Shown: positions 1 through 61,842 of the stretch, in pieces
Layout of the letters: every line of letters begins with the position of its first letter
Position numbering within the stretch: position 1 is the first letter of the stretch
Assembly: GCA_022750055.1 (NCBI GenBank)
Contig: JAKIWL010000005.1
Coordinates: forward strand, 1-61,842
DNA from: Thermoplasmata archaeon
GTDB taxonomy: Archaea; Thermoplasmatota; Thermoplasmata; Lutacidiplasmatales; UBA184
Direction of reading: 5' to 3'
DNA length: 61,842 nucleotides
Program-made: the position numbers and the translations under genes
Notes under the pieces: model-generated
What the model was told of the DNA's origin: nothing
The model's database searches: none
What the model saw: only the letters and a program-made list of their open reading frames with translations

Positions 1-470
1 ATGAGAAAAGTTACCACGGGGATAACTGTGTTGTCTCCAGCTAGTGTCCCTATCGACCTGGAGGCTTGCTACTTCGATGTCGGTTCTGCCTATCCTGGTG
101 GTGCAGCAGCTACCAAGGGTGGGGTTGTTCGCCCATTAAAAGGGATCGTGAGCTGGGTTTACACCGTCGTGAGACAGGTGTGTTGCTTTTTGGCGGAAGT
201 GCAAGGGTCTCTGACGAGAAGGTTCCCACAGTACGAGAGGAACGGGGAATCGGCGCCTCTAGTCCATCAGTTGTCTGGCAAGGCATCGCTGAGCAGCCAC
301 GCGCTCCGGGATAAGGGCTGAAAGCATCTAAGCCCGAAACCCCCTCGAAAACGAGAGACCCATGAGGACATTCGTAAAAGACGAGTTCGATAGAGCCGGG
401 GTGTACGCGGAAAGCCTTCGGGCGATCCGTTCAGCCCGCGGCCACTAACGTCCGCAGCTACGTCAAGCTG
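1..470 (+). rRNA. 23S ribosomal RNA, 3' end (partial)
   Basis: The sequence carries the universal 3' domain of large-subunit rRNA. The peptidyl-transferase segment resembling GGATAACTG...CCTGGAGGCTTGCTACTTCGATGTCGG is followed by the segment around GCTGGGTTTACACCGTCGTGAGACAG. The sarcin-ricin loop AGTACGAGAGGA is at 230-241, and AGCATCTAAGCCCGAAAC closes the domain. The 5' part of the gene lies outside the window. The 3' end is approximate, judged from the loss of conserved sequence after the CACTAACGTCCGC segment. No 5S rRNA or tRNA follows; the next gene is a protein gene. Reading frames inside this stretch are spurious. Confidence 0.95.
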
Positions 471-700
471 GCGGCACTTAGCAGTTAAGCAGAACGCGTG
501 TGAAACCATTTCCATCGATGGGATCGGCTGAGCGGGCGAGCTCAACCTATCGGGGGAGCCAAGGGTGGCGCCACTCCTATGCCGCAGCCGATGTCTTCGA
601 AGGGCCTTTGGGCCACCGATCCGATCGCCCGACCGACGGTGCCACCAGGATGAAATGCGGGCAGGGGCTGCGCACCGGGGCGATGGAAGGAGCGGAACCG

Positions 701-1513
701 ATGGGTCGATTCGGTGACGACCTTCGCTTGTTCCTGAGGATGCGGCCCCTCGTCGGGAACCGGGAGTGGGCGCGGACGCTCGCGGCCCACTACCGACGAC
801 CGTCCTCCTTCCCCTGGTACCAGTCCGTGAAGGCCCATGTCGAGGGGACGAGCGGGCTTGAGGTAGGAGGCCCCTCTGCGATTTTCGGGCCCAGGGGCTC
901 GGTACCGGTTTATCCATACCTTACCTCTTGGGACAATGTCAACTTCGCTCCGAGGACCCTGTGGTCCAACGTCGGACGGGTCCAGAACGGTCGGATCTTC
1001 AATGGATCCCACTGGGGGCGGCAGCTCGTGGCCGAGGCGTCCCGCCTGGACTCGATCGAGTCGGAGTCCTACGGTGCGGTGTTGAACTCGCACGTCATCG
1101 AGCACCTCGCGAACCCCATTCGCGCTCTGCGAGAGTGGAAGCGGGTGCTCCGTCCGAAGGGACGAATCGTGGTCGTGGTTCCCGAGGGGTCCCGAACGTT
1201 CGACCACGCGAGGAAGCCCACCCCCGTCGCCCACCTCCTCGATGACTTCCAGAACGACGTCGAGGAGGATGACCTCGGTCATGTGCCAGAGGTACTGGCA
1301 GCCCACGATATCACGATGGACCCCGGCGTGAGGGACCAAGACAGTTTGGCGGTCCGATCCCGACGGAACTTCGAAGTTCGGGCGTTGCATCACCATGTAT
1401 TCACTATCCAGTCTCTCCCGGTCCTGCTCGAACACGCCGGGTTCGCGGTGGGATCGGTAGCAAGGGTCTCGCCCAATCATCTCTTGGCAGAGGGCGAGCG
1501 GATGGCCGGCTGA
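701..1513 (+). CDS. SAM-dependent methyltransferase (class I, GGPS-motif type)
   Basis: Predicted 270-residue methyltransferase. Residues 52-59 read GLEVGGPS, followed by a YPYLTSWDNVNF stretch. Residues 131-139 are HVIEHLANP, then EWKRVLRPKGRIVVVVPE, which is the type-11 methyltransferase motif. HHHVFT lies near the C-terminus. This arrangement is known from methyltransferases found in sugar and cell-surface gene clusters. The start at 701 was chosen because GGAG sits eight bases upstream; ATG codons at 650 and 683 are possible alternatives. It follows the 23S rRNA on the same strand and neighbours glycosyltransferase genes, so methylation of a glycan or lipid-linked sugar is an inference. 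The substrate cannot be read from the sequence. Confidence 0.75.
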   Translation: MGRFGDDLRLFLRMRPLVGNREWARTLAAHYRRPSSFPWYQSVKAHVEGTSGLEVGGPSAIFGPRGSVPVYPYLTSWDNVNFAPRTLWSNVGRVQNGRIFNGSHWGRQLVAEASRLDSIESESYGAVLNSHVIEHLANPIRALREWKRVLRPKGRIVVVVPEGSRTFDHARKPTPVAHLLDDFQNDVEEDDLGHVPEVLAAHDITMDPGVRDQDSLAVRSRRNFEVRALHHHVFTIQSLPVLLEHAGFAVGSVARVSPNHLLAEGERMAG

Positions 1514-1596
1514 CCGCGCGACAGATTTCCGGACTGTACTTGCGCGCAGGCGTCGCCCGGGCCCGTCCGACACCCTTGACGGTCAGTCAGCGACGC

Positions 1597-2799
1597 TTAC
1601 GCCGTCACGCCGGCCGGTTCGCGCAGCATCATCGGCCCGACCACACCGGCATAGATCCGGTCAATGGCCCCGGCGACCGCCTCGGGAGGGGGGAAGCGGC
1701 TTCGGGCCCACTGGGCGATGCGACCTCGATCCGGAACTCGCCCAGGCTCGCCCGCCCACGTCCGATTGATCGCGTCCGCCATCCGTTCGGGTTCCAGTGA
1801 GTGGATCACCCGGAAGAAGTCCGATTGCGAGCGCTCGAGGTCGGCGTGGGCCGCATCCGTGAAGTAGAGCGTCGGGGTCCCGTTGAGTGCGGCCTCGATG
1901 AGGGTCGCAGGGAATCCCTCCCGGGTGGACGCTAGGGCGTAGACCGATGCCTCCCGGTACAGACCCAAGAGCTGGTCGTCGTTGACATGGTCGAGGAAGA
2001 CCACTCGTTCGGTCACCCCCACCTCCCGGGCGCAACGCCCTAGGCGAGGGCGGTCAGAACCGGACCCGACTAGGACGAGCCCGATGGAAGATGGGATGAG
2101 GGCGAGAGCTCGGATCAGAAGGTCGAACCGCTTCCGTCCAGTCTGAGCACCGACACTCAGCACATAGGGCGGCTCGATCGCCTCCGAGGGGCCGGTATCC
2201 GTCGACACGGCATGCGCCGGCCTGGAGAATGGGTAGAGCAACGTGAGCTTGCGGCTGTCTCCGATCACCTGTTCGGCTTGGGTGCGAATTTCGGAGGACA
2301 CGGCGATCACATGTGCGGCCCGGCGGAGGGCCCACCGTTCGAACAACCCGTTGTTGATCGGGCGGATGAGTCGATCGATCCAGGTGGCGGGGCGCGCCCG
2401 CTGGGGAAGGACGAGGGGATCGTGCATGGTGTAGACCAGAGGCTTGCCCGGGAACAGCAGACCCAGCAACACCACGGCGAGATTCGAATTGCAGTGGACG
2501 ATGTCGATCCGGTCGGGGTCCTTGCGCAAGAACTTCGTAGCGGTCAACACGCTCGCGATGTTGAGCAGGAATCCTTTGAGGAAGTACGCGACTCGCAACC
2601 GGCTTGTCACCTGCACCCGGGCCGGGACACGGACGAAACGCACCTCGCCGAAGGCCGGACCCGGCTGCCCCTGTCCCACGAGGAAGACCTGGTGTCCCTG
2701 AGGGACGAGGTAGGTCGCGGTCCGAAGGGCGTACGCATCGGTGCCGCCTTGGCTCGCAGGCAGTGGGTAGGAGGCCCGCGAAACCATCAACACCCGCAT
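1597..2799 (-). CDS. Glycosyltransferase family 4
   Basis: Protein of 400 residues with a two-Rossmann GT-B layout. The N-terminus MRVLMVSRASYPLPASQGG is the usual acceptor-domain start with a glycine-rich loop. The C-terminal half has YVLSVGAQTGRKRFDLLI and the nucleotide-sugar region REGFPATLIEAALNGTPTLY, which includes the E-x7-E retaining-enzyme signature. It should transfer a sugar from an NDP donor at the cytoplasmic membrane face during assembly of a surface or N-linked glycan. It is divergent from the DUF2079 gene and close to another glycosyltransferase and the rml genes, which supports that role. Donor and acceptor are unknown. Confidence 0.9.
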   Translation of the reverse strand: MRVLMVSRASYPLPASQGGTDAYALRTATYLVPQGHQVFLVGQGQPGPAFGEVRFVRVPARVQVTSRLRVAYFLKGFLLNIASVLTATKFLRKDPDRIDIVHCNSNLAVVLLGLLFPGKPLVYTMHDPLVLPQRARPATWIDRLIRPINNGLFERWALRRAAHVIAVSSEIRTQAEQVIGDSRKLTLLYPFSRPAHAVSTDTGPSEAIEPPYVLSVGAQTGRKRFDLLIRALALIPSSIGLVLVGSGSDRPRLGRCAREVGVTERVVFLDHVNDDQLLGLYREASVYALASTREGFPATLIEAALNGTPTLYFTDAAHADLERSQSDFFRVIHSLEPERMADAINRTWAGEPGRVPDRGRIAQWARSRFPPPEAVAGAIDRIYAGVVGPMMLREPAGVTA

Positions 2800-3009
2800 G
2801 AAGTCAGCCTGCGTCCCGGTAGGACCCCGAAAGGCCCCGACGCCTGAAAGTACGACAGGATGCAGGTAATAAAGCCAGCCCGGACAAGCGTTGAACTACC
2901 CTCTAGGGTTCTGGCGGCGGATCGCGATTCTATCCAAGCGCGGCGCGTCCTCGCCCGGCCTGCATAGAACCGACCGCCACCGAACTCTTTTCTTCCGCAT
3001 GGCCTCGGG
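2800..3009. other. Divergent intergenic region between GT4 and DUF2079 genes
   Basis: About 210 bases separate two outward-facing genes. An AT-rich stretch near 2865-2872 (taataaag on the plus strand, ctttatta on the minus strand) is the only TATA-like element seen and could serve the minus-strand glycosyltransferase. No RNA gene or additional reading frame with coding character was recognised. Confidence 0.4.
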
Positions 3010-4992
3010 ATGTTCGTGCGAATTGGCGGAGCGCGCCGGGCCCGGGCGTACTTCCCCGTCGCCGGGCTTCTCGCCGGCGTCTACACCGTCCTCTGGGCAT
3101 CGATCAGCACTCTGATGGAACGGACCTTCAACCTGTCCATCTGGGACGTGGGGGCGAACTACGTGCTCACTAACATGAGCTCCCCGCCGGGCCTTGACTA
3201 CGGCCATCTGAAGTCCGCGCCCCAGAATCTCATCTACCTCGCGTTCACCCCGCTGACCCGCGTGTTCCCGAACCCGATGGCCCTCGTATATGCCGAGGAC
3301 GTCCTGATGGGCGTCGGTGGGATTTTCATCTTCCTCATCGCGGCCGAGGCCTGGGGAAGCCGCCCGCGCGCGCTCATCGTAGAGGGCCTCTACCTGTTCA
3401 ACTACTCTCTGTTCGGTGCCGCCTTCTACCCGAACCACTACGAGGTCCTCTTCTCGGTCTTCTTCCCGATTGCCTATTTTCTCCATCTCCGGAACCGTCC
3501 GGCTGCTGCGGCAGTTTTCCTTACGATTGCCGCGCTGACGAGTTCGCTCGGAGCCATCATGGCCGGCCTGTTTGTGGGGCTCCTGCTCGGCCCTCGGTTT
3601 GTATCGGAGCTACGCGGCCGCGGCCTCGGGCTCCGACGCTTCTTCGCCGACCAGCGGTTTGCGGTGACCGCTGGGGCCGCCGCCCTGGCGATCTTCATCC
3701 TACCCTTCGTCGTCCAGGGCCCCGAGATCACCCTCTCGTACAGCCACCTCGCCGGCAACCCGAGCTCGCCGAGCCTCCTGGGCGGGCTCGAGCAGGACGT
3801 TTCGGCGAAGGTGATCGGACTGCTCCTATTGATCATCCCGTTCCTCCCGGTGATCCGCCGGAGCCGCTACGTCTTCCTGACGCTGCCCTATCTACCGCTC
3901 GCCCTCCTCTCGAAGGCGGACCACTACGCCCAATTCTCCTACCAGTATCTCTACATCATCGGGGCCGTCCTGTTCGTCTCGTGGATCGAGGCCCTTCGAT
4001 TCCGTTACGCCGCAGTCCCATTGCCCCGAACCGCGCCGATCCTTCTGAAGCGAACTGAGCCGCGGACCCGACGATGGCGACTTCCGGATGGGATACGCCG
4101 AGAGCCCGAGCTGTTCCAGGTGGGCCTGTTCGCCGTCGCCCTCGGTTCCGTGGTGCTGCCCTACAGCCCGGGGAACGCCTTCGCGGGAGGCTACTACTCG
4201 ATCCCGTTCCGGAACTACCAGATTCACAACCTCGTCACGATCACCCCGCTGGACCAAGCCCTTTGGGACATGGTCCAGAGGGTGCCGGAAAACGCAAGCG
4301 TCCTCATCCAAGAGAACATGCCGGTCCTGACGAACCGCGCGGTCTGGTTCGAACCCGGTTCTTATCACGGGGAGGCGGTCCAGTTTGCCCTCACCGACCC
4401 GGCGTCGTTCTGGTTCGACTACCCGCCTCCGTTGTTCATCGGTCCGTACACCACTCGGATGATCACCTGGGTCAACGACCTCCTGCAGAACGGATCGTAT
4501 GCAATCGTCGAAGAGTATGAGGGAGCGATGCTCCTGGAGCGAGGGCACCCGTCCGGCCTCGTCTCGTTCACCCCGGTCCAGAATTACGAGCCCGGAGTGG
4601 CTTTCCGCGGCGCCAACGCCACGTTCCCTTCCACACCACCGGGGACCGTCCACGTCACTCGCCTGGTGAACGGTTCAGCCCTTCTTCGGACCGAGGGACC
4701 CCAGATCCTCCCTCCCGGCCACTACTCGCTGTCGTTCTGGCTTTCCGCGACGAACGCTACGCCCGCCGACCACCTTTCCCTCGGGATATTCCGGAACCAG
4801 ACCGCCCCCCAACCTCTCGCGACCCGGCCGATCGCCGGCAGCACTCTGGCGCCGGACGGCTCCTGGACTCTCGTCACGCTCGACTTCACCCTCCCGATCT
4901 ATGAAGACGGAGTCTATTTCGGCCTAACCGGGGATTGGAGCGATGGCCTATCGCTCAAGTCCGTCTACTTGAATCAGACCACTACGTCATGA
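3010..4992 (+). CDS. DUF2079 family multi-spanning membrane protein
   Basis: Predicted 660-residue integral membrane protein. The first half holds about nine hydrophobic helices. It contains FNLSIWDVGANYVL near residues 40-53 and FYPNHYEVLFSVFFPIAYFLHLR around 140-162, the pattern typical of the DUF2079 predicted membrane proteins, which are distantly related in layout to GT-C glycosyltransferases. The C-terminal third is soluble, with many N-x-S/T sites and a beta-rich segment, presumably outside the cell. It overlaps the following GT2 gene by four bases (ATGA), so the two are probably co-translated. A role in handling lipid-linked sugars is inference from family layout and neighbours. Confidence 0.8.
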   Translation: MFVRIGGARRARAYFPVAGLLAGVYTVLWASISTLMERTFNLSIWDVGANYVLTNMSSPPGLDYGHLKSAPQNLIYLAFTPLTRVFPNPMALVYAEDVLMGVGGIFIFLIAAEAWGSRPRALIVEGLYLFNYSLFGAAFYPNHYEVLFSVFFPIAYFLHLRNRPAAAAVFLTIAALTSSLGAIMAGLFVGLLLGPRFVSELRGRGLGLRRFFADQRFAVTAGAAALAIFILPFVVQGPEITLSYSHLAGNPSSPSLLGGLEQDVSAKVIGLLLLIIPFLPVIRRSRYVFLTLPYLPLALLSKADHYAQFSYQYLYIIGAVLFVSWIEALRFRYAAVPLPRTAPILLKRTEPRTRRWRLPDGIRREPELFQVGLFAVALGSVVLPYSPGNAFAGGYYSIPFRNYQIHNLVTITPLDQALWDMVQRVPENASVLIQENMPVLTNRAVWFEPGSYHGEAVQFALTDPASFWFDYPPPLFIGPYTTRMITWVNDLLQNGSYAIVEEYEGAMLLERGHPSGLVSFTPVQNYEPGVAFRGANATFPSTPPGTVHVTRLVNGSALLRTEGPQILPPGHYSLSFWLSATNATPADHLSLGIFRNQTAPQPLATRPIAGSTLAPDGSWTLVTLDFTLPIYEDGVYFGLTGDWSDGLSLKSVYLNQTTTS

Positions 4993-5981
4993 CGAACGCG
5001 GACGATCTCCCCGAGCCGCGGCGGTCCGCCGCTCCACACGGCACCGGGTCAGGGCGGGGGGTGTGCGGCATCCTTGTCACCTACAACCCCGAACCCCGGA
5101 TGCTCGAGAAGGCCGTAGAGGCAGCCGTGACCCAGCTCGACCACCTGATCGTGATCGATAACGGCTCGCGCCTGACCACGGTTGGGGAGATCCAGCGCCT
5201 GGTGAGTCGGGCCCGCGCGCAGGGCCACGCGCGGATAACTGAACAGTACCATCCGTCGAACCAGGGTCTCCCCGTCCGCTTCAATGAGGCGATCCGGGCC
5301 GCCCGAGCAGCAGGGGACCGCTTTGCACTCCTCCTGGACCACGACTCGATCCTCCAGCCGGAGGCGGCACGGCGACTGCTCGAGGCATACGACCAGGTCT
5401 CCGGGAGTCACTCTCTCGGGGCCCTAGAAGCTTGCAATGAAGAACCTGTTGCGCTTCCGACCGACGACTTCCTCGCGGGCTATTGGCGGCGGAGGAGCCC
5501 CGGCCTCCCCGAGGGGCTCTCGGAGGATTACCTCGGGACCAACTCGGGCCTGTTCGTTCCGCTCGAGGTCCTCGAGCGGGTGGGCGACTTCGATGAGAGT
5601 TATTTCCTGGACGCGGTCGATTTCGAGTTCACCCTACGGCTTCGCGCTGCGGGCGGACGGCTCCTCCAGGTGGCCGGGGCCCGGATCTGGCACCAGCGGG
5701 GGGAGACGGCCGGCTCGTCAGGTGGGTCCCTGTCACCGCCCGTACGTCGGATCCAGCCGATCCGACACTACTACGTGGCACGGGACGTACTCCGAACCTG
5801 GGCGCGATACTGGAGACGGTTCCCTCTCGTCGGATTGCTGTTACTGAGTATGCCGGTCCGCGAGGCCATCTTGGTACTCCTATACTACAAAGATCGACGG
5901 ACCCACTTGCACTATCTGGGGCTCGGCACGCTACACGCACTTCGGGGAGTTCGGGGCCCGATGCCGACCGCGGGCCCCTGA
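4989..5981 (+). CDS. Glycosyltransferase family 2 (rhamnosyltransferase-like)
   Basis: Protein of 330 residues with a GT-A fold. The N-terminal motif is GILVTYNPEPRMLEKAV, the metal/NDP-sugar motif is LLDHDS (D-x-D-like), GTNSGLFV sits mid-protein, and ESYFLDAVDFEFTLRLR is the acceptor-side catalytic region. These match rhamnosyltransferase-like members of the family. The start was set at the ATG that overlaps the stop of the DUF2079 gene. A hydrophobic C-terminal segment (LVGLLLLSMPVREAILVLLYY) suggests membrane association. The dTDP-rhamnose genes a few kilobases downstream would provide a suitable donor, but this specificity is inferred. Confidence 0.85.
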   Translation: MTNADDLPEPRRSAAPHGTGSGRGVCGILVTYNPEPRMLEKAVEAAVTQLDHLIVIDNGSRLTTVGEIQRLVSRARAQGHARITEQYHPSNQGLPVRFNEAIRAARAAGDRFALLLDHDSILQPEAARRLLEAYDQVSGSHSLGALEACNEEPVALPTDDFLAGYWRRRSPGLPEGLSEDYLGTNSGLFVPLEVLERVGDFDESYFLDAVDFEFTLRLRAAGGRLLQVAGARIWHQRGETAGSSGGSLSPPVRRIQPIRHYYVARDVLRTWARYWRRFPLVGLLLLSMPVREAILVLLYYKDRRTHLHYLGLGTLHALRGVRGPMPTAGP

Positions 5982-6129
5982 GGAGCTCCGAGCCGGCGAC
6001 CGAGCAACTTCGCAGTCTGTGCGCCGCGTTCCTCGGTCCGGGAATCCCGATTGGCTGTCTCGACTCCATAGTACTCGAAGGGAGAGGCTCGTCGGGGCTG
6101 AGGCAACCCGTGCGCCGGACCCCGCGAAT

Positions 6130-6215
6130 CTCAATCTGCCGGAGCCGGGATTGAACCGGCCCCGCGATCAGCCACAACGATGGGTAGGCCCGTGGAGACC
6201 TCCTTCAGGGCGCAT
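6130..6215 (-). pseudogene. tRNA-like 3' half (T arm plus acceptor strand) without a matching 5' half
   Basis: On the minus strand GCCGG-TTCAATC-CCGGC forms a perfect five-base-pair T arm with a normal T loop, followed by TCCGGCA as a 3' acceptor strand. Upstream, TTGTGGC is flanked by ATCG and TGAT and resembles an anticodon loop reading GUG (His). No TGCCGGA-like 5' acceptor strand or convincing D arm occurs within 300 bases upstream. It may be a tRNA remnant, for example at an old integration site, or the second exon of an unusual split or multi-intron tRNA. The left boundary is arbitrary. Confidence 0.35.
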
Positions 6216-6331
6216 GCCTTTTCCCCGTCGCGGTTTGACATCGGTCGATGCCTTCGCTGGGCGCGACTCGGGTCCACTGGCCGGTCGTCGCCTGGATCCG
6301 ACTGAAGGTCCCTCCCCCTCCCCCGCCGATG

Positions 6332-6628
6332 ATGCTCACGGTTGGGCCCCCTCCGCCTCCGGACCCGCCCCTCGACTCCCTGGCGAGCGAACCGATTTCC
6401 ACCGACCCCCGTAAACGCGTCTACGCCTCCGAGGAGGAGGTGGATGGGGGAATCCTTCGATTGATCTGGGACTCGGATGACCCGGAGCTGTTGGAAGCCG
6501 AGCTTCGGGCGCCCTACTACGGAGCTCGCCTCCCCCCAGAGCGGGTTCGTGCGTTCTGGGCTCTCGTGAAAGAGCGGACGCGATCCCTCGGCCCGCTGCC
6601 CGTCGACGGGGCCGATCCTTCGCCGTGA
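6332..6628 (+). CDS. Small hypothetical protein upstream of the YprB-like nuclease
   Basis: Encodes about 98 residues. The start begins with a proline-rich stretch (PPPPPDPP). It is followed by VDGGILRLIWDSDDPELLEAELRAPYYGARLPPERVRAFWALVKERT, an acidic and helical segment with coding-like third-position GC. Adjacent ATG codons at 6329 and 6332 are equally possible starts. The stop codon overlaps the ATG of the next gene by one base, which suggests translational coupling and a linked function. I do not recognise a family. The long proline tract makes the exact N-terminus doubtful. Confidence 0.5.
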   Translation: MLTVGPPPPPDPPLDSLASEPISTDPRKRVYASEEEVDGGILRLIWDSDDPELLEAELRAPYYGARLPPERVRAFWALVKERTRSLGPLPVDGADPSP

Positions 6629-7515
6629 TGGGACCGCACCGTTACACGCTGGGACGCACGGAACGGTACTCTACCATGCTCCGATCGACCTTCGTCCACC
6701 TCCAGGGAATTGGACTAGCAACGGAGGCCGCCCTGTGGAGTCGAGGGATCCTCGATTGGTCGGACCTTCGGGGGTCCGCCGGGTCCGGTCTCGTCCATGC
6801 TCCCCGGCAGGCGAGCCTCGACCGCGAGTTGATCGCCAGCGAGCTCGCGCTCTCCGAGCGCCGGGGAGTCTGGTTCGCCCACCGCCTCCCCAGCGCCGAG
6901 ACATGGAGGTTGTACCCTACGTTTCACCGGGAGACGGCGTTCCTTGACATCGAGACGACGTCGCTTTCGCCGTACGAAGGGATCGTCACCACCGTGAGCG
7001 TGCACGGCGGCGGTGCGACCCGCACCTTCGTGGCGGAGGAAGACCTCGAGGAACTTCCAGCCTATCTGGCTCGATTCCAACTCCTGGTGACGTTCAACGG
7101 GATCCGGTTCGATGTGCCTTTCCTCTTGGTACGATTCCCGGATCTGATCGTCCCCCCCGGCCACATCGACCTGCGATTCCTCCTCTATCGGATCGGCTAT
7201 GCGGGCGGTCTCAAGCGGATCGAGCAGACCCTGGGACTGGGGGACCGCGCTGGGGTCGAGGGGATCCATGGCCTCGACGCCGTCCGACTGTGGGAACAGC
7301 ATCGTCAGGGTCGATCGGGCGCGCTCGAACGACTCATACGCTACAACCGCGCCGACACAGTGAACCTGGAACCGCTTCTCGATTTCGCCGTGACCGAGCT
7401 CGCGCGTCGCTTGCTGCCCACGCCCCTCCGCCCCGAGCCTGGCGGGCCCGGTGGGAACCGGTCCGAATCGGCGGCCGGAGGAGCTCGCGGCGTCGGCCCT
7501 CCCCTCTCTCAGTAG
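6628..7515 (+). CDS. YprB-like RNase H-fold 3'-5' exonuclease
   Basis: Predicted 295-residue protein of the RNase_H_2 (YprB) family of DEDD-type nucleases. The first acidic motif FLDIETTSL gives Asp107 and Glu109. The second motif is TFNGIRFDVPFL near residue 160, and the third is YNRADTVNLEPLL near residue 240. These residues would bind two metal ions for exonucleolytic cleavage. The region before residue 100 carries a short helical segment that may be a helix-hairpin-helix-like module (LQGIGLATEAALWSRGI). It converges on the DNA methyltransferase gene with a seven-base overlap of the 3' ends. The nucleic-acid substrate is unknown. Confidence 0.8.
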   Translation: MGPHRYTLGRTERYSTMLRSTFVHLQGIGLATEAALWSRGILDWSDLRGSAGSGLVHAPRQASLDRELIASELALSERRGVWFAHRLPSAETWRLYPTFHRETAFLDIETTSLSPYEGIVTTVSVHGGGATRTFVAEEDLEELPAYLARFQLLVTFNGIRFDVPFLLVRFPDLIVPPGHIDLRFLLYRIGYAGGLKRIEQTLGLGDRAGVEGIHGLDAVRLWEQHRQGRSGALERLIRYNRADTVNLEPLLDFAVTELARRLLPTPLRPEPGGPGGNRSESAAGGARGVGPPLSQ

Positions 7516-8369
7516 GTCCAGAGCTCGGGCGGGGGAATCGCCGGCCGGTCCGAAGGCGGACTCGCGCGCCGGATCCGATCGACGGCCAGGGCGCAGTATT
7601 CCGATGAGGAATCGATGTGGACATAATGACGTCCGGTTCGCCGAGCGACGGCGGCGACCGTGCCGGTCCCTCCGAACATGTCGAGGACCGTCTGCTCGCG
7701 GAAGGAGTAGAACTTGACCAGCCGCTCGATGAGCGCTTCCGGGAACGGGGCCGGATGACCGGCCCTCCTTCGCTCGGGGGGGATCGCCCAGTAACCGTCC
7801 GAGAACTGCTGGAACTCCGCGGACGTGATGTCCGCGTCCTCTGGTCTGCCATCGAGTTTCCAACGACCTTTGGAGAAGACGAGAACGTATTCCCAGGATG
7901 GGACCACGTGCGGATTCGACGGGCTCCTCCAGCTCCCCCAGGCCGTGCGCCGGCCCATCGTCTGCTTGTACCAGATGATCTCGGTCCGCATGATGAACCC
8001 CCTTGCGCGTAGGTCGGTCGAGAGGTCGTGGTGGATTGGACGGAAGTCCTTGATCGAGGTGGGGGCCACATTGAGCGCGAACCGCCCCCCGGGCACGAGC
8101 ACGCGGTGTAAGGCTCCCCAGACGGAGCCGAGCCAGCTCAGGTACTCTTCGTGCCGCCGGTCGTCCGAGTACCCGGTGTACGAGATCCCGACATTGTATG
8201 GAGGGGAGGTGACCGCGAGGTGGACGCTCTCCGAGGGATAGGACGACAGCACGGCGAGCGCGTCGCCCTCGATGACCGCGTCGGTCCAGCGGCCGACCGG
8301 CCGGACGACCGGATCCGCAACGGCCCTGCGCCTTGCCACGTTCGGAGCTCGGAACCTTCCGACGGCCAT
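7509..8369 (-). CDS. DNA methyltransferase (N4-cytosine/N6-adenine type, beta-class order)
   Basis: Protein of 286 residues. TSPPYNVG at residues 54-61 is the catalytic motif; S-P-P-Y is typical of N4-cytosine enzymes. DMFGGTGTVAAVARRTGR at 230-247 is the SAM-binding motif. This catalytic-then-SAM order is the beta-class arrangement. The middle region (about 100-200) is the target-recognition part. The start was placed at the ATG with GGAAGG just upstream; the frame stays open further but loses family character. No restriction endonuclease gene lies nearby, so it looks like an orphan modification enzyme. Recognition sequence and base specificity cannot be derived here. Confidence 0.85.
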   Translation of the reverse strand: MAVGRFRAPNVARRRAVADPVVRPVGRWTDAVIEGDALAVLSSYPSESVHLAVTSPPYNVGISYTGYSDDRRHEEYLSWLGSVWGALHRVLVPGGRFALNVAPTSIKDFRPIHHDLSTDLRARGFIMRTEIIWYKQTMGRRTAWGSWRSPSNPHVVPSWEYVLVFSKGRWKLDGRPEDADITSAEFQQFSDGYWAIPPERRRAGHPAPFPEALIERLVKFYSFREQTVLDMFGGTGTVAAVARRTGRHYVHIDSSSEYCALAVDRIRRASPPSDRPAIPPPELWTY

Positions 8370-8536
8370 CAACCTTCCGGCCGCGATCCACGCCACCGGT
8401 GAGTGGTCGAGGGGAGGTAGCCCGCCGCCGCCCCTTCCCTCGGTTGGCCAAAGTACGTCGACGGACCGGGGAGAGCTCCTTCGATTAGGGGCGAAGGCAC
8501 CCCCGGCGTGAGAGAGAGGATCGGGCGGGCCTTGCC

Positions 8537-9613
8537 CTAGAGGTTCACCTGGCTCGAGTCTCCCAAGACGAAGGATTGTCCTGCCGGGCGCTGGGTCCGT
8601 TGGCGCAGGGAGGTCCCCCGTCCGATGATGCTGTCGACGATCCGGGTCGGCAGGTCCACGGTCGCATTCTCCATCAGGATGCTCCGGTCGATCTCGGCCT
8701 GGCGGACCGTCGCTCCGTCCCCGATCGCGACGAACGGGCCCACGTAGGCCCCGGCCCCGATCCGGACGTTGGCCCCCACGACCGTGGGACCCCGGACCGT
8801 CGCTCCCTCTTCCACGACGCTGCCGGGGCCGATCCCGACATGACCGATGATCCGGGCGCCGGGGTGTACCTCCCCGTGCACCTCGAAGAAGCTCGGCGGT
8901 CGAGTGGCCAGCACCCGTTCGTTCGCTTCCAGGATGTCCGCGACCTGCCCCGTGTCCTTCCACCAGCCGGACAGGCGGATGACCCGGACCCGATGGGTCT
9001 TCTCGCTCAGGGCCCGGATCGCGTCCGTGATCTCGAGCTCGCCCCGCGCGGAAGGAGAGAGCCCGTCGATGATCTCGTGCACCTCGGGGGTGAACAGGTA
9101 CACCCCGACGAGGGCGAGATGGGACCGCGGCCGCTTGGGCTTCTCCTCGATGGTGACGATCCGACCTTGCTCGTCTAGCTCGACGACCCCGTAGTGGCTC
9201 GGGTCCCGGACTGTCGTGGCCCCGACCACCGCCGACGGCGATCCGGACCGGAAGGCATCGAGGTAGGGTCCCGGGCCATCTTCGAGGAGGTTGTCCCCTA
9301 GATACATCAGGAACGGGTCGTCCCCGAGGAAGCTTCGGGCGCACTTCACCGCGTGCGCGAGACCGAGCGGTTCTCCTTGCGTGACGTACTCCACCCGGAG
9401 GCCAAACTGTCGGCCATCGCCGATCCCCTCCCGAATCCCCTCCGTGATCGGGCCGAGGATGACGGCGACCTCCGATACCCCGGCCTGCTTGAGATGCTCG
9501 AGTCCGTAGTACAGCATGGGACGGTTGGCGATCGGGATCATGTGCTTGTTGCCGGTGAACGTGAGGGGGCGCAAGCGGGTGCCGTGACCGCCCGCGAGCA
9601 GGAGTCCCTTCAC
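8537..9613 (-). CDS. rmlA: Glucose-1-phosphate thymidylyltransferase, long form
   Basis: Enzyme of 358 residues that makes dTDP-glucose from glucose-1-phosphate and dTTP, the first step toward dTDP-rhamnose. The N-terminal nucleotidyltransferase motif is KGLLLAGGHGTRLRPLT, followed by YLGDNLLEDG for metal binding and EEKPKRPRS. The C-terminal third has hexapeptide-like repeats (GEVHPGARIIGHVGIGPGSVV onward) forming a left-handed beta helix, which marks the long form. A GTG start overlaps the stop of the upstream epimerase gene by four bases (GTGA). The gene is the last of the rmlB-rmlC-rmlA operon. Confidence 0.9.
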   Translation of the reverse strand: MKGLLLAGGHGTRLRPLTFTGNKHMIPIANRPMLYYGLEHLKQAGVSEVAVILGPITEGIREGIGDGRQFGLRVEYVTQGEPLGLAHAVKCARSFLGDDPFLMYLGDNLLEDGPGPYLDAFRSGSPSAVVGATTVRDPSHYGVVELDEQGRIVTIEEKPKRPRSHLALVGVYLFTPEVHEIIDGLSPSARGELEITDAIRALSEKTHRVRVIRLSGWWKDTGQVADILEANERVLATRPPSFFEVHGEVHPGARIIGHVGIGPGSVVEEGATVRGPTVVGANVRIGAGAYVGPFVAIGDGATVRQAEIDRSILMENATVDLPTRIVDSIIGRGTSLRQRTQRPAGQSFVLGDSSQVNL

Positions 9614-10194
9614 GGACGCTTCACCTTGACCAGGGTCCAATCGAAAGGTCGGCCCCCCAGGGTCGGGATAGGGCACTCCGAGAAGGGAATCCGTCCCTCG
9701 TCGGAGGGATCGTAGAGTCGGGTGGGATAGTTCTGAAGAACGAACGGCTGGGAGGAATGCAGATTGGCGATCCCGTGGTAGACTCCGACAGGGATCCGAA
9801 CGAGATGGGTTTCGACCGTTCGAGTCCCCGAGGGGGTCGCGGGATTGCCGACCGCAACCCCGGCCATCCGGATCGCCTCCAGCCGGCCGGAGGTCGGACT
9901 GGACGGCCGGGCGTCGTACAAGGCGAGGATCATCTCGCCCAGGGGGACGACGAACCGGTCTTCTTGGAGCCGGTGGGCGTGCCAACGGTCCTTGTCCCGC
10001 ATTTGGCCGGACACGGTCACGGAAGTGTAACTCATCGCGAATTCCTGCCCCTGGACGGTCCGGTCGTCGGCACGGAGCGTTTCAATCAGGAATCCGCGCG
10101 GGTCCTGATGGATCGATCGCCCGAGCACGGTCGCTCCATCGATGCGTACCTCGGTCGGGTCGATGGTTCGAATCCGTTCGGGGAGGGTCGTCAT
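9610..10194 (-). CDS. rmlC: dTDP-4-dehydrorhamnose 3,5-epimerase-like cupin
   Basis: Protein of 194 residues with the dTDP-sugar isomerase cupin pattern. It includes GRSIHQDPRGFLIETLR near the N-terminus, DRWHAHRLQEDRFVVPLGEMILALYD with paired histidines in the core, and PVGVYHGIANL further on. It would epimerise C3 and C5 of dTDP-4-dehydro-6-deoxyglucose. Sequence around the active site is more divergent than in bacterial RmlC, so a related sugar isomerase is possible. It sits between rmlB and rmlA on the same strand, with a four-base overlap into rmlA and 35 bases after rmlB, supporting the pathway assignment. Confidence 0.8.
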   Translation of the reverse strand: MTTLPERIRTIDPTEVRIDGATVLGRSIHQDPRGFLIETLRADDRTVQGQEFAMSYTSVTVSGQMRDKDRWHAHRLQEDRFVVPLGEMILALYDARPSSPTSGRLEAIRMAGVAVGNPATPSGTRTVETHLVRIPVGVYHGIANLHSSQPFVLQNYPTRLYDPSDEGRIPFSECPIPTLGGRPFDWTLVKVKRP

Positions 10195-10229
10195 GCGTTC
10201 CCGAGGATGGCGTCGGCTGCCATACGTCC

Positions 10230-11219
10230 TTATCGGCCAGCCCTCTCGGGCGCAGCGAGCGGTTCCCACCAGTCTCGTCGGGAGCGATACCATTCGATCG
10301 TCGCCGTGAGGCCCTCTTCGAATCCGACCTGGGGCCGCCACCCGAGTTCGAGCAGGCTCGGACTGGCATCGAGGGCATAGCGGAGGTCATGGCCGGGTCG
10401 ATCGGCGACGTATTCGATCCGTTCCTCGCCCAGACCGAGGACGGCGAGTATCTTGCCGACCAACTCACGGTTGGAGTGCCCCCCCTCGCCCGCGATCAGG
10501 TAGGTCGAGCCGGTACGGCCCTGCTGGACGATCAAGTCGAGCGCCCGGCAGTGGTCGCCGACGAAGATCCAATCCCGGACATTGCGTCCGTCCCCGTAGA
10601 GAGGGACCTGCTGGCCGTTCAGGAGCCGTGTGATGGCCTTGGGAACGAGTTTTTCCGGGTGCTGGTACGGACCGTAGTTGTTGCCGCAGTTGGAGATTGT
10701 CACCGGCAATCCATACGTGTGGAGATAGGCCCGGACGAGGTGGTCCGCTCCCGCCTTGGTCGCGGAGTACGGACTTCGGGGGTCGTACGGAGTCGTCGCG
10801 GTGAATCGGGTCTCGCGGTCCTCAAGGGGGAGGGACCCGAAGACTTCGTCGGTCGAGACGTGATGGAACCGACGGACGTCCGAGGCGCGCGCGGCGTCGA
10901 GGAGGACCTGCGTGCCTACCACATTGGTCCGGACGAAGGGGGCGGGTGCCTCGATGGAACGGTCGACATGGGATTCCGCGGCCAAGTGCACGATGGTATC
11001 GATCCCTCGGACCGCTTCCCGGACAACGGCCGGGTCGGCGATGTCGCCGTGAACAAACCGGATTCGCCCCGAATCGAGCAGCGGGCGGATCGACTCTAGG
11101 TGGCCCGCGTAGGTCAAGGCATCGAGCGTCGCGAGCTCGTCCTCGGGGTGCCGTTCTGCCCAGTGGTACAGCAGGTTCGCCCCGATGAAGCCGGCGCCAC
11201 CGGTCACGAGGACGCGCAC
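10230..11219 (-). CDS. rmlB: dTDP-glucose 4,6-dehydratase
   Basis: Extended short-chain dehydrogenase of about 329 residues. VLVTGGAGFIGANLLYHW at the N-terminus is the NAD-binding GxxGxxG. HLAAESHVDRSI follows. The catalytic triad region is STDEVFGSL and YSATKAGADHLVRAY (Y-x3-K), and NNYGPYQHPEKLVP is a dehydratase hallmark. It converts dTDP-glucose to dTDP-4-dehydro-6-deoxyglucose. A GTG start was chosen because it puts the Rossmann strand at the N-terminus and gives the usual family length; an upstream in-frame extension of about 25 residues is not family-like. It is the first gene of the minus-strand rml operon. Confidence 0.92.
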   Translation of the reverse strand: MRVLVTGGAGFIGANLLYHWAERHPEDELATLDALTYAGHLESIRPLLDSGRIRFVHGDIADPAVVREAVRGIDTIVHLAAESHVDRSIEAPAPFVRTNVVGTQVLLDAARASDVRRFHHVSTDEVFGSLPLEDRETRFTATTPYDPRSPYSATKAGADHLVRAYLHTYGLPVTISNCGNNYGPYQHPEKLVPKAITRLLNGQQVPLYGDGRNVRDWIFVGDHCRALDLIVQQGRTGSTYLIAGEGGHSNRELVGKILAVLGLGEERIEYVADRPGHDLRYALDASPSLLELGWRPQVGFEEGLTATIEWYRSRRDWWEPLAAPERAGR

Positions 11220-11320
11220 GTGGCGGGCTAGCCAGACCTCGCCATAGAGATATCCCCCGGTACGATGGAGGGGGTGGACCGAGGGTGCGAGCACGCTCGC
11301 CGAACCTCAGGAGGGATTCG

Positions 11321-12307
11321 ATGAAACGGCCGATCCTCGTCTTCGGATCCACCTCCCTGGTGGGGAGTGACTTCACCGCCGAGGCGACGGCACGATTCGA
11401 GGTACACGCGGTGGGCCGGTCGGACCCTGCGGAACTGAACCTCGACGTGCACCAGTTTCATCGCATCGACCTCACCGACGAACACGACGTACGCGACCTC
11501 CTTGCACCCCGGTCCGGGGACGTCGCGTGGATCAACTTCGCCGCCCGCACCGACGTGGATGGATGTGAACGGGAACGCCAGTCCGATCCCCAGAAGAACT
11601 CCGATTCTTCCTCGCGAGCCGACAGCGCCTGGCGAATGAACGCCGAATTCCCGGGCTGGCTCGCGGAGGCGAGCGCCGCAAGCCGGACTCCGCTCATCCA
11701 CCTCTCCACGGATTTCGTGTTCGATGGTACGGCGGGACCGTATCAGGAGAACGACCTACCGAGCCCGCTCGGTCCGCGATTGAGCTGGTACGGGTACACC
11801 AAGGGGATGGGGGAGCAACGAATCCGACACTCGAGTGCGCCCGCCCTGACGATGCGCATCTCCTACCCGTACCGCGCCCGCTTCGAGCACAAGACGGACT
11901 TCGCTCGAAACCTACTTTCCCGAGGTCGAGCGGGACGGCTCTTCCCGCTGTACTCGGACCAACGGATCACCCCGACCTGGGTTCCCGATGTAACCGGTGC
12001 TCTGTTGACGCTGACCGAACACCCGGAAACGGGCACGCTGCATGTGGCGTCGCCGGAGACCACTTCACCGCTCGAGTTCGCGTCCTGCCTATTTCGTGAG
12101 TTCCACTTGGACGTTGGGCCTCTCAAGGAAGCTCGTCTCGCCGAGCAGCCGGCCCGCCTCGATCGAGCCCCGCGCCCCATCCTCGGCGGCCTGGGGGTCC
12201 GACGGGCCCAGGCCCTCGGCCTGCTCACCCACGCCTATCGCGATGGAATCCGAGCGATGGCGACCGACGAGCATGCGGACCCGCCGCAACCAAGCGGCAC
12301 GAGCTGA
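11321..12307 (+). CDS. rmlD: dTDP-4-dehydrorhamnose reductase-like protein
   Basis: NAD(P)-dependent reductase of 328 residues. KRPILVFGSTSLVGSDF is the nucleotide-binding N-terminus. WINFAARTDVDGCE corresponds to the NxAAxTxVDxxE motif of RmlD, followed by HLSTDFVFDG and the catalytic YGYTKGMGE (Y-x3-K). GGAGG stands just upstream of the chosen ATG. Instead of lying in the rml operon it is divergently transcribed from rmlB, with about 100 bases between starts, so the two units probably share a control region. It should finish dTDP-rhamnose synthesis. An insertion of about 25 serine/aspartate-rich residues after the VDGCE motif is unusual. Confidence 0.82.
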   Translation: MKRPILVFGSTSLVGSDFTAEATARFEVHAVGRSDPAELNLDVHQFHRIDLTDEHDVRDLLAPRSGDVAWINFAARTDVDGCERERQSDPQKNSDSSSRADSAWRMNAEFPGWLAEASAASRTPLIHLSTDFVFDGTAGPYQENDLPSPLGPRLSWYGYTKGMGEQRIRHSSAPALTMRISYPYRARFEHKTDFARNLLSRGRAGRLFPLYSDQRITPTWVPDVTGALLTLTEHPETGTLHVASPETTSPLEFASCLFREFHLDVGPLKEARLAEQPARLDRAPRPILGGLGVRRAQALGLLTHAYRDGIRAMATDEHADPPQPSGTS

Positions 12308-12368
12308 GGTCCTGATCCTTCGGCACGGCCGAAACCGCCGCTCATCTCCGGTTCTCGAGAGAGGATAC

Positions 12369-12387
12369 GGGCCCACCGAGGGGCCCA
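12369..12387. terminator. Inverted repeat after the rmlD-like gene
   Basis: GGGCCC repeated with a six-base spacer can form a short stable hairpin 60 bases after the rmlD-like stop and ahead of the pnt promoter. It lacks a following T run, so a terminator role is only possible, not shown. Confidence 0.3.
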
Positions 12388-12417
12388 TCCTCCCGAGGCG
12401 CCGGGGGCTCGCCAAGG

Positions 12418-12424
12418 GTATAAT
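12418..12424 (+). promoter_or_regulatory. TATA box for the pnt operon
   Basis: GTATAAT lies about 26 bases before the ATG at 12447. This spacing matches an archaeal TATA element driving a leaderless or nearly leaderless transcript of pntA1-pntA2-pntB, and it favours 12447 over the ATG two codons upstream. Confidence 0.65.
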
Positions 12425-12446
12425 CCCCGCCCCGTGGACGATGGCC

Positions 12447-13583
12447 ATGGTCATCCGCCTCGCCGTTCCGAAGGAATCGGCTATTGGCGAACGTCGGGTC
12501 GCCATCGTGCCCGAGGTCGCAGGAAAACTCGTCAAGAGGGGATGGGAGGTCGTCGTCGAGACCGGCGCCGGAGCCTCGGCCGGTTTTCCCGATAGCGAGT
12601 ATACGGCAGCGGGTGCCCTCGTCGTCCCGAACGCCACAAAGCTGGCTGAGGCAACGATTCTCGTCGGGGTGCAGCCTCCAGATCCGGCCGCCGTCGCACG
12701 CTATGCCCCGGGGACGGTGACGATCTCGCTGCTGTATCCCTCCCGACACCTCGAGCTGGTGCGGGCCCTGGTCGCCGCCCGGACCCGCGCCTTCGCGTTG
12801 GAACTTCTTCCCCGGATCACCCGGTCACAAAGCATGGACGTGCTCTCGTCCCAGGCCACTGTGGCCGGATACGCCTCGGTCATCTTGGGCGCGGAACTCT
12901 CCCCCCGGCTCTTGCCGATGCTAACGACGGCGGCCGGGACGATCCGTCCCGCGAAGGTCCTCGTCCTCGGCGCAGGGGTGGCCGGTCTCATGGCGATCGC
13001 GACCGCGCGTCGCCTCGGGGCGGTCGTCGAGGGCTATGATGTGCGCCGCGCGGCGGGCGAGCAGGTCCGCAGCCTGGGCGCGAAATTTCTCGAGCTTTCG
13101 ATCAACGCGGAAGGGCAAGGCGGGTACGCCCGGGAGCTAACTCCAGAGGAGAAGGCCCAGGAGCAGGGCATGGTGGCAGCCGCCGTGACCCAGTCGGATA
13201 TCGTGATCACGACAGCCAATATTCCGGGTAAGAAGGCCCCCACCCTGGTCACGCGGGAGACCGTGTCGCGAATGAAGCCGGGGGCCATCCTCGTCGACCT
13301 CGCCGCGGAGTCGGGCGGCAACTGCGAGCTCACGCGACCGGACGAGACGGTTCTGACCGGGTCAGTGACCATCGTCGGACCCACGAACCTACCGAGCCGG
13401 GTCGCGTATCACGCGAGCCAAATGTTCTCAAAGAATCTCCTTGCGTTCCTCGGCCTGTTCGGAACTCGGGACGGATCGCTCGCGACCGAGTACCCGGACG
13501 AGATCCTTCAGGCCACGCTCGTGACGAAGGACGGCACGGTCGTTCACGCGCCCACCCAAGCGCTCGTCGGGGGTTCAGCATGA
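12447..13583 (+). CDS. pntA: NAD(P) transhydrogenase subunit alpha, part 1
   Basis: Protein of 378 residues, NAD(H)-binding domain I of proton-translocating transhydrogenase. The start VIRLAVPKESAIGERRVAIVP is followed by VLVLGAGVAGLMAIATARRLGA, the dinucleotide fold. RSLGAKFLEL and DIVITTANIPGKKAP are the subunit-interface and substrate loops typical of PntA. It lacks the membrane helices of the E. coli alpha chain, because these are in the next gene. It couples hydride transfer from NADH to NADP+ with proton re-entry, supplying NADPH. ATG 12441 is the alternative start. The stop overlaps the start of the next gene. Confidence 0.93.
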   Translation: MVIRLAVPKESAIGERRVAIVPEVAGKLVKRGWEVVVETGAGASAGFPDSEYTAAGALVVPNATKLAEATILVGVQPPDPAAVARYAPGTVTISLLYPSRHLELVRALVAARTRAFALELLPRITRSQSMDVLSSQATVAGYASVILGAELSPRLLPMLTTAAGTIRPAKVLVLGAGVAGLMAIATARRLGAVVEGYDVRRAAGEQVRSLGAKFLELSINAEGQGGYARELTPEEKAQEQGMVAAAVTQSDIVITTANIPGKKAPTLVTRETVSRMKPGAILVDLAAESGGNCELTRPDETVLTGSVTIVGPTNLPSRVAYHASQMFSKNLLAFLGLFGTRDGSLATEYPDEILQATLVTKDGTVVHAPTQALVGGSA

Positions 13584-13876
13584 TCGCCGAGGTCTGGGCG
13601 GCCCTGTACATCGTGGTCCTCGCTGCCTTCGTCGGCTACGAAGTGATCAGTCGGATCCCGACCTTGCTACACACCCCGCTCATGTCCGGGTCGAATTTCA
13701 TCCACGGCATCGTCCTCATCGGCGCGATGGTGGCCCTCGGGTTCGCGAGCACCTTCGCCGAGGAGATCCTCGGGTTCGTGGCGGTGGTGATGGGGGCGAT
13801 GAACGTCACCGGCGGCTACGTCGTCACCGACCGGATCCTGCAAATGTTCGACCGCTCGAAATCGAAGGGCGGGTAG
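13580..13876 (+). CDS. NAD(P) transhydrogenase subunit alpha, part 2 (membrane segment)
   Basis: A 98-residue protein with three hydrophobic helices, the standalone equivalent of the C-terminal membrane part of PntA (often called PntAB or PntA2). LMSGSNFIHGIVLIGAMVAL and GFVAVVMGAMNVTGGYVVTDRIL are the characteristic helices lining the proton channel, ending in MFDRSK. It overlaps the upstream gene by four bases (ATGA) and abuts pntB directly, so the three subunits are made together. The three-gene split organisation is the one usual in many bacteria. Confidence 0.92.
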   Translation: MIAEVWAALYIVVLAAFVGYEVISRIPTLLHTPLMSGSNFIHGIVLIGAMVALGFASTFAEEILGFVAVVMGAMNVTGGYVVTDRILQMFDRSKSKGG

Positions 13877-15253
13877 ATGATCGACTTCATCGACCCCATC
13901 TACATCCTGACGATCCTTTTCTTCGTCCTCGCGCTCCAGCGCATGAGCGATCCGAAGACGGCCCGCAGCGGGATCGTCTACGCCGGAGCGGCGATGCTGG
14001 TCGCGGTCCTCGTCACGTTCTTCGTTCCCGGGATCGGTAACCTGCCCTGGATCGTCGTCGGAACCGCGGTCGGTGGCTTCCTCGGCTTCTACGCCGCGAA
14101 GCGCGTCAAGATGACCGACATGCCCCAGATGGTCGCGATCTTCAACGGGATGGGCGGGGGCGCTGCGGCGTCGATCGCGGCCGTGGAGCTCGTCGCCTAC
14201 ACCGAATCCACCGGCTTTCTTTCCCTGGCCGTCGCCGGGGGATTGATCGGGTCCGTCTCGTTCTCCGGGAGCGTGATCGCCTTTCTCAAGCTCCAGGGCT
14301 GGATGACCCAGCGTTCGGTGACCTTTCCCGGACAGCAACCGACGAACATCGCAGTCCTCGTCGTCGCCGGGATCTCTGGGGGCCTTCTGCTCGTGTTCGC
14401 AGGAGGGTTCTGGCTCTGGCCGTTCTTCCTCCTCGCGCTCGGCTACGGCATCCTGATGACGCTTCCGATCGGCGGGGCGGACATGCCGGTCGTGATCTCG
14501 ATGTACAATGCCCTGACCGGGGTGGCCGTGGCCCTCGACGGCTTCGCCCTCGTGGACACCTCAGCCGGTGCGGCGGCGTACGCGATGATCATCGCCGGAA
14601 CTCTCGTCGGCGCGGCCGGTTCGTTCCTGACGATCGTGATGGCCCGGGCCATGAACCGATCGCTCGCGAACGTGCTGTTCGCTGCCTACGGCGCCAAGGT
14701 CGAGGAGGGCGGAACCGTGTCGGGGGCCCTCAAGCCGATCGATATCGATGACGCGGCGGTCATGATGGCGTACGCGTCGAAAGTGATCATCACGCCGGGC
14801 TACGGGATGGCGGTCGCTCAGGCGCAGCAGAAGGTGAAGGAGCTCATGGACGCCCTCGAGTCGAAGGGGGTGACCGTCAAGTTCGGAATCCACCCGGTCG
14901 CAGGTCGAATGCCCGGCCATATGAACGTACTGCTCGCCGAGGCAGGCGTCCCCTACGATCGCCTGTTCGACCAGGAAGAGATCAACCCAGAGTTTCCGAG
15001 CGCCGACGTGGTCGTGGTCATCGGGGCGAACGACGTCGTCAACCCCGCCGCACGCCGCGCAGGGAGTCCGTTGCAGGGGATGCCGATCTTGGACGTCGAC
15101 CGGTCGAAGAACGTTCTCGTCCTCAAGCGGGGCCAGGGCAAGGGCTTCGCCGGCATCGAGAACGAGCTCTTCTACAAGGACAACGCCCGCCTGCTGTACG
15201 GCGACGCGCAGGAGACGGTCGCGAAGCTCGTTCAGGCGATCAAGAAGCTCTGA
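13877..15253 (+). CDS. pntB: NAD(P) transhydrogenase subunit beta
   Basis: Protein of 458 residues. About eight transmembrane helices fill the first 270 residues, including VAIFNGMGGGAAASIAAVEL and PIGGADMPVVISMYNALTG, both PntB signatures. The C-terminal NADP(H)-binding domain follows, with ITPGYGMAVAQAQQKVKEL, FGIHPVAGRMPGHMNVLLAEA and VVIGANDVVNPAARR. It completes the pump encoded by the two upstream genes with no intergenic gap. A small hairpin (CCGAGA/TCTCGG at 15268-15284) follows the stop. Proton-pumping transhydrogenase is not common in archaea, so this operon may have come from bacteria. Confidence 0.95.
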   Translation: MIDFIDPIYILTILFFVLALQRMSDPKTARSGIVYAGAAMLVAVLVTFFVPGIGNLPWIVVGTAVGGFLGFYAAKRVKMTDMPQMVAIFNGMGGGAAASIAAVELVAYTESTGFLSLAVAGGLIGSVSFSGSVIAFLKLQGWMTQRSVTFPGQQPTNIAVLVVAGISGGLLLVFAGGFWLWPFFLLALGYGILMTLPIGGADMPVVISMYNALTGVAVALDGFALVDTSAGAAAYAMIIAGTLVGAAGSFLTIVMARAMNRSLANVLFAAYGAKVEEGGTVSGALKPIDIDDAAVMMAYASKVIITPGYGMAVAQAQQKVKELMDALESKGVTVKFGIHPVAGRMPGHMNVLLAEAGVPYDRLFDQEEINPEFPSADVVVVIGANDVVNPAARRAGSPLQGMPILDVDRSKNVLVLKRGQGKGFAGIENELFYKDNARLLYGDAQETVAKLVQAIKKL

Positions 15254-15359
15254 GCCTCGGCCTCCGACCGAGAAGTCCTCTCGGACCGCAACGACCTGTC
15301 GGCTCGTGGAGGCCTGATCCATGCGTGCGCCCGAAACCCACCGGCCGGAACCAGGTCGT

Positions 15360-17324
15360 TCAGGTGATCGGGAGGAGAGAATACCTTCCTTCGGGGTCGG
15401 TCCAGTACAGGAGGTGGGCGTTCGTCTTCGGGCGCGCGCCGAACAGAACGATCTGGCCGTGCCGAAGTCGGAGCTTGAGGTGGGTATCCGTCGAAGGGAG
15501 GGCGGCGACGGTGAGGGGTTCATCCGACCGGCCGAATCCGACACCGTGGAAATTTGGGAGCCGAACGTAGGCCCCCATGATGAGGGGGAACTCCGAGGGC
15601 CGGTAGGTCAACCCGCCGACCGAGGCGACCGCCAACAGCCCGTCGAACGAGAGGAGGAAGAGGGAGGGCTTCCCTTCGCCGGTGTCCCGGAGGAATCGGT
15701 GGGCCTCTGGGAACGCGGGGCCGACCGGTGCGGCGGTCGCGGGGCGAGGCTCCTTTCCCTCGGTGGCCGACATTCGAATGGGCAGGACGACCTCGCGCAG
15801 GTCGGTCAGGGCCTTGTCCGATCCAGCCGCCGAGAGGATCCTGAGGCGCTCGCGAACCCAATCCGGCGGTACGAAACGAGAGAGTTCCCCGAGCAACGTG
15901 CTGGGCGGGCTCTGCGGGGAGGGAATCCACAGAACCCTTCCCCCGGATCGCAAGACGTGGGCGGCGAAGGGAAACGCGAGCGCCTCCACGACACGATGAG
16001 GCATCTCGGGAGCGAGCTCGAAGCCGGTCAGCGAATGCGTGGCGAGACGCCCGAACGCTCGCGCAAAGGCAGCCGACCCGGGCCATAGGGAGGCCGCACC
16101 GAGCTCTGGGTCCGGATCCGGAGGGCCAACCGGCGCTCGAAAACCGGGGCGTGGCAAGGGGGGACACTGGAACCGTCCGCCAACTAGCGTGAATAGGAAC
16201 CGCGAATCCGCGAGCGGCCTCCCCTTGAGTTTGGGGACGGAGGCGACCCGGAGTCGGCCCCCCTCCTCCTCTTCCCATCCGAGATGCACGACCGCGTCGG
16301 CCAGAGATTGGAGCTGTGGGTCCGGATCCTCCAGGAGAGCGATGGCCGCATGGACGGGGATCGAGCTGAGCCACTCCCGCATCCCGCCTAGACTTCCCTG
16401 AAGTTGCTGAACCCTCGCCTGGTCGTGACCTTCGATGAAGGCTTGTTCGGTGCTCCGGTCCCAAGAGTCCACGAAGAGTGTCCCTCCCCCCTGAGCGACC
16501 ATCTTGCGGATGGCCGCGAGGATCTCCGGGGGAGTCGGGCCAGCTGTACTCGGTAGGACAGGAGCGGCGGGACCCAAGTCAGTTAGGACGGTCTCTCCAG
16601 GGTTCACGGCGCCCGGCTCCCCAGGCTCGGGATCTACCAGGAGAAGGGAGATGCTTGGTTTCGAAGCCATCGAGTCGCCCGAGTCCGGAGAGGAGGCCTC
16701 TTCGGGCCGGTACGCCACGAAGAGTCGCGGCCCCTGAACGACCTGGGCAAGGGCGGTCAACAGGCTGGTCTTACCCGAACCGGGTCGGCCCGTAATGAGG
16801 AGCACGCGTGGCTCTCGCGTGGACAGGAAGGAATGTAGGTGCTCGACCAGGTCAGCGCCGCCCCCGGGCGGCGGTGCGGTCGAGGGTCCCGGACTACCGA
16901 GAGCACGCACGATCGACCTAGTCCGGGTCCGGACGAGGCCCGCGGTGACTAATACGTTCCGATTCGCGGGGCCCCATGCTCGGAGTAACCCCTCGCAGCC
17001 GTCTCGTCCCCTAACGACCCTCGCTGGGGTTCTCCGAAGATCACGGAGAAGAAGGGCCACACCGCAAAGAAGGTCTACCGCCTCCTCTCTGGCAGATGCC
17101 GTTCTAAAGCCTCGATACGGTACGGTCGGATAGGGAGAATCCGAGAGTCCGCCCGGGGGAGCCCGACCGGAACTGCATGCCACGTCGCTGCCGTGTCGGC
17201 CAGTGCGATTGGTTCCTGAGTCGGGCCCAGTGAGGATCGCTTGCGCCCCCGGACTCGCTCCGGCGGACCGGTGTCGAAGCACTCCGGAGAGGCCATCGGT
17301 CATTGGACGGGCCGGCATTCGCAC
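15360..17324 (-). CDS. RecA/KaiC-superfamily P-loop ATPase (GvpD/RAD55-like)
   Basis: Up to 654 residues; the true start is uncertain because the first 100-150 residues look non-coding and no convincing start with a ribosome site was found. The recognisable part opens with VLLITGRPGSGKTSLLTALA (Walker A). Walker B-like TLFVDSWDRS follows, and HAAIALLEDPD plus GGRLRVASVPKLKGRPL correspond to later strands of the RecA core. The region after it is a second domain of unknown fold. The layout resembles the GvpD/RAD55 group seen in Euryarchaeota, which are usually regulators. No gas-vesicle genes are present. It lies just downstream of tRNA-Val on the same strand. Confidence 0.6.
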   Translation of the reverse strand: MRMPARPMTDGLSGVLRHRSAGASPGAQAILTGPDSGTNRTGRHGSDVACSSGRAPPGGLSDSPYPTVPYRGFRTASAREEAVDLLCGVALLLRDLRRTPARVVRGRDGCEGLLRAWGPANRNVLVTAGLVRTRTRSIVRALGSPGPSTAPPPGGGADLVEHLHSFLSTREPRVLLITGRPGSGKTSLLTALAQVVQGPRLFVAYRPEEASSPDSGDSMASKPSISLLLVDPEPGEPGAVNPGETVLTDLGPAAPVLPSTAGPTPPEILAAIRKMVAQGGGTLFVDSWDRSTEQAFIEGHDQARVQQLQGSLGGMREWLSSIPVHAAIALLEDPDPQLQSLADAVVHLGWEEEEGGRLRVASVPKLKGRPLADSRFLFTLVGGRFQCPPLPRPGFRAPVGPPDPDPELGAASLWPGSAAFARAFGRLATHSLTGFELAPEMPHRVVEALAFPFAAHVLRSGGRVLWIPSPQSPPSTLLGELSRFVPPDWVRERLRILSAAGSDKALTDLREVVLPIRMSATEGKEPRPATAAPVGPAFPEAHRFLRDTGEGKPSLFLLSFDGLLAVASVGGLTYRPSEFPLIMGAYVRLPNFHGVGFGRSDEPLTVAALPSTDTHLKLRLRHGQIVLFGARPKTNAHLLYWTDPEGRYSLLPIT

Positions 17325-17385
17325 CAGGGTGATGGATCTGGCTAGCGAAAGAAGAAACCAAATTGGACCTACCCCTGTCCAACGA

Positions 17386-17458
17386 TGGGCGCGGCCAGAT
17401 TCGAACTGGCGACCTTCACCGTGTCAGGGTGACGTCATAACCACTAGACTACGCGCCC
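17386..17458 (-). tRNA. tRNA-Val (anticodon GAC)
   Basis: The minus strand folds into a complete cloverleaf: acceptor GGGCGCG/CGCGCCC, anticodon stem TCACC/GGTGA around loop CTGACAC, and T stem GCCAG/CTGGC around TTCGAAT. The anticodon is GAC, reading GUC/GUU valine codons. There is no intron. CCA is not encoded. An AT-rich cttatt element on the opposite strand at 17485-17490, about 29 bases upstream, is a plausible TATA box. Confidence 0.95.
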
Positions 17459-17612
17459 GTGGGGCGGGGCACCTGGGCCTGGCTCTTATTCCTTTTCTCT
17501 CCGTTCGCTCCGAGCGGCTGGAGGCAGAGTCCCCCGTCGAAGCGCCGGGGTGGCCCTGGCCAAACGGTTCCGTTCGCGATCCGGCCCCGCCGCGACGTAT
17601 CCGTGGCGCGAC

Positions 17613-19169
17613 TCATCCGTAACCGCCGGGAAAATTCCCGGTGTCCGGATTCTCGTTCCATTGATAGTAGCCCATCGACTGGCGCTGGGATTCGGTGACG
17701 TCCCGTCGCAAGCCTCCCTGGAAGGAGCCGTAGGCCGCCGTGATCTGCTCTTCGATGGAGCGCGCCCGGGCGAGCGCCTCGCGTAGGTGCGACGCCTCCA
17801 GGTGGGTGCTGCCGGAGATGGCGGCGAGGTCGCCGGCGGTTCGGATCAGGCCCCCGAGCTCCCTCAGGCGAAGGGTGAGCGCGTTGCGTCGGCCATCGTG
17901 GGCGAGGGCCCGTCGTCCTGCCTCCCTGATCATTTCCTGCACGGCTTCGCGGGTGGCCGGGCGAATGCGCCCGTCGGAGGCGATCTCCTGGGCGCAGAAC
18001 TGGGCGAGGCGCATCCGGTTCGGCTCGGTATCCGGCATCGTCGTGTCGAGCAAGATCTCGTAGCCTCCACCGGCGATCCGCGACCGCAGGGGAGAGAGGA
18101 TCTGGGACAGGTCCTGGATGTTCGAGGCCGCCACGAGGATGAAGTCGCAGGGAACCGCGTCCACGCGGACGGAGGCGCCCCCGGATTGCGGATTTCGACC
18201 GGTGATCGGGAAGCGCTTCTCCTGCATGCCCGTCAGGATGTGGCGCTGGAGGTGACCGAGGTGAGGGAGCTCGTCGACGAAGAGGACCCCCTCATGCGCC
18301 TCGTGGATCGCGCCGGGGATCGTCCGCTCGTACGGGGCCGTCCCGAGCTGCGGATGGCCGCCGTACGGGTCGTGTCGGACGTCCCCCAATAGTTCGGTCT
18401 CGCTCGCGCCGGTCGCCATCACGAACGGGTTGCGGTCGATCTTGACCAGGACCTTGCGGGGACTCTCCTTCTGGACGGACCGCCGACGTTCGAGGGCCCG
18501 CTGGTCGAGCACCTTGATGCGGTCGCCGGCCCGCTCGTACGCGACCACCTCCTCGACCCCGTTGCGAAGCCGCGTGGTCCGCACCGATTCCATCGGGTTC
18601 CCCCCGGGGCTGACGGTCAGTTCGAGGATGCCTCCCACGAGGTCGCGGAACGGGTTACCGCTCCCAGCGACCCCGGGAAGGATCTGCTTCAAGTTCCCAC
18701 AGCTCGGGCAGTAGCGTTCCTGAGGATGCGAGTAGAAGCTGCACCGGGGGCAGCGATAACCCAGTCGCTCCGCGACCGAGGCAGGCGCCTCCTTCGGGTC
18801 GATCAGCTCCCCCTCGGTCCCTCGGTGCGCCTCGCGCTCCCGCATCACCTCGTCGCGCCCGACCACCTCGACCGAGGGGCGCTCGGGGTTCTCCGGGTTG
18901 TGGACGATTCGGATCTCCGTCTCGGGCCGGTCGAGGTGGAGGGCGAGGGCCTGGGCGATCATCGATTTTCCGATCCCAGGTGGCCCGACCAGCAGGAGGT
19001 GACGGTGTTGGTACGCCGCGACGCGGGCGATCTCGACGGCTTTCTCCTGTCCGATCACCCTGGCGAGCGGGTCCGAGGGGATCGGGATGTCGTCGGTGGT
19101 CTCGACCTCGTCGAGCGACGTGAGACTCCGTGGGGGCCGATCGCCGGCGGTTGGTAGGTTCGCGCTCAC
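17613..19169 (-). CDS. Lon/LonB-like AAA+ ATPase with internal zinc ribbon, no protease domain
   Basis: Protein of 518 residues. VGPPGIGKS (about 61-69) is Walker A, GVLFVDELPHLG is Walker B, and AASNIQDLSQILSPLRSRI is the sensor/arginine-finger region. These resemble the ATPase part of archaeal LonB. A zinc ribbon (C-P-R-C then C-P-S-C, about residues 138-156) is inserted in the ATPase domain. The protein ends after the small helical domain with a Q/N/G-rich tail, so the Ser-Lys protease domain and the membrane helices of LonB are missing. It is probably a remodelling ATPase; partners are unknown. It lies 94 bases downstream of dnaG on the same strand. Confidence 0.75.
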   Translation of the reverse strand: MSANLPTAGDRPPRSLTSLDEVETTDDIPIPSDPLARVIGQEKAVEIARVAAYQHRHLLLVGPPGIGKSMIAQALALHLDRPETEIRIVHNPENPERPSVEVVGRDEVMREREAHRGTEGELIDPKEAPASVAERLGYRCPRCSFYSHPQERYCPSCGNLKQILPGVAGSGNPFRDLVGGILELTVSPGGNPMESVRTTRLRNGVEEVVAYERAGDRIKVLDQRALERRRSVQKESPRKVLVKIDRNPFVMATGASETELLGDVRHDPYGGHPQLGTAPYERTIPGAIHEAHEGVLFVDELPHLGHLQRHILTGMQEKRFPITGRNPQSGGASVRVDAVPCDFILVAASNIQDLSQILSPLRSRIAGGGYEILLDTTMPDTEPNRMRLAQFCAQEIASDGRIRPATREAVQEMIREAGRRALAHDGRRNALTLRLRELGGLIRTAGDLAAISGSTHLEASHLREALARARSIEEQITAAYGSFQGGLRRDVTESQRQSMGYYQWNENPDTGNFPGGYG

Positions 19170-19263
19170 GGGAGAACCCCCTCAAGCTTCCCTGGAATCA
19201 TAAGCCGGCGCTTCCGTCGAGGAAAGCTCCCGTCCGAACGGGGTCGTCCCGGTCACCGGCCGG

Positions 19264-20634
19264 CTAGGGGGCTCTGGGCGGCCCGGGGGGCCCGAAATCC
19301 TGACGGGTGTAGACTCGGATCGAGTCCGGGATCTTTCCGATGGCACCGATCCGGTTCGCCACGACCGTGTCGATCCCTTTCTCGTGCGCGACATCCAGCA
19401 GTCGCTGGCTGACGACCCCGTCGAAGACGACCGCCTTCGCGGGTTCACTGTACGCGGCGAGGGCCTCGATCATCTCCTTCACGGGGACCTCGCGAGCGAC
19501 GGCTCCGTCGGCCGAAACGAACAGGGATTTGGAGCTGTTCTCGATCCCTCCGAGCAGTTCGAAGTATCGCTGGAGCTCCGGGGGGAGAGGAGCCGCCGGC
19601 GCGCTCGGGGGGGGTGGGGGCGGCGGCATCGGTCTCGCCATCGCATCCCTTGGGTGGGGCGGCGGCGGGGGGGGCGGCATCCGCTCGGGACGGTCGTCCC
19701 GCCTCGGCATCCGGTCGTCCCGGCCCCCGGGACCGTGCGCGGGTCCCGGTCCTCCCCCTTCGGGGCGCTCCTCCATCGGGGCCCTCGACGCACCGGTCGA
19801 CTCGAACCCGGTCATTTCCAGGTACTGGTTGATCGGGATCTTGTTCCGCAGGCACTTGACGAGTTGCTTCTGGGTGAGCTCCTCCACCTCACTCCCTCGC
19901 GGCGCGCGGGCGACGAAGTCGATGTCCATCGTCTGGAGCATCTCGCGCAGGATCAACTCCCCGGCCCGGTCCCCGTCGGTGAAGACCGTGACGGTCTTGC
20001 CCCTGGACAGGTCCTTGACGGTCTGCGGGACGCTCGTCCCCTCGACGGCGATGCAGTTCTTGATCCCGCATCGCAGCAGGTTCAGGATGTCCGAGCGTCC
20101 CTCGACAACGATCAACGCCTCGGCGGCGTCGATGTTCGGGCCCGCCGGCAGATGTTCCGGCCCATAGGAGGTGATCTCCTCCACCTGGACGGCCTTTCGG
20201 ACCGACTCCGTGAGGTCGAGTCCGACCCCCTTCGAGCTCTCCTGGAGCTTCGAGAGGATATCCTTCGCGCGCTCGACGACCTTCAGGCGCTTGGAGATTC
20301 GGATGTCCTCGACCGAGACGATCTCGATCTTGGCTCGGCAGGGGCCGATCCGGTCGACGGTCTCCAGGCCGGAGGCGAGGATGGCGGTCTCGACCTGGTC
20401 GAGCGAAGAGGGGATGATGATCTCCCCTTCGCTCTTCCCCTTTCGAGAATCGATCTCGACCTCGATGCGGCCGATCCGGCCGGATTTCTGCAGGTCCCTC
20501 AAGTCGAGCTCCTCTCCGAGCAGACCTTCGGTTTGGCCGAAGACCGCCCCGACGACATCGGGTTTCTCGATTACCCCGTCGGCGGCGATATGGGCTCGTA
20601 TCTGGTACTTGGCGGCGTTCGGGTCGTTACTCAT
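19264..20634 (-). CDS. dnaG: Archaeal DnaG-type primase/exosome subunit
   Basis: Protein of 456 residues. The N-terminal archaeal domain contains HIAADGVIEKPDVVGAVFGQTEGLLG. The TOPRIM core (about 165-260) has ALIVVEGRSDILNLLRCG with the catalytic Glu and TVFTDGDRAGELIL with the D-x-D. A long proline- and arginine-rich linker separates it from a C-terminal domain with VFDGVVSQRLLDVAHEKGIDTVVANRIG. Archaeal DnaG is bound to the RNA exosome and has primase-type activity in vitro. The start ATG is preceded by AAGGAG. The proline tract is longer than usual for the family as I know it. Confidence 0.92.
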   Translation of the reverse strand: MSNDPNAAKYQIRAHIAADGVIEKPDVVGAVFGQTEGLLGEELDLRDLQKSGRIGRIEVEIDSRKGKSEGEIIIPSSLDQVETAILASGLETVDRIGPCRAKIEIVSVEDIRISKRLKVVERAKDILSKLQESSKGVGLDLTESVRKAVQVEEITSYGPEHLPAGPNIDAAEALIVVEGRSDILNLLRCGIKNCIAVEGTSVPQTVKDLSRGKTVTVFTDGDRAGELILREMLQTMDIDFVARAPRGSEVEELTQKQLVKCLRNKIPINQYLEMTGFESTGASRAPMEERPEGGGPGPAHGPGGRDDRMPRRDDRPERMPPPPPPPHPRDAMARPMPPPPPPPSAPAAPLPPELQRYFELLGGIENSSKSLFVSADGAVAREVPVKEMIEALAAYSEPAKAVVFDGVVSQRLLDVAHEKGIDTVVANRIGAIGKIPDSIRVYTRQDFGPPGPPRAP

Positions 20635-21102
20635 TTTCGTGTTACTCCTTGTGCTGTTGGTCGGAAGCCCTTCGGACGAAGGGTTCGACCCGGCGGTGGA
20701 GTCAGGGAAGCCGAACGCCGTCGACCACGAAGCCGCGGAAACTACGACGAGAGCATGGGACAAGCATGAGTCGGTATCCGTGAGCGTGGGCGACGGCGGG
20801 GGTCTCCCTCCTTCCGTCTCCGAGTCTCTTCCTACCCGTTCATGGGGTCGAGGGTATTTAAGCACGGCTTCCGGGGGGCGGCGCGCGGTTTCCGGAGGGT
20901 GAGGATTGGCGTCCGAGGGGGTCCGTGACGCCGACGGATCGGCTCGGATGGATCCCTTCGCGGCGCGAAGTGAGACCTCGGACGTCGATTCCCGAGCCGA
21001 GACCGCGAGTCCGCACCGGGCCGGACTTCGGACCCCGGGGGGCGACCCCGGCGCCCCTGGTTGCGGCGAGCTCGCTCGCGGGTCCGGCCGCTCGGGTCGA
21101 GA
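20635..21102. other. Intergenic region upstream of dnaG, including a leader of about 200 bases
   Basis: Nearly 470 bases with no convincing gene. A TATA-like element (GTATTTAAG at 20854-20862) sits about 225 bases from the dnaG start and could work on either strand. If used for dnaG the mRNA has a leader of about 200 bases, unusual next to the many leaderless genes here. Short reading frames on both strands show no family resemblance. I found no SRP RNA, RNase P RNA or tRNA signature. Confidence 0.45.
20854..20862 (-). promoter_or_regulatory. TATA-like element upstream of dnaG
   Basis: Read on the minus strand as CTTAAATAC, this is the best TATA match in the dnaG upstream region. Because TATTTAA is nearly symmetrical it could also initiate plus-strand transcription. 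Confidence 0.45.
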
Positions 21103-21618
21103 TTACTTCAACTCGGAGACCATGAAGACGAGGTTGATGTACCGGTCGTTCCGCTTGACTCCCTTCGGGAGAGTTCCCCAGGTTCGAAATCCCATCGATT
21201 CGTAGAGCCGGCGAGCCGGGAGGTTGTTCTCGAATACGCTCAACTCGACGAGTTCGAACTTACCTCGGCACCGATCGATCGCCCCCTGCATCAGCGCCCT
21301 CCCGATCCCGCGACCGCGTTGCCCACGAGCGACCACGATCCCCAAGACTCCCACGTGACGGGTTTCCTGGGGGCCCTTGGGCTGGACGTCGCAGAGTCCC
21401 ACGGCCCGGCCATTCTCCTCCGCGACGACCGCCACGCCCGACCCGCTGTGCGCCGACTTGAAGACGCGGGCAAACCACTCCGTCTCCTCGAGGACGGTGG
21501 GAGGGTGCGGGAAGAGCGAGATCCCCAGGTCGGGGTGTTCCTTCACCTCCTCGTAGAGCGCGAGGTAGTTCTCGACCAGGGGGTGAAAGTCCTCCCACTG
21601 CAATTCCCGGATTCGCAC
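21103..21618 (-). CDS. GNAT family N-acetyltransferase
   Basis: About 171 residues. VAVVAEENGRAVGLCDV forms the early strands, and VLGIVVARGQRGRGIGRALMQGAID contains the acetyl-CoA pyrophosphate loop (Q/R-x-x-G-x-G/A). VELSVFENNLPARRLYESMGFRTWG is the typical motif B and C-terminus. It would transfer an acetyl group to a small molecule or protein N-terminus; the substrate is unknown. The GTG start gives a normal GNAT length. The frame remains open for 65 further codons upstream, but that part is arginine-rich and not family-like. Confidence 0.82.
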   Translation of the reverse strand: MRIRELQWEDFHPLVENYLALYEEVKEHPDLGISLFPHPPTVLEETEWFARVFKSAHSGSGVAVVAEENGRAVGLCDVQPKGPQETRHVGVLGIVVARGQRGRGIGRALMQGAIDRCRGKFELVELSVFENNLPARRLYESMGFRTWGTLPKGVKRNDRYINLVFMVSELK

Positions 21619-21809
21619 GGCGCGCGCGAGGTCTCGCTCGACCTTAGTTTTTCGCAGCGACCGACCGGGTCCGCTGCTGGTCCGGGGCTCGATAGCCGGT
21701 CGGTTTCCACCGGCGAACCGCTCTCCTAGCGTCCGGAGGTCGAAGCGGCGTCTTCCGAAGGAAGTCTTAAGAGGCGTCCCACATAACGCGCCCTCGGAGA
21801 AGTATCGGC

Positions 21810-22487
21810 ATGGCACGTCGGTCCAAGCGCGATCCGCCCCCCCCTCCCACGAGCGACCCGGAAGAGAGCGCCGTGCCGTCCCTCGCCGAGGATGATTTCG
21901 TCCTTTCCCTGAAGTCGGAACTCTCCAAAGCCCAGAAGTCCTTGGGGCAGGGGGACGAGGTCCAGGGGAAGGAACGCGCCGAGATCACCAAGCGGCTGCT
22001 CCAGGACCTCTGGGAGGTACACAACCAGTTCGAGGAGATCTCGGTGCACCTCACGATCGAACCGTCGCAGACGCTGTTTGCCACCTTCGTCGAGTACCCG
22101 ATGAAGTGGACCTTCAAGGAGAACTTCGACTTCGGCGGGGTCAAGACGATCGAGCTCCACGACCGGACCCCGGGCTGGCTCGGCTTCACCATGCGGTTCT
22201 GGTTCTACCGTACGCCCGAAGGAAAGCCGCACTTCCGCGGGATCTACGAGTGGTGCGAGGGGGAGAGCTACCACCGCTACAGTGGCTGGATGCGGATGAT
22301 GAATCAAGCGGTGCTGTACGATTCTCACGAGAGCTCGGTCGACTTCCGGACCCTCCACCCGGTCCTAAAGGATATCGTCGTCGCGTGGTACAACTCCCAT
22401 CTTGCGCGCACGCCGGAGTCCTTCGTCGCCCACCTGAAGGAGAAGTTCCCGAAGGGCGCAGCGTACGCGAAGGAATCCTACCGGTAG
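21810..22487 (+). CDS. Conserved-looking hypothetical protein (225 residues)
   Basis: I do not recognise a family. The N-terminus is charged and proline-rich, then an acidic helical segment (LSLKSELSKAQKSLGQGDEV) leads into a compact domain rich in aromatic residues, for example KWTFKENFDFGGVKTIELHDR and FWFYRTPEGKPHFRGIYEW. The pattern of alternating hydrophobic strands could fit a START/SRPBCC-like or lipocalin-like barrel, but this is a guess. A TATA-like GTCTTAAG at 21764-21771 lies about 43 bases before the ATG. It stands alone between a GNAT gene and the polymerase D small subunit. Confidence 0.7.
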   Translation: MARRSKRDPPPPPTSDPEESAVPSLAEDDFVLSLKSELSKAQKSLGQGDEVQGKERAEITKRLLQDLWEVHNQFEEISVHLTIEPSQTLFATFVEYPMKWTFKENFDFGGVKTIELHDRTPGWLGFTMRFWFYRTPEGKPHFRGIYEWCEGESYHRYSGWMRMMNQAVLYDSHESSVDFRTLHPVLKDIVVAWYNSHLARTPESFVAHLKEKFPKGAAYAKESYR

Positions 22488-22583
22488 CCCCCCCGATCGG
22501 CCCGGTCCGGCGAATCGTTCAAGTAGTCCGGGCCGCCTCGCGCCGCTCGCTCGCTCTCCCGGTCCGGAGCGGCCGGAGCCTCG

Positions 22584-24077
22584 ATGCGCAATCACCTGGT
22601 GGCGTACTTCGCCGAACACCACAAGATCGTGGAGGCCGAGGCTCTCCGGCTGCTGCTCGCGACGCCGCAACCGCTCCTGTTCTCCCGCCGTGTCCTCGAA
22701 GGCTTGGGACCCGACACTCCCCTCGTCACGACGGAGTTCGTCGAGCGCGTGGTCGGGGCCCTCCGAACCCCGGCTCGGGGTCCTTCCTCTTCCCCGCGAC
22801 CCGGCGCGGACTCCTCTTCCGTTCCGGTCGCTCCGTATGCGCTGATCCGCGAAGGGTTCAGCCCCGCGACGGGGGCCGCTCCCTTGCTCGCGTATGGTCA
22901 ACTGTTCCAATCCCGGTTCCAATCCCTGTCGAGGCTCCTGAGGGGACGGCCGGACCTGCCGAACCTGCACCCGATCGGGGAGGTTCGACGGACCGAAGGG
23001 GTCACGTCGGCGATCGCCATGGTGCGCGATGTCCGACAGACCTCGGAGAAGCACCACTTCATCGTGCGGCTGGAGGATTCGACCGGGGCCATCGACGCCC
23101 TCGTCCTGAAGGACTCACTCCCCGCTCGAACGGCGTTCGTACCGGACGAGGTCGTCGGCGTGCAGTTGCAGATCTCACGGGACCGGGAGCGCCGGCTCCC
23201 TCTCGTCGAGGGCGTCGTCCGCCCCGACGTCCCACCGCACCGCCCGCACCGGCCGACGGGCCGGGCGAGCCGCGTGATGTTCCTTTCCGACCTGCACATC
23301 GGCAGCCGCTCGTTCCTCGAGGGCCCGTGGGAAGCGCTCGTCCAGTTCCTCGGGGGTCGGGGCCCCCGGCCCGACCTCGCCAAGGAGATCGAGCACGTCG
23401 TGGTAGCGGGCGACCTCGTGGACGGGATCGGGATCTATCCCAATCAGGAACGGGACCTCGAGATCCACGATATCCTCGAACAGTACCGGGCCCTCGCCCG
23501 GCGCCTCGCCCAGCTCCCGAGCCGGTTGAACGTGATCGTCGTGCCGGGCAATCACGACGCCGTCTGCCCGGCCGAGCCGCAACCCGCGCTCCCTGAGGAG
23601 ATACGGACCGAGCTGCCCGACAACGTACGCTCCCTCGGCAATCCCTCGACGTTCGCCCTCGATGGGGTCGTGATCGAGGCGTACCACGGTCGCAGCTTCG
23701 ACGACCTGATCCCGGCGATCCCAGGGGCGAGCTACGCCCGGCCGACCGAGGTGATGAAGAGGATGCTCCTGATGCGTCACCTCGCCCCGATCTACGGGGG
23801 CCGGACCCCTCTCGCGCCTCTCGAGCGAGACGGGCTCGTGATCGACCCGGCCCCGGAGATCCTCGTGACCGGGCACGCCCACACGTTCGGGGTCGACCGA
23901 TATCGGGGCGTGCTCCTCCTGAACGCCTCGGCGTGGCAGGCCGAGACCGAGTACCAGCGGATGCGCAACATCTCCCCCGTGCCCGCCCAGGCGGCCGTCG
24001 TCGACCTGAGGGACCTCGGATTGACCCGGCTGGATTTCGCCTCGGGGGAGCTCGTGCCGCCGGAAGTCGCCGCATGA
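22584..24077 (+). CDS. polB: DNA polymerase D small subunit (DP1)
   Basis: Protein of 497 residues, the Mre11-like exonuclease subunit of archaeal family D polymerase. An N-terminal helical region and an OB-fold (about 130-225) precede the phosphoesterase domain. Its metal motifs are all present: FLSDLHIGS, VAGDLVDGIG, VPGNHDAV, EAYHGRSFDD and VTGHAHTFGVD. Unlike eukaryotic B-subunits, the catalytic residues are intact, so proofreading activity is expected. The large subunit DP2 is not in this window. The stop overlaps the start of cutA by four bases. Confidence 0.95.
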   Translation: MRNHLVAYFAEHHKIVEAEALRLLLATPQPLLFSRRVLEGLGPDTPLVTTEFVERVVGALRTPARGPSSSPRPGADSSSVPVAPYALIREGFSPATGAAPLLAYGQLFQSRFQSLSRLLRGRPDLPNLHPIGEVRRTEGVTSAIAMVRDVRQTSEKHHFIVRLEDSTGAIDALVLKDSLPARTAFVPDEVVGVQLQISRDRERRLPLVEGVVRPDVPPHRPHRPTGRASRVMFLSDLHIGSRSFLEGPWEALVQFLGGRGPRPDLAKEIEHVVVAGDLVDGIGIYPNQERDLEIHDILEQYRALARRLAQLPSRLNVIVVPGNHDAVCPAEPQPALPEEIRTELPDNVRSLGNPSTFALDGVVIEAYHGRSFDDLIPAIPGASYARPTEVMKRMLLMRHLAPIYGGRTPLAPLERDGLVIDPAPEILVTGHAHTFGVDRYRGVLLLNASAWQAETEYQRMRNISPVPAQAAVVDLRDLGLTRLDFASGELVPPEVAA

Positions 24078-24538
24078 GCCCCCTTCCGGTCGAACCCGCG
24101 GGCGGCACCGGCCCGATGCGGGTCGTTCTGTGCTCGTTCCCGACCGACGAGGACGCCGCCCGGATCAGTCAGGAGCTCGTGGAGCGGCGCTTCGCCGCGT
24201 GCGCCCAGCGCTTCCCGATCCGATCGACGTATTGGTGGAAGGGCCACGTGGAGACTGCGTCGGAGTCCCTCGTCCTGTTCAAGACCCTGCCCAAGCAGGT
24301 CGGCGCGCTCTTCCGCCGGCTGAAGACGCTGCACCCGTACGAGGTCCCGGAGATCGTCGAGCTCGACGTGGCGCGGGTCCACCCGGGCTACCTCGCCTAT
24401 CTGTTCGATGCGGTGGGCGGCGGGGCCCCGCCCTACCCCCTCGGCGGAGACCCGCTCAGCCCGCGGCGTTCGGGATCACGGCGAGCCCCGGCAACTCTCT
24501 CCCCTCGAGGAACTCCAGCGCAGCCCCGCCGCCGGTAG
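24074..24538 (+). CDS. cutA: CutA-like divalent-ion tolerance protein
   Basis: Protein of 154 residues. After a short leader, RVVLCSFPTDEDAARISQELVERRFAACAQRFPIRSTYWWKG is the classic CutA core, with the conserved Cys and the Y-W-W-x-G motif. LHPYEVPEIVEL completes the ferredoxin-like trimer fold by about residue 115. The remaining 40 residues are Arg/Pro-rich and run antisense over the end of pgk for 83 bases, an unusually long convergent overlap. The start ATG overlaps the polB stop. The cellular role of CutA is still debated. Confidence 0.88.
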   Translation: MSPLPVEPAGGTGPMRVVLCSFPTDEDAARISQELVERRFAACAQRFPIRSTYWWKGHVETASESLVLFKTLPKQVGALFRRLKTLHPYEVPEIVELDVARVHPGYLAYLFDAVGGGAPPYPLGGDPLSPRRSGSRRAPATLSPRGTPAQPRRR

Positions 24539-25643
24539 AGACGAACTGGAACGCCTCGGCGACGCCCAGGTCCTCCGCGACCCGCGCGGAATCGCCGCCG
24601 GCGCAGACGTGGAAGCCAGGGATGGTGAGCAGGCCCGCGAGGACCTCCCGGGTCCCGGCGGAGAACCGTGGGTCCTCCGCGAGACCGAGCGGCCCGTTGA
24701 AGAACACCGTACGGGAGTCGGCGAGCTCGCTGTAGAAGCGATCTCGGGTCCGGGGCCCGATGTCGCGCGCGACGGCGCCCGCAGGGACCCGGTTCGCGCT
24801 CGCCGCCTGGGCGTCGCGTCGGCCCGGAACCTCGACCAGGAGGTCTTCGGGAAGGACCACCTTCGTGTGGCTCGCCTGCGCTCGCTCGAGCAGCTCCCCC
24901 ACGGAGCCGGACAGGCCCTCCTCCACCGGGGTGGCGCCCAGGTCGGCCCCTTGGGCCGCGAGGAAGGGGAACGCGAGGGCGCCGCCGATCAGGATCCGGT
25001 CGACTCGGCCCGGCAGGCTTCGTAGGAGCGGGAGCTTGTCCGCGACCTTGGCTCCGCCGAGGATCGCCACGAACGGTCGGGTCGGGCGGTCGAGCAGTCT
25101 CGAGAGCTCCTCGACCTCCTTTTCGACGAGGAAGCCCGCGTAGGCCGGGAGTCGCTGGGGAACCCCGACCGTCGAGGCATGGGCCCGATGGACGCTCCCG
25201 AACGCTTCCTCGACGAACAATTCGCCGAGCTCGGCGAGGGCGGCGGCAAAGGCTGGGTCGTTCGCCTCCTCGCCGGCGTCGAACCGCAGGTTCTCTAGGA
25301 GCGCGAACTCGCCCTCCCGAAGGGCTCGAACGCGGTCCCTCGAATCCGGCCCCGTGATCGGGGCGAGGAGAGGGACCGGTTGGCCGAGGTACCCCGACAG
25401 CCGTTGGGCGATCGGGGCGAGCGACCAGCGGGGGTCGGGCCGACCCTTCGGCCGCCCTAGGTGGGACATCACGACGGTCCGAGCGCCGTTCTCCCGAAGA
25501 TACCGTAGCGTCGGAAGGGCCTCCAGGATCCGACGGTCGTCGGCGATCTCGCCGTGCTCGTTCTGGGGCACGTTGAAATCAGCCCGAACCAGGACCCGTT
25601 TCCCGCGGACCGCTGCGGAGGTAACGAGCCGCTTCCTCGCCAT
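24456..25643 (-). CDS. pgk: Phosphoglycerate kinase
   Basis: Protein of 395 residues. RVLVRADFNVPQNEHGEIADDRRI is the substrate-binding N-terminus and VVMSHLGRPKGRPDP the second basic motif. FVAILGGAKVADKLPLL starts the nucleotide domain, and CAGGDSARVAEDLG with STGGGAALEFLEGRELPG closes the ATP site. It transfers phosphate between 1,3-bisphosphoglycerate and ADP in glycolysis or gluconeogenesis. It follows panE by 22 bases on the same strand, so the two are likely co-transcribed. The segment SLAPIAQRLSGYLG reads more like bacterial than classic archaeal PGK, which hints at transfer but needs a tree. Confidence 0.95.
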   Translation of the reverse strand: MARKRLVTSAAVRGKRVLVRADFNVPQNEHGEIADDRRILEALPTLRYLRENGARTVVMSHLGRPKGRPDPRWSLAPIAQRLSGYLGQPVPLLAPITGPDSRDRVRALREGEFALLENLRFDAGEEANDPAFAAALAELGELFVEEAFGSVHRAHASTVGVPQRLPAYAGFLVEKEVEELSRLLDRPTRPFVAILGGAKVADKLPLLRSLPGRVDRILIGGALAFPFLAAQGADLGATPVEEGLSGSVGELLERAQASHTKVVLPEDLLVEVPGRRDAQAASANRVPAGAVARDIGPRTRDRFYSELADSRTVFFNGPLGLAEDPRFSAGTREVLAGLLTIPGFHVCAGGDSARVAEDLGVAEAFQFVSTGGGAALEFLEGRELPGLAVIPNAAG

Positions 25644-25665
25644 CGGCGCGTCGATGGGTCCCGGT

Positions 25666-26637
25666 TTATTTGGCCTTCGCAGGGTCGGGTCGTGCCGGGC
25701 CCGGTCCGCGCCCGGGTCCGGTTCGCGCTCGAGCGCGGATCCGCTCCACGATTCGCCGCGTGTAGGGAAGATCGATCCCGTGCTGCGTTCCGATGCGCAG
25801 GATCTCGCCCGAGATCGAGTCGATCTCCGTCCTCCGTCCGACGTCGAGGTCCTGCAGCATGCTCGAGCGGTTCCGCGCGCTGCCTCGGACGACGCGGAAA
25901 AGCTCCCGTTCGGTCTCTTCCGGAGAGAACGGAAAGCCCGCGGCCTCGGCCACCCGACGGGCCTCCTCCAGAAGCGAGAGTGCCTGTCCTCGCAAGGGAT
26001 CCTCGGCGAGGAGGCCATTCTCTACGCCGTGATCCGCCGTGACCGGATTCACCGCGGCGTTGACGATGGCCTTGCGCCACTCCTCCCGTTCGATGGAATC
26101 TACGACCCGGACCGATACCCCGGCTCGGTGCAGGAGGGTATCGAAGCCGTTCAGGCTCCCGAGGACGCCGGAATCCCCGAGGAGGATCTCTTCCCTGTCG
26201 GCCGTCCGACGGATCCGCCCCGGCGAAACGGAAAGGGCGCCCAGGATCTGGATGCCCCGACTTACCCATTTCTCCGCGTACCCCCAACCCCCGGCCCGGA
26301 CCGCGCGCACGGTCCTCTCCCGGATGCCGAGCCCGTTTTGGAGGGAGAGGAGGGGGGCCGGGTGGAGGAGGTCCCCCGCTATCTCCCTCCCAGCCCCCTC
26401 GATGTCCCCGGCCTTGACCGTGAACAGGACCCGGTCGAAGGACGCCCCCACCGGAAGGGATTCCGTGCACGGGATCCGGAACGGCCCCCCGTCCAACCCT
26501 TCCACGGTCAGCCCGTCTGACTCGATCGCTCGTGCGTGGGCGGCCCGAGCGACCAGATGGACGTCGATGCCGCCGCGGAAGAGAAGCGCCCCGAGCAGGC
26601 TCCCGGTAGCGCCGGCTCCGAAAACGAGTACCCGCAC
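25666..26637 (-). CDS. panE: 2-dehydropantoate 2-reductase (ketopantoate reductase)
   Basis: Protein of 323 residues in the ApbA/PanE family. RVLVFGAGATGSLLGALLFRGG is the NADP-binding fold and VLFTVKAGDIEGAGREI contains the catalytic Lys region. LLSLQNGLGI follows. The C-terminal helical domain holds EEWRKAIVNAAVNPVTADHGVENG and a RTEIDSISGEILRIG hallmark. It reduces ketopantoate to pantoate for coenzyme A synthesis. The C-terminus ends in an Arg/Pro-rich tail. It lies between two tiny coiled-coil genes and pgk in one minus-strand unit. Confidence 0.92.
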   Translation of the reverse strand: MRVLVFGAGATGSLLGALLFRGGIDVHLVARAAHARAIESDGLTVEGLDGGPFRIPCTESLPVGASFDRVLFTVKAGDIEGAGREIAGDLLHPAPLLSLQNGLGIRERTVRAVRAGGWGYAEKWVSRGIQILGALSVSPGRIRRTADREEILLGDSGVLGSLNGFDTLLHRAGVSVRVVDSIEREEWRKAIVNAAVNPVTADHGVENGLLAEDPLRGQALSLLEEARRVAEAAGFPFSPEETERELFRVVRGSARNRSSMLQDLDVGRRTEIDSISGEILRIGTQHGIDLPYTRRIVERIRARARTGPGRGPGPARPDPAKAK

Positions 26638-26654
26638 CGCCCGGTCCCGCCGGT

Positions 26655-26885
26655 CTAGCTGAGTCGTCGGACGATCTCGGGAAGGCGGGCCGAGCGCCCC
26701 CAGTCCCGGCGCAGCTTGCCAAGGAGTCGTTCGTAGTAGCGGACCTGGTCCTCGGCGTCTCGTACCTGCTGAGAGAGGTAGTGCTCCTCGCGGACGAGCC
26801 GGGTCACCTCCGCCGAGGCCTGGTCGCGGGCCTCGCGGAGGGTGGCTTCCCTATCTTGCAAGGAGGCTGCGGTTCGGCGAACCAT
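26655..26885 (-). CDS. Small coiled-coil protein A
   Basis: A 76-residue, highly charged protein with continuous heptad-like helix: SLQDREATLREARDQASAEV, then VREEHYLSQQVRDAEDQVRYYERLLGKLRRDW. There is no recognisable domain. It sits 17 bases upstream of panE on the same strand and its start overlaps the end of another small coiled-coil gene by 35 bases in a different frame. The two could form a heteromeric coiled coil, which is an inference from the pairing only. A frameshifted single gene is the alternative. Confidence 0.5.
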   Translation of the reverse strand: MVRRTAASLQDREATLREARDQASAEVTRLVREEHYLSQQVRDAEDQVRYYERLLGKLRRDWGRSARLPEIVRRLS

Positions 26886-27096
26886 CGCTCTGGCTCCGTG
26901 CCGTGGCGTGGAGTCGATCGACCACGGCGTCCGAGTAGTCTGCGAGCCGCTTCAGGTCGCCCTCCAGCCGCTTGAGGCGCCCCTGCCAGCGCTGTCGCTT
27001 CTGCCGCACCTCGACGAGCGACTGCTTCAGGAGCCCGAGCCGGTGACGCCATTTGTCCCGCTCCTGGACGCTCAATAGCACCGCGTCGACGTCCAT
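26851..27096 (-). CDS. Small coiled-coil protein B
   Basis: About 81 residues, strongly basic and helical: VQERDKWRHRLGLLKQSLVE, then VRQKRQRWQGRLKRLEGDLKRLADYSDAVVDRL. ATG at 27096 was chosen; GTG at 27111 is a near alternative. It begins the unit that continues with coiled-coil gene A, panE and pgk. The regular leucine and charged spacing supports a real helical protein instead of a chance frame, but no family is recognised. Confidence 0.5.
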   Translation of the reverse strand: MDVDAVLLSVQERDKWRHRLGLLKQSLVEVRQKRQRWQGRLKRLEGDLKRLADYSDAVVDRLHATARSQSDGSPNRSLLAR

Positions 27097-27228
27097 CTCG
27101 GTTTCCCGCACCCAGGTCGGTCCGAATGAAGGTTTCGATGCACGCGTGGGCCGCTCCGAACGGCCCTTCCCGCCCGAGACAGACCTAAATCATCGGCCGG
27201 GGTCGGCCCCGCTCCGGAGCAACGGTCG

Positions 27229-28179
27229 ATGGTCGGTCTCGGAAAGGTGGCCGTGTTGGGCGCAGGGAACATCGGCGGTTCGCTCGCCCAGCGACTCGCG
27301 GAATCGGACCTCGCGGAGGAGGTCGCGCTCATCGACATCGTCGATGGCCTCCCCCAGGGGAAGGCCCTCGACATCCAGCAATCGGCCCCGATCCTCGGGT
27401 TCTCGACCCGGGTGACGGGTTCGACCTCGCTCGACGCCCTGGAGGGGGCCGACCTCGTGGTCGAGACCGCCGGCCTCGCCCGCAAACCGGGCATGAGCCG
27501 GTCCGACCTGCTGGAGAAGAACGCGGGGATCCTGGCCGGCCACGCCCGGGCCGTGGGCGCGCACGCGCCACGATCGGTCGTGATCGTGGTGACGAACCCG
27601 GTCGATGTCATGACGTACTGGTTCCGGAAGGTCTGCGGCTTCCCGGCGGCTCGCGTCTTCGGCGAGTCCGGCACGCTCGACACGGCCCGATTCCGGACGT
27701 TCGTGGCCGCGGAGCTAGGGGTGGCCCCTCGCGACGTGACGGGCTTCGTGCTCGGCACGCACGGCGACACGATGGTCCCGATCCTGTCGCTGACGAGCGT
27801 TTCGGGTGTGCCCCTGACGCGCCTCCTCCCTCCGGAGCGTCTCGCCGCCATCGTCGATCGGACGAAGAAGGGAGGCGGGGAGATCGTCGACCTGCTCAAG
27901 ACCGGAAGCGCCTATTTCGCCCCCTCCGCGAGCCAGGCCGAACTGGCCCGGGCGGTCGCGCTCAATGAGCATCGCCTTCTCTGTGCGACGGCGATACTCT
28001 CCGGGGAGTTCGGCCACCGGGACCTGGCGATCGGGGTACCGGTGGTCGTCGGCCGCAGGGGGATCGAGCGGGTCGTCGAGGTGGACCTGGCCCCACCGGA
28101 GAAGGCCGCGTTCGAGGCCAGCGTGGCGGCGGTCCGGTCGGACCTCGACCTGCTCGAGAAGCTTCCCCAACCCTCGTAA
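27229..28179 (+). CDS. mdh: Malate dehydrogenase (LDH-like type)
   Basis: Protein of 316 residues. KVAVLGAGNIGGSLAQRLA is the NAD-binding motif and ALIDIVDGLPQGKALDIQQ carries the acidic coenzyme-selecting residue. ETAGLARKPGMSRSDLLEKN is the mobile loop with the arginines that recognise the second carboxylate of oxaloacetate. VVTNPVDVMTYW and FVLGTHGDTMVP contain the catalytic Asn and His. Loop residues point to malate and not lactate. It converts malate and oxaloacetate in the citric acid cycle. It is divergent from the coiled-coil/panE/pgk unit and precedes the FixX-like gene by 31 bases. Confidence 0.94.
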   Translation: MVGLGKVAVLGAGNIGGSLAQRLAESDLAEEVALIDIVDGLPQGKALDIQQSAPILGFSTRVTGSTSLDALEGADLVVETAGLARKPGMSRSDLLEKNAGILAGHARAVGAHAPRSVVIVVTNPVDVMTYWFRKVCGFPAARVFGESGTLDTARFRTFVAAELGVAPRDVTGFVLGTHGDTMVPILSLTSVSGVPLTRLLPPERLAAIVDRTKKGGGEIVDLLKTGSAYFAPSASQAELARAVALNEHRLLCATAILSGEFGHRDLAIGVPVVVGRRGIERVVEVDLAPPEKAAFEASVAAVRSDLDLLEKLPQPS

Positions 28180-28210
28180 GCCTCCCGATCGCCTCATAGC
28201 GGCCGATCCC

Positions 28211-28546
28211 ATGACTCAGGGGATGTCGTCGCCCCCCGCCCCCGTCGCTCCTCCTCCGCGGGTGGAAGCGGTCGAGATCAAGCGCCGGCTCGCCACGCTT
28301 CGCTTCCAGACCGATTCCAAAGCCCATGCGCACATCACGACCAAGCCCGAGATCTGCGCGCGCTGTCCGCATTCGTTCTGCACGTTCGTCTGCCCCGCCC
28401 AATGCTACGAACGGATCGAGGGGACCCTCGTCTTCCGCTACGAGGACTGCGTCGAATGCGGGGCGTGCGACATCGCCTGCGACCAGGGCTCGGTGACCTG
28501 GAACCTCCCCCGAGGTCCGTACGGGGTCCGGTACGCCTACGGCTAG
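28211..28546 (+). CDS. fixX: FixX-type ferredoxin-like protein
   Basis: Protein of 111 residues. Cysteines are arranged as C-A-R-C-P-x3-C-T-x2-C-P-A-x-C, followed by EDCVECGACDIACDQGSVTW, the [4Fe-4S] pattern of FixX/ETF-quinone-oxidoreductase ferredoxins. It normally passes electrons from FixAB or ETF through FixC to quinone or ferredoxin. FixA, FixB and FixC are not in this window, so the partner must be elsewhere. The N-terminal 35 residues are proline-rich and of unknown use. It follows mdh on the same strand and ends 80 bases before the helicase coding region. Confidence 0.82.
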   Translation: MTQGMSSPPAPVAPPPRVEAVEIKRRLATLRFQTDSKAHAHITTKPEICARCPHSFCTFVCPAQCYERIEGTLVFRYEDCVECGACDIACDQGSVTWNLPRGPYGVRYAYG

Positions 28547-28625
28547 GCCCGAGTCGCTTCCTCTGGGTCGCTAGCTTCAAGCACCCGCCGACCGTTCTCG
28601 ACGCGGAGAGAAGGATACGGAACCC

Positions 28626-30683
28626 ATCCCATCGTCGCCCGAACCAGCGTCGGGCCTCTTTCCGTATCGTCCCCGACCCGGTCAGGAGCGGATCCTCTCC
28701 GAGGTCGCCGAACTGGGTCATCGTGGGGGCTCGCTCCTCCTCGACGCCCCGACCGGGTCCGGCAAGACGGTGAGCGCGCTCGCGCCGCTGCTCGAGCACG
28801 CGGAGCGGGCGGACCACCGGATCGTCTACCTGGTCCGCACCCACGCCCAGGAGGTCCAGGTCCTCCAGGAGGCACGCGCGATCTCGCACCGCCTCGATCA
28901 TCCATTCCTCGCCCTGGGCCTCGAGGGCCGGCAGAAGCGCTGCCTCTTGTTGAGCGGGATCGCGGAGATGAAGGGGGCCACGGCCGAGGAGCACGGGAAG
29001 TTGTGCGCGGACCGGAAACGCGCTACCCAACGGATGTTCGATGAAGGGACGTGGCTCGCCCCGCCCGCCGAGCTCGTCGACCCGGGACCGGTCGACCTCA
29101 CTGACCTCGACGGGTGTCCGTACTACGCGAAGGTCCTCCAAGCCGACCTGGACGCGCTCGCCGACCGGTTCAGTCAGAAGCTGTCGAGCCCGGCCGAATT
29201 CGAGGCGTACTGCGCCTCCGAGAATCTGTGTTCCTATGAACTGTCGAAGAAGCTCATCCCCCGCGCCCGGCTCATCACCGCCCCGTACGTGTTCTTCTTC
29301 CATCCCCACATCCGCCAGTCGCTGCTCTCTTGGCTCGGCGTCGGACTCGACCGGATCGACCTGGTCGTCGACGAGGCCCACAATCTGCCGGACCACCTCC
29401 GCGACCTGACCACGGTGGCCCTTCCCGAGGACTCGATCCGTCGGGCCCGGGCCGAGCTCAACGACCGGGGGGACTTTGCCGTCCCGGACGGACCGAGCGC
29501 GAGCCGGCTCCTCGAGATCGCCCAGGGTGCGGTGACCGAGCTCATCGACCGGTACGCACCCGAGGAGGACGGCGTGCTGCCCGAAGGCGCCCTGGAGGAC
29601 CGGATCCTCACGGCGGTCGGCGGGACCTCGCACCGCCTCGACACCTGGATCGGCGCCCTGGTCAGCTGGGGCGACGCGCTTCGGGAGGAACGCCGCCGCG
29701 CGCGACGGCTCCCAAGGTCCTGGGTCCATACCGTCGCCCTGACCCTGCTGGCCTGGCCCCAATTGAACGGCCCGGGCTACGTCAAAGTGGTCACCCGCAC
29801 CCCCCGCCGGGCCCTCGAGGCGTACTCGCTCGACGCGAGCGCCCCGGCCGACCCGGTCCGTTCCTGCCACCTGTCCGTGCACATGTCCGGAACCCTGGCC
29901 CCGCTCGAGGACTACCGGGACTCTCTTTCGCTCGGAGAGAGCGCCCGCCTGCTCCAGGTTCCTCCCCACTTTCCGAAGGAGAACCGTAAGCTGCTGTACG
30001 ACCCGACCGTCACCACCCGCTACGAGGACCTCCAGAACGATCCCGGCGCGATCCCGCGGATCGCAGACCGCCTCGCCGAGGTCCTCCAGTGCCTGCCGGT
30101 CCGGACGGCGGTCTTCTTCCCGAGCTTCGACTTGATGGACCGACTCCTGTCGGCCGGGCTCCAATCGGCCTTGCCCCCGAACGCGGTGATCGAGACCCGC
30201 CGACAGACCATGGGCGACCTGTGGCGCTCGATCGAGGGGTTCAAGCGGGGCTCCCCGGAAGGAGTCCTGCTCGGCGTCACCGGCGGGCGCATCGCCGAGG
30301 GCGTCGATTTTCCCGATGAGGAGCTCGAGGCGGTCGTGATCGTCGGCATCCCCTACCCCCGTCCGACCGCGAAACGGGAGGCGCTACGTCGCTTCCTGGA
30401 CGCCACGACGGGGCGGGGGTGGGAGTACGTGGTCGAGGCGCCCGCCCAGCGGGCCATGCTCCAGGCGTTCGGCCGGATGATCCGCTCCGAGAACGACCGA
30501 GGGATCGGGATCGTCCTCGACCGCCGCGCGACGGCCTTCGCCGCCGCCCTCGGCGACCTCAGGCCGATCCACGAGCTCGAATCCGAGGCCCGCGCGTTCT
30601 ACGGCCGCCGCCCTCGCTCCCGCGAGGCCCGTTCCTTGCCTACCTCCCCGGTCGTCGGCCCGGAGGACCGCCCCCGGCCGTGA
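28626..30683 (+). CDS. XPD/Rad3-like FeS-cluster DNA helicase (start codon unresolved)
   Basis: Superfamily 2 helicase of about 685 residues. An opening FPYRPRPGQERILSEV leads to Walker A LLLDAPTGSGKT. Four cysteines (GQKRC, GKLC, DGCPYY, ENLCSYEL) fit the FeS-cluster domain. DLVVDEAHNLPD is the DEAH box, HMSGTLAPL motif III-like and QAFGRMIRSENDRG motif VI. No ATG, GTG or TTG occurs in frame between the stop at 28572 and Walker A. The first ordinary start (GTG 28770) lies inside Walker A and would destroy it. The start given is an in-frame ATC and is a placeholder. The 3' end overlaps the sugar kinase gene (GTGA). Confidence 0.85.
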   Translation: MPSSPEPASGLFPYRPRPGQERILSEVAELGHRGGSLLLDAPTGSGKTVSALAPLLEHAERADHRIVYLVRTHAQEVQVLQEARAISHRLDHPFLALGLEGRQKRCLLLSGIAEMKGATAEEHGKLCADRKRATQRMFDEGTWLAPPAELVDPGPVDLTDLDGCPYYAKVLQADLDALADRFSQKLSSPAEFEAYCASENLCSYELSKKLIPRARLITAPYVFFFHPHIRQSLLSWLGVGLDRIDLVVDEAHNLPDHLRDLTTVALPEDSIRRARAELNDRGDFAVPDGPSASRLLEIAQGAVTELIDRYAPEEDGVLPEGALEDRILTAVGGTSHRLDTWIGALVSWGDALREERRRARRLPRSWVHTVALTLLAWPQLNGPGYVKVVTRTPRRALEAYSLDASAPADPVRSCHLSVHMSGTLAPLEDYRDSLSLGESARLLQVPPHFPKENRKLLYDPTVTTRYEDLQNDPGAIPRIADRLAEVLQCLPVRTAVFFPSFDLMDRLLSAGLQSALPPNAVIETRRQTMGDLWRSIEGFKRGSPEGVLLGVTGGRIAEGVDFPDEELEAVVIVGIPYPRPTAKREALRRFLDATTGRGWEYVVEAPAQRAMLQAFGRMIRSENDRGIGIVLDRRATAFAAALGDLRPIHELESEARAFYGRRPRSREARSLPTSPVVGPEDRPRP

Positions 30684-31657
30684 TCATCACCCGGACCCCG
30701 CTTCGGATCTCGTTCGCAGGAGGGGGGACCGACCTTCCGTCGTTCTACCGGACCCACGGCGGAGGCGCCGTCACCAGCGCCGCGATCGACCGGTACATCC
30801 ACGTGCTCGTGAACGAGAAGTTCGACCGCTCGGTGCGCGTCGCGTACTCCCGGACCGAGAACGTCGACCACTTCGCCGACCTCCAGCACGGCCTGGTCCG
30901 CGAGGCGATGCGAGCCACCGGCGTCACCGAGGCGCTCGAGGTCCACACGATCGCCGACATCCCCTCGGAGGGAACCGGGCTGGGTTCCTCCTCCTCGCTC
31001 ACCGTCGGGCTATTGAACGCGCTCTACGCCCACAAGGGCGTCTTGAAGGACCCCGCCGAGCTCGCCGAGGAAGCGTGCCGCATCGAGATCGATGTGCTCG
31101 GGGGGACCCTCGGCAAGCAGGACCAGTACATCGCGGCGTTCGGGGGCCTCCGTTACTTCGAGTTCCACCCCGACGACACGGTGCGGGCGAGCCCGATCCC
31201 GCTCACGGCGGGCGACCGGGAGGTCCTCTCCGACCACCTCTCCCTGTACTATACGGGGACGACGAGGCAGGCCGAGGGGATCCTCAAGCGCCAGGAGGAA
31301 CGCACCGCCACGAACCGGGAGGCGCTCGAAAGGATGCGGGAGCTCGCCCGGGTCAGCCGGGATGCGCTCCTCGCGGCGAACTGGAAGGGACTCGGCGAAG
31401 CCCTCGACGAGGGATGGCGGTGGAAGCGCTCGCTCTCCACCGGGATCAGCACCGCGTCGATCGACTCGGTCTACGACCGGGCCAAGGCCGCCGGAGCGTG
31501 GGGGGGAAAGGTGACCGGAGCCGGCGGCGGCGGCTTCTTCCTCGTCGTCCACCCGCCGTCTCGAAGCTCTCAAATAGAGAGTGCCTTGTCGCCGATGCGC
31601 CGACTCCGGATCCGCGCGACGCCCGAGGGCTCGAGGATCCTATTCGTCGGGCGGTAG
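30680..31657 (+). CDS. hddA: GHMP kinase, D-glycero-D-manno-heptose 7-phosphate kinase-like
   Basis: Protein of 325 residues. ITRTPLRISFAGGGTDLPSFY is the start signature of the HddA/FGGY-unrelated GHMP subgroup. GTGLGSSSSLTVGLLNAL is the ATP-binding P-loop of GHMP kinases, and GAWGGKVTGAGGGGFFLVV the C-terminal motif. With the adjacent GmhA it suggests phosphorylation of heptose 7-phosphate at C1 toward an activated heptose; the phosphatase (GmhB) and nucleotidyltransferase (HddC) are not present here. GTG start overlaps the helicase stop by four bases. Related kinases acting on other sugars cannot be excluded. Confidence 0.82.
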   Translation: MIITRTPLRISFAGGGTDLPSFYRTHGGGAVTSAAIDRYIHVLVNEKFDRSVRVAYSRTENVDHFADLQHGLVREAMRATGVTEALEVHTIADIPSEGTGLGSSSSLTVGLLNALYAHKGVLKDPAELAEEACRIEIDVLGGTLGKQDQYIAAFGGLRYFEFHPDDTVRASPIPLTAGDREVLSDHLSLYYTGTTRQAEGILKRQEERTATNREALERMRELARVSRDALLAANWKGLGEALDEGWRWKRSLSTGISTASIDSVYDRAKAAGAWGGKVTGAGGGGFFLVVHPPSRSSQIESALSPMRRLRIRATPEGSRILFVGR

Positions 31658-31663
31658 GCGGGC

Positions 31664-32248
31664 ATGGGCGAGATCGCGCCGTACGTGCACCGGTACGTCG
31701 AGGAGACGAAGGCCGCGCTCTCCGACCCGTACCTCGCCGAGGGAATCGCTCGGGTCGTCCCCGTGCTCTTGGAGGCGCGCGCCCAGGACCGGACCATCTT
31801 CTTCTTCGGGAACGGCGGAAGCGCGTCGACCGCCTCCCATTTCGTCGCGGACATCGGCAAGGCGACGATCCGAGGCGATGGGCGCCGATTCCGATGCATC
31901 GCCCTCGTGGATAACGTAGAGACGCTCACGGCCTGGGCGAACGACGCGGAGTACTCGCGCGTTTTCGCCGAGCAGCTCGCCACGCTCGGCAGACCCGGGG
32001 ACGTGGCCATCGGGATCAGCGGGTCGGGAAACTCCCCGAACGTCCTCCGGGCGATGGAGACCGCCACGCATCTCGGGCTTCGGACCGTGGGCCTCACCGG
32101 AATGGGGGGCGGGAAGCTCAAGGATCTGGTCGAGGTCCCGATCGTCGTACCGTCCCGGTCGATGCAGCATATCGAGGACGTCCACCTGTTGATCGGCCAT
32201 CTGCTCACCGCCTACCTGCGCGATGAGGCGCCTGCGGCGCCCCGATGA
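31664..32248 (+). CDS. gmhA: Phosphoheptose isomerase (SIS domain)
   Basis: Protein of 194 residues. FFFGNGGSASTASHFVADI is the SIS-domain phosphosugar loop of GmhA. VAIGISGSGNSPNVLRAM is the second sugar-phosphate site, and MQHIEDVHLLIGHLL carries the catalytic His/Glu region near the C-terminus. It converts sedoheptulose 7-phosphate to D-glycero-D-manno-heptose 7-phosphate. It begins six bases after the kinase gene and overlaps the next gene by four bases. Heptose in the surface glycan of this organism is therefore a reasonable inference. Confidence 0.9.
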   Translation: MGEIAPYVHRYVEETKAALSDPYLAEGIARVVPVLLEARAQDRTIFFFGNGGSASTASHFVADIGKATIRGDGRRFRCIALVDNVETLTAWANDAEYSRVFAEQLATLGRPGDVAIGISGSGNSPNVLRAMETATHLGLRTVGLTGMGGGKLKDLVEVPIVVPSRSMQHIEDVHLLIGHLLTAYLRDEAPAAPR

Positions 32249-33087
32249 CCGCCCGGGTCCGGGATTACATGGTGCTCGAGGTCGAGCACCTCACGAGCCG
32301 CACGACGGTCGGGGACGCGATCGACCGTCTCATGAAGAGCCGTCATCATGGCTTCCCGGTCACCGACACGGACGGGCGTCTCGTCGGGTTCGTGAGCGCG
32401 AAGGAGCTCCTCCGCAACATCCGGGACCGTTCCAAGCCCCTCGCCGAGATCATCCGTCCCGGCACGTACACCGCGACGCCGGACATGGCGATCGACGACG
32501 TGGCCCGCGTGATGTTCCGATTCGGTCTACGGGACCTCCCGATCACCGACGAGGACGGCCGGCTATGCGGGATCGTGTCGAACCTCGACATCGTCCGGTC
32601 CCACTTCGAGAGGGCCTCGCCGGCGAAGGCCGACACGCTCAAGACCCTCCTCTCGGACCGCTACGGTCTGCCGTTCTCCTACCGTCGAGGACTGGTGCCG
32701 ATCTCCCGATTGAGACCGACCCAGTGGAAGGTCTTCGAGGACGAGCTCGAGGGAAGGCGATACGAGCTCGAGCGAGGTTTCGCGGAGCCCGTCCTCGTGG
32801 TCCAGAAGGGCGACCGCTGGATCCTGATCGACGGCCACCATCGGGCCCTCGCCGCGCGCGAGATGGGCCTCGCCCAGTTGCAGGCGTACATCCTCACCTC
32901 CGACCGTCCCGAGGAATTCGAGAAGGTCGAGCTCGGGCTCGAACGCCTCGCGCAGGACCACCACCTGGTGAGCCTCGATGACATCGAGATCGACCGGTCG
33001 GCCCACCACCCCCTGCTCGAGGTCACCACCCAACTGTTGCGGCGGTTCGAGCCGGGCGAGGTGGCCCGCGGCGATGGGGACGCCTGA
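32245..33087 (+). CDS. CBS-domain pair fused to a ParB/Srx-like domain
   Basis: Protein of 280 residues. Two CBS motifs fill the first 125 residues (VGDAIDRLMKSRHHGFPVTD and VARVMFRFGLRDLPITDEDG), expected to sense an adenosyl ligand. A ParB-like domain follows from about 150: LVPISRLRPTQWKVFEDEL, then WILIDGHHRALAAREMG, which matches the G-H-x-R nucleotide-binding motif of ParB/sulfiredoxin proteins. No helix-turn-helix DNA-binding part is obvious. The start overlaps the gmhA stop. It may be a nucleotide-responsive regulator or kinase/CTPase-like enzyme; the link to the heptose genes is by operon only. Confidence 0.8.
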   Translation: MTARVRDYMVLEVEHLTSRTTVGDAIDRLMKSRHHGFPVTDTDGRLVGFVSAKELLRNIRDRSKPLAEIIRPGTYTATPDMAIDDVARVMFRFGLRDLPITDEDGRLCGIVSNLDIVRSHFERASPAKADTLKTLLSDRYGLPFSYRRGLVPISRLRPTQWKVFEDELEGRRYELERGFAEPVLVVQKGDRWILIDGHHRALAAREMGLAQLQAYILTSDRPEEFEKVELGLERLAQDHHLVSLDDIEIDRSAHHPLLEVTTQLLRRFEPGEVARGDGDA

Positions 33088-33159
33088 CGGGCCCCGTCCA
33101 GCGTGCTCGGATTCATACCATACCGATATCAAACCACCCCCGGTCGGCGGAATCGCCCG

Positions 33160-34215
33160 ATGCCGAAGACGGGTCGTCCACCGAATCTGCACCGTCTCCC
33201 CCGGCTCGGCCGCAACCTCGTCGTCCTCGGGAGCGCCCTCCTCTTCCTCGGGGGCGGCCTGTTCGCGGTGGCGACTCCCCTCCCGACGATCGAGTACGCG
33301 AGGCCCGGCGCATCGGGTGGGAACCCCGGGGGCTCACCGCAGACCGTGCTCTCCGTGAACCTGACGGATTCGGCGGCCTTTCGACCGAATGCCCTGTCCG
33401 CGGTGGCCGGGTCGAGCGTACACCTCCTCCTGCACAACCTTGGCCGCTACGCGCACTCGTTCACGCTCTCGAGCATAGCGAACTTCACGCTGAACCGCAG
33501 CTGGACCCCGGCCCAGTTGGACGCCTTCTTCGCGCGTAACGCTTCCCTGAACGCCTCGCTTCCCCCGCAGAGCTTCGACAATCTCACGCTCTCCGTCGCT
33601 CCCTCCTGGGCCGGCGGTTCGTTCGAGTTCGCCTCCCTTGTCCCGTACCAGTTCCAAGCCGGGATGTTCGGGTTCCTGAACGTCACCGCGGGCGGCGGGG
33701 GACAATCGGTGTCCGTCAGCGACCAGACGGCCGTCGCCGCACTCTCGTTCGTCCCCGACTCGATCGTCGTCAACGCGACGAGTTTCCCGGTGACCGTCGA
33801 GGTGCAGGTGAGCAATCTCGGTACCGGCGGACACACCTGGACCCTCGTCGCCCAGCCGGACGTCAATCTGACCCCTGCCGGCTTCGCCGGTTACTTCCAG
33901 GCGCACCCGCCGGCCCTCCGGCTGAACGTACCTTCGACCCCCGGCGTCGACGTCACGGGGAACGTCACGATCTCCGCCCGAGGCTCCTACCAGTTCCTCT
34001 GCGAGATCTCCGGCCACTTCGCAGCCGGGATGGTCGGCTACCTCTACGTCGGTGTCCCGGCGCCCCAGGGGATCCAGGCGGCGAGCACGGAGCTCGTGGC
34101 CGGTTGGGCCCTCGCCGGGGCGGGCGGGATCCTCGGCATCGGAGTGGCCCTGTCGGTCGCCGCGGCGTACGTCGGCCGATGGCCACCCACGCCGAAAGAG
34201 CCCCGACACCACTGA
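33160..34215 (+). CDS. Membrane-anchored two-domain cupredoxin (blue copper protein)
   Basis: About 351 residues. An N-terminal hydrophobic helix (VVLGSALLFLGGGLFAVA) and a C-terminal helix (WALAGAGGILGIGVALSVAAAY) anchor the protein outside the membrane. Domain 2 has the full type-1 copper set: the His in GGHTWTL and the Cys, His and Met in FLCEISGHFAAGM. Domain 1 is a repeat with His (YAHSFTL) and Met (QFQAGM) but no Cys or second His, so it probably has lost copper. It likely shuttles electrons from the Rieske/cytochrome b proteins to the oxidase CuA. The start could also be ATG 33103. Confidence 0.85.
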   Translation: MPKTGRPPNLHRLPRLGRNLVVLGSALLFLGGGLFAVATPLPTIEYARPGASGGNPGGSPQTVLSVNLTDSAAFRPNALSAVAGSSVHLLLHNLGRYAHSFTLSSIANFTLNRSWTPAQLDAFFARNASLNASLPPQSFDNLTLSVAPSWAGGSFEFASLVPYQFQAGMFGFLNVTAGGGGQSVSVSDQTAVAALSFVPDSIVVNATSFPVTVEVQVSNLGTGGHTWTLVAQPDVNLTPAGFAGYFQAHPPALRLNVPSTPGVDVTGNVTISARGSYQFLCEISGHFAAGMVGYLYVGVPAPQGIQAASTELVAGWALAGAGGILGIGVALSVAAAYVGRWPPTPKEPRHH

Positions 34216-34278
34216 ATAGTCTGGGAACGGAGCGCGACGTCCCGTTCAACGGGTCTCGTCAGGACGCGCGCTCGACCC

Positions 34279-34740
34279 CTATTTCACCACGACGAACGCC
34301 CGCATCGTCCCGTGGAATTGTCCGCAGAACTCCGTGCACTGGACGAGGTATTCGGTCCCGGCCGCGGCGTTGGGGATACTGAAGGCGATCGAGTTCATCC
34401 GGCCGGGGATCGCGTCGAGCCGGATCCCGAGCGCCGGAACGTTGAAGGAATGGACCACGTCCGTGCTCGTGACATTGATCTGGACCACCGTTCCGGGTTC
34501 GACCCACATCGCCCCGCCGGTCTCGGTGTTGTTCACGGCGTTGTAGGTCGTATTGTCGCACGTCCCGTTGGCGGGATAGCAAAACTCCCAGTACCACTGG
34601 TGTCCGATCACATTGACATACTCGTCGACGTGGCTGGGCGTCCTGTCGACATTGTAGAGGAGGAAGGTCGAGTAGACCGCGACGCCGGCGATGAGGCCGA
34701 CGGTCGCGAGGGTCCAGGCGACCTCGAGTCGGTTAACCAT
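34279..34740 (-). CDS. coxB: Cytochrome c oxidase subunit II, second helix plus CuA domain
   Basis: Protein of 153 residues. RLEVAWTLATVGLIAGVAVYS is the second transmembrane helix of subunit II. The periplasm-side cupredoxin domain includes IGHQWYWEF, VVHSFNVPALG and CTEFCGQFHGTM, giving both Cys, both His, Glu and Met ligands of binuclear CuA. The first membrane helix of a normal subunit II is missing and is encoded by the preceding overlapping gene, so subunit II is split. It accepts electrons from a cupredoxin and passes them to subunit I. It is convergent with the cupredoxin gene on its 3' side. Confidence 0.9.
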   Translation of the reverse strand: MVNRLEVAWTLATVGLIAGVAVYSTFLLYNVDRTPSHVDEYVNVIGHQWYWEFCYPANGTCDNTTYNAVNNTETGGAMWVEPGTVVQINVTSTDVVHSFNVPALGIRLDAIPGRMNSIAFSIPNAAAGTEYLVQCTEFCGQFHGTMRAFVVVK

Positions 34741-34990
34741 ACCGCCTCTTCTTCGTGGCCGGGTCCCGGAACTTCCACAGGGCGTAGGCCATGACCCCCC
34801 AGGTGATGATCGCCCCGGCGACGGAGATCGCGAGCATCACCCAGATGAGCGGCGTGGTCTGGGCGAGGTTCGTCGGCCCGGCCGAGGCGCTCCCGAAGGC
34901 AGCGAGCACAGCCGCCCCACTGGCCCAGGTCGAGAGGCCGCGGGCCAGCGTACGGAGCCGCACAAGGGGTACCGATGGGACTCGGTTCAT
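34733..34990 (-). CDS. Small membrane protein equal to the first helix of oxidase subunit II
   Basis: An 85-residue protein with an N-terminal signal-like segment ending around AFGSASAGP and one strong helix, TPLIWVMLAISVAGAIITWG, ending in ALWKFRDPATKKRRYG. The helix followed by a K-F/Y-R turn is the end of helix 1 in oxidase subunit II, and the next gene resumes exactly at helix 2. The two frames overlap by eight bases (ATGGTTAA), suggesting coupled translation. ATG 34990 was chosen; a start at 35023 is possible. A sequencing frameshift in a single gene is the main alternative. Confidence 0.75.
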   Translation of the reverse strand: MNRVPSVPLVRLRTLARGLSTWASGAAVLAAFGSASAGPTNLAQTTPLIWVMLAISVAGAIITWGVMAYALWKFRDPATKKRRYG

Positions 34991-35122
34991 ATCGGCGGCG
35001 TACGAACCGGATCCCAGACGCACCCGCGCGGTCGGTCCGCGGGCGCGCTGAGAAAGTACGAACGGAATGGCTTTGAACGCCCCCCGGGTCGTCCGTCGAG
35101 GTCCCGTCCGGGTTTCGGCGTC

Positions 35123-35848
35123 ATGGCCGGCAGTCTCCGCATGGCAACCACCCTAGGCCTTGCCCTGACCCTACTGAGCTGGGCGTGGGTCGGAGGGGAC
35201 ATGATCGGTTCGGCACCCGCCCGCCCGGCCCTGACGACCAGCGCCTCGACGGTGGACTGGATCAATGTGACGTTACCGGCCGCTGCCTTCGCCTTCACGC
35301 TCACGAGCGCCCCTCTCCCGGCAGCCGAGATCACCCCCGGGAACGTCGTCCACGTACGGGTCCTGCAGCTCAGTACGACGGCCCACACCTTCACCCTCTC
35401 ATCCACAACGAACTACCAATTCCCCACCACCGATGCCACCTCCGACCTGCAAGCGTACTTCGGCTCGCATCCCCCCCTCGTCGATCTGAACGTGAGCGGT
35501 TCGATGGGACTCATCGTCTACGGAAACTTCACCGCGCCGCCGATTGGGGAGTACGAGTACGTCTGCCTCGCGAGCGGGCATTTCGGATATGGAATGTGGG
35601 GCGTGCTGGGTTCGGGCGAACCGGGCACGGGGGCGGGTTCGGCGCCGTACAACGGACCGGGTGCGCCGGTCTTCGTCATCTCCGGCACGATCACGGCCCT
35701 GGTAATCATCGCCCTGGTGCTGGGTTTCGTCGTCGGAAAGAGGCGTGGCTCCTCGGACGAGATGCCCCCTCAGCGGTTCGGATATCCTGAATCCAGCCTC
35801 TCTTCCTCCACGCCGGCCGCGCCCCCCCTCGGAGAGCAAAAGAGGTAA
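35123..35848 (+). CDS. Membrane-anchored single-domain cupredoxin
   Basis: About 241 residues. An N-terminal hydrophobic signal or anchor (TTLGLALTLLSWAWVGGD) precedes one cupredoxin domain. Copper ligands are the His in TTAHTFTL and Cys/His/Met in YVCLASGHFGYGM. A C-terminal helix (VFVISGTITALVIIALVLGF) and a charged, proline-rich tail follow. It is transcribed divergently from the split subunit II genes and resembles domain 2 of the cupredoxin upstream, so the two may be alternative electron carriers in place of cytochrome c. ATG 35141 is another possible start. Confidence 0.83.
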   Translation: MAGSLRMATTLGLALTLLSWAWVGGDMIGSAPARPALTTSASTVDWINVTLPAAAFAFTLTSAPLPAAEITPGNVVHVRVLQLSTTAHTFTLSSTTNYQFPTTDATSDLQAYFGSHPPLVDLNVSGSMGLIVYGNFTAPPIGEYEYVCLASGHFGYGMWGVLGSGEPGTGAGSAPYNGPGAPVFVISGTITALVIIALVLGFVVGKRRGSSDEMPPQRFGYPESSLSSSTPAAPPLGEQKR

Positions 35849-35906
35849 GAAGGGGGAGGCCTTCCAACCTACGGACCTTGTAAGAGGTTCGGGAAGGTTG
35901 GAACCG

Positions 35907-36947
35907 ATGGCATGGGGAAATCCGCCCCGAGAGCGCCGCGTCCTCAAGGCTGGTCACTCGTCGATCGCGGTCACCCTGCCCAAGCCGTGGGCGGAGGCGA
36001 TGAACCTGCGGCCGGGGGATCTCATCGTGTTCGATCAGAACGACGACGGGACCCTCTACCTCAAGCCGGCGTCGACCCCGGGATCGGTCGACGCGGCCTC
36101 CCCCTACCTCGTGGAGGCCCACTCGTTCGAGACCCCCGGGATCCTCGAGCGATTGGTGGTCGGAGCCTATCGGGTCGGCCACGACGCTATCGAGATCCGC
36201 ACCACGGTGGCCCTGGCCCCGGAGCGGATCGAGGAGCTGCAACAGGCGGCGCGCCGCCTCCTAGGCGTATCGGTGGTCGCCCAGGAACCGAATCGGGTGC
36301 TCCTGCAGAATTTCGTCGACCCGTCCAAGTACGAGCTCCCGCAGCTCGTGCAACGAATGAAGATGATCCTGGTCGCGTCGATCGAGGAGTCCGAGGGACT
36401 GCTTCGGACCGGAACCCGGTCCCGCCGGCTCACCTCGCTCGCCGAGGAGACCAATCGGGTCCTCGCCCTGCTCGTTCGCCAGCTCTTCCTGGCGAGCCGG
36501 GACTGGTCGCTCGCGCGCCGGATCGGCAGCCCGGACCCGCGCCGCCTGCTCGAGTGGCGCGTCGCGGTTCATGCGCTCGAGGAACTCGGCGGCATCGTCG
36601 GGGAGATCGCCCGGGAGCTTCACGAGGGAGACCCGGACTCGGGTCCGGACGATGCGGCCCTCCCCGCCCTGCTCGAAGAGCTCAAGCTCGGGCTCAAGAC
36701 CACGGTCGAGACGCTGATGCATCCGTCCCTACCGGCGGCCTGCGACGCGTTCGCCGAGAGCGCGCATCTGGCCGAGTCGGCGCGCGCCCGTGCACGCGTG
36801 CTCAAGGGACCGGCCCGCCGGTCCGGGGTCTACGCCGCCACGATCGGGGTCCAGCGGAGCGCGGCCTGCCTCACCATCCTGTCGGAGGTCGCCCTGGGGC
36901 GAGCGGTGTCCGCGGGCAATTCGACGGTCCTACTCACTCCGAGCTGA
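35907..36947 (+). CDS. AbrB-PhoU type phosphate uptake regulator
   Basis: Protein of 346 residues. The first 50 residues form a SpoVT/AbrB-like DNA-binding module: RRVLKAGHSSIAVTLPKPWAEAMNLRPGDLIVF. The rest is helical and PhoU-like, with repeats of long helices such as QLVQRMKMILVASIEESEGLL. Archaeal proteins of this layout are predicted regulators of phosphate transport, but no pst genes are near. It stands between the second cupredoxin and tatA, so regulation of the respiratory island is possible yet unproven. Confidence 0.82.
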   Translation: MAWGNPPRERRVLKAGHSSIAVTLPKPWAEAMNLRPGDLIVFDQNDDGTLYLKPASTPGSVDAASPYLVEAHSFETPGILERLVVGAYRVGHDAIEIRTTVALAPERIEELQQAARRLLGVSVVAQEPNRVLLQNFVDPSKYELPQLVQRMKMILVASIEESEGLLRTGTRSRRLTSLAEETNRVLALLVRQLFLASRDWSLARRIGSPDPRRLLEWRVAVHALEELGGIVGEIARELHEGDPDSGPDDAALPALLEELKLGLKTTVETLMHPSLPAACDAFAESAHLAESARARARVLKGPARRSGVYAATIGVQRSAACLTILSEVALGRAVSAGNSTVLLTPS

Positions 36948-37044
36948 GGCCCGCTTAAGACCCTCGAGTCCGGACCGTTCGTACGAGTCGGACCGTCCTA
37001 TACGAACGCCATATCCCGCCTTCCCGGGTCCTTCCCTTAGTGCC

Positions 37045-37251
37045 ATGTTCGACTCTATCGATGACTGGTTGATCATCGCCGTAGTGATCGCGATCCTGTT
37101 CTACGGATCGACGAAGATCCCGAAGCTCGCCCACAGCCTGGGCCGGGCCATGGGCGAGTTCAAGCGGGGCAAGATGGAGGTCGACCGGGAGATCCGGTCG
37201 GAGCAGGCCAAGGACGCTTCCACCCCCGCTTCGAGTGGACCGACGCACTAG
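37045..37251 (+). CDS. tatA: Sec-independent protein translocase TatA
   Basis: A 68-residue protein. One N-terminal helix (DWLIIAVVIAILFYGSTKIP) with the F-Y/F-G hinge is followed by the amphipathic helix KLAHSLGRAMGEFKRGKME and a short polar tail, the full TatA pattern. It forms the pore for folded proteins together with TatC, encoded 102 bases downstream. The Rieske protein and possibly the cupredoxins are candidate cargo. Confidence 0.92.
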   Translation: MFDSIDDWLIIAVVIAILFYGSTKIPKLAHSLGRAMGEFKRGKMEVDREIRSEQAKDASTPASSGPTH

Positions 37252-37353
37252 GCCCGCGGACGGCCGGGTCAGGAGATGGCGACCTCACGGATGGAACGGC
37301 CCGTCCGGCTCCGGGCGGGGCTCCCCAGGGAGGTGGGGAGGGGCGGGTGAGCG

Positions 37354-38178
37354 ATGGGCGACATCGACCGGATCCTGTCGATCCTCGGCGAGGTCCGGCG
37401 CCGACTGGTCCGGATCGCGTTGGTTCTTGCTCCGATCTTCGGGTTCCTGATCACCTTCGAACTTCGGCCGTTCTCCCTCTCGCTAGGGGCGTGGACCGTC
37501 CCGCTCGCGTACCCGTATCCGAGCCTGTTCTACAATGTGACCGCCCAGGTCTTCCTCGCGCTCAAGGCCTGGGAGCTTCCGGCCGGCGTGACGCTGCTCA
37601 ACCTCGGCGTTGGAGACTCGGTGATCGTCCAACTGGAGCTGGGCGCCCTGCTCACCGTGATCTTCGGGATGCCCTGGATCGTCCACGAGGTCGCCGCCTT
37701 CCTGGTTCCGGCCCTCCGCAAGAACGAACGCGGGCTGTTCCGCCAGATCGGGATCCCGGCGACGGCCCTCTTCGCGAGCGGGACCCTCGCGGGCCTGCTC
37801 TTCCTGACCCCCCTCACCCTCCAACTCCTGTTCCTGTACGTGTCGGCGATGGGGACCGCCCCGGTCCTCGGGATCGATTCGTTCGTCCAATTCACCCTCC
37901 TCTACTCGCTCGCGTTCGGGGTCGCGTTCGAGCTCCCGATCTTCATCTACGCGCTCACGCGGCTCGGGGTCGTCCCTTCGGCGAGCTGGCGCCGGCATTG
38001 GCGCGGGGCGGTGATCGGCTGCCTCGTCTTCGGGATGCTCGTCACCCCGGACAACTCCGGCATCACGATGCTCCTCGTGGCCGCTCCGATGATGGCCCTG
38101 TACTTCGCCGGTGTCTGGTTCGCCGGACGCTGGGAGACGGAGCGCCCCGGTCCGACCCTCGCCGTGGCGGGAGGATGA
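37354..38178 (+). CDS. tatC: Sec-independent protein translocase TatC
   Basis: Protein of 274 residues with six predicted membrane helices. The cytoplasmic N-terminus has ILSILGEVRRRLVRIALVLA (the E-L-R-x-R family start). VPALRKNERGLFRQIGIPAT corresponds to the F-x-x-P-x-L-x-x-x-E-R-R region. The last helices contain GVVPSASWRRHWRGAVIGCLV and MLVTPDNSGITMLLVAAPMM, the conserved T-P-D-x-x-x-x family ending. It binds twin-arginine signal peptides and recruits TatA. It lies between tatA and a second TatA/B-like gene on the same strand. Confidence 0.94.
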   Translation: MGDIDRILSILGEVRRRLVRIALVLAPIFGFLITFELRPFSLSLGAWTVPLAYPYPSLFYNVTAQVFLALKAWELPAGVTLLNLGVGDSVIVQLELGALLTVIFGMPWIVHEVAAFLVPALRKNERGLFRQIGIPATALFASGTLAGLLFLTPLTLQLLFLYVSAMGTAPVLGIDSFVQFTLLYSLAFGVAFELPIFIYALTRLGVVPSASWRRHWRGAVIGCLVFGMLVTPDNSGITMLLVAAPMMALYFAGVWFAGRWETERPGPTLAVAGG

Positions 38179-38189
38179 GGTAGCGGACG

Positions 38190-38570
38190 ATGGCGCTGTT
38201 CTCCGACATCGATTGGGCGATCCTCCTGATCGCGGCGGCCTTCCTACTGTTCGGGAAGGAGAGCCAGACGCTCCTGAGGACGCTCGGCCGATACTACGGA
38301 CGGGCGATGCGACTGAAGCAAGAGCTGTTGAGCGAGTTCGCGAACGCAGCCGACCTACCGAGTCTCTCCCAGGGCGGACCCCTCTCCCTCCGCCGGGCCC
38401 TGCTCGACCCGGCGGAACCGCCGGTGACGTCCTCCATTCCCGCCGCCGTGACCCGAGCCCCCGTGCTCACTGCGACGCCATCGGGGAGCGCCTGGACCGG
38501 AGCGCTCGGGCCCCAATCGTGGTCGGTCGCCATGCCGGCGGTGGGGCCGGACACGCGAGGAGTGCGATGA
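38190..38570 (+). CDS. Second TatA/TatB-like protein
   Basis: A 126-residue protein. The first 50 residues copy the TatA/B fold: SDIDWAILLIAAAFLLFG forms the membrane helix with a F-G-K-E hinge, then TLLRTLGRYYGRAMRLKQELL is the amphipathic helix. The C-terminal 75 residues are Pro/Ser/Ala-rich and probably disordered. It lacks the F-Y-G hinge of the first TatA and could play the TatB role. It follows tatC by 11 bases and overlaps the next small gene by four bases (ATGA). Confidence 0.8.
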   Translation: MALFSDIDWAILLIAAAFLLFGKESQTLLRTLGRYYGRAMRLKQELLSEFANAADLPSLSQGGPLSLRRALLDPAEPPVTSSIPAAVTRAPVLTATPSGSAWTGALGPQSWSVAMPAVGPDTRGVR

Positions 38571-38752
38571 GCGCGCTCAACGATTCCCAGATCGTCTACC
38601 TGACCGAGATCCTCGGCACCCTGGTCGGGATCGGCGTCACCTGGCTCATTTACTGGGACAGCGACCGGGCCGAGCTCCCGGGGGAGGCTCGGATCCCCGA
38701 CCCCCAGATCCGCGAGGACCCGGTGGTGGACAGCTCGGGGAGGACGCTGTAG
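38567..38752 (+). CDS. Small single-helix membrane protein before the Rieske gene
   Basis: A 61-residue protein with one hydrophobic helix (IVYLTEILGTLVGIGVTWLIYW) and a polar, acidic C-terminus ending in PVVDSSGRTL. It overlaps the TatA/B-like gene by four bases and its stop directly abuts the start of the Rieske gene, so it is firmly inside the respiratory operon. The family is not recognised. A subunit or assembly factor of the Rieske/cytochrome b complex is an inference from position. Confidence 0.75.
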   Translation: MSALNDSQIVYLTEILGTLVGIGVTWLIYWDSDRAELPGEARIPDPQIREDPVVDSSGRTL

Positions 38753-39547
38753 ATGATGGCGGGTCCGACGACCGGCCGTCCCCGGTTCGCCGACGAGGGA
38801 CTCTTTCCGGTCGGCCAGGTCCGTCGGTTGGCGACCTCGGAACCTCCGGGAGAGGTGGACGAGACGAAGCGCAACGTGCTCAAGCTCCTCGCGGTCGCGG
38901 GCCTCGTCGGGGCGACGGGCGGCGGCCTCGTGGCGGGGTCGATCCAGTACGCCCAGCCGCCGCAGATCGGGATCGCCTCCTACCCGAGGGTACAGCTGCT
39001 CGACCTCGACGGATCCGTCCTGACGGTCGCCAAGGTCGAGAAGGAGTACAACGTGATGACGTCGGACGTTCTGCTCTTCAACTACCCCCTCCGGAACGAA
39101 CCGAACTTCCTGATCAACCTCGCCCCGGCGCAGGCCGGCGGTCCCGGCGCGTCCAACGTGAAGAACGGGATCGGCCACCAAAATTCGATCGTCGCGTTCA
39201 GCGCGATCTGCCAACACCTGGGATGCCCGGCCCCGGCGATGCATTTCTACCCGCCCGGGACCTGTCCGCAGACCCCGGGCGGGCGCTCGTTCTACCTCCA
39301 TTGCACCTGCCACGGGTCGACGTACGACGCGGCGAACGGAGCGGCGAACCTGACCGGACCGGCCGTCCTGCCGCTCCCGCAGGTGATCCTCGAATGGGAC
39401 AGCTCCGACGATTCGGTCTACGCCGTGAACCAGGTCGGCCCCCCGGTCAACGGCCACCTGTCCACTCTGCAGGGGGACTACCCGGTCGGAACCCAGTCCG
39501 GATTGACGAAGCAATCCGGCGTGCCCCTGTGCAATTTCCCACCGTAA
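38753..39547 (+). CDS. Rieske iron-sulfur protein
   Basis: Protein of 264 residues (ATG codons at 38753 and 38756). An N-terminal helix VLKLLAVAGLVGATGGG is preceded by DETKRN, a KR variant of the twin-arginine motif. The cluster site is CQHLGC and, 36 residues on, CTCHGS, giving the two Cys/two His ligands and the disulfide cysteines of a Rieske domain. It takes an electron from quinol at cytochrome b and passes it to a cupredoxin or directly to CuA. It lies after the Tat genes and ten bases before cytochrome b. Confidence 0.92.
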   Translation: MMAGPTTGRPRFADEGLFPVGQVRRLATSEPPGEVDETKRNVLKLLAVAGLVGATGGGLVAGSIQYAQPPQIGIASYPRVQLLDLDGSVLTVAKVEKEYNVMTSDVLLFNYPLRNEPNFLINLAPAQAGGPGASNVKNGIGHQNSIVAFSAICQHLGCPAPAMHFYPPGTCPQTPGGRSFYLHCTCHGSTYDAANGAANLTGPAVLPLPQVILEWDSSDDSVYAVNQVGPPVNGHLSTLQGDYPVGTQSGLTKQSGVPLCNFPP

Positions 39548-39556
39548 GGAGGGTCG

Positions 39557-40915
39557 ATGGGATTCGAACGATGGTTCAATCGGACGCTCAACCGGGTCTG
39601 GGGGTTCGTCGAGGACCGGACCGGGATGCCGAAATGGGCCCTTCGCCCCCAGCCGGCGTTCACCTTCCAGCCGTCGTACTGGACCGGCGGGTTCGTTGCG
39701 ACGGCGTTCCTGTATCAGGTCATTTCGGGTCTGCTGCTCCTCTTGTACTACCAGCCGAGCGTGACCCCGACGTACCTCGCCTGCGGGCAGGCAGCCGGGA
39801 CGCTATCGAGCGCGCCGGCGGCGTGGTGCTCGACCTCGTATATCCTGAACTCGGTCCCGATGGGTTCGCTTTTGCTCTCGAGCCACCTCTACGGCGCCTA
39901 CGCGATGATCTTCCTCGCGTTCGTGCACTTCTTCCGGGGCTACTACCTCGGTGTCTACAAGGCCCCCCGGGAGTTCAGTTGGATGGTCGGGACCCTCCTG
40001 CTGCTCACGACGCTCGGGATGGGGTTCACCGGCTACCTCCTACCGTACACCCAGATCTCGCTGAACGCGACCAACGTGGGGCTGGTCCTCGCCCTCCGAC
40101 TCCCGTACGCCGGTCCGATCCTGGGCCCGCTCCTCCTCTCGGACGGCACCGGGCAGGGACTCCTGTCGAGGATGTTCGCCGCCCACGTCCTGCTCCTGCC
40201 GCTCGCCCTCGGAGCCCTCTTGTATGCCCATATCGCGCTATTCGAATCGCACGGGATCGCCCCGCCGGCAACCTCGGACCCGCTGCAGCGGCGACGGTTC
40301 ACCCATACCGAGGACCGCAAGCACGTCCCGTTCATGCCCCACATCTTTTTCTACATCACCAAATGGGCCCTCCTCTACATCGGCCTCCTGCTCGGGATCG
40401 CGGCGCTGTGGCCCTGGCAGCTACCGACCTACGCCGGGAACCTGACGGCCGCTGCCGTGGTGACCGAGCCGGATTGGTACTTCCTCTGGCTGTTCAAGCT
40501 CGTCGATTTCTACGGGGTCACGCCGGTGGTGGCGGTCGGGATCACGACCGTGATCATGCTGTTCATCCTCTTCCTCCCATTCCTCGACCGCTCCCCTCGC
40601 ACCCATCCGAGGGACCGCCCGTTCTTCGTCTTCCTCGGCAATTCGATGATCTCCTTCTTCGTGACGATGACCGTCTGGGGGGGGCTCACCCCGGGGATCC
40701 AGATCCTCCCGATGCCGATCGTCGAGATCCTGGGTCCGCCGATCCTCGTCAACGCCCTGGTCGTCGGGCTGTTCTACCGACACTACCGGTCGAAGTATCG
40801 GGCCCGCCTGCTCGCCTCAGGGAACTCGGCCCGGCTTCCGGGCGCCTATCCGCTCGCCCGGGGCAGCTCCCTTTCCACACCCGGAGCACGTCTGGAGGTG
40901 GGCGGGCGTGACTAG
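39557..40915 (+). CDS. Cytochrome b of a bc1/b6f-like quinol complex
   Basis: Protein of 452 residues with about eight to nine membrane helices, cytochrome b6 and subunit IV parts in one chain. Heme ligands are in SSHLYGAYAMIFLAFVHFFR and in FAAHVLLLPLALGALLYAHI. The quinol-oxidation loop reads TEPDWYFLW, a variant of the P-E-W-Y motif. It oxidises quinol and moves protons outward. The last codons overlap the following small membrane gene by eight bases. No cytochrome c1 or f gene is found, consistent with a copper protein as acceptor. Confidence 0.93.
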   Translation: MGFERWFNRTLNRVWGFVEDRTGMPKWALRPQPAFTFQPSYWTGGFVATAFLYQVISGLLLLLYYQPSVTPTYLACGQAAGTLSSAPAAWCSTSYILNSVPMGSLLLSSHLYGAYAMIFLAFVHFFRGYYLGVYKAPREFSWMVGTLLLLTTLGMGFTGYLLPYTQISLNATNVGLVLALRLPYAGPILGPLLLSDGTGQGLLSRMFAAHVLLLPLALGALLYAHIALFESHGIAPPATSDPLQRRRFTHTEDRKHVPFMPHIFFYITKWALLYIGLLLGIAALWPWQLPTYAGNLTAAAVVTEPDWYFLWLFKLVDFYGVTPVVAVGITTVIMLFILFLPFLDRSPRTHPRDRPFFVFLGNSMISFFVTMTVWGGLTPGIQILPMPIVEILGPPILVNALVVGLFYRHYRSKYRARLLASGNSARLPGAYPLARGSSLSTPGARLEVGGRD

Positions 40916-41174
40916 CGACCCTTCGAGCGCCCCGTACCGGACCGGCTGGCTCTGGATCGTGCTCGCGTTCTTCCTCCTGATCGGGACCGTCGGCTCGGCC
41001 TTCGTGGTCTACGGCTTCCTCGGAGTGCTCAACGGCCGATGGTTCCCTGAGCTCCCGCTCGGCATCGTCGGCGGGTTCGTCGCCGTGGTCTCTCTATTGC
41101 TGCTGACCGGGATGCTCTACCGGGCCGACCGATTGCGCGGGGTTCCCCACCGGGAGGTCGCGCTCTTTGAGTGA
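40908..41174 (+). CDS. Small two-helix membrane protein after cytochrome b
   Basis: An 88-residue protein with two hydrophobic helices, WLWIVLAFFLLIGTVGSAFV and LGIVGGFVAVVSLLLLTGML, joined by a short loop and followed by a charged tail. GTG start inside the end of the cytochrome b gene. The family is not recognised. Its tight overlap on both sides points to a structural or assembly role in the quinol oxidase chain. Confidence 0.72.
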   Translation: MTSDPSSAPYRTGWLWIVLAFFLLIGTVGSAFVVYGFLGVLNGRWFPELPLGIVGGFVAVVSLLLLTGMLYRADRLRGVPHREVALFE

Positions 41175-41538
41175 CGTCACCGACTACGGCGACCCTGCAC
41201 GCGCGCAGGCGACGGTGCTGCGCCTGTACCAGACGATCGCGATCCTGATGCTCCTCGTCATCGGCGCCCTCGCGCTCTATAGCTTCCGCCTCGGGCCGCT
41301 CGTCGGCCCCGGCGTGGAGCAGTCCTTCGGGATCGCGGTCTCGATCATGTTCCTGTGCGGCACCCTTCTCTTGCACCTCGTCGACCGGACCTACCGGGTC
41401 TGGCCGGAAGGGCGACGCGTCCACCCCCCGGTTCCGGCGGTGGTCACGGACCGGTCGATCGCGTTCGCCCTGAAGCTCTTCCTCGTCGTCCTCGTCGGTG
41501 CTTCGATCGCCTACGTCATCGCGACCCTGGTGAGCTAG
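41167..41538 (+). CDS. Three-helix membrane protein before oxidase subunit I
   Basis: A 123-residue protein. Helices are [37 protein letters not shown] and [20 protein letters not shown]. The start is a TTG overlapping the end of the preceding gene by eight bases; no ATG or GTG in frame gives a better N-terminus. The stop lies within the ribosome-binding region of subunit I. No known family is evident; a small subunit (III/IV-like) of the oxidase is possible from topology and position only. Confidence 0.68.
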
Positions 41539-41544
41539 GAGGGG
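41538..41544 (+). promoter_or_regulatory. Strong ribosome-binding site for oxidase subunit I
   Basis: GGAGGGG eight bases before the ATG at 41553 is the best Shine-Dalgarno match in the island and fixes the subunit I start. It overlaps the stop of the preceding gene. Confidence 0.8.
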
Positions 41545-41552
41545 AACTGACG

Positions 41553-43238
41553 ATGAACGACCTCACCGGGCCGATCGCGGAGATCGTCCTCCTCGTCGCG
41601 CTGGGATCGTTCGGGATCGGCCTGCTCACCTACAAGGGGGAATGGTTCGTCCGAATGGCCCGGACCTGGCTCTTCACCACCGACCACCAGCGCATCGGCC
41701 TGATGTACATCGGCATCGGCATCCTGTTCTTCTTCATCGGAGGGGTCTACGCCACCCTGATCCGGACCGACCTCGGCGTGTTCCAGGGTCTCGGACTCGA
41801 CCCGCAGACCACCCTCGGGATCACGCCGGACGTCTACTCGACGCTGTTCACCATGCACGGGACGTTGATGATCTTCATGTTCATCATCCCGACCCTGGCC
41901 GGGTTCGGGAACTACCTCGTGCCATCGATGATCGGCGCCCGGGAAATGGCCCTCCCGAGGATCAACGCGATCGCGTTCTGGATGCTCCCGCTCGCCGGGG
42001 CGTTGCTGATCTTCTCGAACGCGAACGCCGGTTGGACCGGCTACGTCCCACTGTCCCTCCAGGTCGACCCATCGAACCCGTACGGGATCGACCTGTGGGT
42101 CCTCGGATTGCACATCCTGAGCGCGTCGTCGATGCTCGGCGCGATCAACTTCATCGTCACGATCATCAAACATCGCGCGCCCGGCGTCGAGTACTGGAAC
42201 ATGCCGCTCTTCGTCTGGTCGACGTTCATCAACTCCATCCTGCTCCTCTTCGCCCTCCCGTCGCTCTCGATCGCGATCACGTTCGTGCTCTCTGACCGCA
42301 ACTTCGGGACCCACATCCTCGCCGCCGCGAACGGGACGCCGCTCGGTGGGGCGCTCCTCTACCAGAACATGTTCTGGTTCTTCGCCCACCCCGAGGTCTA
42401 CGTCATGGTCCTGCCCGCGTTCGGCCTCATCTCGACGATCATCCCGAAGCTCGCCCGCAAGGACATCTTCGGGTACGGGGCGATGGTGATCGCCCTGTGC
42501 GTATTCGCCGTGCTCTCTTTCGCCGTCTGGGAGCATCACATGTTCACGACCGGCATCTCGACGGACGTCCGGTTCGTCTTCATGCTCTCGACCATGGCGA
42601 TCGCGGTCCCGTCGGCGGTGAAGACGTTCAACTGGATCGCGACCCTCTGGGGCGGGAAGATCTGGATGGCCGTGCCGATGTGGTTCTCGATCGCCTTCAT
42701 CACCGGGTTCGTCATCGGCGGCCTATCGGGTCTCCTGCTCGCCTCGATCCCGATCGACTACCTGTACCACGCGACGTACTTCGTCGTCGCCCACTTCCAT
42801 TACGTCGTGCTGGGCGGGTCGATGATGGCGATCTTCGCCGGGGTGTACTTCTACTACCCGATCTGGACGGGCCGGTGGTATAGCCAGCCGCTCGCCCACG
42901 TTCACTTCCTCCTCTCCTACGTGGGCGTGAACCTCCTGCTCTTCCCGATGTTCATCCTCGGGGCGGAGGGGATGCCGAGGCGGGTCTACACGTACCTTTG
43001 GACCGGGAACTTCCAGGCCCTTAACTTCCTCGCGAGCCTCGGTGCCTTCGTGCTCGGGATCGGTCAGCTCTTCTTCGCATTCAACATGGTCTATTCCTAT
43101 TACGCCGGTCGACCCGTCCGCACCCCCGACCCATGGGGCGACCCGACCCCGAGCGACAGCCTCGGACCGGTCCCCGCCGCGCACCCCGTTCCGGTGGGGA
43201 CCCCGACGATCGGCGCCGCCCAGGACGGGTCGGCCTGA
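41553..43238 (+). CDS. coxA: Cytochrome c oxidase subunit I (heme-copper oxidase, A1-type)
   Basis: Protein of 561 residues with twelve core helices plus an extra N-terminal one. [12 protein letters not shown] holds a heme a ligand. [14 protein letters not shown] carries the CuB His, the cross-linked Tyr and the D-channel Glu of A1-type enzymes. EHHMFTTG has the other CuB ligands, and [13 protein letters not shown] the remaining heme ligands. [20 protein letters not shown] matches the D-channel entry. It reduces oxygen to water and pumps protons. Subunit II is encoded 7 kb away on the other strand; no subunit III gene is present. Confidence 0.96.
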
Positions 43239-43263
43239 CGGGGCGGGACCGGGGGAGCGCGCG

Positions 43264-43845
43264 ATGGACGGGCACCGTTGGTTCCGGGGGTTCTCGTTCC
43301 TCTCGTTCGGCATGACGTACGTCACGATGTTGCTCGGGGGCAACGTCATCGCCAGCGGGTCGGGCCTCGCCTGTCCGGATTGGCCGACCTGCGACGGGTC
43401 GCTCCTTGCCCCGTTCTCCGGGTCGATCGGGATCGAATGGACCCACCGGGTCGCGGCCCTCCTGCTCAGCCTGCTCATCCTCGGCCTCGCGCTGCTCGCG
43501 GTGGCGTTCGAATCCCGTCGGCCGGTCCTTCGGATCCTCTCGTTCGCCTCCCTCGGCCTCGTCGTCCTGCTCGCGCTGGTGGGAGGGCTCGTGATCGAGA
43601 GCCAGCTCGCGATCCTGGTGGTCCTGCTTCACTTCGGGCTCGCGACGGTGCTCTTCGGTGTCCTGCTCATCCTCATGGTGTTGGCCAACCTGCGCGAGGT
43701 CCCCCGGCAATGGATCGAGTTCGCTTGGAGGGCCTCCGTCCCTCGGCCCGAGGACGTTCGGGAGTCGCGGCCGGTCCCATCGAGCTCGGGCGGGCGCTCC
43801 CCTGCGGGGATCTCAGGCTCGACGGCGTGGCCCTTGCACCGGTGA
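43264..43845 (+). CDS. ctaA: Heme A synthase, half-size archaeal type
   Basis: Protein of 193 residues with four membrane helices. GSGLACPDWPTCDG gives the conserved cysteine-containing loop and IEWTHRVAALLLS the first heme-ligating His. LHFGLATVLFGVLLI has the second. Full-length COX15/CtaA has eight helices; this is the half-size form known from some archaea, which should act as a dimer. It oxidises heme O to heme A for the neighbouring oxidase. The last 40 residues are a polar tail. It lies 25 bases after coxA and 24 before ctaB. Confidence 0.88.
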   Translation: MDGHRWFRGFSFLSFGMTYVTMLLGGNVIASGSGLACPDWPTCDGSLLAPFSGSIGIEWTHRVAALLLSLLILGLALLAVAFESRRPVLRILSFASLGLVVLLALVGGLVIESQLAILVVLLHFGLATVLFGVLLILMVLANLREVPRQWIEFAWRASVPRPEDVRESRPVPSSSGGRSPAGISGSTAWPLHR

Positions 43846-43869
43846 GCCCGGGCCGTTCTGCGATCCTCG

Positions 43870-44793
43870 ATGGCGACGACCTCGGAGCCGCCCGTCGCCC
43901 CCGTCCCCCGCCCCGGCTGGCGCGACTACGCGACGCTCACGAAGCCCGGGATCACCGCGCTGATCGTCTTCGTGGCCGTCGGCGGGTACTTCGCGGCCGA
44001 CCCGAGCGCGTTCGATCCGGTGCGGTTCGCGGTCCTGCTCGCGACCGGTACGAGTGCGTCGGCGGGCGCGGCGATGCTGAACCACTTCCTCGACCGCGAC
44101 CTGGACGCGAAGATGAAGCGGACCCGCCACCGGCCGCTCCCCGAGGCGCGGATCGCACCGACCAGTTCGGCAGCGGTCGTCGGCTTGGGGCTCCTGGCGC
44201 TCGGCGTGGCTGTGGCCTCGGTCCTGCTCAACGCCCTCACCGGGTTCTCGATCCTCCTCGGAGGTCTCACCTACGTCGTCGTCTACACCCTGTGGCTGAA
44301 ACGCCGATCGAGCTGGAACATCGTCGTCGGCGGGTTCGCAGGGAGCGCTCCGGCCCTTGCGGGTAGCGCGGCGGCCACCGGAACCTGGACCCACGGGGCC
44401 CTCGCCGTCGCCGTGCTCGTCTTCCTGTGGACCCCTCCCCACTTCTGGAGTCTCGCCCTCCTCCTCCGGGACGACTACTCCTCGGTCGGTCTCCCGATGC
44501 TCCCGAGGATGGACGACCCCGCCTATTCCGCCCGGATCGTGGTCGTCTCGGCGGCGCTCCTTCTCCCGGCCACCGTGCTCGTGATCGTCCTCGCGCCGAT
44601 CACCTGGCCGGCCGCGGTCGCGCTCCTCGCCGTCGCAGCCGGGTTCCTCCTGGTCACGGTCCCCTTGTGGAATCGCGTCGAACGGCCGCTCGCGCGTCGG
44701 GGGTTTGTGTATTCCGGGCCTTACCTGCTCGCGGTCCTGCTCGCGCTCGTCGCCAACTGGGGCCTGCTCAGGTTCGGGTTCCCGGGGGTCTGA
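43870..44793 (+). CDS. ctaB: Protoheme IX farnesyltransferase (heme O synthase)
   Basis: Protein of 307 residues in the UbiA superfamily with about nine helices. LTKPGITALIVFVAVGGY begins the fold. NHFLDRDLDAKMKRTRHRPL is the first aspartate-rich prenyl-diphosphate site. LLRDDYSSVGLPMLPRMDD is the second, in the form typical of COX10. It adds a farnesyl group to heme B, providing the substrate of the neighbouring heme A synthase. The gene closes the coxA-ctaA-ctaB block. Confidence 0.94.
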   Translation: MATTSEPPVAPVPRPGWRDYATLTKPGITALIVFVAVGGYFAADPSAFDPVRFAVLLATGTSASAGAAMLNHFLDRDLDAKMKRTRHRPLPEARIAPTSSAAVVGLGLLALGVAVASVLLNALTGFSILLGGLTYVVVYTLWLKRRSSWNIVVGGFAGSAPALAGSAAATGTWTHGALAVAVLVFLWTPPHFWSLALLLRDDYSSVGLPMLPRMDDPAYSARIVVVSAALLLPATVLVIVLAPITWPAAVALLAVAAGFLLVTVPLWNRVERPLARRGFVYSGPYLLAVLLALVANWGLLRFGFPGV

Positions 44794-44842
44794 CACCCCG
44801 ACCGGCGCTGAGCTTATCCCCCCCGAACCGGTACACGAAGCG

Positions 44843-45553
44843 ATGACCCCGAATCCGTCCCAGGAGCCCGCACCCGATACCCTTCGGACCGCCGAGGCCG
44901 CCCTCGCGCGGCTCGGATTTTCGCGGATCCCTCCCGTCGTCCGGGTCGCCGCCCCAACCCCGGAGTTTTGGGTCCAGGAGGCGGGCGTCCCACGACGTGC
45001 CTTCCCCGTGTTCGTCGAAGGGGTCGCCGACCTCGCGGGAACCCCACGCCCGGCCCGCTGGGTGAGCGGAACCGAGGGCTCGTCGGCCGTGTCCGCTCGC
45101 GCCATCGTCGTGGTCCCCTCGGAGACCGCCGCGCGAGCCGCGTGGGCGAGCGGGCGGGGCCTGCCCAACGGACCCATCGAGTCCGAGCTAGCGATCTTGG
45201 TCGTTCCGAGTTCCCGGGGCGCCGAAGCGGCGCACTGGCACCGTGGACTCCTCGCACCGCGAACGCTGCTGAGACTGGCCACGGGTGTGGCCGTGGGTCT
45301 CTTCCGGCAGGCCCAGTCCGAGGACGGAACCGCTCAGGTCGACTTCTCCGAGATGCTCGAGATCCTCAAGAATCGCTTCCAAGTCGACGTCGCCGGTTCC
45401 CTCGGGGTGCGGACCGATGAGGAATCCCTCTACGTCCTCTACCAGCTCGCCATTCGAGACTCCTACGCCCCGGGCGACTCGGGCTCGGAGCTCTTCGCGA
45501 TCGTGCTGCGGCCCTTCGGTCCGGGTCCCCGCGTCCCATGGTTCGCGGCGTAG
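44843..45553 (+). CDS. Hypothetical protein after ctaB (236 residues)
   Basis: I do not recognise a family. The protein is soluble and alpha/beta in appearance, with strands such as ARAIVVVPSETAARAAW and SELAILVVPSSRGAEAAHW, and a helix region LLRLATGVAVGLFRQAQ followed by VDFSEMLEILKNRFQVDVAG. The third-position GC and lack of stop codons support coding. A TATA-like GCTTATC about 28 bases upstream suggests its own leaderless promoter, so it may not belong to the respiratory operon. Confidence 0.7.
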   Translation: MTPNPSQEPAPDTLRTAEAALARLGFSRIPPVVRVAAPTPEFWVQEAGVPRRAFPVFVEGVADLAGTPRPARWVSGTEGSSAVSARAIVVVPSETAARAAWASGRGLPNGPIESELAILVVPSSRGAEAAHWHRGLLAPRTLLRLATGVAVGLFRQAQSEDGTAQVDFSEMLEILKNRFQVDVAGSLGVRTDEESLYVLYQLAIRDSYAPGDSGSELFAIVLRPFGPGPRVPWFAA

Positions 45554-45571
45554 CGCCCGTTCGGACCAATT

Positions 45572-45577
45572 CTATAT
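45572..45577 (+). promoter_or_regulatory. TATA box of a small membrane-protein gene
   Basis: CTATAT is placed about 29 bases before the ATG at 45604, the spacing expected for leaderless archaeal transcription. Confidence 0.65.
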
Positions 45578-45603
45578 GAATCCCGGACGGGAGTGACCGG
45601 GCG

Positions 45604-45795
45604 ATGGCGGTCTCCACGGGCGACGCGGCGTTCCGGACCCCGTACTCCGGCCCTCCCGGGAGCTCGACGCCGTCCCCGGAGGTCTCCCCGAAGGAAGGGG
45701 TCGGCGAACTCTGGGCCTTCTTCTGGCTCGCCCTCCTCAACACCGGCATCATCACCGTCTCGGGTACAGTCGCCTGGATCCTCATCCACCGCTAG
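45604..45795 (+). CDS. Small membrane protein (63 residues)
   Basis: A polar, Pro/Ser-rich N-terminal half is followed by EGVGELWAFFWLALLNTGII and a helix to VAWILIHR at the C-terminus. The orientation suggests a single-pass, tail-anchored protein. It has its own promoter and is the last gene of the respiratory island before tRNA-Pro. The family is unknown; a minor oxidase subunit is a possibility that rests only on location. Confidence 0.65.
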   Translation: MAVSTGDAAFRTPYSGPPGSSTPSPEVSPKEGVGELWAFFWLALLNTGIITVSGTVAWILIHR

Positions 45796-45861
45796 GTGCC
45801 AGCGCCGCATCCGGCAATGGTTATGTTCTCGACCCGGGTCCGCCGCCGCGACGGAACTTCT

Positions 45862-45936
45862 GGGGCCGTGGGGTAGCTTGGACCATCCTTCTTGCTTGGG
45901 GTGCAAGAGACTCCGATTCAAATTCGGACGGCCCCA
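45862..45936 (+). tRNA. tRNA-Pro (anticodon GGG)
   Basis: Complete cloverleaf: acceptor GGGGCCG/CGGCCCC, anticodon stem CTTGC/GCAAG around loop TTGGGGT (anticodon GGG), and T arm TCCGA-TTCAAAT-TCGGA. There is no intron; CCA is not encoded. A TATA-like GGTTATGTT lies about 40 bases upstream. Confidence 0.95.
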
Positions 45937-46206
45937 TTCCCGTCCGGTACGTCTCCGTAGCACCCCGAGTTAGGCGGGCTCGCGAACGGTGCCCAGGGGT
46001 CGGGTCCCGGATCTCCAGGGGTCGTCCACACCGGCGGGGTTGAGGCGGGTCGTCAGCGTTCCGCGGGCCCCAGTCCCGATCGGGGTTCGAATCCCGCCCC
46101 CCTTCTTCGATCGGGGGCGGGAGGACCGGTCGGATCCCCCCACGATGCCGATCGAGCCCGCAGATCGGATGCTCTCCGCAGACTGGACACCGTTATCTAC
46201 CTGGGC
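45937..46206. other. Intergenic region between tRNA-Pro and the CsoR-like gene
   Basis: No protein gene was accepted here. It holds a T-arm-like GGGGTTCGAATCCC (46082-46095), directly followed by a perfect hairpin (listed separately), then a TATA-like CGTTATC at 46191-46197 serving the repressor gene. No other tRNA parts pair with the T-arm-like stretch. Confidence 0.45.
46093..46121 (+). terminator. Perfect nine-base-pair GC hairpin
   Basis: CCCGCCCCC and GGGGGCGGG form a perfect stem around an eleven-base loop. It stands between tRNA-Pro and the metal-resistance genes and has no T run. It could end readthrough from upstream or be part of an unrecognised small RNA. Confidence 0.35.
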
Positions 46207-46234
46207 CATATCCCATCCCCCCCGAGGGGATATG
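46207..46234. promoter_or_regulatory. Palindromic operator candidate over the CsoR-like start
   Basis: CATATCCC and GGGATATG form a perfect eight-base inverted repeat with a twelve-base GC-rich centre. The right arm ends in the ATG of the repressor gene and the left arm lies a few bases after a TATA-like CGTTATC. A repressor bound here would block its own promoter and the exporter gene behind it. Confidence 0.55.
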
Positions 46235-46495
46235 AGGGGCCGGTACCGGCACGCGGTGGAGGCACGCCTGGCGCGGATCGAAGGGCACGTCCACGCGATC
46301 CATACGATGATCCACGAGGGCAAGGGCTATCCGGAGATCGCCCACCAGATCGTCGCGGTGCGCTCCTCCCTCGACTCGGCCCTGGGGGCGATCGTCGAGG
46401 ACCTCGCGCGCAACTGCGTCGAGGTTTCCCCCCGAAAGGCCGCCGTGGTACGCGCGGTCGATGAACTCCGCGAGGTCGTGGCCACCTCCTTGTAG
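46232..46495 (+). CDS. CsoR/RcnR/FrmR-family metal- or aldehyde-sensing repressor
   Basis: An 87-residue all-helical protein: EARLARIEGHVHAIHTMIHEG is the family's first helix, followed by IVAVRSSLDSALGAIVEDLARNC. The conserved late Cys is present (LARNC), but the usual Cys in helix 2 is replaced (GKGYPEI) and extra histidines occur in helix 1 (HVHAIHTMIH). This looks more like the His-rich nickel/cobalt RcnR style than copper-sensing CsoR. The start is set by the TATA spacing; ATG codons at 46145 and 46169 are possible. It precedes a CDF exporter by 18 bases. Confidence 0.85.
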   Translation: MRGRYRHAVEARLARIEGHVHAIHTMIHEGKGYPEIAHQIVAVRSSLDSALGAIVEDLARNCVEVSPRKAAVVRAVDELREVVATSL

Positions 46496-46513
46496 GTCGC
46501 CGGGCGGATCGGG

Positions 46514-47419
46514 ATGCACGCCCATACCCATGGGGAAGGAGAGGCCGGCGCCTCGGTGGTCCGGGGCCTCCGGGCCGCCGTGGCGAGCTCGCTCGCTATC
46601 CTGGCGATCGAGGCCGTCGGCGCGTACCTCTCTCGCAGCCTCTCGCTCACGGTCGATGCGGTCCACAACCTGCCGGACCTGCTCGCGTTCGTGGTCTCGC
46701 TGACGGCGCTCCAGGTCGCCGCGCAGGGTTCGACGGACCGGCTCACGTTCGGAGCCCACCGATTGGAGGTCTTCGCCGGTCTCCTGAACGCCTCGCTCAT
46801 CCTCGGCACGGGGGCGGTCTTCGGGTTCGAAGGGGCGAGCGCGCTCGTCTCGCGAACGCCCTTCGCCGGACCCGTCGATGCTGTCTGGCTTCTCGCGGCG
46901 GCGGTCCCGACGCTCGTCCTCCGGGGGCTCAGCCTCGCGAGCCTCGGCCGCCTGCCGGGCCGGATCCGCGACCTCAACCTGTCGAGCGTCGTCACCCACC
47001 TCGCGAGCGATCTCGCGATCACGGCCGCCCTCCTGATCGCGGGAGTGACGATCCTGTGGCGGCCCGTCGATTCGTGGGCGGACGATGCCGGCGCGGTCGG
47101 GATCGCGGTCATCCTCGTGGTGGAATCGATCCCCCTGTTCCGCTCGGGTTGGGAGGTCCTGACGGAACGCACCCCTCGGGGGCTCTCCGTCGCATCGATC
47201 TCGAAGGCGGCGCTCGCCGTCCCCGGTGTCGTCGGGGTCCATGACGTCCACGTCTGGGCGGTCTGCAGCACCCTGATCTGCCTGACCGCCCACGTCGGAC
47301 TGCGACGCATGTCGATGGACGAAGGTCTCGACGTGGTGCACGCGCTCCGAACGACGATGGAACGGGAGTTCGGGATCCTCCACTCGACCTTCGAGATCGA
47401 GAGCGTATCGGCGACGTAG
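46514..47419 (+). CDS. Cation diffusion facilitator (CDF) metal exporter
   Basis: Protein of 301 residues with six membrane helices. A His-rich N-terminus (HAHTHGEGE) precedes helix 2 with SLTVDAVHNLPDLLAFVVSL and helix 5 with VVTHLASDLAITAALL, which supply the metal-site residues. The order D-x3-N instead of the common H/D-x3-D at helix 2 may shift specificity. GVVGVHDVHVWAVCST begins the cytosolic ferredoxin-like domain. It exports divalent metals such as Zn, Co or Ni in exchange for protons. Co-transcription with the upstream repressor gives a metal-responsive pair. Confidence 0.9.
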   Translation: MHAHTHGEGEAGASVVRGLRAAVASSLAILAIEAVGAYLSRSLSLTVDAVHNLPDLLAFVVSLTALQVAAQGSTDRLTFGAHRLEVFAGLLNASLILGTGAVFGFEGASALVSRTPFAGPVDAVWLLAAAVPTLVLRGLSLASLGRLPGRIRDLNLSSVVTHLASDLAITAALLIAGVTILWRPVDSWADDAGAVGIAVILVVESIPLFRSGWEVLTERTPRGLSVASISKAALAVPGVVGVHDVHVWAVCSTLICLTAHVGLRRMSMDEGLDVVHALRTTMEREFGILHSTFEIESVSAT

Positions 47420-47506
47420 GGCTCATCGTCGGAGGGAGGGATGGACCCTGCGCCGCGGCGCGACCCCCGGTCCGCCTTGTTATCTTGGCCGGCCCCCCTT
47501 CCCACC

Positions 47507-48118
47507 GTGGCCCGCCGCTTCGTGCAAGAGCGTCGACGGGACCCGTACTACCGGGCGGCGCAGGCCGATGGGCTCCGGTCCCGGGCGGCCTTCAAGTTGG
47601 CCCATCTTTCGGAGCGATACCCGATCTTTCACCCGGGGGACAGGGTCCTCGACTTGGGGGCCGCGCCGGGGGGTTGGTCGGTCGTTGTGCGCGAACTCCT
47701 CGGGCGCCGCGGGGAGGTCGTCGCCGTCGATCCCCGCTCGGTCGAACCGATCGAGGGGGTTCGGGTGGTGCGGTCGACCGTCGGGGATCCCCGCTTGCTC
47801 GAACGACTTGGAGAGGATCGCTTCGACGTAGTCCTGTCCGACATGTCCCCCCGGATCAGCGGGGCCTACGCGACCGACCATGCTCGGAGCGTCGAACTGG
47901 TTCGCGAGGCGTACCGCTTGGCGCGCGCGGTCTTGAACCAGGGCGGCTCGTTCGTGGCGAAGGTCTTCGATGGGGACCTGTTGTCCACTCTGGCGACCGA
48001 GATTGCGCCCTCCTTCCACCGGTTTCACCGAACGAAACCTCCAGCGTCTCGCGACCGCTCCTCGGAGATCTACCTCGTGGGACTCGGTTTCCGAGGACGC
48101 GCCGCGACCGGACCGTGA
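47507..48118 (+). CDS. rlmE: 23S rRNA 2'-O-ribose methyltransferase RlmE/FtsJ
   Basis: Protein of 203 residues. The catalytic K-D-K-E set is visible in SRAAFKL, VVLSDMSP, FVAKVF and SSEIYLVG. RVLDLGAAPGGWSVVVRELL is the SAM-binding motif. It methylates the ribose of a uridine in the A loop of 23S rRNA. A TATA-like TTGTTATCTT about 26 bases before the GTG supports this start over the ATG at 47441. The stop overlaps the GTG of the next gene by four bases (GTGA). Confidence 0.93.
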   Translation: MARRFVQERRRDPYYRAAQADGLRSRAAFKLAHLSERYPIFHPGDRVLDLGAAPGGWSVVVRELLGRRGEVVAVDPRSVEPIEGVRVVRSTVGDPRLLERLGEDRFDVVLSDMSPRISGAYATDHARSVELVREAYRLARAVLNQGGSFVAKVFDGDLLSTLATEIAPSFHRFHRTKPPASRDRSSEIYLVGLGFRGRAATGP

Positions 48119-48762
48119 CCGACGAGCGGGCCGCCCGGATGGCCACGGACTCCGGCGCCTCGGATCCGGAGATCCTTCGTGCCCTGCGAGCGGTCCCTCG
48201 CCATCGGTTCGTTCCGGAGCACCTCCAGGACGCCGCCTACCAGGACCAGCCACTCCCGATCTCGAATGGAGAATCGACCATCTCGGCGCCCCACATGGTC
48301 GCGATCCAACTCGAAGCGGCGCGCCTGGTTCCCGGCCTCTCCGTCTTAGAAATCGGCAGCGGGAGCGGCTACCTGATCGCGTTGATCGCCGAGATGATCG
48401 GGCCGACCGGCCACGTGCTAGGACTCGAACTGGACCCTTCGCTCGTGGCCCGCTCGCGATCGATCCTCGATTCTCTTGGGCTGCGTGACCGGGCGGAGGT
48501 CCGAGCCACCGACGGGTGGGAGGGCGCGAGCGATCGGGCGCCGTTCGACCGGATCCTCATCTCGTGCGCGGTTCCGCAGCTCGCGCCCGCATGGCGCGAC
48601 CAACTGGCTCCCGACGGCCGGATCGTGGCCCCGGTCGGGGATCGCTGGGTGCAGCGGTTGCTCACGTTCGGGCGTGGGTCCAATCCCATCGACACCGGTC
48701 CCGAGTGCCGATTCGTCGCCCTGCACCGCGCTCACTACCCCATATATAGGGGCCCGCTTTAG
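48115..48762 (+). CDS. pcm: Protein-L-isoaspartate O-methyltransferase
   Basis: Protein of 215 residues. VPRHRFVPEHLQDAAYQDQPLPI is the N-terminal motif and GESTISAPHMVAIQLEA the active-site loop. VLEIGSGSGYLIALIAEMIG is the SAM motif, and VPQLAPAWRDQLAPDGRIVAPVG completes the fold. It repairs isoaspartyl residues in aged proteins. It overlaps rlmE by four bases, so the two methyltransferases form an operon. The 3' end carries the TATA box of the next gene. Confidence 0.93.
   Translation: MTDERAARMATDSGASDPEILRALRAVPRHRFVPEHLQDAAYQDQPLPISNGESTISAPHMVAIQLEAARLVPGLSVLEIGSGSGYLIALIAEMIGPTGHVLGLELDPSLVARSRSILDSLGLRDRAEVRATDGWEGASDRAPFDRILISCAVPQLAPAWRDQLAPDGRIVAPVGDRWVQRLLTFGRGSNPIDTGPECRFVALHRAHYPIYRGPL
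48742..48748 (+). promoter_or_regulatory. TATA box inside the end of pcm
   Basis: ATATATA is about 53 bases before the GTG of the TIM-barrel gene. Its position inside the pcm 3' end means the downstream gene has its own promoter with a leader of about 27 bases. Confidence 0.6.
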
Positions 48763-48797
48763 CGCGGTCCCGCCGGATCTTCTAAGGTCGGATAGTC

Positions 48798-49943
48798 GTG
48801 ATTCGGTTCGGACCTGCGGGTATACCGCTCTCCTGCAAGGGACGAACCTTGAGGGATGGGATTTCGGACATCCATCACCTCGGCCTGACCGCCATGGAGG
48901 TGCAGTTCATCAAAGTGAACCCGCTGACCCGGGTCGTCCTCGACGAAGAGGTCGGCCAGGTGGCTCGCAATCTCCCGCTCCAGCTCGTGGTCGAGGCGGG
49001 GGGAGCTGGCGCGAAATCTGTGCCGTTGCGGGACTCGCTCGAGGCTGTGGTCAAGCGCCGGGACATGCTCACCACGTTGTCGTGGAGCCTCGCGAAGGAC
49101 GTCAGCGACCTCGCGCAGACCAAGGCGCTCGCGCGCGCCCTCGATGTCGACCTCACCCTGCACGCCCCGTACTACGTGGATTTCTTCGGAAGCCAGGAGG
49201 CGCGCGAACGCTCCCTCCGGCAGATCCAATGGGCGAGCGTCCTCGCCGACGGACTCGGAGCCCGGCTGACGGTCACTCATCTCGGGTTCTACGGGGGCGG
49301 GGACCGGGCCGACAGCGTCCAGGAACTCACCGAGATCGCCCGGGAGCTGTCGGAGTGGCTCAAGGTGTTCAGCAAGGGCACGGTCCGCCTCGCCATTGAG
49401 CCGAGCGGGCATCCCGATGTGTTCGGGTCCCGCGAGGAGATTCTGGAGCTCGCCCACCAGGTCAAGGGGGTCGTCCCGGTCCTGAACCTTCCCCACATCG
49501 CGGCGAGGGAACGGATCGCCCTCGACAAGGAGGAGGTGCTCGCGCCCCTCGTCGAAGAATTCGTGAAAGCGAGCGGGGGCGACCTGTACGCGAACTTCTC
49601 CGGAGCCGAATTCTACGGTCCGGGGGAGTTTCGCCTCACACCCATCAAGCGGGGCCACCTGAAGTTCGACCCGATCGCCGAACTCCTCGCGGAGCGCGAC
49701 TACGACGTGACGGTGATCTCGAGCTCCCCGCTCCTCGAGCACGACGCGATGTACATGAAGCTCCTGTACGAGCGAGCGCTCTCGCGACGGTGGACCAAGC
49801 GCCACCCGCCCACCCCCCCTACCCCGGCCAAGGCCGTGGCCACGTCGAAGCTGGCCGGCAAGCCCGGGAAGTCCGCCCCGAAGAAGGCGGCCCCCCCTAC
49901 GAAGAAATCCGGGAGGGTTCGTGTCCGAGCGGGCCGACGCTAG
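48798..49943 (+). CDS. Endonuclease IV/xylose isomerase-like TIM-barrel protein
   Basis: Protein of 381 residues. IRFGPAGIPLSCKGRTLRDG and HLGLTAMEVQFIKVN open the barrel. LHAPYYVDFFGSQEA and VTHLGFYGGGD carry metal-ligand histidines, and LAIEPSGHPDVFGS plus VVPVLNLPHIAAR follow as in endonuclease IV homologues. The last 60 residues are Lys/Pro/Ala-rich and look disordered and nucleic-acid-binding. It may be an AP endonuclease, but several ligand positions differ from bacterial Nfo. Its 3' end overlaps the hexuloisomerase gene by 23 bases. Confidence 0.82.
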   Translation: MIRFGPAGIPLSCKGRTLRDGISDIHHLGLTAMEVQFIKVNPLTRVVLDEEVGQVARNLPLQLVVEAGGAGAKSVPLRDSLEAVVKRRDMLTTLSWSLAKDVSDLAQTKALARALDVDLTLHAPYYVDFFGSQEARERSLRQIQWASVLADGLGARLTVTHLGFYGGGDRADSVQELTEIARELSEWLKVFSKGTVRLAIEPSGHPDVFGSREEILELAHQVKGVVPVLNLPHIAARERIALDKEEVLAPLVEEFVKASGGDLYANFSGAEFYGPGEFRLTPIKRGHLKFDPIAELLAERDYDVTVISSSPLLEHDAMYMKLLYERALSRRWTKRHPPTPPTPAKAVATSKLAGKPGKSAPKKAAPPTKKSGRVRVRAGRR

Positions 49944-50493
49944 CGAGCGGACCTTCCACCGGGCTCAGACCTACATTGGAGAACGGGTCTCCCAGAGCCT
50001 GAAGGGTGTCGACCCCACGCTCATCGACCGAACGCTGGAGATCCTGCGCGTCGCCCCGTCGACGTTCGTCTACGGCGCCGGTCGCAGCGGCATCATCGGC
50101 CGCGCGTTCGCGATGCGGCTCGTCCAGGCGGGGTTGCGCGCGTACGTCATCGGGGAGACCGTCACGCCGATCGTGCGGCGCGGGGATGCGGTCTTCATCC
50201 TCTCGGGCCGAGGGGAAAGCCAGTCCTCGGTCCAGACCGCGAACATCGTCCGACGGGAGGGAGCGGAGCTCGTCGTGGTGACCGCGCGGCCGACCTCCAA
50301 GCTCGCGCACGCCGCGAGCCTGCTCATCGTCCTCGATTTTCCAGAGGACGCCGATCGACCCCGCCTCGCACCGCTCGGTACGTTGTTCGAGTCGGCGAGC
50401 CTGCGCCTGACCGATGCCCTCGTGGCCGCCCTGCTCGAGATCCGCGGAGAATCCGAGGACTCGATGCGGCGCCGCCATGCGATCATGGTGTAG
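49921..50493 (+). CDS. hxlB: 6-phospho-3-hexuloisomerase-like SIS protein
   Basis: Protein of 190 residues. FVYGAGRSGIIGRAFAMRLVQ is the SIS motif typical of PHI. RGDAVFILSGRGESQSSVQTA is the second phosphosugar site, PLGTLFESASLRLTDALVA comes near the end, and ALLEIRGESEDSMRRRHAI closes the protein. It would interconvert 3-hexulose 6-phosphate and fructose 6-phosphate in the ribulose monophosphate route that many archaea use to make pentoses. The partner 3-hexulose-6-phosphate synthase is not in the window. GTG start within the end of the preceding gene. Confidence 0.88.
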   Translation: MSERADASERTFHRAQTYIGERVSQSLKGVDPTLIDRTLEILRVAPSTFVYGAGRSGIIGRAFAMRLVQAGLRAYVIGETVTPIVRRGDAVFILSGRGESQSSVQTANIVRREGAELVVVTARPTSKLAHAASLLIVLDFPEDADRPRLAPLGTLFESASLRLTDALVAALLEIRGESEDSMRRRHAIMV

Positions 50494-50521
50494 CCGGACA
50501 ACGGTCGCGCCTCTTCCTAAC

Positions 50522-50528
50522 CTTTAAG
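50522..50528 (+). promoter_or_regulatory. TATA box of pdaD
   Basis: CTTTAAG lies about 28 bases before the GTG start, consistent with a leaderless mRNA. Confidence 0.65.
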
Positions 50529-50552
50529 TCGGACCGTCGTTCAACCGCCCTC

Positions 50553-51050
50553 GTGCCCCCGCGCGCCGAATCCTCGCCGACCTTGATCCCGGTGCCGACC
50601 CGGTTCTTCGTCACGAGCGGCAAGGGCATCAACAAGACGAGCGAGCTCAATGCATTCGACCTCGCGCTCCTGCAGGCGGGGATCGGCGAGCAGAACCTCG
50701 TCTCCGTCTCTTCGGTCCTCCCGATCGGGATCCGCCAGATCGACCGGGTGCCGATCCCTCGGGGCGCGATCACACACTGTGTCCTCGCCCGGCACACCGG
50801 GGGCGAGGGCGAGGTCGTGAGCTCCGGGATCGCCTACGGATTCCGCTCCGATGAGAAGGGGGGGTACGTCGCAGAGGGCCACCTCCACGGGACCCAGAAG
50901 TCCCTCAAGGTCTTCCTGAAGTGGCGCATGGAGGAGATCGCCCACTTCCGGGGCGTGGAGCTCAAGCGGATCCACTACCGGACCGAGGAGCTCGTCATCC
51001 CCATGGACCACTACGGGGTTTGCGTGTCGGCCTGTGTCTTCCTTCCCTGA
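50553..51050 (+). CDS. pdaD: Pyruvoyl-dependent arginine decarboxylase
   Basis: Protein of 165 residues. ELNAFDLALLQAGIGEQNLV is followed by SVSSVLP, where self-cleavage between Ser53 and Ser54 creates the pyruvoyl cofactor. EGHLHGTQKSLKVFLKWRMEE and the C-terminal DHYGVCVSACVFLP are family hallmarks. It makes agmatine from arginine, needed for polyamines and for agmatidine in archaeal tRNA-Ile. It has its own promoter and converges on the SCP2 gene. Confidence 0.94.
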   Translation: MPPRAESSPTLIPVPTRFFVTSGKGINKTSELNAFDLALLQAGIGEQNLVSVSSVLPIGIRQIDRVPIPRGAITHCVLARHTGGEGEVVSSGIAYGFRSDEKGGYVAEGHLHGTQKSLKVFLKWRMEEIAHFRGVELKRIHYRTEELVIPMDHYGVCVSACVFLP

Positions 51051-51066
51051 CCCGGCGGCTCGCCGG

Positions 51067-51399
51067 TTACAGGAGCTTTCGGAACAGGAGCTTGTCCTCG
51101 AGGCTTCCCTCGATGGCAAGCTTGCGGGTCACGAGCGCCTTCATCGGTCCGATCTCCTTCGCGAGGAGACCCTCGAACGTCGCCTGATCCGTCGTGATCG
51201 TCACGTCGGCGGAACCGTTCGCGCCCGGGCGCAGGTTCGTCAGGTGGCTCTCGCGCAGGTCGATCGTGTAGCTCGGGCCGTCGGTGAGCTTGAGCGCGAT
51301 CGAACGGGTGAGCCCGCGCAGCTCCTCGAGCACCGCCGGGGTCCGGTCGGCCCGCCGGTTGAACCGCTCGACCAACGCGCGGATCGCGTCCTCGATCAT
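51067..51399 (-). CDS. SCP2 sterol-binding-domain protein
   Basis: A 110-residue single-domain SCP2 protein. The strand-rich core IALKLTDGPSYTIDLRESHL and ADVTITTDQATFEGLLAKEI is followed by VTRKLAIEGSLEDKLLFRKLL, the usual end of the fold. Such proteins bind lipids in a hydrophobic tunnel; the ligand here is unknown. Its start codon overlaps the stop of rnhB by four bases, so it is co-translated with RNase HII. Confidence 0.85.
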   Translation of the reverse strand: MIEDAIRALVERFNRRADRTPAVLEELRGLTRSIALKLTDGPSYTIDLRESHLTNLRPGANGSADVTITTDQATFEGLLAKEIGPMKALVTRKLAIEGSLEDKLLFRKLL

Positions 51400-52088
51400 G
51401 GCCCGTACCGGTCGAGCGTTCGAATCTGGAGTTCGCGCTTAAGCCTTCCCGTGGTGGACCAGGACGCGCGTAGCCACGTGGGATTCGGACCCCTTGATGC
51501 GAGGGCGGTCCGCACGAATTCGACGGTCCGCCGGTCGGAGGGATACCCGCTCCCGACGCCGGGCCCGAGGGTACGGTTGAGACGGTCGATCGTGCGGTCC
51601 CGCCGTACCTTGGCGACGATCGACGCGGCCCCGACCACCGGGATGTGAACGTCCGCCCGATGACTGGCCCGGACCAGAGTCCGAACGCCACACATCGCTC
51701 CGACGAGGCTGCCGAATCGCTCGGCGTTGGGGTCGCACGCATCCACGAAGACCTCCTCCGGCCGCGCGATCCGGATCAGCCGCGCGAACGTCTCCGCCTC
51801 GAGCTGGTTCAATCGGCCGTGCGTGACGTAGCGGTCCACGGTCGACGGCGAGAGGGAGACGGACCAGGAGCGGCCCGACCGCTGGAGACGGTCGTAGACC
51901 TCGTCACGCACTGCGGGACGAAGAAGCTTCGAATCCCTTGCCCCGAGGCCGCGCAGTTCCGACGCGATCCGGCGCGAGCAACCAAAGGCACCGACGACGA
52001 GGGGACCGACCAGGCTCCCTCGACCGGCTTCGTCGATCCCCAGGATCTCCCCTTCGATCGGATCGAGGAGCTCGGAGGGTTCGGCCAA
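51396..52088 (-). CDS. rnhB: Ribonuclease HII
   Basis: Protein of about 230 residues. ILGIDEAGRGSLVGPLVVGAF contains the first catalytic Asp-Glu. ARDSKLL and PEEVFVDACDPNAERF hold further acidic residues, and VGAASIVAKVRRDRTIDRL is the conserved helix. It cuts the RNA strand of RNA-DNA hybrids and single ribonucleotides in DNA. TTG was chosen as start because GGGGAG lies eight bases upstream and the length is then normal; no suitable ATG exists. It is divergent from rps8e. Confidence 0.9.
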   Translation of the reverse strand: MAEPSELLDPIEGEILGIDEAGRGSLVGPLVVGAFGCSRRIASELRGLGARDSKLLRPAVRDEVYDRLQRSGRSWSVSLSPSTVDRYVTHGRLNQLEAETFARLIRIARPEEVFVDACDPNAERFGSLVGAMCGVRTLVRASHRADVHIPVVGAASIVAKVRRDRTIDRLNRTLGPGVGSGYPSDRRTVEFVRTALASRGPNPTWLRASWSTTGRLKRELQIRTLDRYGP

Positions 52089-52202
52089 CGATGTCGCTCC
52101 CCATCCCCGAGTGCGCCCCGGCCGTAAAGCGACGCGGGGCGGGCCGGACCCCGGCCCGGAACCGAGCGAACCGGCGTTGCACGTCGCCTCCTTCCGAAAC
52201 CT

Positions 52203-52210
52203 CTTATATC
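52203..52210 (+). promoter_or_regulatory. TATA box of rps8e
   Basis: CTTATATC lies about 40 bases upstream of the ATG, giving a short leader. It drives the rps8e-srp19-GPN GTPase unit. Confidence 0.7.
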
Positions 52211-52245
52211 GAACCTTTCTCCGAACGCTCCCGAGCCGAATCACC

Positions 52246-52644
52246 ATGGGAATCTGGCAGGCGAGGTCGCGACGCAAGCGCACCGGCGGGCGTCTTCGCC
52301 CGATCCGCAAGAAGCGCCGCTTCGAGATCGGCCGGGAGCTGCAGCATGCGACGATCGGGTCCGGGACCGTGAAGACCTACCGGGTCCGCGGGGGGAACCG
52401 GAAGCTTCGGATCCTGACGGTCGCGATGGCGAATGTGTTCGACCCGGCGACGAAGAAGAGCAGCGTCTCGAAGATCCTCACCGTACGAGAGAACGCCTCG
52501 AACCCGAACTACGTTCAACGCAACATCATCACGAAGGGCGCGATCCTCTCGACCGAACTCGGACTCGTTCGGGTGCGGTCTCGACCCGGCCAAGATGGCG
52601 TCATCAACGCCGTCCGGATCCCGGAACGCGAGGGTACGGCCTAG
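52246..52644 (+). CDS. rps8e: 30S ribosomal protein S8e
   Basis: Protein of 132 residues. The start GIWQARSRRKRTGGRLRPIR and TYRVRGGNRKLRILTVAMANV are S8e signatures, and NPNYVQRNIITKGAILSTEL completes the short archaeal form. It binds rRNA in the small subunit. S8e has no bacterial counterpart, so it supports an archaeal source. It is followed by srp19 after 21 bases. Confidence 0.96.
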   Translation: MGIWQARSRRKRTGGRLRPIRKKRRFEIGRELQHATIGSGTVKTYRVRGGNRKLRILTVAMANVFDPATKKSSVSKILTVRENASNPNYVQRNIITKGAILSTELGLVRVRSRPGQDGVINAVRIPEREGTA

Positions 52645-52665
52645 GCCGATCGACCGGCAGGCCGC

Positions 52666-52965
52666 ATGGCGGACCACTTCTACGTCTATCCGGCCTACCT
52701 ATCGCACGATGCGACCCGGGCCCTCGGCCGACGGGTGCCCCAGTCCTCGGCCGTCGGCCCGATCACCGTCGAGGACATCCTGGTCGCGGCGCGGTCGCTC
52801 GGGTTCACGGCCGAGGCCGAACCGGACAAGCAGTATCCGAGACGGTTCTATCGGTACGAAGGTCGGGTCAAGGTGGCGAAGCAAGCCGGGACGACCAAGG
52901 CGACCTTCCTCGTCCGGCTCGCCGAGGAACTGAAGAAGACCCATCCGGCCCATCGGAAGAGCTAG
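52666..52965 (+). CDS. srp19: Signal recognition particle 19 kDa protein
   Basis: A 99-residue protein. FYVYPAYLSHDATRALGRRV and VPQSSAVGPITVEDILVAAR form the RNA-binding core. KQYPRRFYRYEGRVKVAKQ is the family's basic loop. It binds SRP RNA helices 6 and 8 and prepares the SRP54 site. Found only in archaea and eukaryotes. It directly abuts the GTPase gene and follows rps8e. Confidence 0.94.
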   Translation: MADHFYVYPAYLSHDATRALGRRVPQSSAVGPITVEDILVAARSLGFTAEAEPDKQYPRRFYRYEGRVKVAKQAGTTKATFLVRLAEELKKTHPAHRKS

Positions 52966-53760
52966 ATGGACGAACCGGGGACGATCTACTTCACGGGGAC
53001 CGCGGGCGCCGGCAAGACGAGCCTCGTCACCGCCTTCCGGTCCTGGCTGACCACGGCCGGATATTCCGCGACGGTCGTCAACCTCGACCCGGGCAGTGAA
53101 TCGACGACGCTACAACCGGATATCGACATTCGGGAGTGGGTCCGGCTCGCCGACGTCATGCAGGAGTACGACCTCGGTCCGAACGGGGCTCAGATCGCCG
53201 CGGCGGACCTCGTTGCCCTCAAGGTCTTCGAAGTCAAGCAGGCCCTTTCGGAGCTCCGCTCGGACTACGTGCTCGTCGATACGCCGGGCCAGATCGAGCT
53301 GTTCGCGTTCCGGGAATCCTCCAAGGCCATCCTCGAGGCGTTGAGCGGCGACCGATCGCTGGTCGCTTTCCTGTTCGACCCGACCTTGGCCAAGAGCCCG
53401 AGCGGGTTCGTCTCCCTCCTCATGCTGTCCGCCACGGTCGAGTTCCGATTCCGGCTGCCGACGTACAACCTGCTGACGAAGGTCGACCTGCTGACCCCGG
53501 CCCAGGTCGAGGAGATCCTCTCGTGGGGGGAGAACCCCGGGGCCCTCGTGGACGCGGTCGAGCGCGACATGCCGACGCCCGACGCCCAACTCTCCTCCGG
53601 TGTGTTCCGGGCCATCGAATCGATGGCGCCGCTGATGACGCTCCTTCCGACCTCGAGCCAGGACCTGTCCGGTCTCGAACCGCTCTACCGGCACGCCCAG
53701 CAGGTCTTCCAGGGCGGCGAGGATCTCGAGCCGTCCCACGCTCCGCCGGACGAGGGATAG
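52966..53760 (+). CDS. GPN-loop GTPase
   Basis: Protein of 264 residues. FTGTAGAGKTSLVTAF is the G1 motif. The Gly-Pro-Asn signature is in YDLGPNGAQ (residues 71-73). VLVDTPGQIELFAFRES is G3 and NLLTKVDLL G4. GPN GTPases act as dimers; archaeal ones are of unclear role, eukaryotic relatives help assemble RNA polymerase II. The gene starts at the base after the srp19 stop, so it is made with a ribosomal protein and an SRP protein. Confidence 0.92.
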   Translation: MDEPGTIYFTGTAGAGKTSLVTAFRSWLTTAGYSATVVNLDPGSESTTLQPDIDIREWVRLADVMQEYDLGPNGAQIAAADLVALKVFEVKQALSELRSDYVLVDTPGQIELFAFRESSKAILEALSGDRSLVAFLFDPTLAKSPSGFVSLLMLSATVEFRFRLPTYNLLTKVDLLTPAQVEEILSWGENPGALVDAVERDMPTPDAQLSSGVFRAIESMAPLMTLLPTSSQDLSGLEPLYRHAQQVFQGGEDLEPSHAPPDEG

Positions 53761-53768
53761 GGCGCGCG

Positions 53769-54068
53769 CTACTCGGTGAAGAACAGCCCCATTCCGGCCG
53801 ACGCCGACTCGTCCTCGTCGCGAAACTGCTGCTCGAGCTTTCCTGCTTCGGCGCCGGGAAGCTTCTTTCCGAGGGGACCGAGGAGGCTCTCCGCCCGGGC
53901 GAGCGCCTCCGACGCGCCCTCCAGAAGGACGTAGATCTCCCCGGGGGGTCCCCCCATCGAGGCCGCGTCCCGGATCTTGCGGCTCTGCCGGGCGACCACA
54001 TCGTCGTTCAGCGCCTGGTCGAGCTCGGTGCGCCGGGTCGCCGGTATCACGAACACGATCGCGGGCAT
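53769..54068 (-). CDS. Small hypothetical protein (99 residues)
   Basis: A compact alpha/beta protein: PAIVFVIPATRRTELDQALN, then GGPPGEIYVLLEGASEALAR and an acidic tail ending GMGLFFTE. The alternating strand-helix pattern resembles a ferredoxin-like fold, but I do not recognise the family. ATG 54068 gives a clean N-terminus. It is convergent with the GPN GTPase gene, eight bases apart, and divergent from the TraB-like gene. Confidence 0.65.
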   Translation of the reverse strand: MPAIVFVIPATRRTELDQALNDDVVARQSRKIRDAASMGGPPGEIYVLLEGASEALARAESLLGPLGKKLPGAEAGKLEQQFRDEDESASAGMGLFFTE

Positions 54069-54230
54069 GCAGGGTCGGACCCGGCTCGGGTAATAGGGCT
54101 TGCGCGCGGTCGGGCACCGGCCCGCCTCTCCGGCGGTCCGAGGGCGCTCCATCCGAACCGACCGAGCCGCCCGGCGTCGATCTCAGGCATGGGGCGCGAG
54201 GCCAAGAACCCGAGGGGCCCTCCTAGGTCG

Positions 54231-54953
54231 ATGTACGCGAGCACGACCCAGTCCCCGATCCTCCTGATCGGGTCGGCCCACGTCGTCGACCTCGACGTAC
54301 CCCTGCGGGCCACCCTTCGTGACCGGGTCCTCGATGCGATCGCCGTCGAACTCGACAGCGAGCGGGCGGAGACGATCCTGTCGGAATCCCAGGAGCCTCG
54401 GAGCGGTCCGCGCGACCTTCCGCTCTTCGTACGGCTCTGGGGCCAGTTGCAGCGGCGCCTCGGGGAGGATCTCGGCGGGGGCCCGGCCGGAGGCGAGATG
54501 CGCACGGCCGCGAGCGTCTCCCGGGAAAGGAATCTCCCGTTGTTCCTAATTGACGACCCGATCCGACAGACCCTCGCGCGATTGATCCGGTCCATGAGCC
54601 TCAAGGAGAGGGTCCTCTTACTCGTCGGGGGGATCCTCGGCCTCGTCATCCCAGCGCGCGTCGTGGAGAAGCAGATCGACCGGTACTCTGAGTCACCCGC
54701 CGAGTACGTGGAGGAGATCCGTCGGGCCTACCCCGGCGTGGCCCGCGTGCTTCTCGATGAACGCAACGAGCACATGGCGGACCGTCTCCGAGAGATCCGG
54801 TCCCGGGGGTTCGGACGAGTGGCCGCCGTCGTGGGGGACGCCCACGTCGCCGGACTCGCGGACGCCCTCCGACGTCGCGGGATCCCGGTGGAGACCGTTT
54901 CGCTCGGCGTGCTTCGTGGCCCGGTCCCGTCTGCGGGATCCACGCCGGGATAG
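54231..54953 (+). CDS. TraB/PrgY-like protein
   Basis: Protein of 240 residues. ILLIGSAHVVDLDVPLR holds the first G-x-x-H motif of the TraB (erythromycin esterase-like/ChaN superfamily) fold. LDERNEHMADRLREIRSRG and VAAVVGDAHVAGLADALRRRG carry the conserved Glu, Arg and second G-x-x-H. A central hydrophobic stretch VLLLVGGILGLVIPARVV could associate with membrane. Members are suspected membrane-linked proteases or peptide-binding proteins; function in archaea is unknown. ATG 54189 is an alternative start. Confidence 0.82.
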   Translation: MYASTTQSPILLIGSAHVVDLDVPLRATLRDRVLDAIAVELDSERAETILSESQEPRSGPRDLPLFVRLWGQLQRRLGEDLGGGPAGGEMRTAASVSRERNLPLFLIDDPIRQTLARLIRSMSLKERVLLLVGGILGLVIPARVVEKQIDRYSESPAEYVEEIRRAYPGVARVLLDERNEHMADRLREIRSRGFGRVAAVVGDAHVAGLADALRRRGIPVETVSLGVLRGPVPSAGSTPG

Positions 54954-54978
54954 CCTCGGGAAGGCGGGCCCAGCTCGC

Positions 54979-55851
54979 TCAGAGCACCGTCGGACGCCGC
55001 TTCTCGTGCTCGGCGACGGAGGCGATCAGGCCCTCGGCGAATCGAGCGGTCTCGGGGCTGGAGTAGCGTTCGAGCGTTCCCTGGTCGGAGAGCAGCGACA
55101 CCGACGGCTCGACCGGGAGACGGGCAAGGAGGGGAACCCCGTACTCGGTGGCGATCGTCTCCACCTTGCTCGTCCCGAAGAGTTCGATCCGTTCGTGGCA
55201 ATGTGGGCAGACGAGGAAGCCCATGTTCTCGACCAGCCCAAGCAGCGGGACGTGAAGGTCTCGGGCCATGTTCATCGCCTTCTTCACGATCATCGCCGCC
55301 AGGTCTTGGGGGGTCAGCACGAAGACCATCCCATCGACCGGGATCGTCTGGAAGACCGTGAGCGGGACATCGCTCGTTCCCGGGGGCATGTCGATGAGCA
55401 GGTAGTCGAGCTTGCCCCAGTTGACGCCGGAAAAGAACTGCATGATGAGGCGCGTCACGAGCGGGCCCCTCCAGATCACCGGCGTCTTCTCGTCCTCGAC
55501 CAGGAACTGCGAGGAGACGACGGGGATCCCGCTCGACGACGTGGCCGGCTCGATCCCTTCCCCCCGGTCGACGAGCGGCCCGCTCAACCCGAAGAGCTTG
55601 GGGATCGACGGGCCGGTGATGTCCGCATCGAGGATCCCGACCTTCAGCCCCTTGCGTTGGAGCTCGATCGCGAGAAGCGCGGTGGCCGAGGACTTGCCCA
55701 CCCCGCCCTTACCCGAACCGACGGCGACGACATGGGCGATACGGCCCTTGTCCATCTTCTGCATCATCCCGCCTGAAGCCCCCCCACGTCGCTGGGGCCC
55801 TCCCGGCGGAGCAGACGGCGGTGGGTGCGCCGGGGCTGTGCTTTCGGCCAT
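54979..55851 (-). CDS. mrp: Mrp/NBP35-type Fe-S cluster carrier ATPase
   Basis: Protein of 290 residues. AVGSGKGGVGKSSATALLAI is the deviant Walker A with two lysines. VGILDADITGPSIPKLFGL and YLLIDMPPGTSDVPLTVFQT are switch motifs. FLVCPHCHERIELFG has the C-x-x-C that binds a bridging Fe-S cluster between monomers. It delivers clusters to target proteins, which here would include the abundant Fe-S enzymes. The 30-residue N-terminal part is Pro/Gly-rich. Confidence 0.93.
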   Translation of the reverse strand: MAESTAPAHPPPSAPPGGPQRRGGASGGMMQKMDKGRIAHVVAVGSGKGGVGKSSATALLAIELQRKGLKVGILDADITGPSIPKLFGLSGPLVDRGEGIEPATSSSGIPVVSSQFLVEDEKTPVIWRGPLVTRLIMQFFSGVNWGKLDYLLIDMPPGTSDVPLTVFQTIPVDGMVFVLTPQDLAAMIVKKAMNMARDLHVPLLGLVENMGFLVCPHCHERIELFGTSKVETIATEYGVPLLARLPVEPSVSLLSDQGTLERYSSPETARFAEGLIASVAEHEKRRPTVL

Positions 55852-55874
55852 TTCGACCTCGGACGGGGGCCGCC

Positions 55875-55882
55875 GTATATAA
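55875..55882 (-). promoter_or_regulatory. TATA box of mrp
   Basis: TTATATAC on the minus strand lies about 28 bases before the mrp ATG, consistent with leaderless transcription. Confidence 0.7.
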
Positions 55883-55952
55883 CCGACGACCGGGGGGCCG
55901 CGCGGCGCGGCTTCGTCGGAGGGACCCCACCGGGTCGCTCGCCGAGCGCCGA

Positions 55953-56462
55953 CTAATTGTCCCCCGCCGCGACCCGGGTCGGAGAGCCGAGAGCGAGTGA
56001 TCCGGATGACCGAGCCCGCTGGCCCGGCGTGGGTCGACCGGTCCGCGCAGAGGGCCGTCGGCGATTCCGATGGGACCGGCCCACGTGGTCGGTCTTCCAG
56101 ATCGGTATCTCTGCCTTGAGCCGCTCGATCAGGAACCGAGCCGCATCGAACGCGGCCCGGCGATGCGGCGCCGCGACGCCCACGATCACCGATATCGTCC
56201 CGACTCGGAGGCGGCCGACCCGATGGTAGATGACGGTGCGGCGCGTGCCGAAGGAGCGGCGCGCCTCGGCGGCCAGACGAATCAAACCACGCACCGCCAT
56301 CGGACCGTCGGTCTCGTAGAGGAGGGACTCGACGCGGCCCGCCCGACTTCGGTCCGGGCGGACACGGCCGAGAAAGAGGACCACTCCACCGCTCGATGCG
56401 TCCGAGAGCTCTCGATACGCTTCCGCCACGGAGAGGGGAGATCGGGTCACTCGGATCCCCAT
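55953..56462 (-). CDS. moaE: Molybdopterin synthase catalytic subunit MoaE
   Basis: Protein of 169 residues. GGVVLFLGRVRPDRSRAGRV is the N-terminal strand and loop. LLYETDGPMAVRGLIRLAAE and YHRVGRLRVGTISVIVGVAA are the family core. FLIERLKAEIPIWKTDHVG carries the two catalytic lysines. About 35 extra C-terminal residues are Arg/Ser-rich. With MoaD it puts sulfur on precursor Z to form molybdopterin. It follows moaD by four bases. Confidence 0.9.
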   Translation of the reverse strand: MGIRVTRSPLSVAEAYRELSDASSGGVVLFLGRVRPDRSRAGRVESLLYETDGPMAVRGLIRLAAEARRSFGTRRTVIYHRVGRLRVGTISVIVGVAAPHRRAAFDAARFLIERLKAEIPIWKTDHVGRSHRNRRRPSARTGRPTPGQRARSSGSLALGSPTRVAAGDN

Positions 56463-56466
56463 CGGG

Positions 56467-56724
56467 TCACCCCCCGCTATAGGGGGGGTGTACGGCCAGT
56501 TCGTCGCCGGGGGAGAGTCGGATCGATGTACGCTGGACGTATTTGCCGTTCCTGGCGAACCGACAGGAGGGGAGCACGCTCGAAAGGGCGGGGAAATCTC
56601 GCGAGAGCGCCCCGAGGATGGCATCGACGCGGTCCTGTCCGGGCCGGATCGGGCGGATGACGACGGAGCGACCCACGGCTTCTCTGGCGGTGGCGTACAA
56701 TACGATTCGCACGGAACTTGCCAA
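56467..56724 (-). CDS. moaD: MoaD-like sulfur carrier
   Basis: An 85-residue ubiquitin-fold protein. VRIVLYATAREAVGRSVV begins the fold, KYVQRTSIRLSPGDELAVHP follows, and the chain ends in PPYSGG, the C-terminal Gly-Gly that is thiocarboxylated. It donates sulfur to MoaE. TTG start at 56724; GTG at 56712 is equally plausible because the purine-rich GGAGGGGAGGGAG stretch lies between promoter and both. A TATA-like TCTATAAC (56763-56770) lies upstream. Confidence 0.85.
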   Translation of the reverse strand: MASSVRIVLYATAREAVGRSVVIRPIRPGQDRVDAILGALSRDFPALSSVLPSCRFARNGKYVQRTSIRLSPGDELAVHPPYSGG

Positions 56725-57008
56725 CTCCCTCCCCTCCGACTTCCCCCCGTTCCGGTACGCCCGTTATAGAAATCGGCTTCGGCGACCGCGCGGTCGAGAC
56801 GGGGCCGGGAGCGCCGGCGAATAGGATCGAGGTGGTCGGCCTGGACGACTAGGACCCGCGCTGGATTCTATCATCGCGGGGAGGAGAGGCCATCCTTCGC
56901 CAAACCGTTTCGCGAAACGGCGACAGCGCCCTAACTCCGGAGACACTCCGGCCCGAGGTCAAGAGATCCGGCGAACCAGTTAAGCCCTCCGAAGATTCGA
57001 AGACGACC

Positions 57009-57509
57009 ATGCCCCGTTGGCCACCCCCGGTCTACCGGATGAGCGTTGAGTTCGCAGCTCCGATCCGGTTCGTGTTTCGTTGGTGCACCGACTACCAACC
57101 GGGGGACGACCGCCGCAGCGGGGACCGGTTCGAGCGCCGCATTCTCTCTCGATCGGCGCGCCGGGTCCTCTACGAGGACCTCTGGTGGGAACGCGACGGC
57201 TGGAGGTGGCGCCGCAACGACGTCACACTGCAACCGCCCGACCGCTGGTCGTCGGATTCGATCGGGAACGTCCGTGAGGCCCAGATCGAGTACCGCTTGA
57301 CCCCGCTCGCCGGAGGTCGGACCCGACTGAACCTGCGGATGCTTCGCCGCCCCACTCGCCGCGTCAAGCGCCAGCCCCCGAAACGAGAGCTCGAGGAGGA
57401 GTTGATCGAGATGTGGGGAAAGTATCGGAGGTCCCTCGAAGCCGACTACCGCCGGTCCCGGCCGGGTCGAACGCACAACGGCGCCCACCCACGATCTCGA
57501 CGGCGATGA
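57009..57509 (+). CDS. SRPBCC (START-like) domain protein A
   Basis: Protein of 166 residues. VEFAAPIRFVFRWCTDYQPG is the opening strand and helix of the SRPBCC fold, and VREAQIEYRLTPLAGGRTRL a later beta hairpin. The C-terminal helix contains LEEELIEMWGKYRRSLEADY, then a basic tail. Members bind hydrophobic ligands or act as cyclases; the ligand here is unknown. It faces a paralogue, gene B, whose 3' end is 18 bases away, and shares the F-x-x-C-T-x-Y-x-P-G-D motif with it. Confidence 0.7.
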   Translation: MPRWPPPVYRMSVEFAAPIRFVFRWCTDYQPGDDRRSGDRFERRILSRSARRVLYEDLWWERDGWRWRRNDVTLQPPDRWSSDSIGNVREAQIEYRLTPLAGGRTRLNLRMLRRPTRRVKRQPPKRELEEELIEMWGKYRRSLEADYRRSRPGRTHNGAHPRSRRR

Positions 57510-57527
57510 AGCCCGTCGACGCCACCT

Positions 57528-58004
57528 CTACCCATCGAGCTCGCGCTCCATGGCGCGGGCGAGCCGCTTCCAGACGGCCGAGTCGTTCAGCCTCAATTGT
57601 TGCGCCCTCCTGCTCGTCCGGGCTCGGGATCGACGAGCTCGCCCTCGCTCGAGCTGACAGCCCGTGAACTCAAGCTGCGAGCTCCCCGTTCCCTGCGCGA
57701 CGATCCGGTAGGAAAACTGGGAATAGCGAACCGGCCCGGAAAGGTGGATGCTCGTCCAGGAAAGCCGGGTCGGGTCAAGGTGGACCAGCCTCACTTTCTT
57801 GACGGTCCGAGCGCCCGAGGTTGGCTGCCGATCGGTCAACACAAGGGTATCATCGGACAGCCAGGAGGCGGTCCTTCGTCCAGGCTCCCCCGAAAGCGCG
57901 AGGTCGCCTGGGCCGTACTCCGTGCACCACTCGTAGGCCCTCCGAGCACCGATACGGAAGCGTTGTCGGAACGCATAGCAGACCGAGTAGGAGGGCATGC
58001 CCAT
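57528..58004 (-). CDS. SRPBCC (START-like) domain protein B
   Basis: Protein of 158 residues. FRIGARRAYEWCTEYGPGDL matches the same region of gene A, and LSWTSIHLSGPVRYSQFSYR with GSSQLEFTGCQLERG are strand pairs of the fold. It ends in a long Arg-rich helix (VWKRLARAMERELDG). It is transcribed toward its paralogue. A TATA-like GATTTATTC lies just upstream on the minus strand, about 22 bases from the ATG. Confidence 0.7.
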   Translation of the reverse strand: MGMPSYSVCYAFRQRFRIGARRAYEWCTEYGPGDLALSGEPGRRTASWLSDDTLVLTDRQPTSGARTVKKVRLVHLDPTRLSWTSIHLSGPVRYSQFSYRIVAQGTGSSQLEFTGCQLERGRARRSRARTSRRAQQLRLNDSAVWKRLARAMERELDG

Positions 58005-58072
58005 CCCACCCTCCCCAAGAATAAATCGTGCGTCGGAGCCCTCATCCGGATGGGAGCGGTTCGGAACCGTCT

Positions 58073-58744
58073 ATGATGAACCTTCGAGGGCGTCGGCGCC
58101 GGGCTGTCGGGATCGATCTGGCCGGCTCCCCCGCCCGAGCCACAGGCTATTCGATGATGACCCACACCGGGACGATAACGGCGGCGATCCTGTCCGATGA
58201 CCAATCCATTCGCAAGGCCGTCGCTCGAGATCGTCCCGATCTCGTCGTGATCGATGCCCCCCTTTCACTCCCGATCGGTCGGGCGACGATGGAAGACCGG
58301 ACCGGGCCTCACTTCCGTGAATGCGACCGCGAGCTTAGGAAATTAGGGATCCGATTCTTTCCGTTGACCCTCGGCCCCATGCGGATGCTCACGATCCGGG
58401 GAATGGGCCTTCGGTCCGCCCTTGAAAACGACGGCTTCCGGGTGATAGAGGGGTACCCGGGTGGTTCGCAGGATCGTCTAGGGATACCACGGAAAGGCGC
58501 CGGGACTTCCAAGCTGCAACGGGCCCTCTTGGGTCGGGGCCTGGCCGGGGTGCTGCGCCGCCGGTCCCTTTCCCATGACGAACTCGACGCCGTCACGATC
58601 GCTTGGACGGGATACCAGTACCTGAACGGCCACGGGATCGTGATCGGGGATCCGGCCGAGGGTCTCATGCTCCTCCCGGAGTACCGGGTCGCCGCGGACC
58701 TCTCGGGCGTCCCTCCCGGTCGGGGGCACCGAAACCATCGATAG
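58073..58744 (+). CDS. DUF429 family protein (predicted RNase H-fold nuclease)
   Basis: Protein of 223 residues. RRAVGIDLAGSPARATGYS gives the first Asp in a G-I-D-x-A strand. DLVVIDAPLSLPIGRATMED is the second acidic motif and HDELDAVTIAWTGYQYL the C-terminal one, the DUF429 pattern resembling an RNase H-like fold. No biochemical function is established for the family as far as I know. Adjacent ATG codons 58073 and 58076 exist. It is divergent from SRPBCC gene B. Confidence 0.8.
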   Translation: MMNLRGRRRRAVGIDLAGSPARATGYSMMTHTGTITAAILSDDQSIRKAVARDRPDLVVIDAPLSLPIGRATMEDRTGPHFRECDRELRKLGIRFFPLTLGPMRMLTIRGMGLRSALENDGFRVIEGYPGGSQDRLGIPRKGAGTSKLQRALLGRGLAGVLRRRSLSHDELDAVTIAWTGYQYLNGHGIVIGDPAEGLMLLPEYRVAADLSGVPPGRGHRNHR

Positions 58745-58883
58745 CCTTGAAGCAGAGTTGGATTGGCACTCGGATACCGGCCCCGCTCGCGCGTCTCATC
58801 GAGAGTTCGGGCGGAGAACCGGACCGGCTTGACCCGCAGGTGTAGAAACCGGACTCCCCATTCGGCCCGGGTCAGGCTCGAAC

Positions 58884-58890
58884 CTATTAA
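58884..58890 (+). promoter_or_regulatory. TATA box of a small hypothetical gene
   Basis: CTATTAA is about 25 bases before the ATG at 58912, pointing to a leaderless transcript and supporting that gene. Confidence 0.6.
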
Positions 58891-58911
58891 CCCCGGTGAC
58901 CTTGTTCACCC

Positions 58912-59193
58912 ATGTCAGTCTGCCAGAACACGGTCGCGGCGGAATACGCCTTCCCTCCGACCGCAGGACCCGTGATGGACCGAAGGATGACCCTTACGCT
59001 ACCCTGCCGTGAGGAAGCGACATCCACGTCAGAGCTCTCGAGCGCCAGCAACGGCCGGACCCGCAAGGGAGCCGCCCTCAAGACCTTCTATCTGTGCGAA
59101 AACCACGCGAGCCTCTACAGCCAGATCGATACCGAGCTAGTCGAGGATGGCTGGGCCCCGGCGCACTCTGGAAAGCCGGTCCAGTTGGCCTAG
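58912..59193 (+). CDS. Small hypothetical protein (93 residues)
   Basis: I do not recognise a family. The protein has cysteines at SVCQNT, TLPCREE and YLCENHASL and a hydrophilic centre. The pattern C...C-x-x-x-x-H could coordinate a metal. The C-terminal half (KTFYLCENHASLYSQIDTEL) resembles small zinc-finger-like proteins where a C-x-x-H pairs with earlier cysteines. A well-placed TATA box supports expression. Confidence 0.6.
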   Translation: MSVCQNTVAAEYAFPPTAGPVMDRRMTLTLPCREEATSTSELSSASNGRTRKGAALKTFYLCENHASLYSQIDTELVEDGWAPAHSGKPVQLA

Positions 59194-59405
59194 GCTCTCC
59201 TTTTCCAAGTGACCTGGGGGCTGCCCCCCCAATCAAAGGTTCGATCCGGAGCTGATCGGCTCGCTCCGCTGAGCGCGCCGCTCCTTCCCAGCGCGGGTCG
59301 GCGAGGGCTTTCGCCGGTTCGAGCCCTTCCCCGAACCCGCGCGCTTTCCAGTTCGTGTCCAGGACCCTCTGGCCCGACAAGGTGGTGTCGAACGCTGGAT
59401 CGTCG

Positions 59406-59948
59406 TCAACCAGCGGCCAAACCGTCGAGCTTCCGGGCAGTGTTCCAATTTCGGCTCGTGCTCCGCGTCCCTAGTTTCCGCTCGATGAGGGCCGCCGTGA
59501 GCTTGGACCGCCCGACACCGTCCGGGTAGACGATGTAGGCATGCCGTCCGTGGCCGACGAACCGTTCGCGGCCCTGGATCGCCGAGCGCAGGCCCGCCCA
59601 CGACTCCGCAGAGGGCGCCGCCTTCAGGGACGTGAGTTGGAGATGTCCAGGGTCCTTCTCGGCTTCGAGTTCGAACGGATTCTGAGCGAGCACTTCGTGC
59701 CATTCGGAGGCGCTTCGAACGAACACGTCGGTGGAGCGTCCGAATCTTCTGGCGATCAGCGTCTCCAGCCGGTGCTCGAGCTCTTCGGACTTCCCGCGGC
59801 CGGTTTGAAAGACGAGGTTTCCCGAATTCAGGAGCGTCCGGACCTTATCGAACCCTTCGCCGTCGAGGAGGTCTTTCAGTCCGGTCATGCTGACCTGGGT
59901 GGATCCGCCCAGATTGACCGCCCGCAGTAGCGCGATAAATGTCGTCAA
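59406..59948 (-). CDS. DUF1697 family protein
   Basis: Protein of 180 residues. FIALLRAVNLGGSTQVSMTG and LKDLLDGEGFDKVRTLLNSGNLVF are the hallmark start of DUF1697. DVFVRSASEWHEVLAQNPF follows, and SKLTAALIERKLGTRSTSRN leads to the conserved R-N-W-N-T ending. The family is mostly bacterial and of unknown function, so lateral acquisition is likely. TTG is the only sensible start in frame. Confidence 0.85.
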   Translation of the reverse strand: MTTFIALLRAVNLGGSTQVSMTGLKDLLDGEGFDKVRTLLNSGNLVFQTGRGKSEELEHRLETLIARRFGRSTDVFVRSASEWHEVLAQNPFELEAEKDPGHLQLTSLKAAPSAESWAGLRSAIQGRERFVGHGRHAYIVYPDGVGRSKLTAALIERKLGTRSTSRNWNTARKLDGLAAG

Positions 59949-59976
59949 TGCTCCTCCCTGGCTCGGAACGAGTCGA

Positions 59977-60300
59977 TCAGATGCCCCCGGTGCGGGCAGG
60001 ATCGCCCACCGGCTTGCCGACCAGGTCCACCGCCTGAGCGGCGTAATGTTCCCCCAACTGGTCGAGCAAGGCGTGGATCATCTCGTGGGAGATCGTCTCG
60101 GCGACGGACAACTCCTGCGAGGGATGGGCGAGCCGGTAAAAGGTGATTCGGCGGTCAGAAAAATTGTACCGGGCGTCCACTCGCTCGAACTCGTCGGGTG
60201 GCGCTCCCCGTTCGCGGAGGAACCGACGTACCCGCACCTCCCAGTAGGCGTACTCCTTCGCGGTGCCGATTGCGATGGTCGGTGGCTCCAACAGGACCAT
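59977..60300 (-). CDS. Small HExxH-motif protein (putative metallopeptidase-like)
   Basis: A 107-residue protein. AETISHEMIHALLDQLGEHY contains H-E-M-I-H, the zincin motif, with a second histidine in GEHY eleven residues on. The N-terminal part (KEYAYWEVRVRRFLRERGAP) is helical and charged, and YNFSDRRITFYRL forms a likely hairpin before the motif. It is too short for a full peptidase of a known family. GGAAGG precedes the ATG. It follows nothing on its strand closely except the DUF1697 gene, 28 bases downstream. Confidence 0.68.
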   Translation of the reverse strand: MVLLEPPTIAIGTAKEYAYWEVRVRRFLRERGAPPDEFERVDARYNFSDRRITFYRLAHPSQELSVAETISHEMIHALLDQLGEHYAAQAVDLVGKPVGDPARTGGI

Positions 60301-60503
60301 TCGCCCGCCTTCCTACGGGGCGCGACCCGGGCGGCGGCGTCTCTGTCGAAGCGCAGCGGACCCTTGTGGGGTTCGAATCGGCCCATCCGTTCGTCGACTC
60401 CCAATCCGGGGATCGCGACCGCATCCCCCCGACGGCGTGACCTCGCGCGGGCCGGCATCGTGCGAAGATTTGCGCCCCGCCCCGCACGCAGCGGAGCGCT
60501 GGA

Positions 60504-60995
60504 TTAGGGGGAGGGCGGGGGCATCGGACGTCCGCATTTCTGACAGAACGCAGCCTCCAATTCGTTTCGTTGTCCGCATGAGGAGCAGTATCGGATCGGG
60601 GTCGCCGGCATCGCGGTCGTCGGGGTCGGGGCCGTCGACGTCGTACTCGTGGTTGGTGGAACCGCGCCCGGGGGAGCGAATCCTCCCGTCCGAGAGGCCA
60701 TCATGGCGGCCATGAGCTCCGGCGGCATTCCGGCCCCCATGGCGGGCATTTGCGGCGGCGCCGGAGTGGTGAGACCCCGGATCAACATCGACCCTCCAGC
60801 GAGTAGCACGATCGTTCCGACGCTGTAGCCACCAAACGCCGAGCAGTACGTCGTGTTGTTCCCACTGGAGCCCGAAAGGCAAGGGATCCCGAGCGGTTTC
60901 AGAATGTTCACTCCCCCGATCGTTCCGTGCGTAGCGAGCAGGACGATCCCTCCCACGGCGATCAGCGCCCCGAGAATGGCTACACTCTTGTGCAT
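60504..60995 (-). CDS. Membrane protein with C-terminal zinc ribbon
   Basis: Protein of 163 residues. Two helices (VAILGALIAVGGIVLLATHG and YSVGTIVLLAGGSMLIRGL) flank a short external loop with N-x-T sites and two cysteines. A Pro/Thr/Ala-rich linker leads to a zinc ribbon, YCSSCGQRNELEAAFCQKCG, on the cytoplasmic side. A TATA-like CTTATACG lies about 45 bases upstream. Such small zinc-ribbon membrane proteins are common in archaea and have no known function. Confidence 0.75.
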   Translation of the reverse strand: MHKSVAILGALIAVGGIVLLATHGTIGGVNILKPLGIPCLSGSSGNNTTYCSAFGGYSVGTIVLLAGGSMLIRGLTTPAPPQMPAMGAGMPPELMAAMMASRTGGFAPPGAVPPTTSTTSTAPTPTTAMPATPIRYCSSCGQRNELEAAFCQKCGRPMPPPSP

Positions 60996-61141
60996 CGTTG
61001 CCTATGGAGAGAGAACCGTTGTCCAACTAGTGCAGCGTATAAGAACACCGTAACTGGTCAGCTTTCTGGCCGGAAGCCCCCACGTTTCATCATCCACCGG
61101 CTGGCCAAGGTCCATCCCCCTCTACGCCCCCCTCGACCGAC

Positions 61142-61842
61142 GTGCTCCTCACCTATCGCTATCGCCTCTACCCGCTTCGTCCCCAACTCCAAGAGCTCGA
61201 CCTCTGGACACGCGAACTCGCCTTCCTGTGGAATTACAGCCTCGAGCAGCGTCGCTCCGCGTGGGCGCACGACCGTTGCTCGGTTTCCTACCTCGATCAG
61301 CAGCACGATCTCCAGCGTTGGCGGACCTTCGACTTCGAGGGCCTTGGCCGGGTCCCGTACGTCGTCGCTCAGATGACCCTTCAGCGCCTCGACCTCGCCT
61401 TCCGAGACTTCTTCCGCCGCGTTCGGATTGGAGGGGGTCCCGGCTACCCCCGCCGCCGTCGCACCGTCGACTCCTTTACATTCGTTCCCCGGTCGAACCT
61501 TTGGACCGCCGGACCGAACAATACCTGGCGGCTCAAGGTCCCCTTCCTGGGTACCGTCCCGGTCCGACGGCACCGACCGCCTCCCGACGCCGTCGTCAAG
61601 CTCTGCACCTTGCGCCGAGAGGCCGACGGCTGGTTCGCCTCCCTCGTCTACGCGCTCCCGGACCCTGCGCCGCCCCCACTCGGGCCTCCCGTCGCGCCAG
61701 TGGGAATCGATCTGGGATTGAGCCATCTGGCCGTCCTCTCCGACGGCACGACCGTCTCTCACCCTCACTTCCTAAAGGGGGCTGAACGGCGACTCGGTCG
61801 AGCTCAGCGTCGCCTCGCCCGGGAGGAGCGGGGTTCGCACCG
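61142..61842 (+). mobile_element. tnpB: TnpB (IS200/IS605-family accessory nuclease), 5' part
   Basis: Open reading frame running off the right edge, at least 233 residues. LLTYRYRLYPLRPQLQELDL and ELAFLWNYSLEQR are the TnpB start. LGRVPYVVAQMTLQRLDLAFRDFFRR and GGGPGYPRRRRTVDSFTF are the conserved middle. VGIDLGLSHLAVLSDG carries the first RuvC Asp at residue 190, and AERRLGRAQRRLARE follows. The remaining catalytic residues and zinc finger are beyond the window. No TnpA transposase gene lies upstream, so this is a TnpB-only element or a domesticated copy. GTG is the start. TnpB is an RNA-guided nuclease in characterised systems. Confidence 0.88.

Follow-up and report, generated by a model that had tools for sequence, protein, structure and literature searches.

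Cytochrome oxidase subunit II as a pair of overlapping genes, divided between helix 1 and helix 2, in Thermoplasmata archaea

In the Thermoplasmata archaeon whose DNA we analysed here (a stretch of 61,842 nucleotides, called the window), subunit II of an A-type cytochrome oxidase, a core part of this oxygen-consuming respiratory enzyme, is encoded by two overlapping genes, one for each of its membrane helices. This split pair is very probably an inherited trait of a group of soil archaea rather than a sequencing error. We consider it very likely that the genes yield two polypeptides, coupled by termination-reinitiation, that form a three-chain core of subunits I, IIa, and IIb.

The gene pair and its conservation

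The initial annotation had described an 85-residue gene and a second gene overlapping it. We verified the reading frames, the lengths of 85 and 153 aa, the octamer ATGGTTAA, and all of the quoted peptides. The features of the pair are as follows.

34733..34990, minus strand: part 1 ("IIa"), an 85-aa protein with a probable signal peptide and helix 1 of subunit II; tail KFRDPATKKRRYG
34279..34740, minus strand: part 2 ("IIb"), a 153-aa protein with helix 2 and the CuA domain of subunit II
34733..34740, minus strand: the 8-nt overlap ATGGTTAA, with the part 2 start codon and the part 1 stop codon
34880..34990, minus strand: probable signal peptide of part 1, ending ASA before G, by inspection of the sequence
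34775..34849, minus strand: helix 1, about residues 48 to 72 of part 1, from hydropathy
34648..34731, minus strand: helix 2, residues 4 to 31 of part 2, as predicted
34723..34725, minus strand: Glu6 of part 2; counterpart in the alignment, Glu78 of mature Paracoccus subunit II
34303..34338, minus strand: CuA motif CTEFCGQFHGTM, from sequence and alignment

The start of part 1 is ambiguous: the listed ORF has 96 aa from a GTG at 35023, and the ATG at 34990 gives 85 aa. In the putative signal region, AxA precedes [GQ]-x-T/S-N-L-Q in several relatives of part 1 and is absent in others. The initial annotation placed the break by two landmarks, the K/R turn that follows helix 1 and the L-E-x-x-W-T of helix 2, and both are right.

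Part 2 matches Pfam COX2 (PF00116) with an E value of 2.1e-20 and model positions 54 to 191 of NCBIfam CoxB (TIGR02866) with an E value of 4.9e-34, the latter under the curated cut-off. The CuA ligands had been proposed to be intact, and indeed the full set (H, C-x-E-x-C, H, and M), represented in part 2 by H97, C135, E137, C139, H143, and M146, is invariant in a 52-row alignment. An AlphaFold2 model of part 2 (pLDDT 93.4) has a helix at residues 4 to 31 followed by cupredoxin strands. The closest PDB structure is 7atn_B (E value 5.2e-13), the sequence of which is that of Paracoccus 1ar1_B. Part 2 is predicted to consist of a helix and a cupredoxin domain, resembling subunit II structures.

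A search of the same genus matched part 2 in 50 of 60 relatives at an E value of at most 0.001. The match in one of them (G016) is weak and lies within a 913-aa frame; a close CuA half is present in 49 same-genus relatives and in the window's own genome, and no match to part 2 was found in ten of the 60 same-genus genomes searched, which are 56 to 88% complete. The open frames of the 50 close CuA-half matches are 157 to 211 aa long (30 were inspected as sequence). Whether relatives share the split had been named initially as a check, and the 8-nt overlap is present in 51 of 56 non-redundant loci with at least 40% identity to part 2, a stop codon and a new start standing where a single polypeptide would read through. 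The remaining five comprise four loci with separate genes (L066, L068, L071, and L073) and one ordinary full-length gene (L085). The last, at 44% identity and from another family, is the only one of the 56 with the uninterrupted frame that the initial annotation had said would speak against the split; the full-length genes of the class fall outside the split clade.

The junction itself was compared in 57 distinct loci, gathered with a search pattern into which an 8-nt overlap with G as its third base was already built. Besides the window's own genome, this set draws on 30 genomes of the same genus, 5 of the same family, and 21 named records (20 labelled Thermoplasmata and one "bacterium"); the pattern missed L026 and L104, both with the same 8-nt overlap. 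Part 1 ends in YG in 47 loci and HG in 10, with the stop codon TAA in 40, TAG in 11, and TGA in 6, and part 2 starts with ATG in 55. The other two loci, L048 and L138, have ACG in place of this ATG with frames otherwise intact, for which sequencing error, a rare start codon, or a tolerated loss might account.

Part 1 as helix 1 and the case for two proteins

Part 1 matches positions 8 to 44 of TIGR02866 with an E value of 0.0014, far under the cut-off. Alignment of both proteins with full-length subunit II had been suggested as a check, and the two halves do match adjacent stretches of this model (8 to 44 and 54 to 191), indicating that they are consecutive, non-repeating parts of one family. 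Among 47 part-1 proteins from the 57 loci (all but P0002, the window's part 1, taken as their last 45 residues), 43 match TIGR02866 at an E value of at most 0.1, the best at 2.5e-4, and the next family is matched by 3 of the 47. Because a single helix is weak evidence, the similarity of part 1 was tested several ways. A blind search ran a helix-1 model from 19 bacterial full-length proteins against the 8931 ORFs of the archaeal loci; four full-length CuA proteins came out on top, others of that kind ranked lower, and 11 of the first 20 hits were part-1 ORFs, the best of them with an E value of 0.26. In profile comparisons, part 1 matched part 1 of the separate-gene type (see below) at 1.3e-7 and bacterial helix 1 at 1.1e-3, or 1.2e-4 in the reverse direction, versus 0.03 to 0.61 for six decoy profiles, two of which consisted of one sequence each. 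One decoy, though, was matched by the bacterial helix-1 profile at 0.0024, and against a crude profile of archaeal full-length N termini part 1 gave 0.078. Pfam did not recognise the window's part 1 as subunit II (its best hit was LapA_dom, E value 0.0028, under cut-off), and the part-1 profile found no subunit II among PDB sequences at an E value of at most 1. In all 57 loci, helix 1 is followed by a tail of 13 residues with a mean net charge of +4.4; from this charge we infer the normal outside-to-inside polarity of helix 1. Both helices of a two-helix subunit II are found, on two chains.

The codons at the junction bear on how part 2 is started. The T of its ATG occupies the third position of a Tyr/His codon in part 1. 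This codon ends in T in 55 of the 57 loci, compared to 13.6% of Tyr/His codons (108/792) in the rest of these genes (binomial 3e-45, with no correction for relatedness). For comparison, eight Tyr/His positions in part 2, all of them occupied in 40 or more of these sequences, have T in 4 to 34% of cases, and the one such position in part 1 has it in 3 of 56. Relatedness alone therefore fails to explain the retention of the ATG, and since T is kept against codon preference, the part 2 ATG is most simply read as being retained for initiation. The gaps and other phases seen in clade-mates agree with separate initiation of part 2. Further, the spacing of the two genes, −8 in 51 of 56 loci, lies within the range of −8 to about +10 nt associated with termination-reinitiation. 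According to PMC10666635, genes for subunits of heteromeric complexes are over-represented among pairs spaced by −8 to +10 nt in Haloferax and E. coli, and passages there and in PMC6728339 take such spacings as predictive of termination-reinitiation and enriched within one complex.

Programmed +1 frameshifting at GGT-TAA, the second possibility in the initial annotation, would instead fuse the two frames into one normal subunit II. A read shifted by one base does yield the canonical motif [Y/H]GN[RK]xE..WT, the phase of the overlap is constant within the window's 8-nt type, and L048 and L138 have kept both frames with ACG for ATG. Frameshifting needs no ATG, however, and yet the ATG stands in 55 of 57 loci despite the codon preference; the stop codon varies (TAA, TAG, and TGA in 40, 11, and 6 loci), clade-mates show gaps or other phases, and no slippery run was seen at the junction on visual inspection. 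The dispensable start and conserved phase of a frameshift gene are thus not what these loci display, the two with ACG being exceptions, and we consider frameshifting unlikely. An assembly indel or a recent pseudogene is exceedingly improbable: a one-base difference would give the same appearance, but the same overlap recurs in 51 of 56 loci across many assemblies, the CuA ligands are unchanged through 52 rows, and part 2 is the sole subunit II found in its genome. The shared overlap and its conservation make chance or error untenable as the origin of the split.

Another very unlikely reading makes part 1 a small accessory subunit of unrelated origin and has part 2 work with one helix, as in B-type oxidases. 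Similarity over one short helix is intrinsically weak, and subunit IIa of B-type oxidases occupies the same place with opposite polarity and with no sequence similarity reported in the pertinent part of PMC3128077. Against an unrelated subunit, 43 of 47 part-1 proteins match the subunit II model at the correct end and in the correct order, the profile match to bacterial helix 1 (1.1e-3 and 1.2e-4) surpasses those to the six decoys (0.03 to 0.61, with one decoy matching the bacterial profile at 0.0024), and the positive tail implies normal polarity. We favour two coupled polypeptides. That subunit II is genuinely divided between its two helices is supported by the conservation of the split across species and genera, by the adjacency of the halves on one model, and by a genome (94% complete) in which no other subunit II was found.

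The oxidase, its gene neighbourhood, and the proposed assembly

The genome contains one CuA protein by PF00116 and one subunit I by PF00115. The lone PF00116 match argues, at a completeness of 94%, against a second full-length subunit II hidden elsewhere, and with one CuA subunit and one subunit I, the pair should serve the sole heme-copper oxidase. Subunit III (PF00510) was not found in the genome with a model that detects 9 of 14 controls. The following genes in the window accompany the pair.

41553..43238, plus strand: subunit I (cox1); PF00115 E value 3.4e-141, the single match in the genome
33160..34215, plus strand: two-domain cupredoxin flanking the pair; PF00127 E value 1.6e-4; beside the pair in relatives
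35123..35848, plus strand: rusticyanin-like cupredoxin with a C-terminal helix, divergent from part 1; TIGR03095 E value 1.4e-5, under cut-off; beside the pair in relatives

Against TIGR02891, cox1 scores 586 bits (cut-off 670.75). Its sequence has HPEVY together with histidine and Lys motifs, which we take to be the heme and CuB histidines, the HPEVY element, and the K-channel lysine motif. The partner subunit I is of the A type, and the section of PMC9287336 on these genes assigns all coxA of the phylum (Thermoplasmatota) to A1. Genes for Tat, Rieske, and cytochrome b proteins adjoin the pair in each of the 10 loci compared (six of the overlapping and four of the separate type). The same gene neighbourhood is described in PMC9287336, which names the AcS isolates and UBA184, both among the loci compared, and on this basis the window's family probably belongs to the Lutacidiplasmatales; the description there treats the order's coxB as one gene beside six unknown proteins, five of them with membrane helices. 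The cox1 gene is present in all three loci long enough to include it (L170, L171, and L172).

Several further observations concern this neighbourhood. At what is presumably the D-channel entrance motif, cox1 of the window reads GAREMA, with Glu where the bacterial and most of the archaeal sequences compared have Asp (GAPDMA, GAKDMA); the motif reads GAKEMG in L172 (8-nt type, of which two sequences were compared) and GSKDMA in L171 (separate-gene type). Positions 41167 to 41538 encode a 123-aa membrane protein with no Pfam match and a weak NCBIfam one (rusticyanin, E value 0.083). In the three relatives with enough sequence to show it, its gene separates those for cytochrome b and cox1, and the protein is a candidate extra subunit of the oxidase or bc complex. 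In some same-genus relatives, frames of 913 to 948 aa (L167, G037:C16; L168, G016:C103) that by eye resemble an additional heme-copper-oxidase-like protein hold a weak subunit II-like match of 28 to 33% identity. L169 (G010:C18) is a 369-aa membrane protein with, by eye, a C-terminal cupredoxin-like domain and a degenerate CuA-like CFAPCGTGM.

The inter-helix loop of full-length relatives offers a view of the break site. Ahead of LE..WT, L101 and L078 have HGN in this loop (CAC GGC AAC in both), L086 has HGS, L099 has HDR, and the proteobacterial L072 and L077 have HST and HHT. Part 1 ends in [Y/H]G and part 2 begins M-V-N, with N as the third residue in 34 of 57 loci. Judged from these residues, the break falls between HG and N of the loop and adjoins a glutamate that we take to belong to the K channel. 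Glu6 of part 2, invariant in 52 rows, is paired by phmmer with residue 78 of the mature Paracoccus protein (1qle_B), presumably the K-channel entrance glutamate; if so, the new chain ends would adjoin the entrance of this channel. The split likely originated when one T was added in the HGN codons of a normal coxB, changing CATGGTAAC to CATGGTTAAC. Such a base would at once make a stop after HG and open an out-of-frame ATG in CATGG (ATG-GTT-AAC, M-V-N), and genera g34 to g36 would later have lengthened both new ends.

We propose that subunit II of the sole heme-copper (A-type) oxidase would be made as two polypeptides. Part 1 would supply helix 1, running outside to inside and probably after cleavage of its signal peptide, and part 2 would supply helix 2, running inside to outside, together with the CuA domain. 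Ribosomes finishing part 1 would start part 2 at the 8-nt overlap of this short two-gene unit, and such coupling would yield matched amounts of the two parts. According to the data on overlaps in PMC10666635, a −8 overlap reinitiates less efficiently than shorter ones. Both chains would pack on subunit I at the normal sites of the subunit II helices, giving the three-chain core (I, IIa, and IIb). The presence of separate proteins in the cell, their topology, coupling, and assembly, and the activity of the enzyme are what we infer from the genes.

Distribution and relation to known oxidases

A class-wide search gave a CuA-domain match in 155 of 350 genomes. Within the window's family (f1), the search matched 20 genomes from other genera; 19 were examined, and G254, with a 63-aa frame, was left out. 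Genera g33 and g37 have the 8-nt overlap type (9/9), genera g34, g35, and g36 have two separate genes (7/7), and genus g32 has a different full-length subunit II (3/3). The separate genes of g34 to g36 are spaced by gaps of 3, 4, or 6 nt or overlap by 4 nt, their phases differ, and the tails are longer on both sides of the break; L127 and L129 have a 4-nt overlap between the halves. Long Pro/Ser/Ala-rich tails are found at both new ends of L124, L133, L134, and L137 (genus g36), as free chain ends might have. In two CuA trees, the 8-nt and separate-gene types form one clade (support 100/98 and 100/97), and the nearest full-length sequences, L099 and L101, are its weakly placed sister (85/49). 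A phylum-wide search matched 137 of 294 genomes. The matches listed outside the class lie in open frames of at least 214 aa, the size that would be expected of full-length genes, except for G422 and G489, which start at a contig end.

A second type of split is present at 16 loci (L145, L149 to L153, and L156 to L165) in families f19 and f31 and one f11 genome, which probably represent the Thermoplasmatales and their kin. Here the gene for a short CuA subunit with one helix comes after that for a two-helix protein, which has about 82 aa in most loci. Like the window's pair, these have a small membrane protein gene just upstream of a one-helix CuA subunit; unlike it, they have an extra N-terminal helix, mostly a −4 overlap, and cox1 directly downstream. 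The genes overlap by 4 nt in 11 of the 16 loci and by 8 nt in 2, and are spaced otherwise in 3, the start used for L163 being an unlikely one. A cox1-like ORF of 544 to 597 aa lies directly downstream in the 13 second-type loci inspected, and L173 was confirmed by tblastn. The second helix of the ~82-aa protein matched part 1 in hhalign with E values of 4e-6 and 1e-6, versus 0.005 to 0.29 for decoys; against bacterial helix 1 the same helix gave 0.01, no better than decoys. The CuA tree places the second split type apart from the window's type. With a 61-row tree, however, a single split clade is not rejected (AU p value 0.547), the constrained tree being 1.30 log units better. A single ancient fission in the inner loop would imply an inherited, possibly shared three-chain A-type design in two Thermoplasmata lineages, a counterpart to B-type IIa; we put this forward tentatively and regard it as rather doubtful. 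If true, the mouth of the K proton channel would gain two new, charged chain ends, which could alter proton uptake.

The pair shares with A-type subunit II (CoxB/CtaC, TIGR02866) the CuA ligands, the predicted cupredoxin fold, the LE..WT helix 2, and helix 1 with its K/R-F-R turn, and a remnant of the HGN loop is present here. A-type subunit II is one polypeptide, whereas the window's pair is two overlapping genes. B-type (ba3) oxidases, as in Thermus and Aquifex, resemble the pair in having a three-chain core in which a single-helix subunit (IIa) accompanies a one-helix CuA subunit. Subunit IIa differs in its opposite polarity, whereas part 1 is helix-1-like, has a probable normal polarity, and accompanies an A-type oxidase. 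The pertinent part of PMC3128077 reports, from a preliminary analysis, no similarity of B-type IIa to the helices of subunit II, describes its opposite polarity, and names inter-helix fission as a possible origin; it also gives a P-x(1-3)-G-T/A motif for most, though not all, B-type IIa. By eye, this motif was not found in the window's part 1, and we judge it unlikely that part 1 is a B-type IIa, given the absence of the motif together with the polarity argument from the charged tail.

Split mitochondrial cox2 genes (chlorophycean algae, alveolates, and Campsomeris/Dielis wasps) likewise give two complementary polypeptides. They break between the membrane and cupredoxin regions, whereas the pair here breaks before helix 2. 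Passages of PMC5664110 place the break of all split cox2 cases known to its authors between these regions, i.e., behind helix 2, and the wasp case is described in PMC5374615. Thermoplasmata oxidases are discussed in PMC3750248 and PMC8239418, with a split subunit II unmentioned in the sections concerned. We found no report in the open-access literature searched of a split between helix 1 and helix 2 of an A-type subunit II.

For annotation, the pair serves as a warning: its CuA half does not reach the CoxB cut-off, and the gene for helix 1 goes unrecognised. As the break adjoins what we take to be the K-channel glutamate, these enzymes would be natural tests of the function of this loop. If inter-helix fission has been stable across archaeal genera, helix 1 could be a free subunit in an A-type enzyme. 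This bears on the origin of B-type IIa, for which fission or fusion is considered in parts of PMC3128077.
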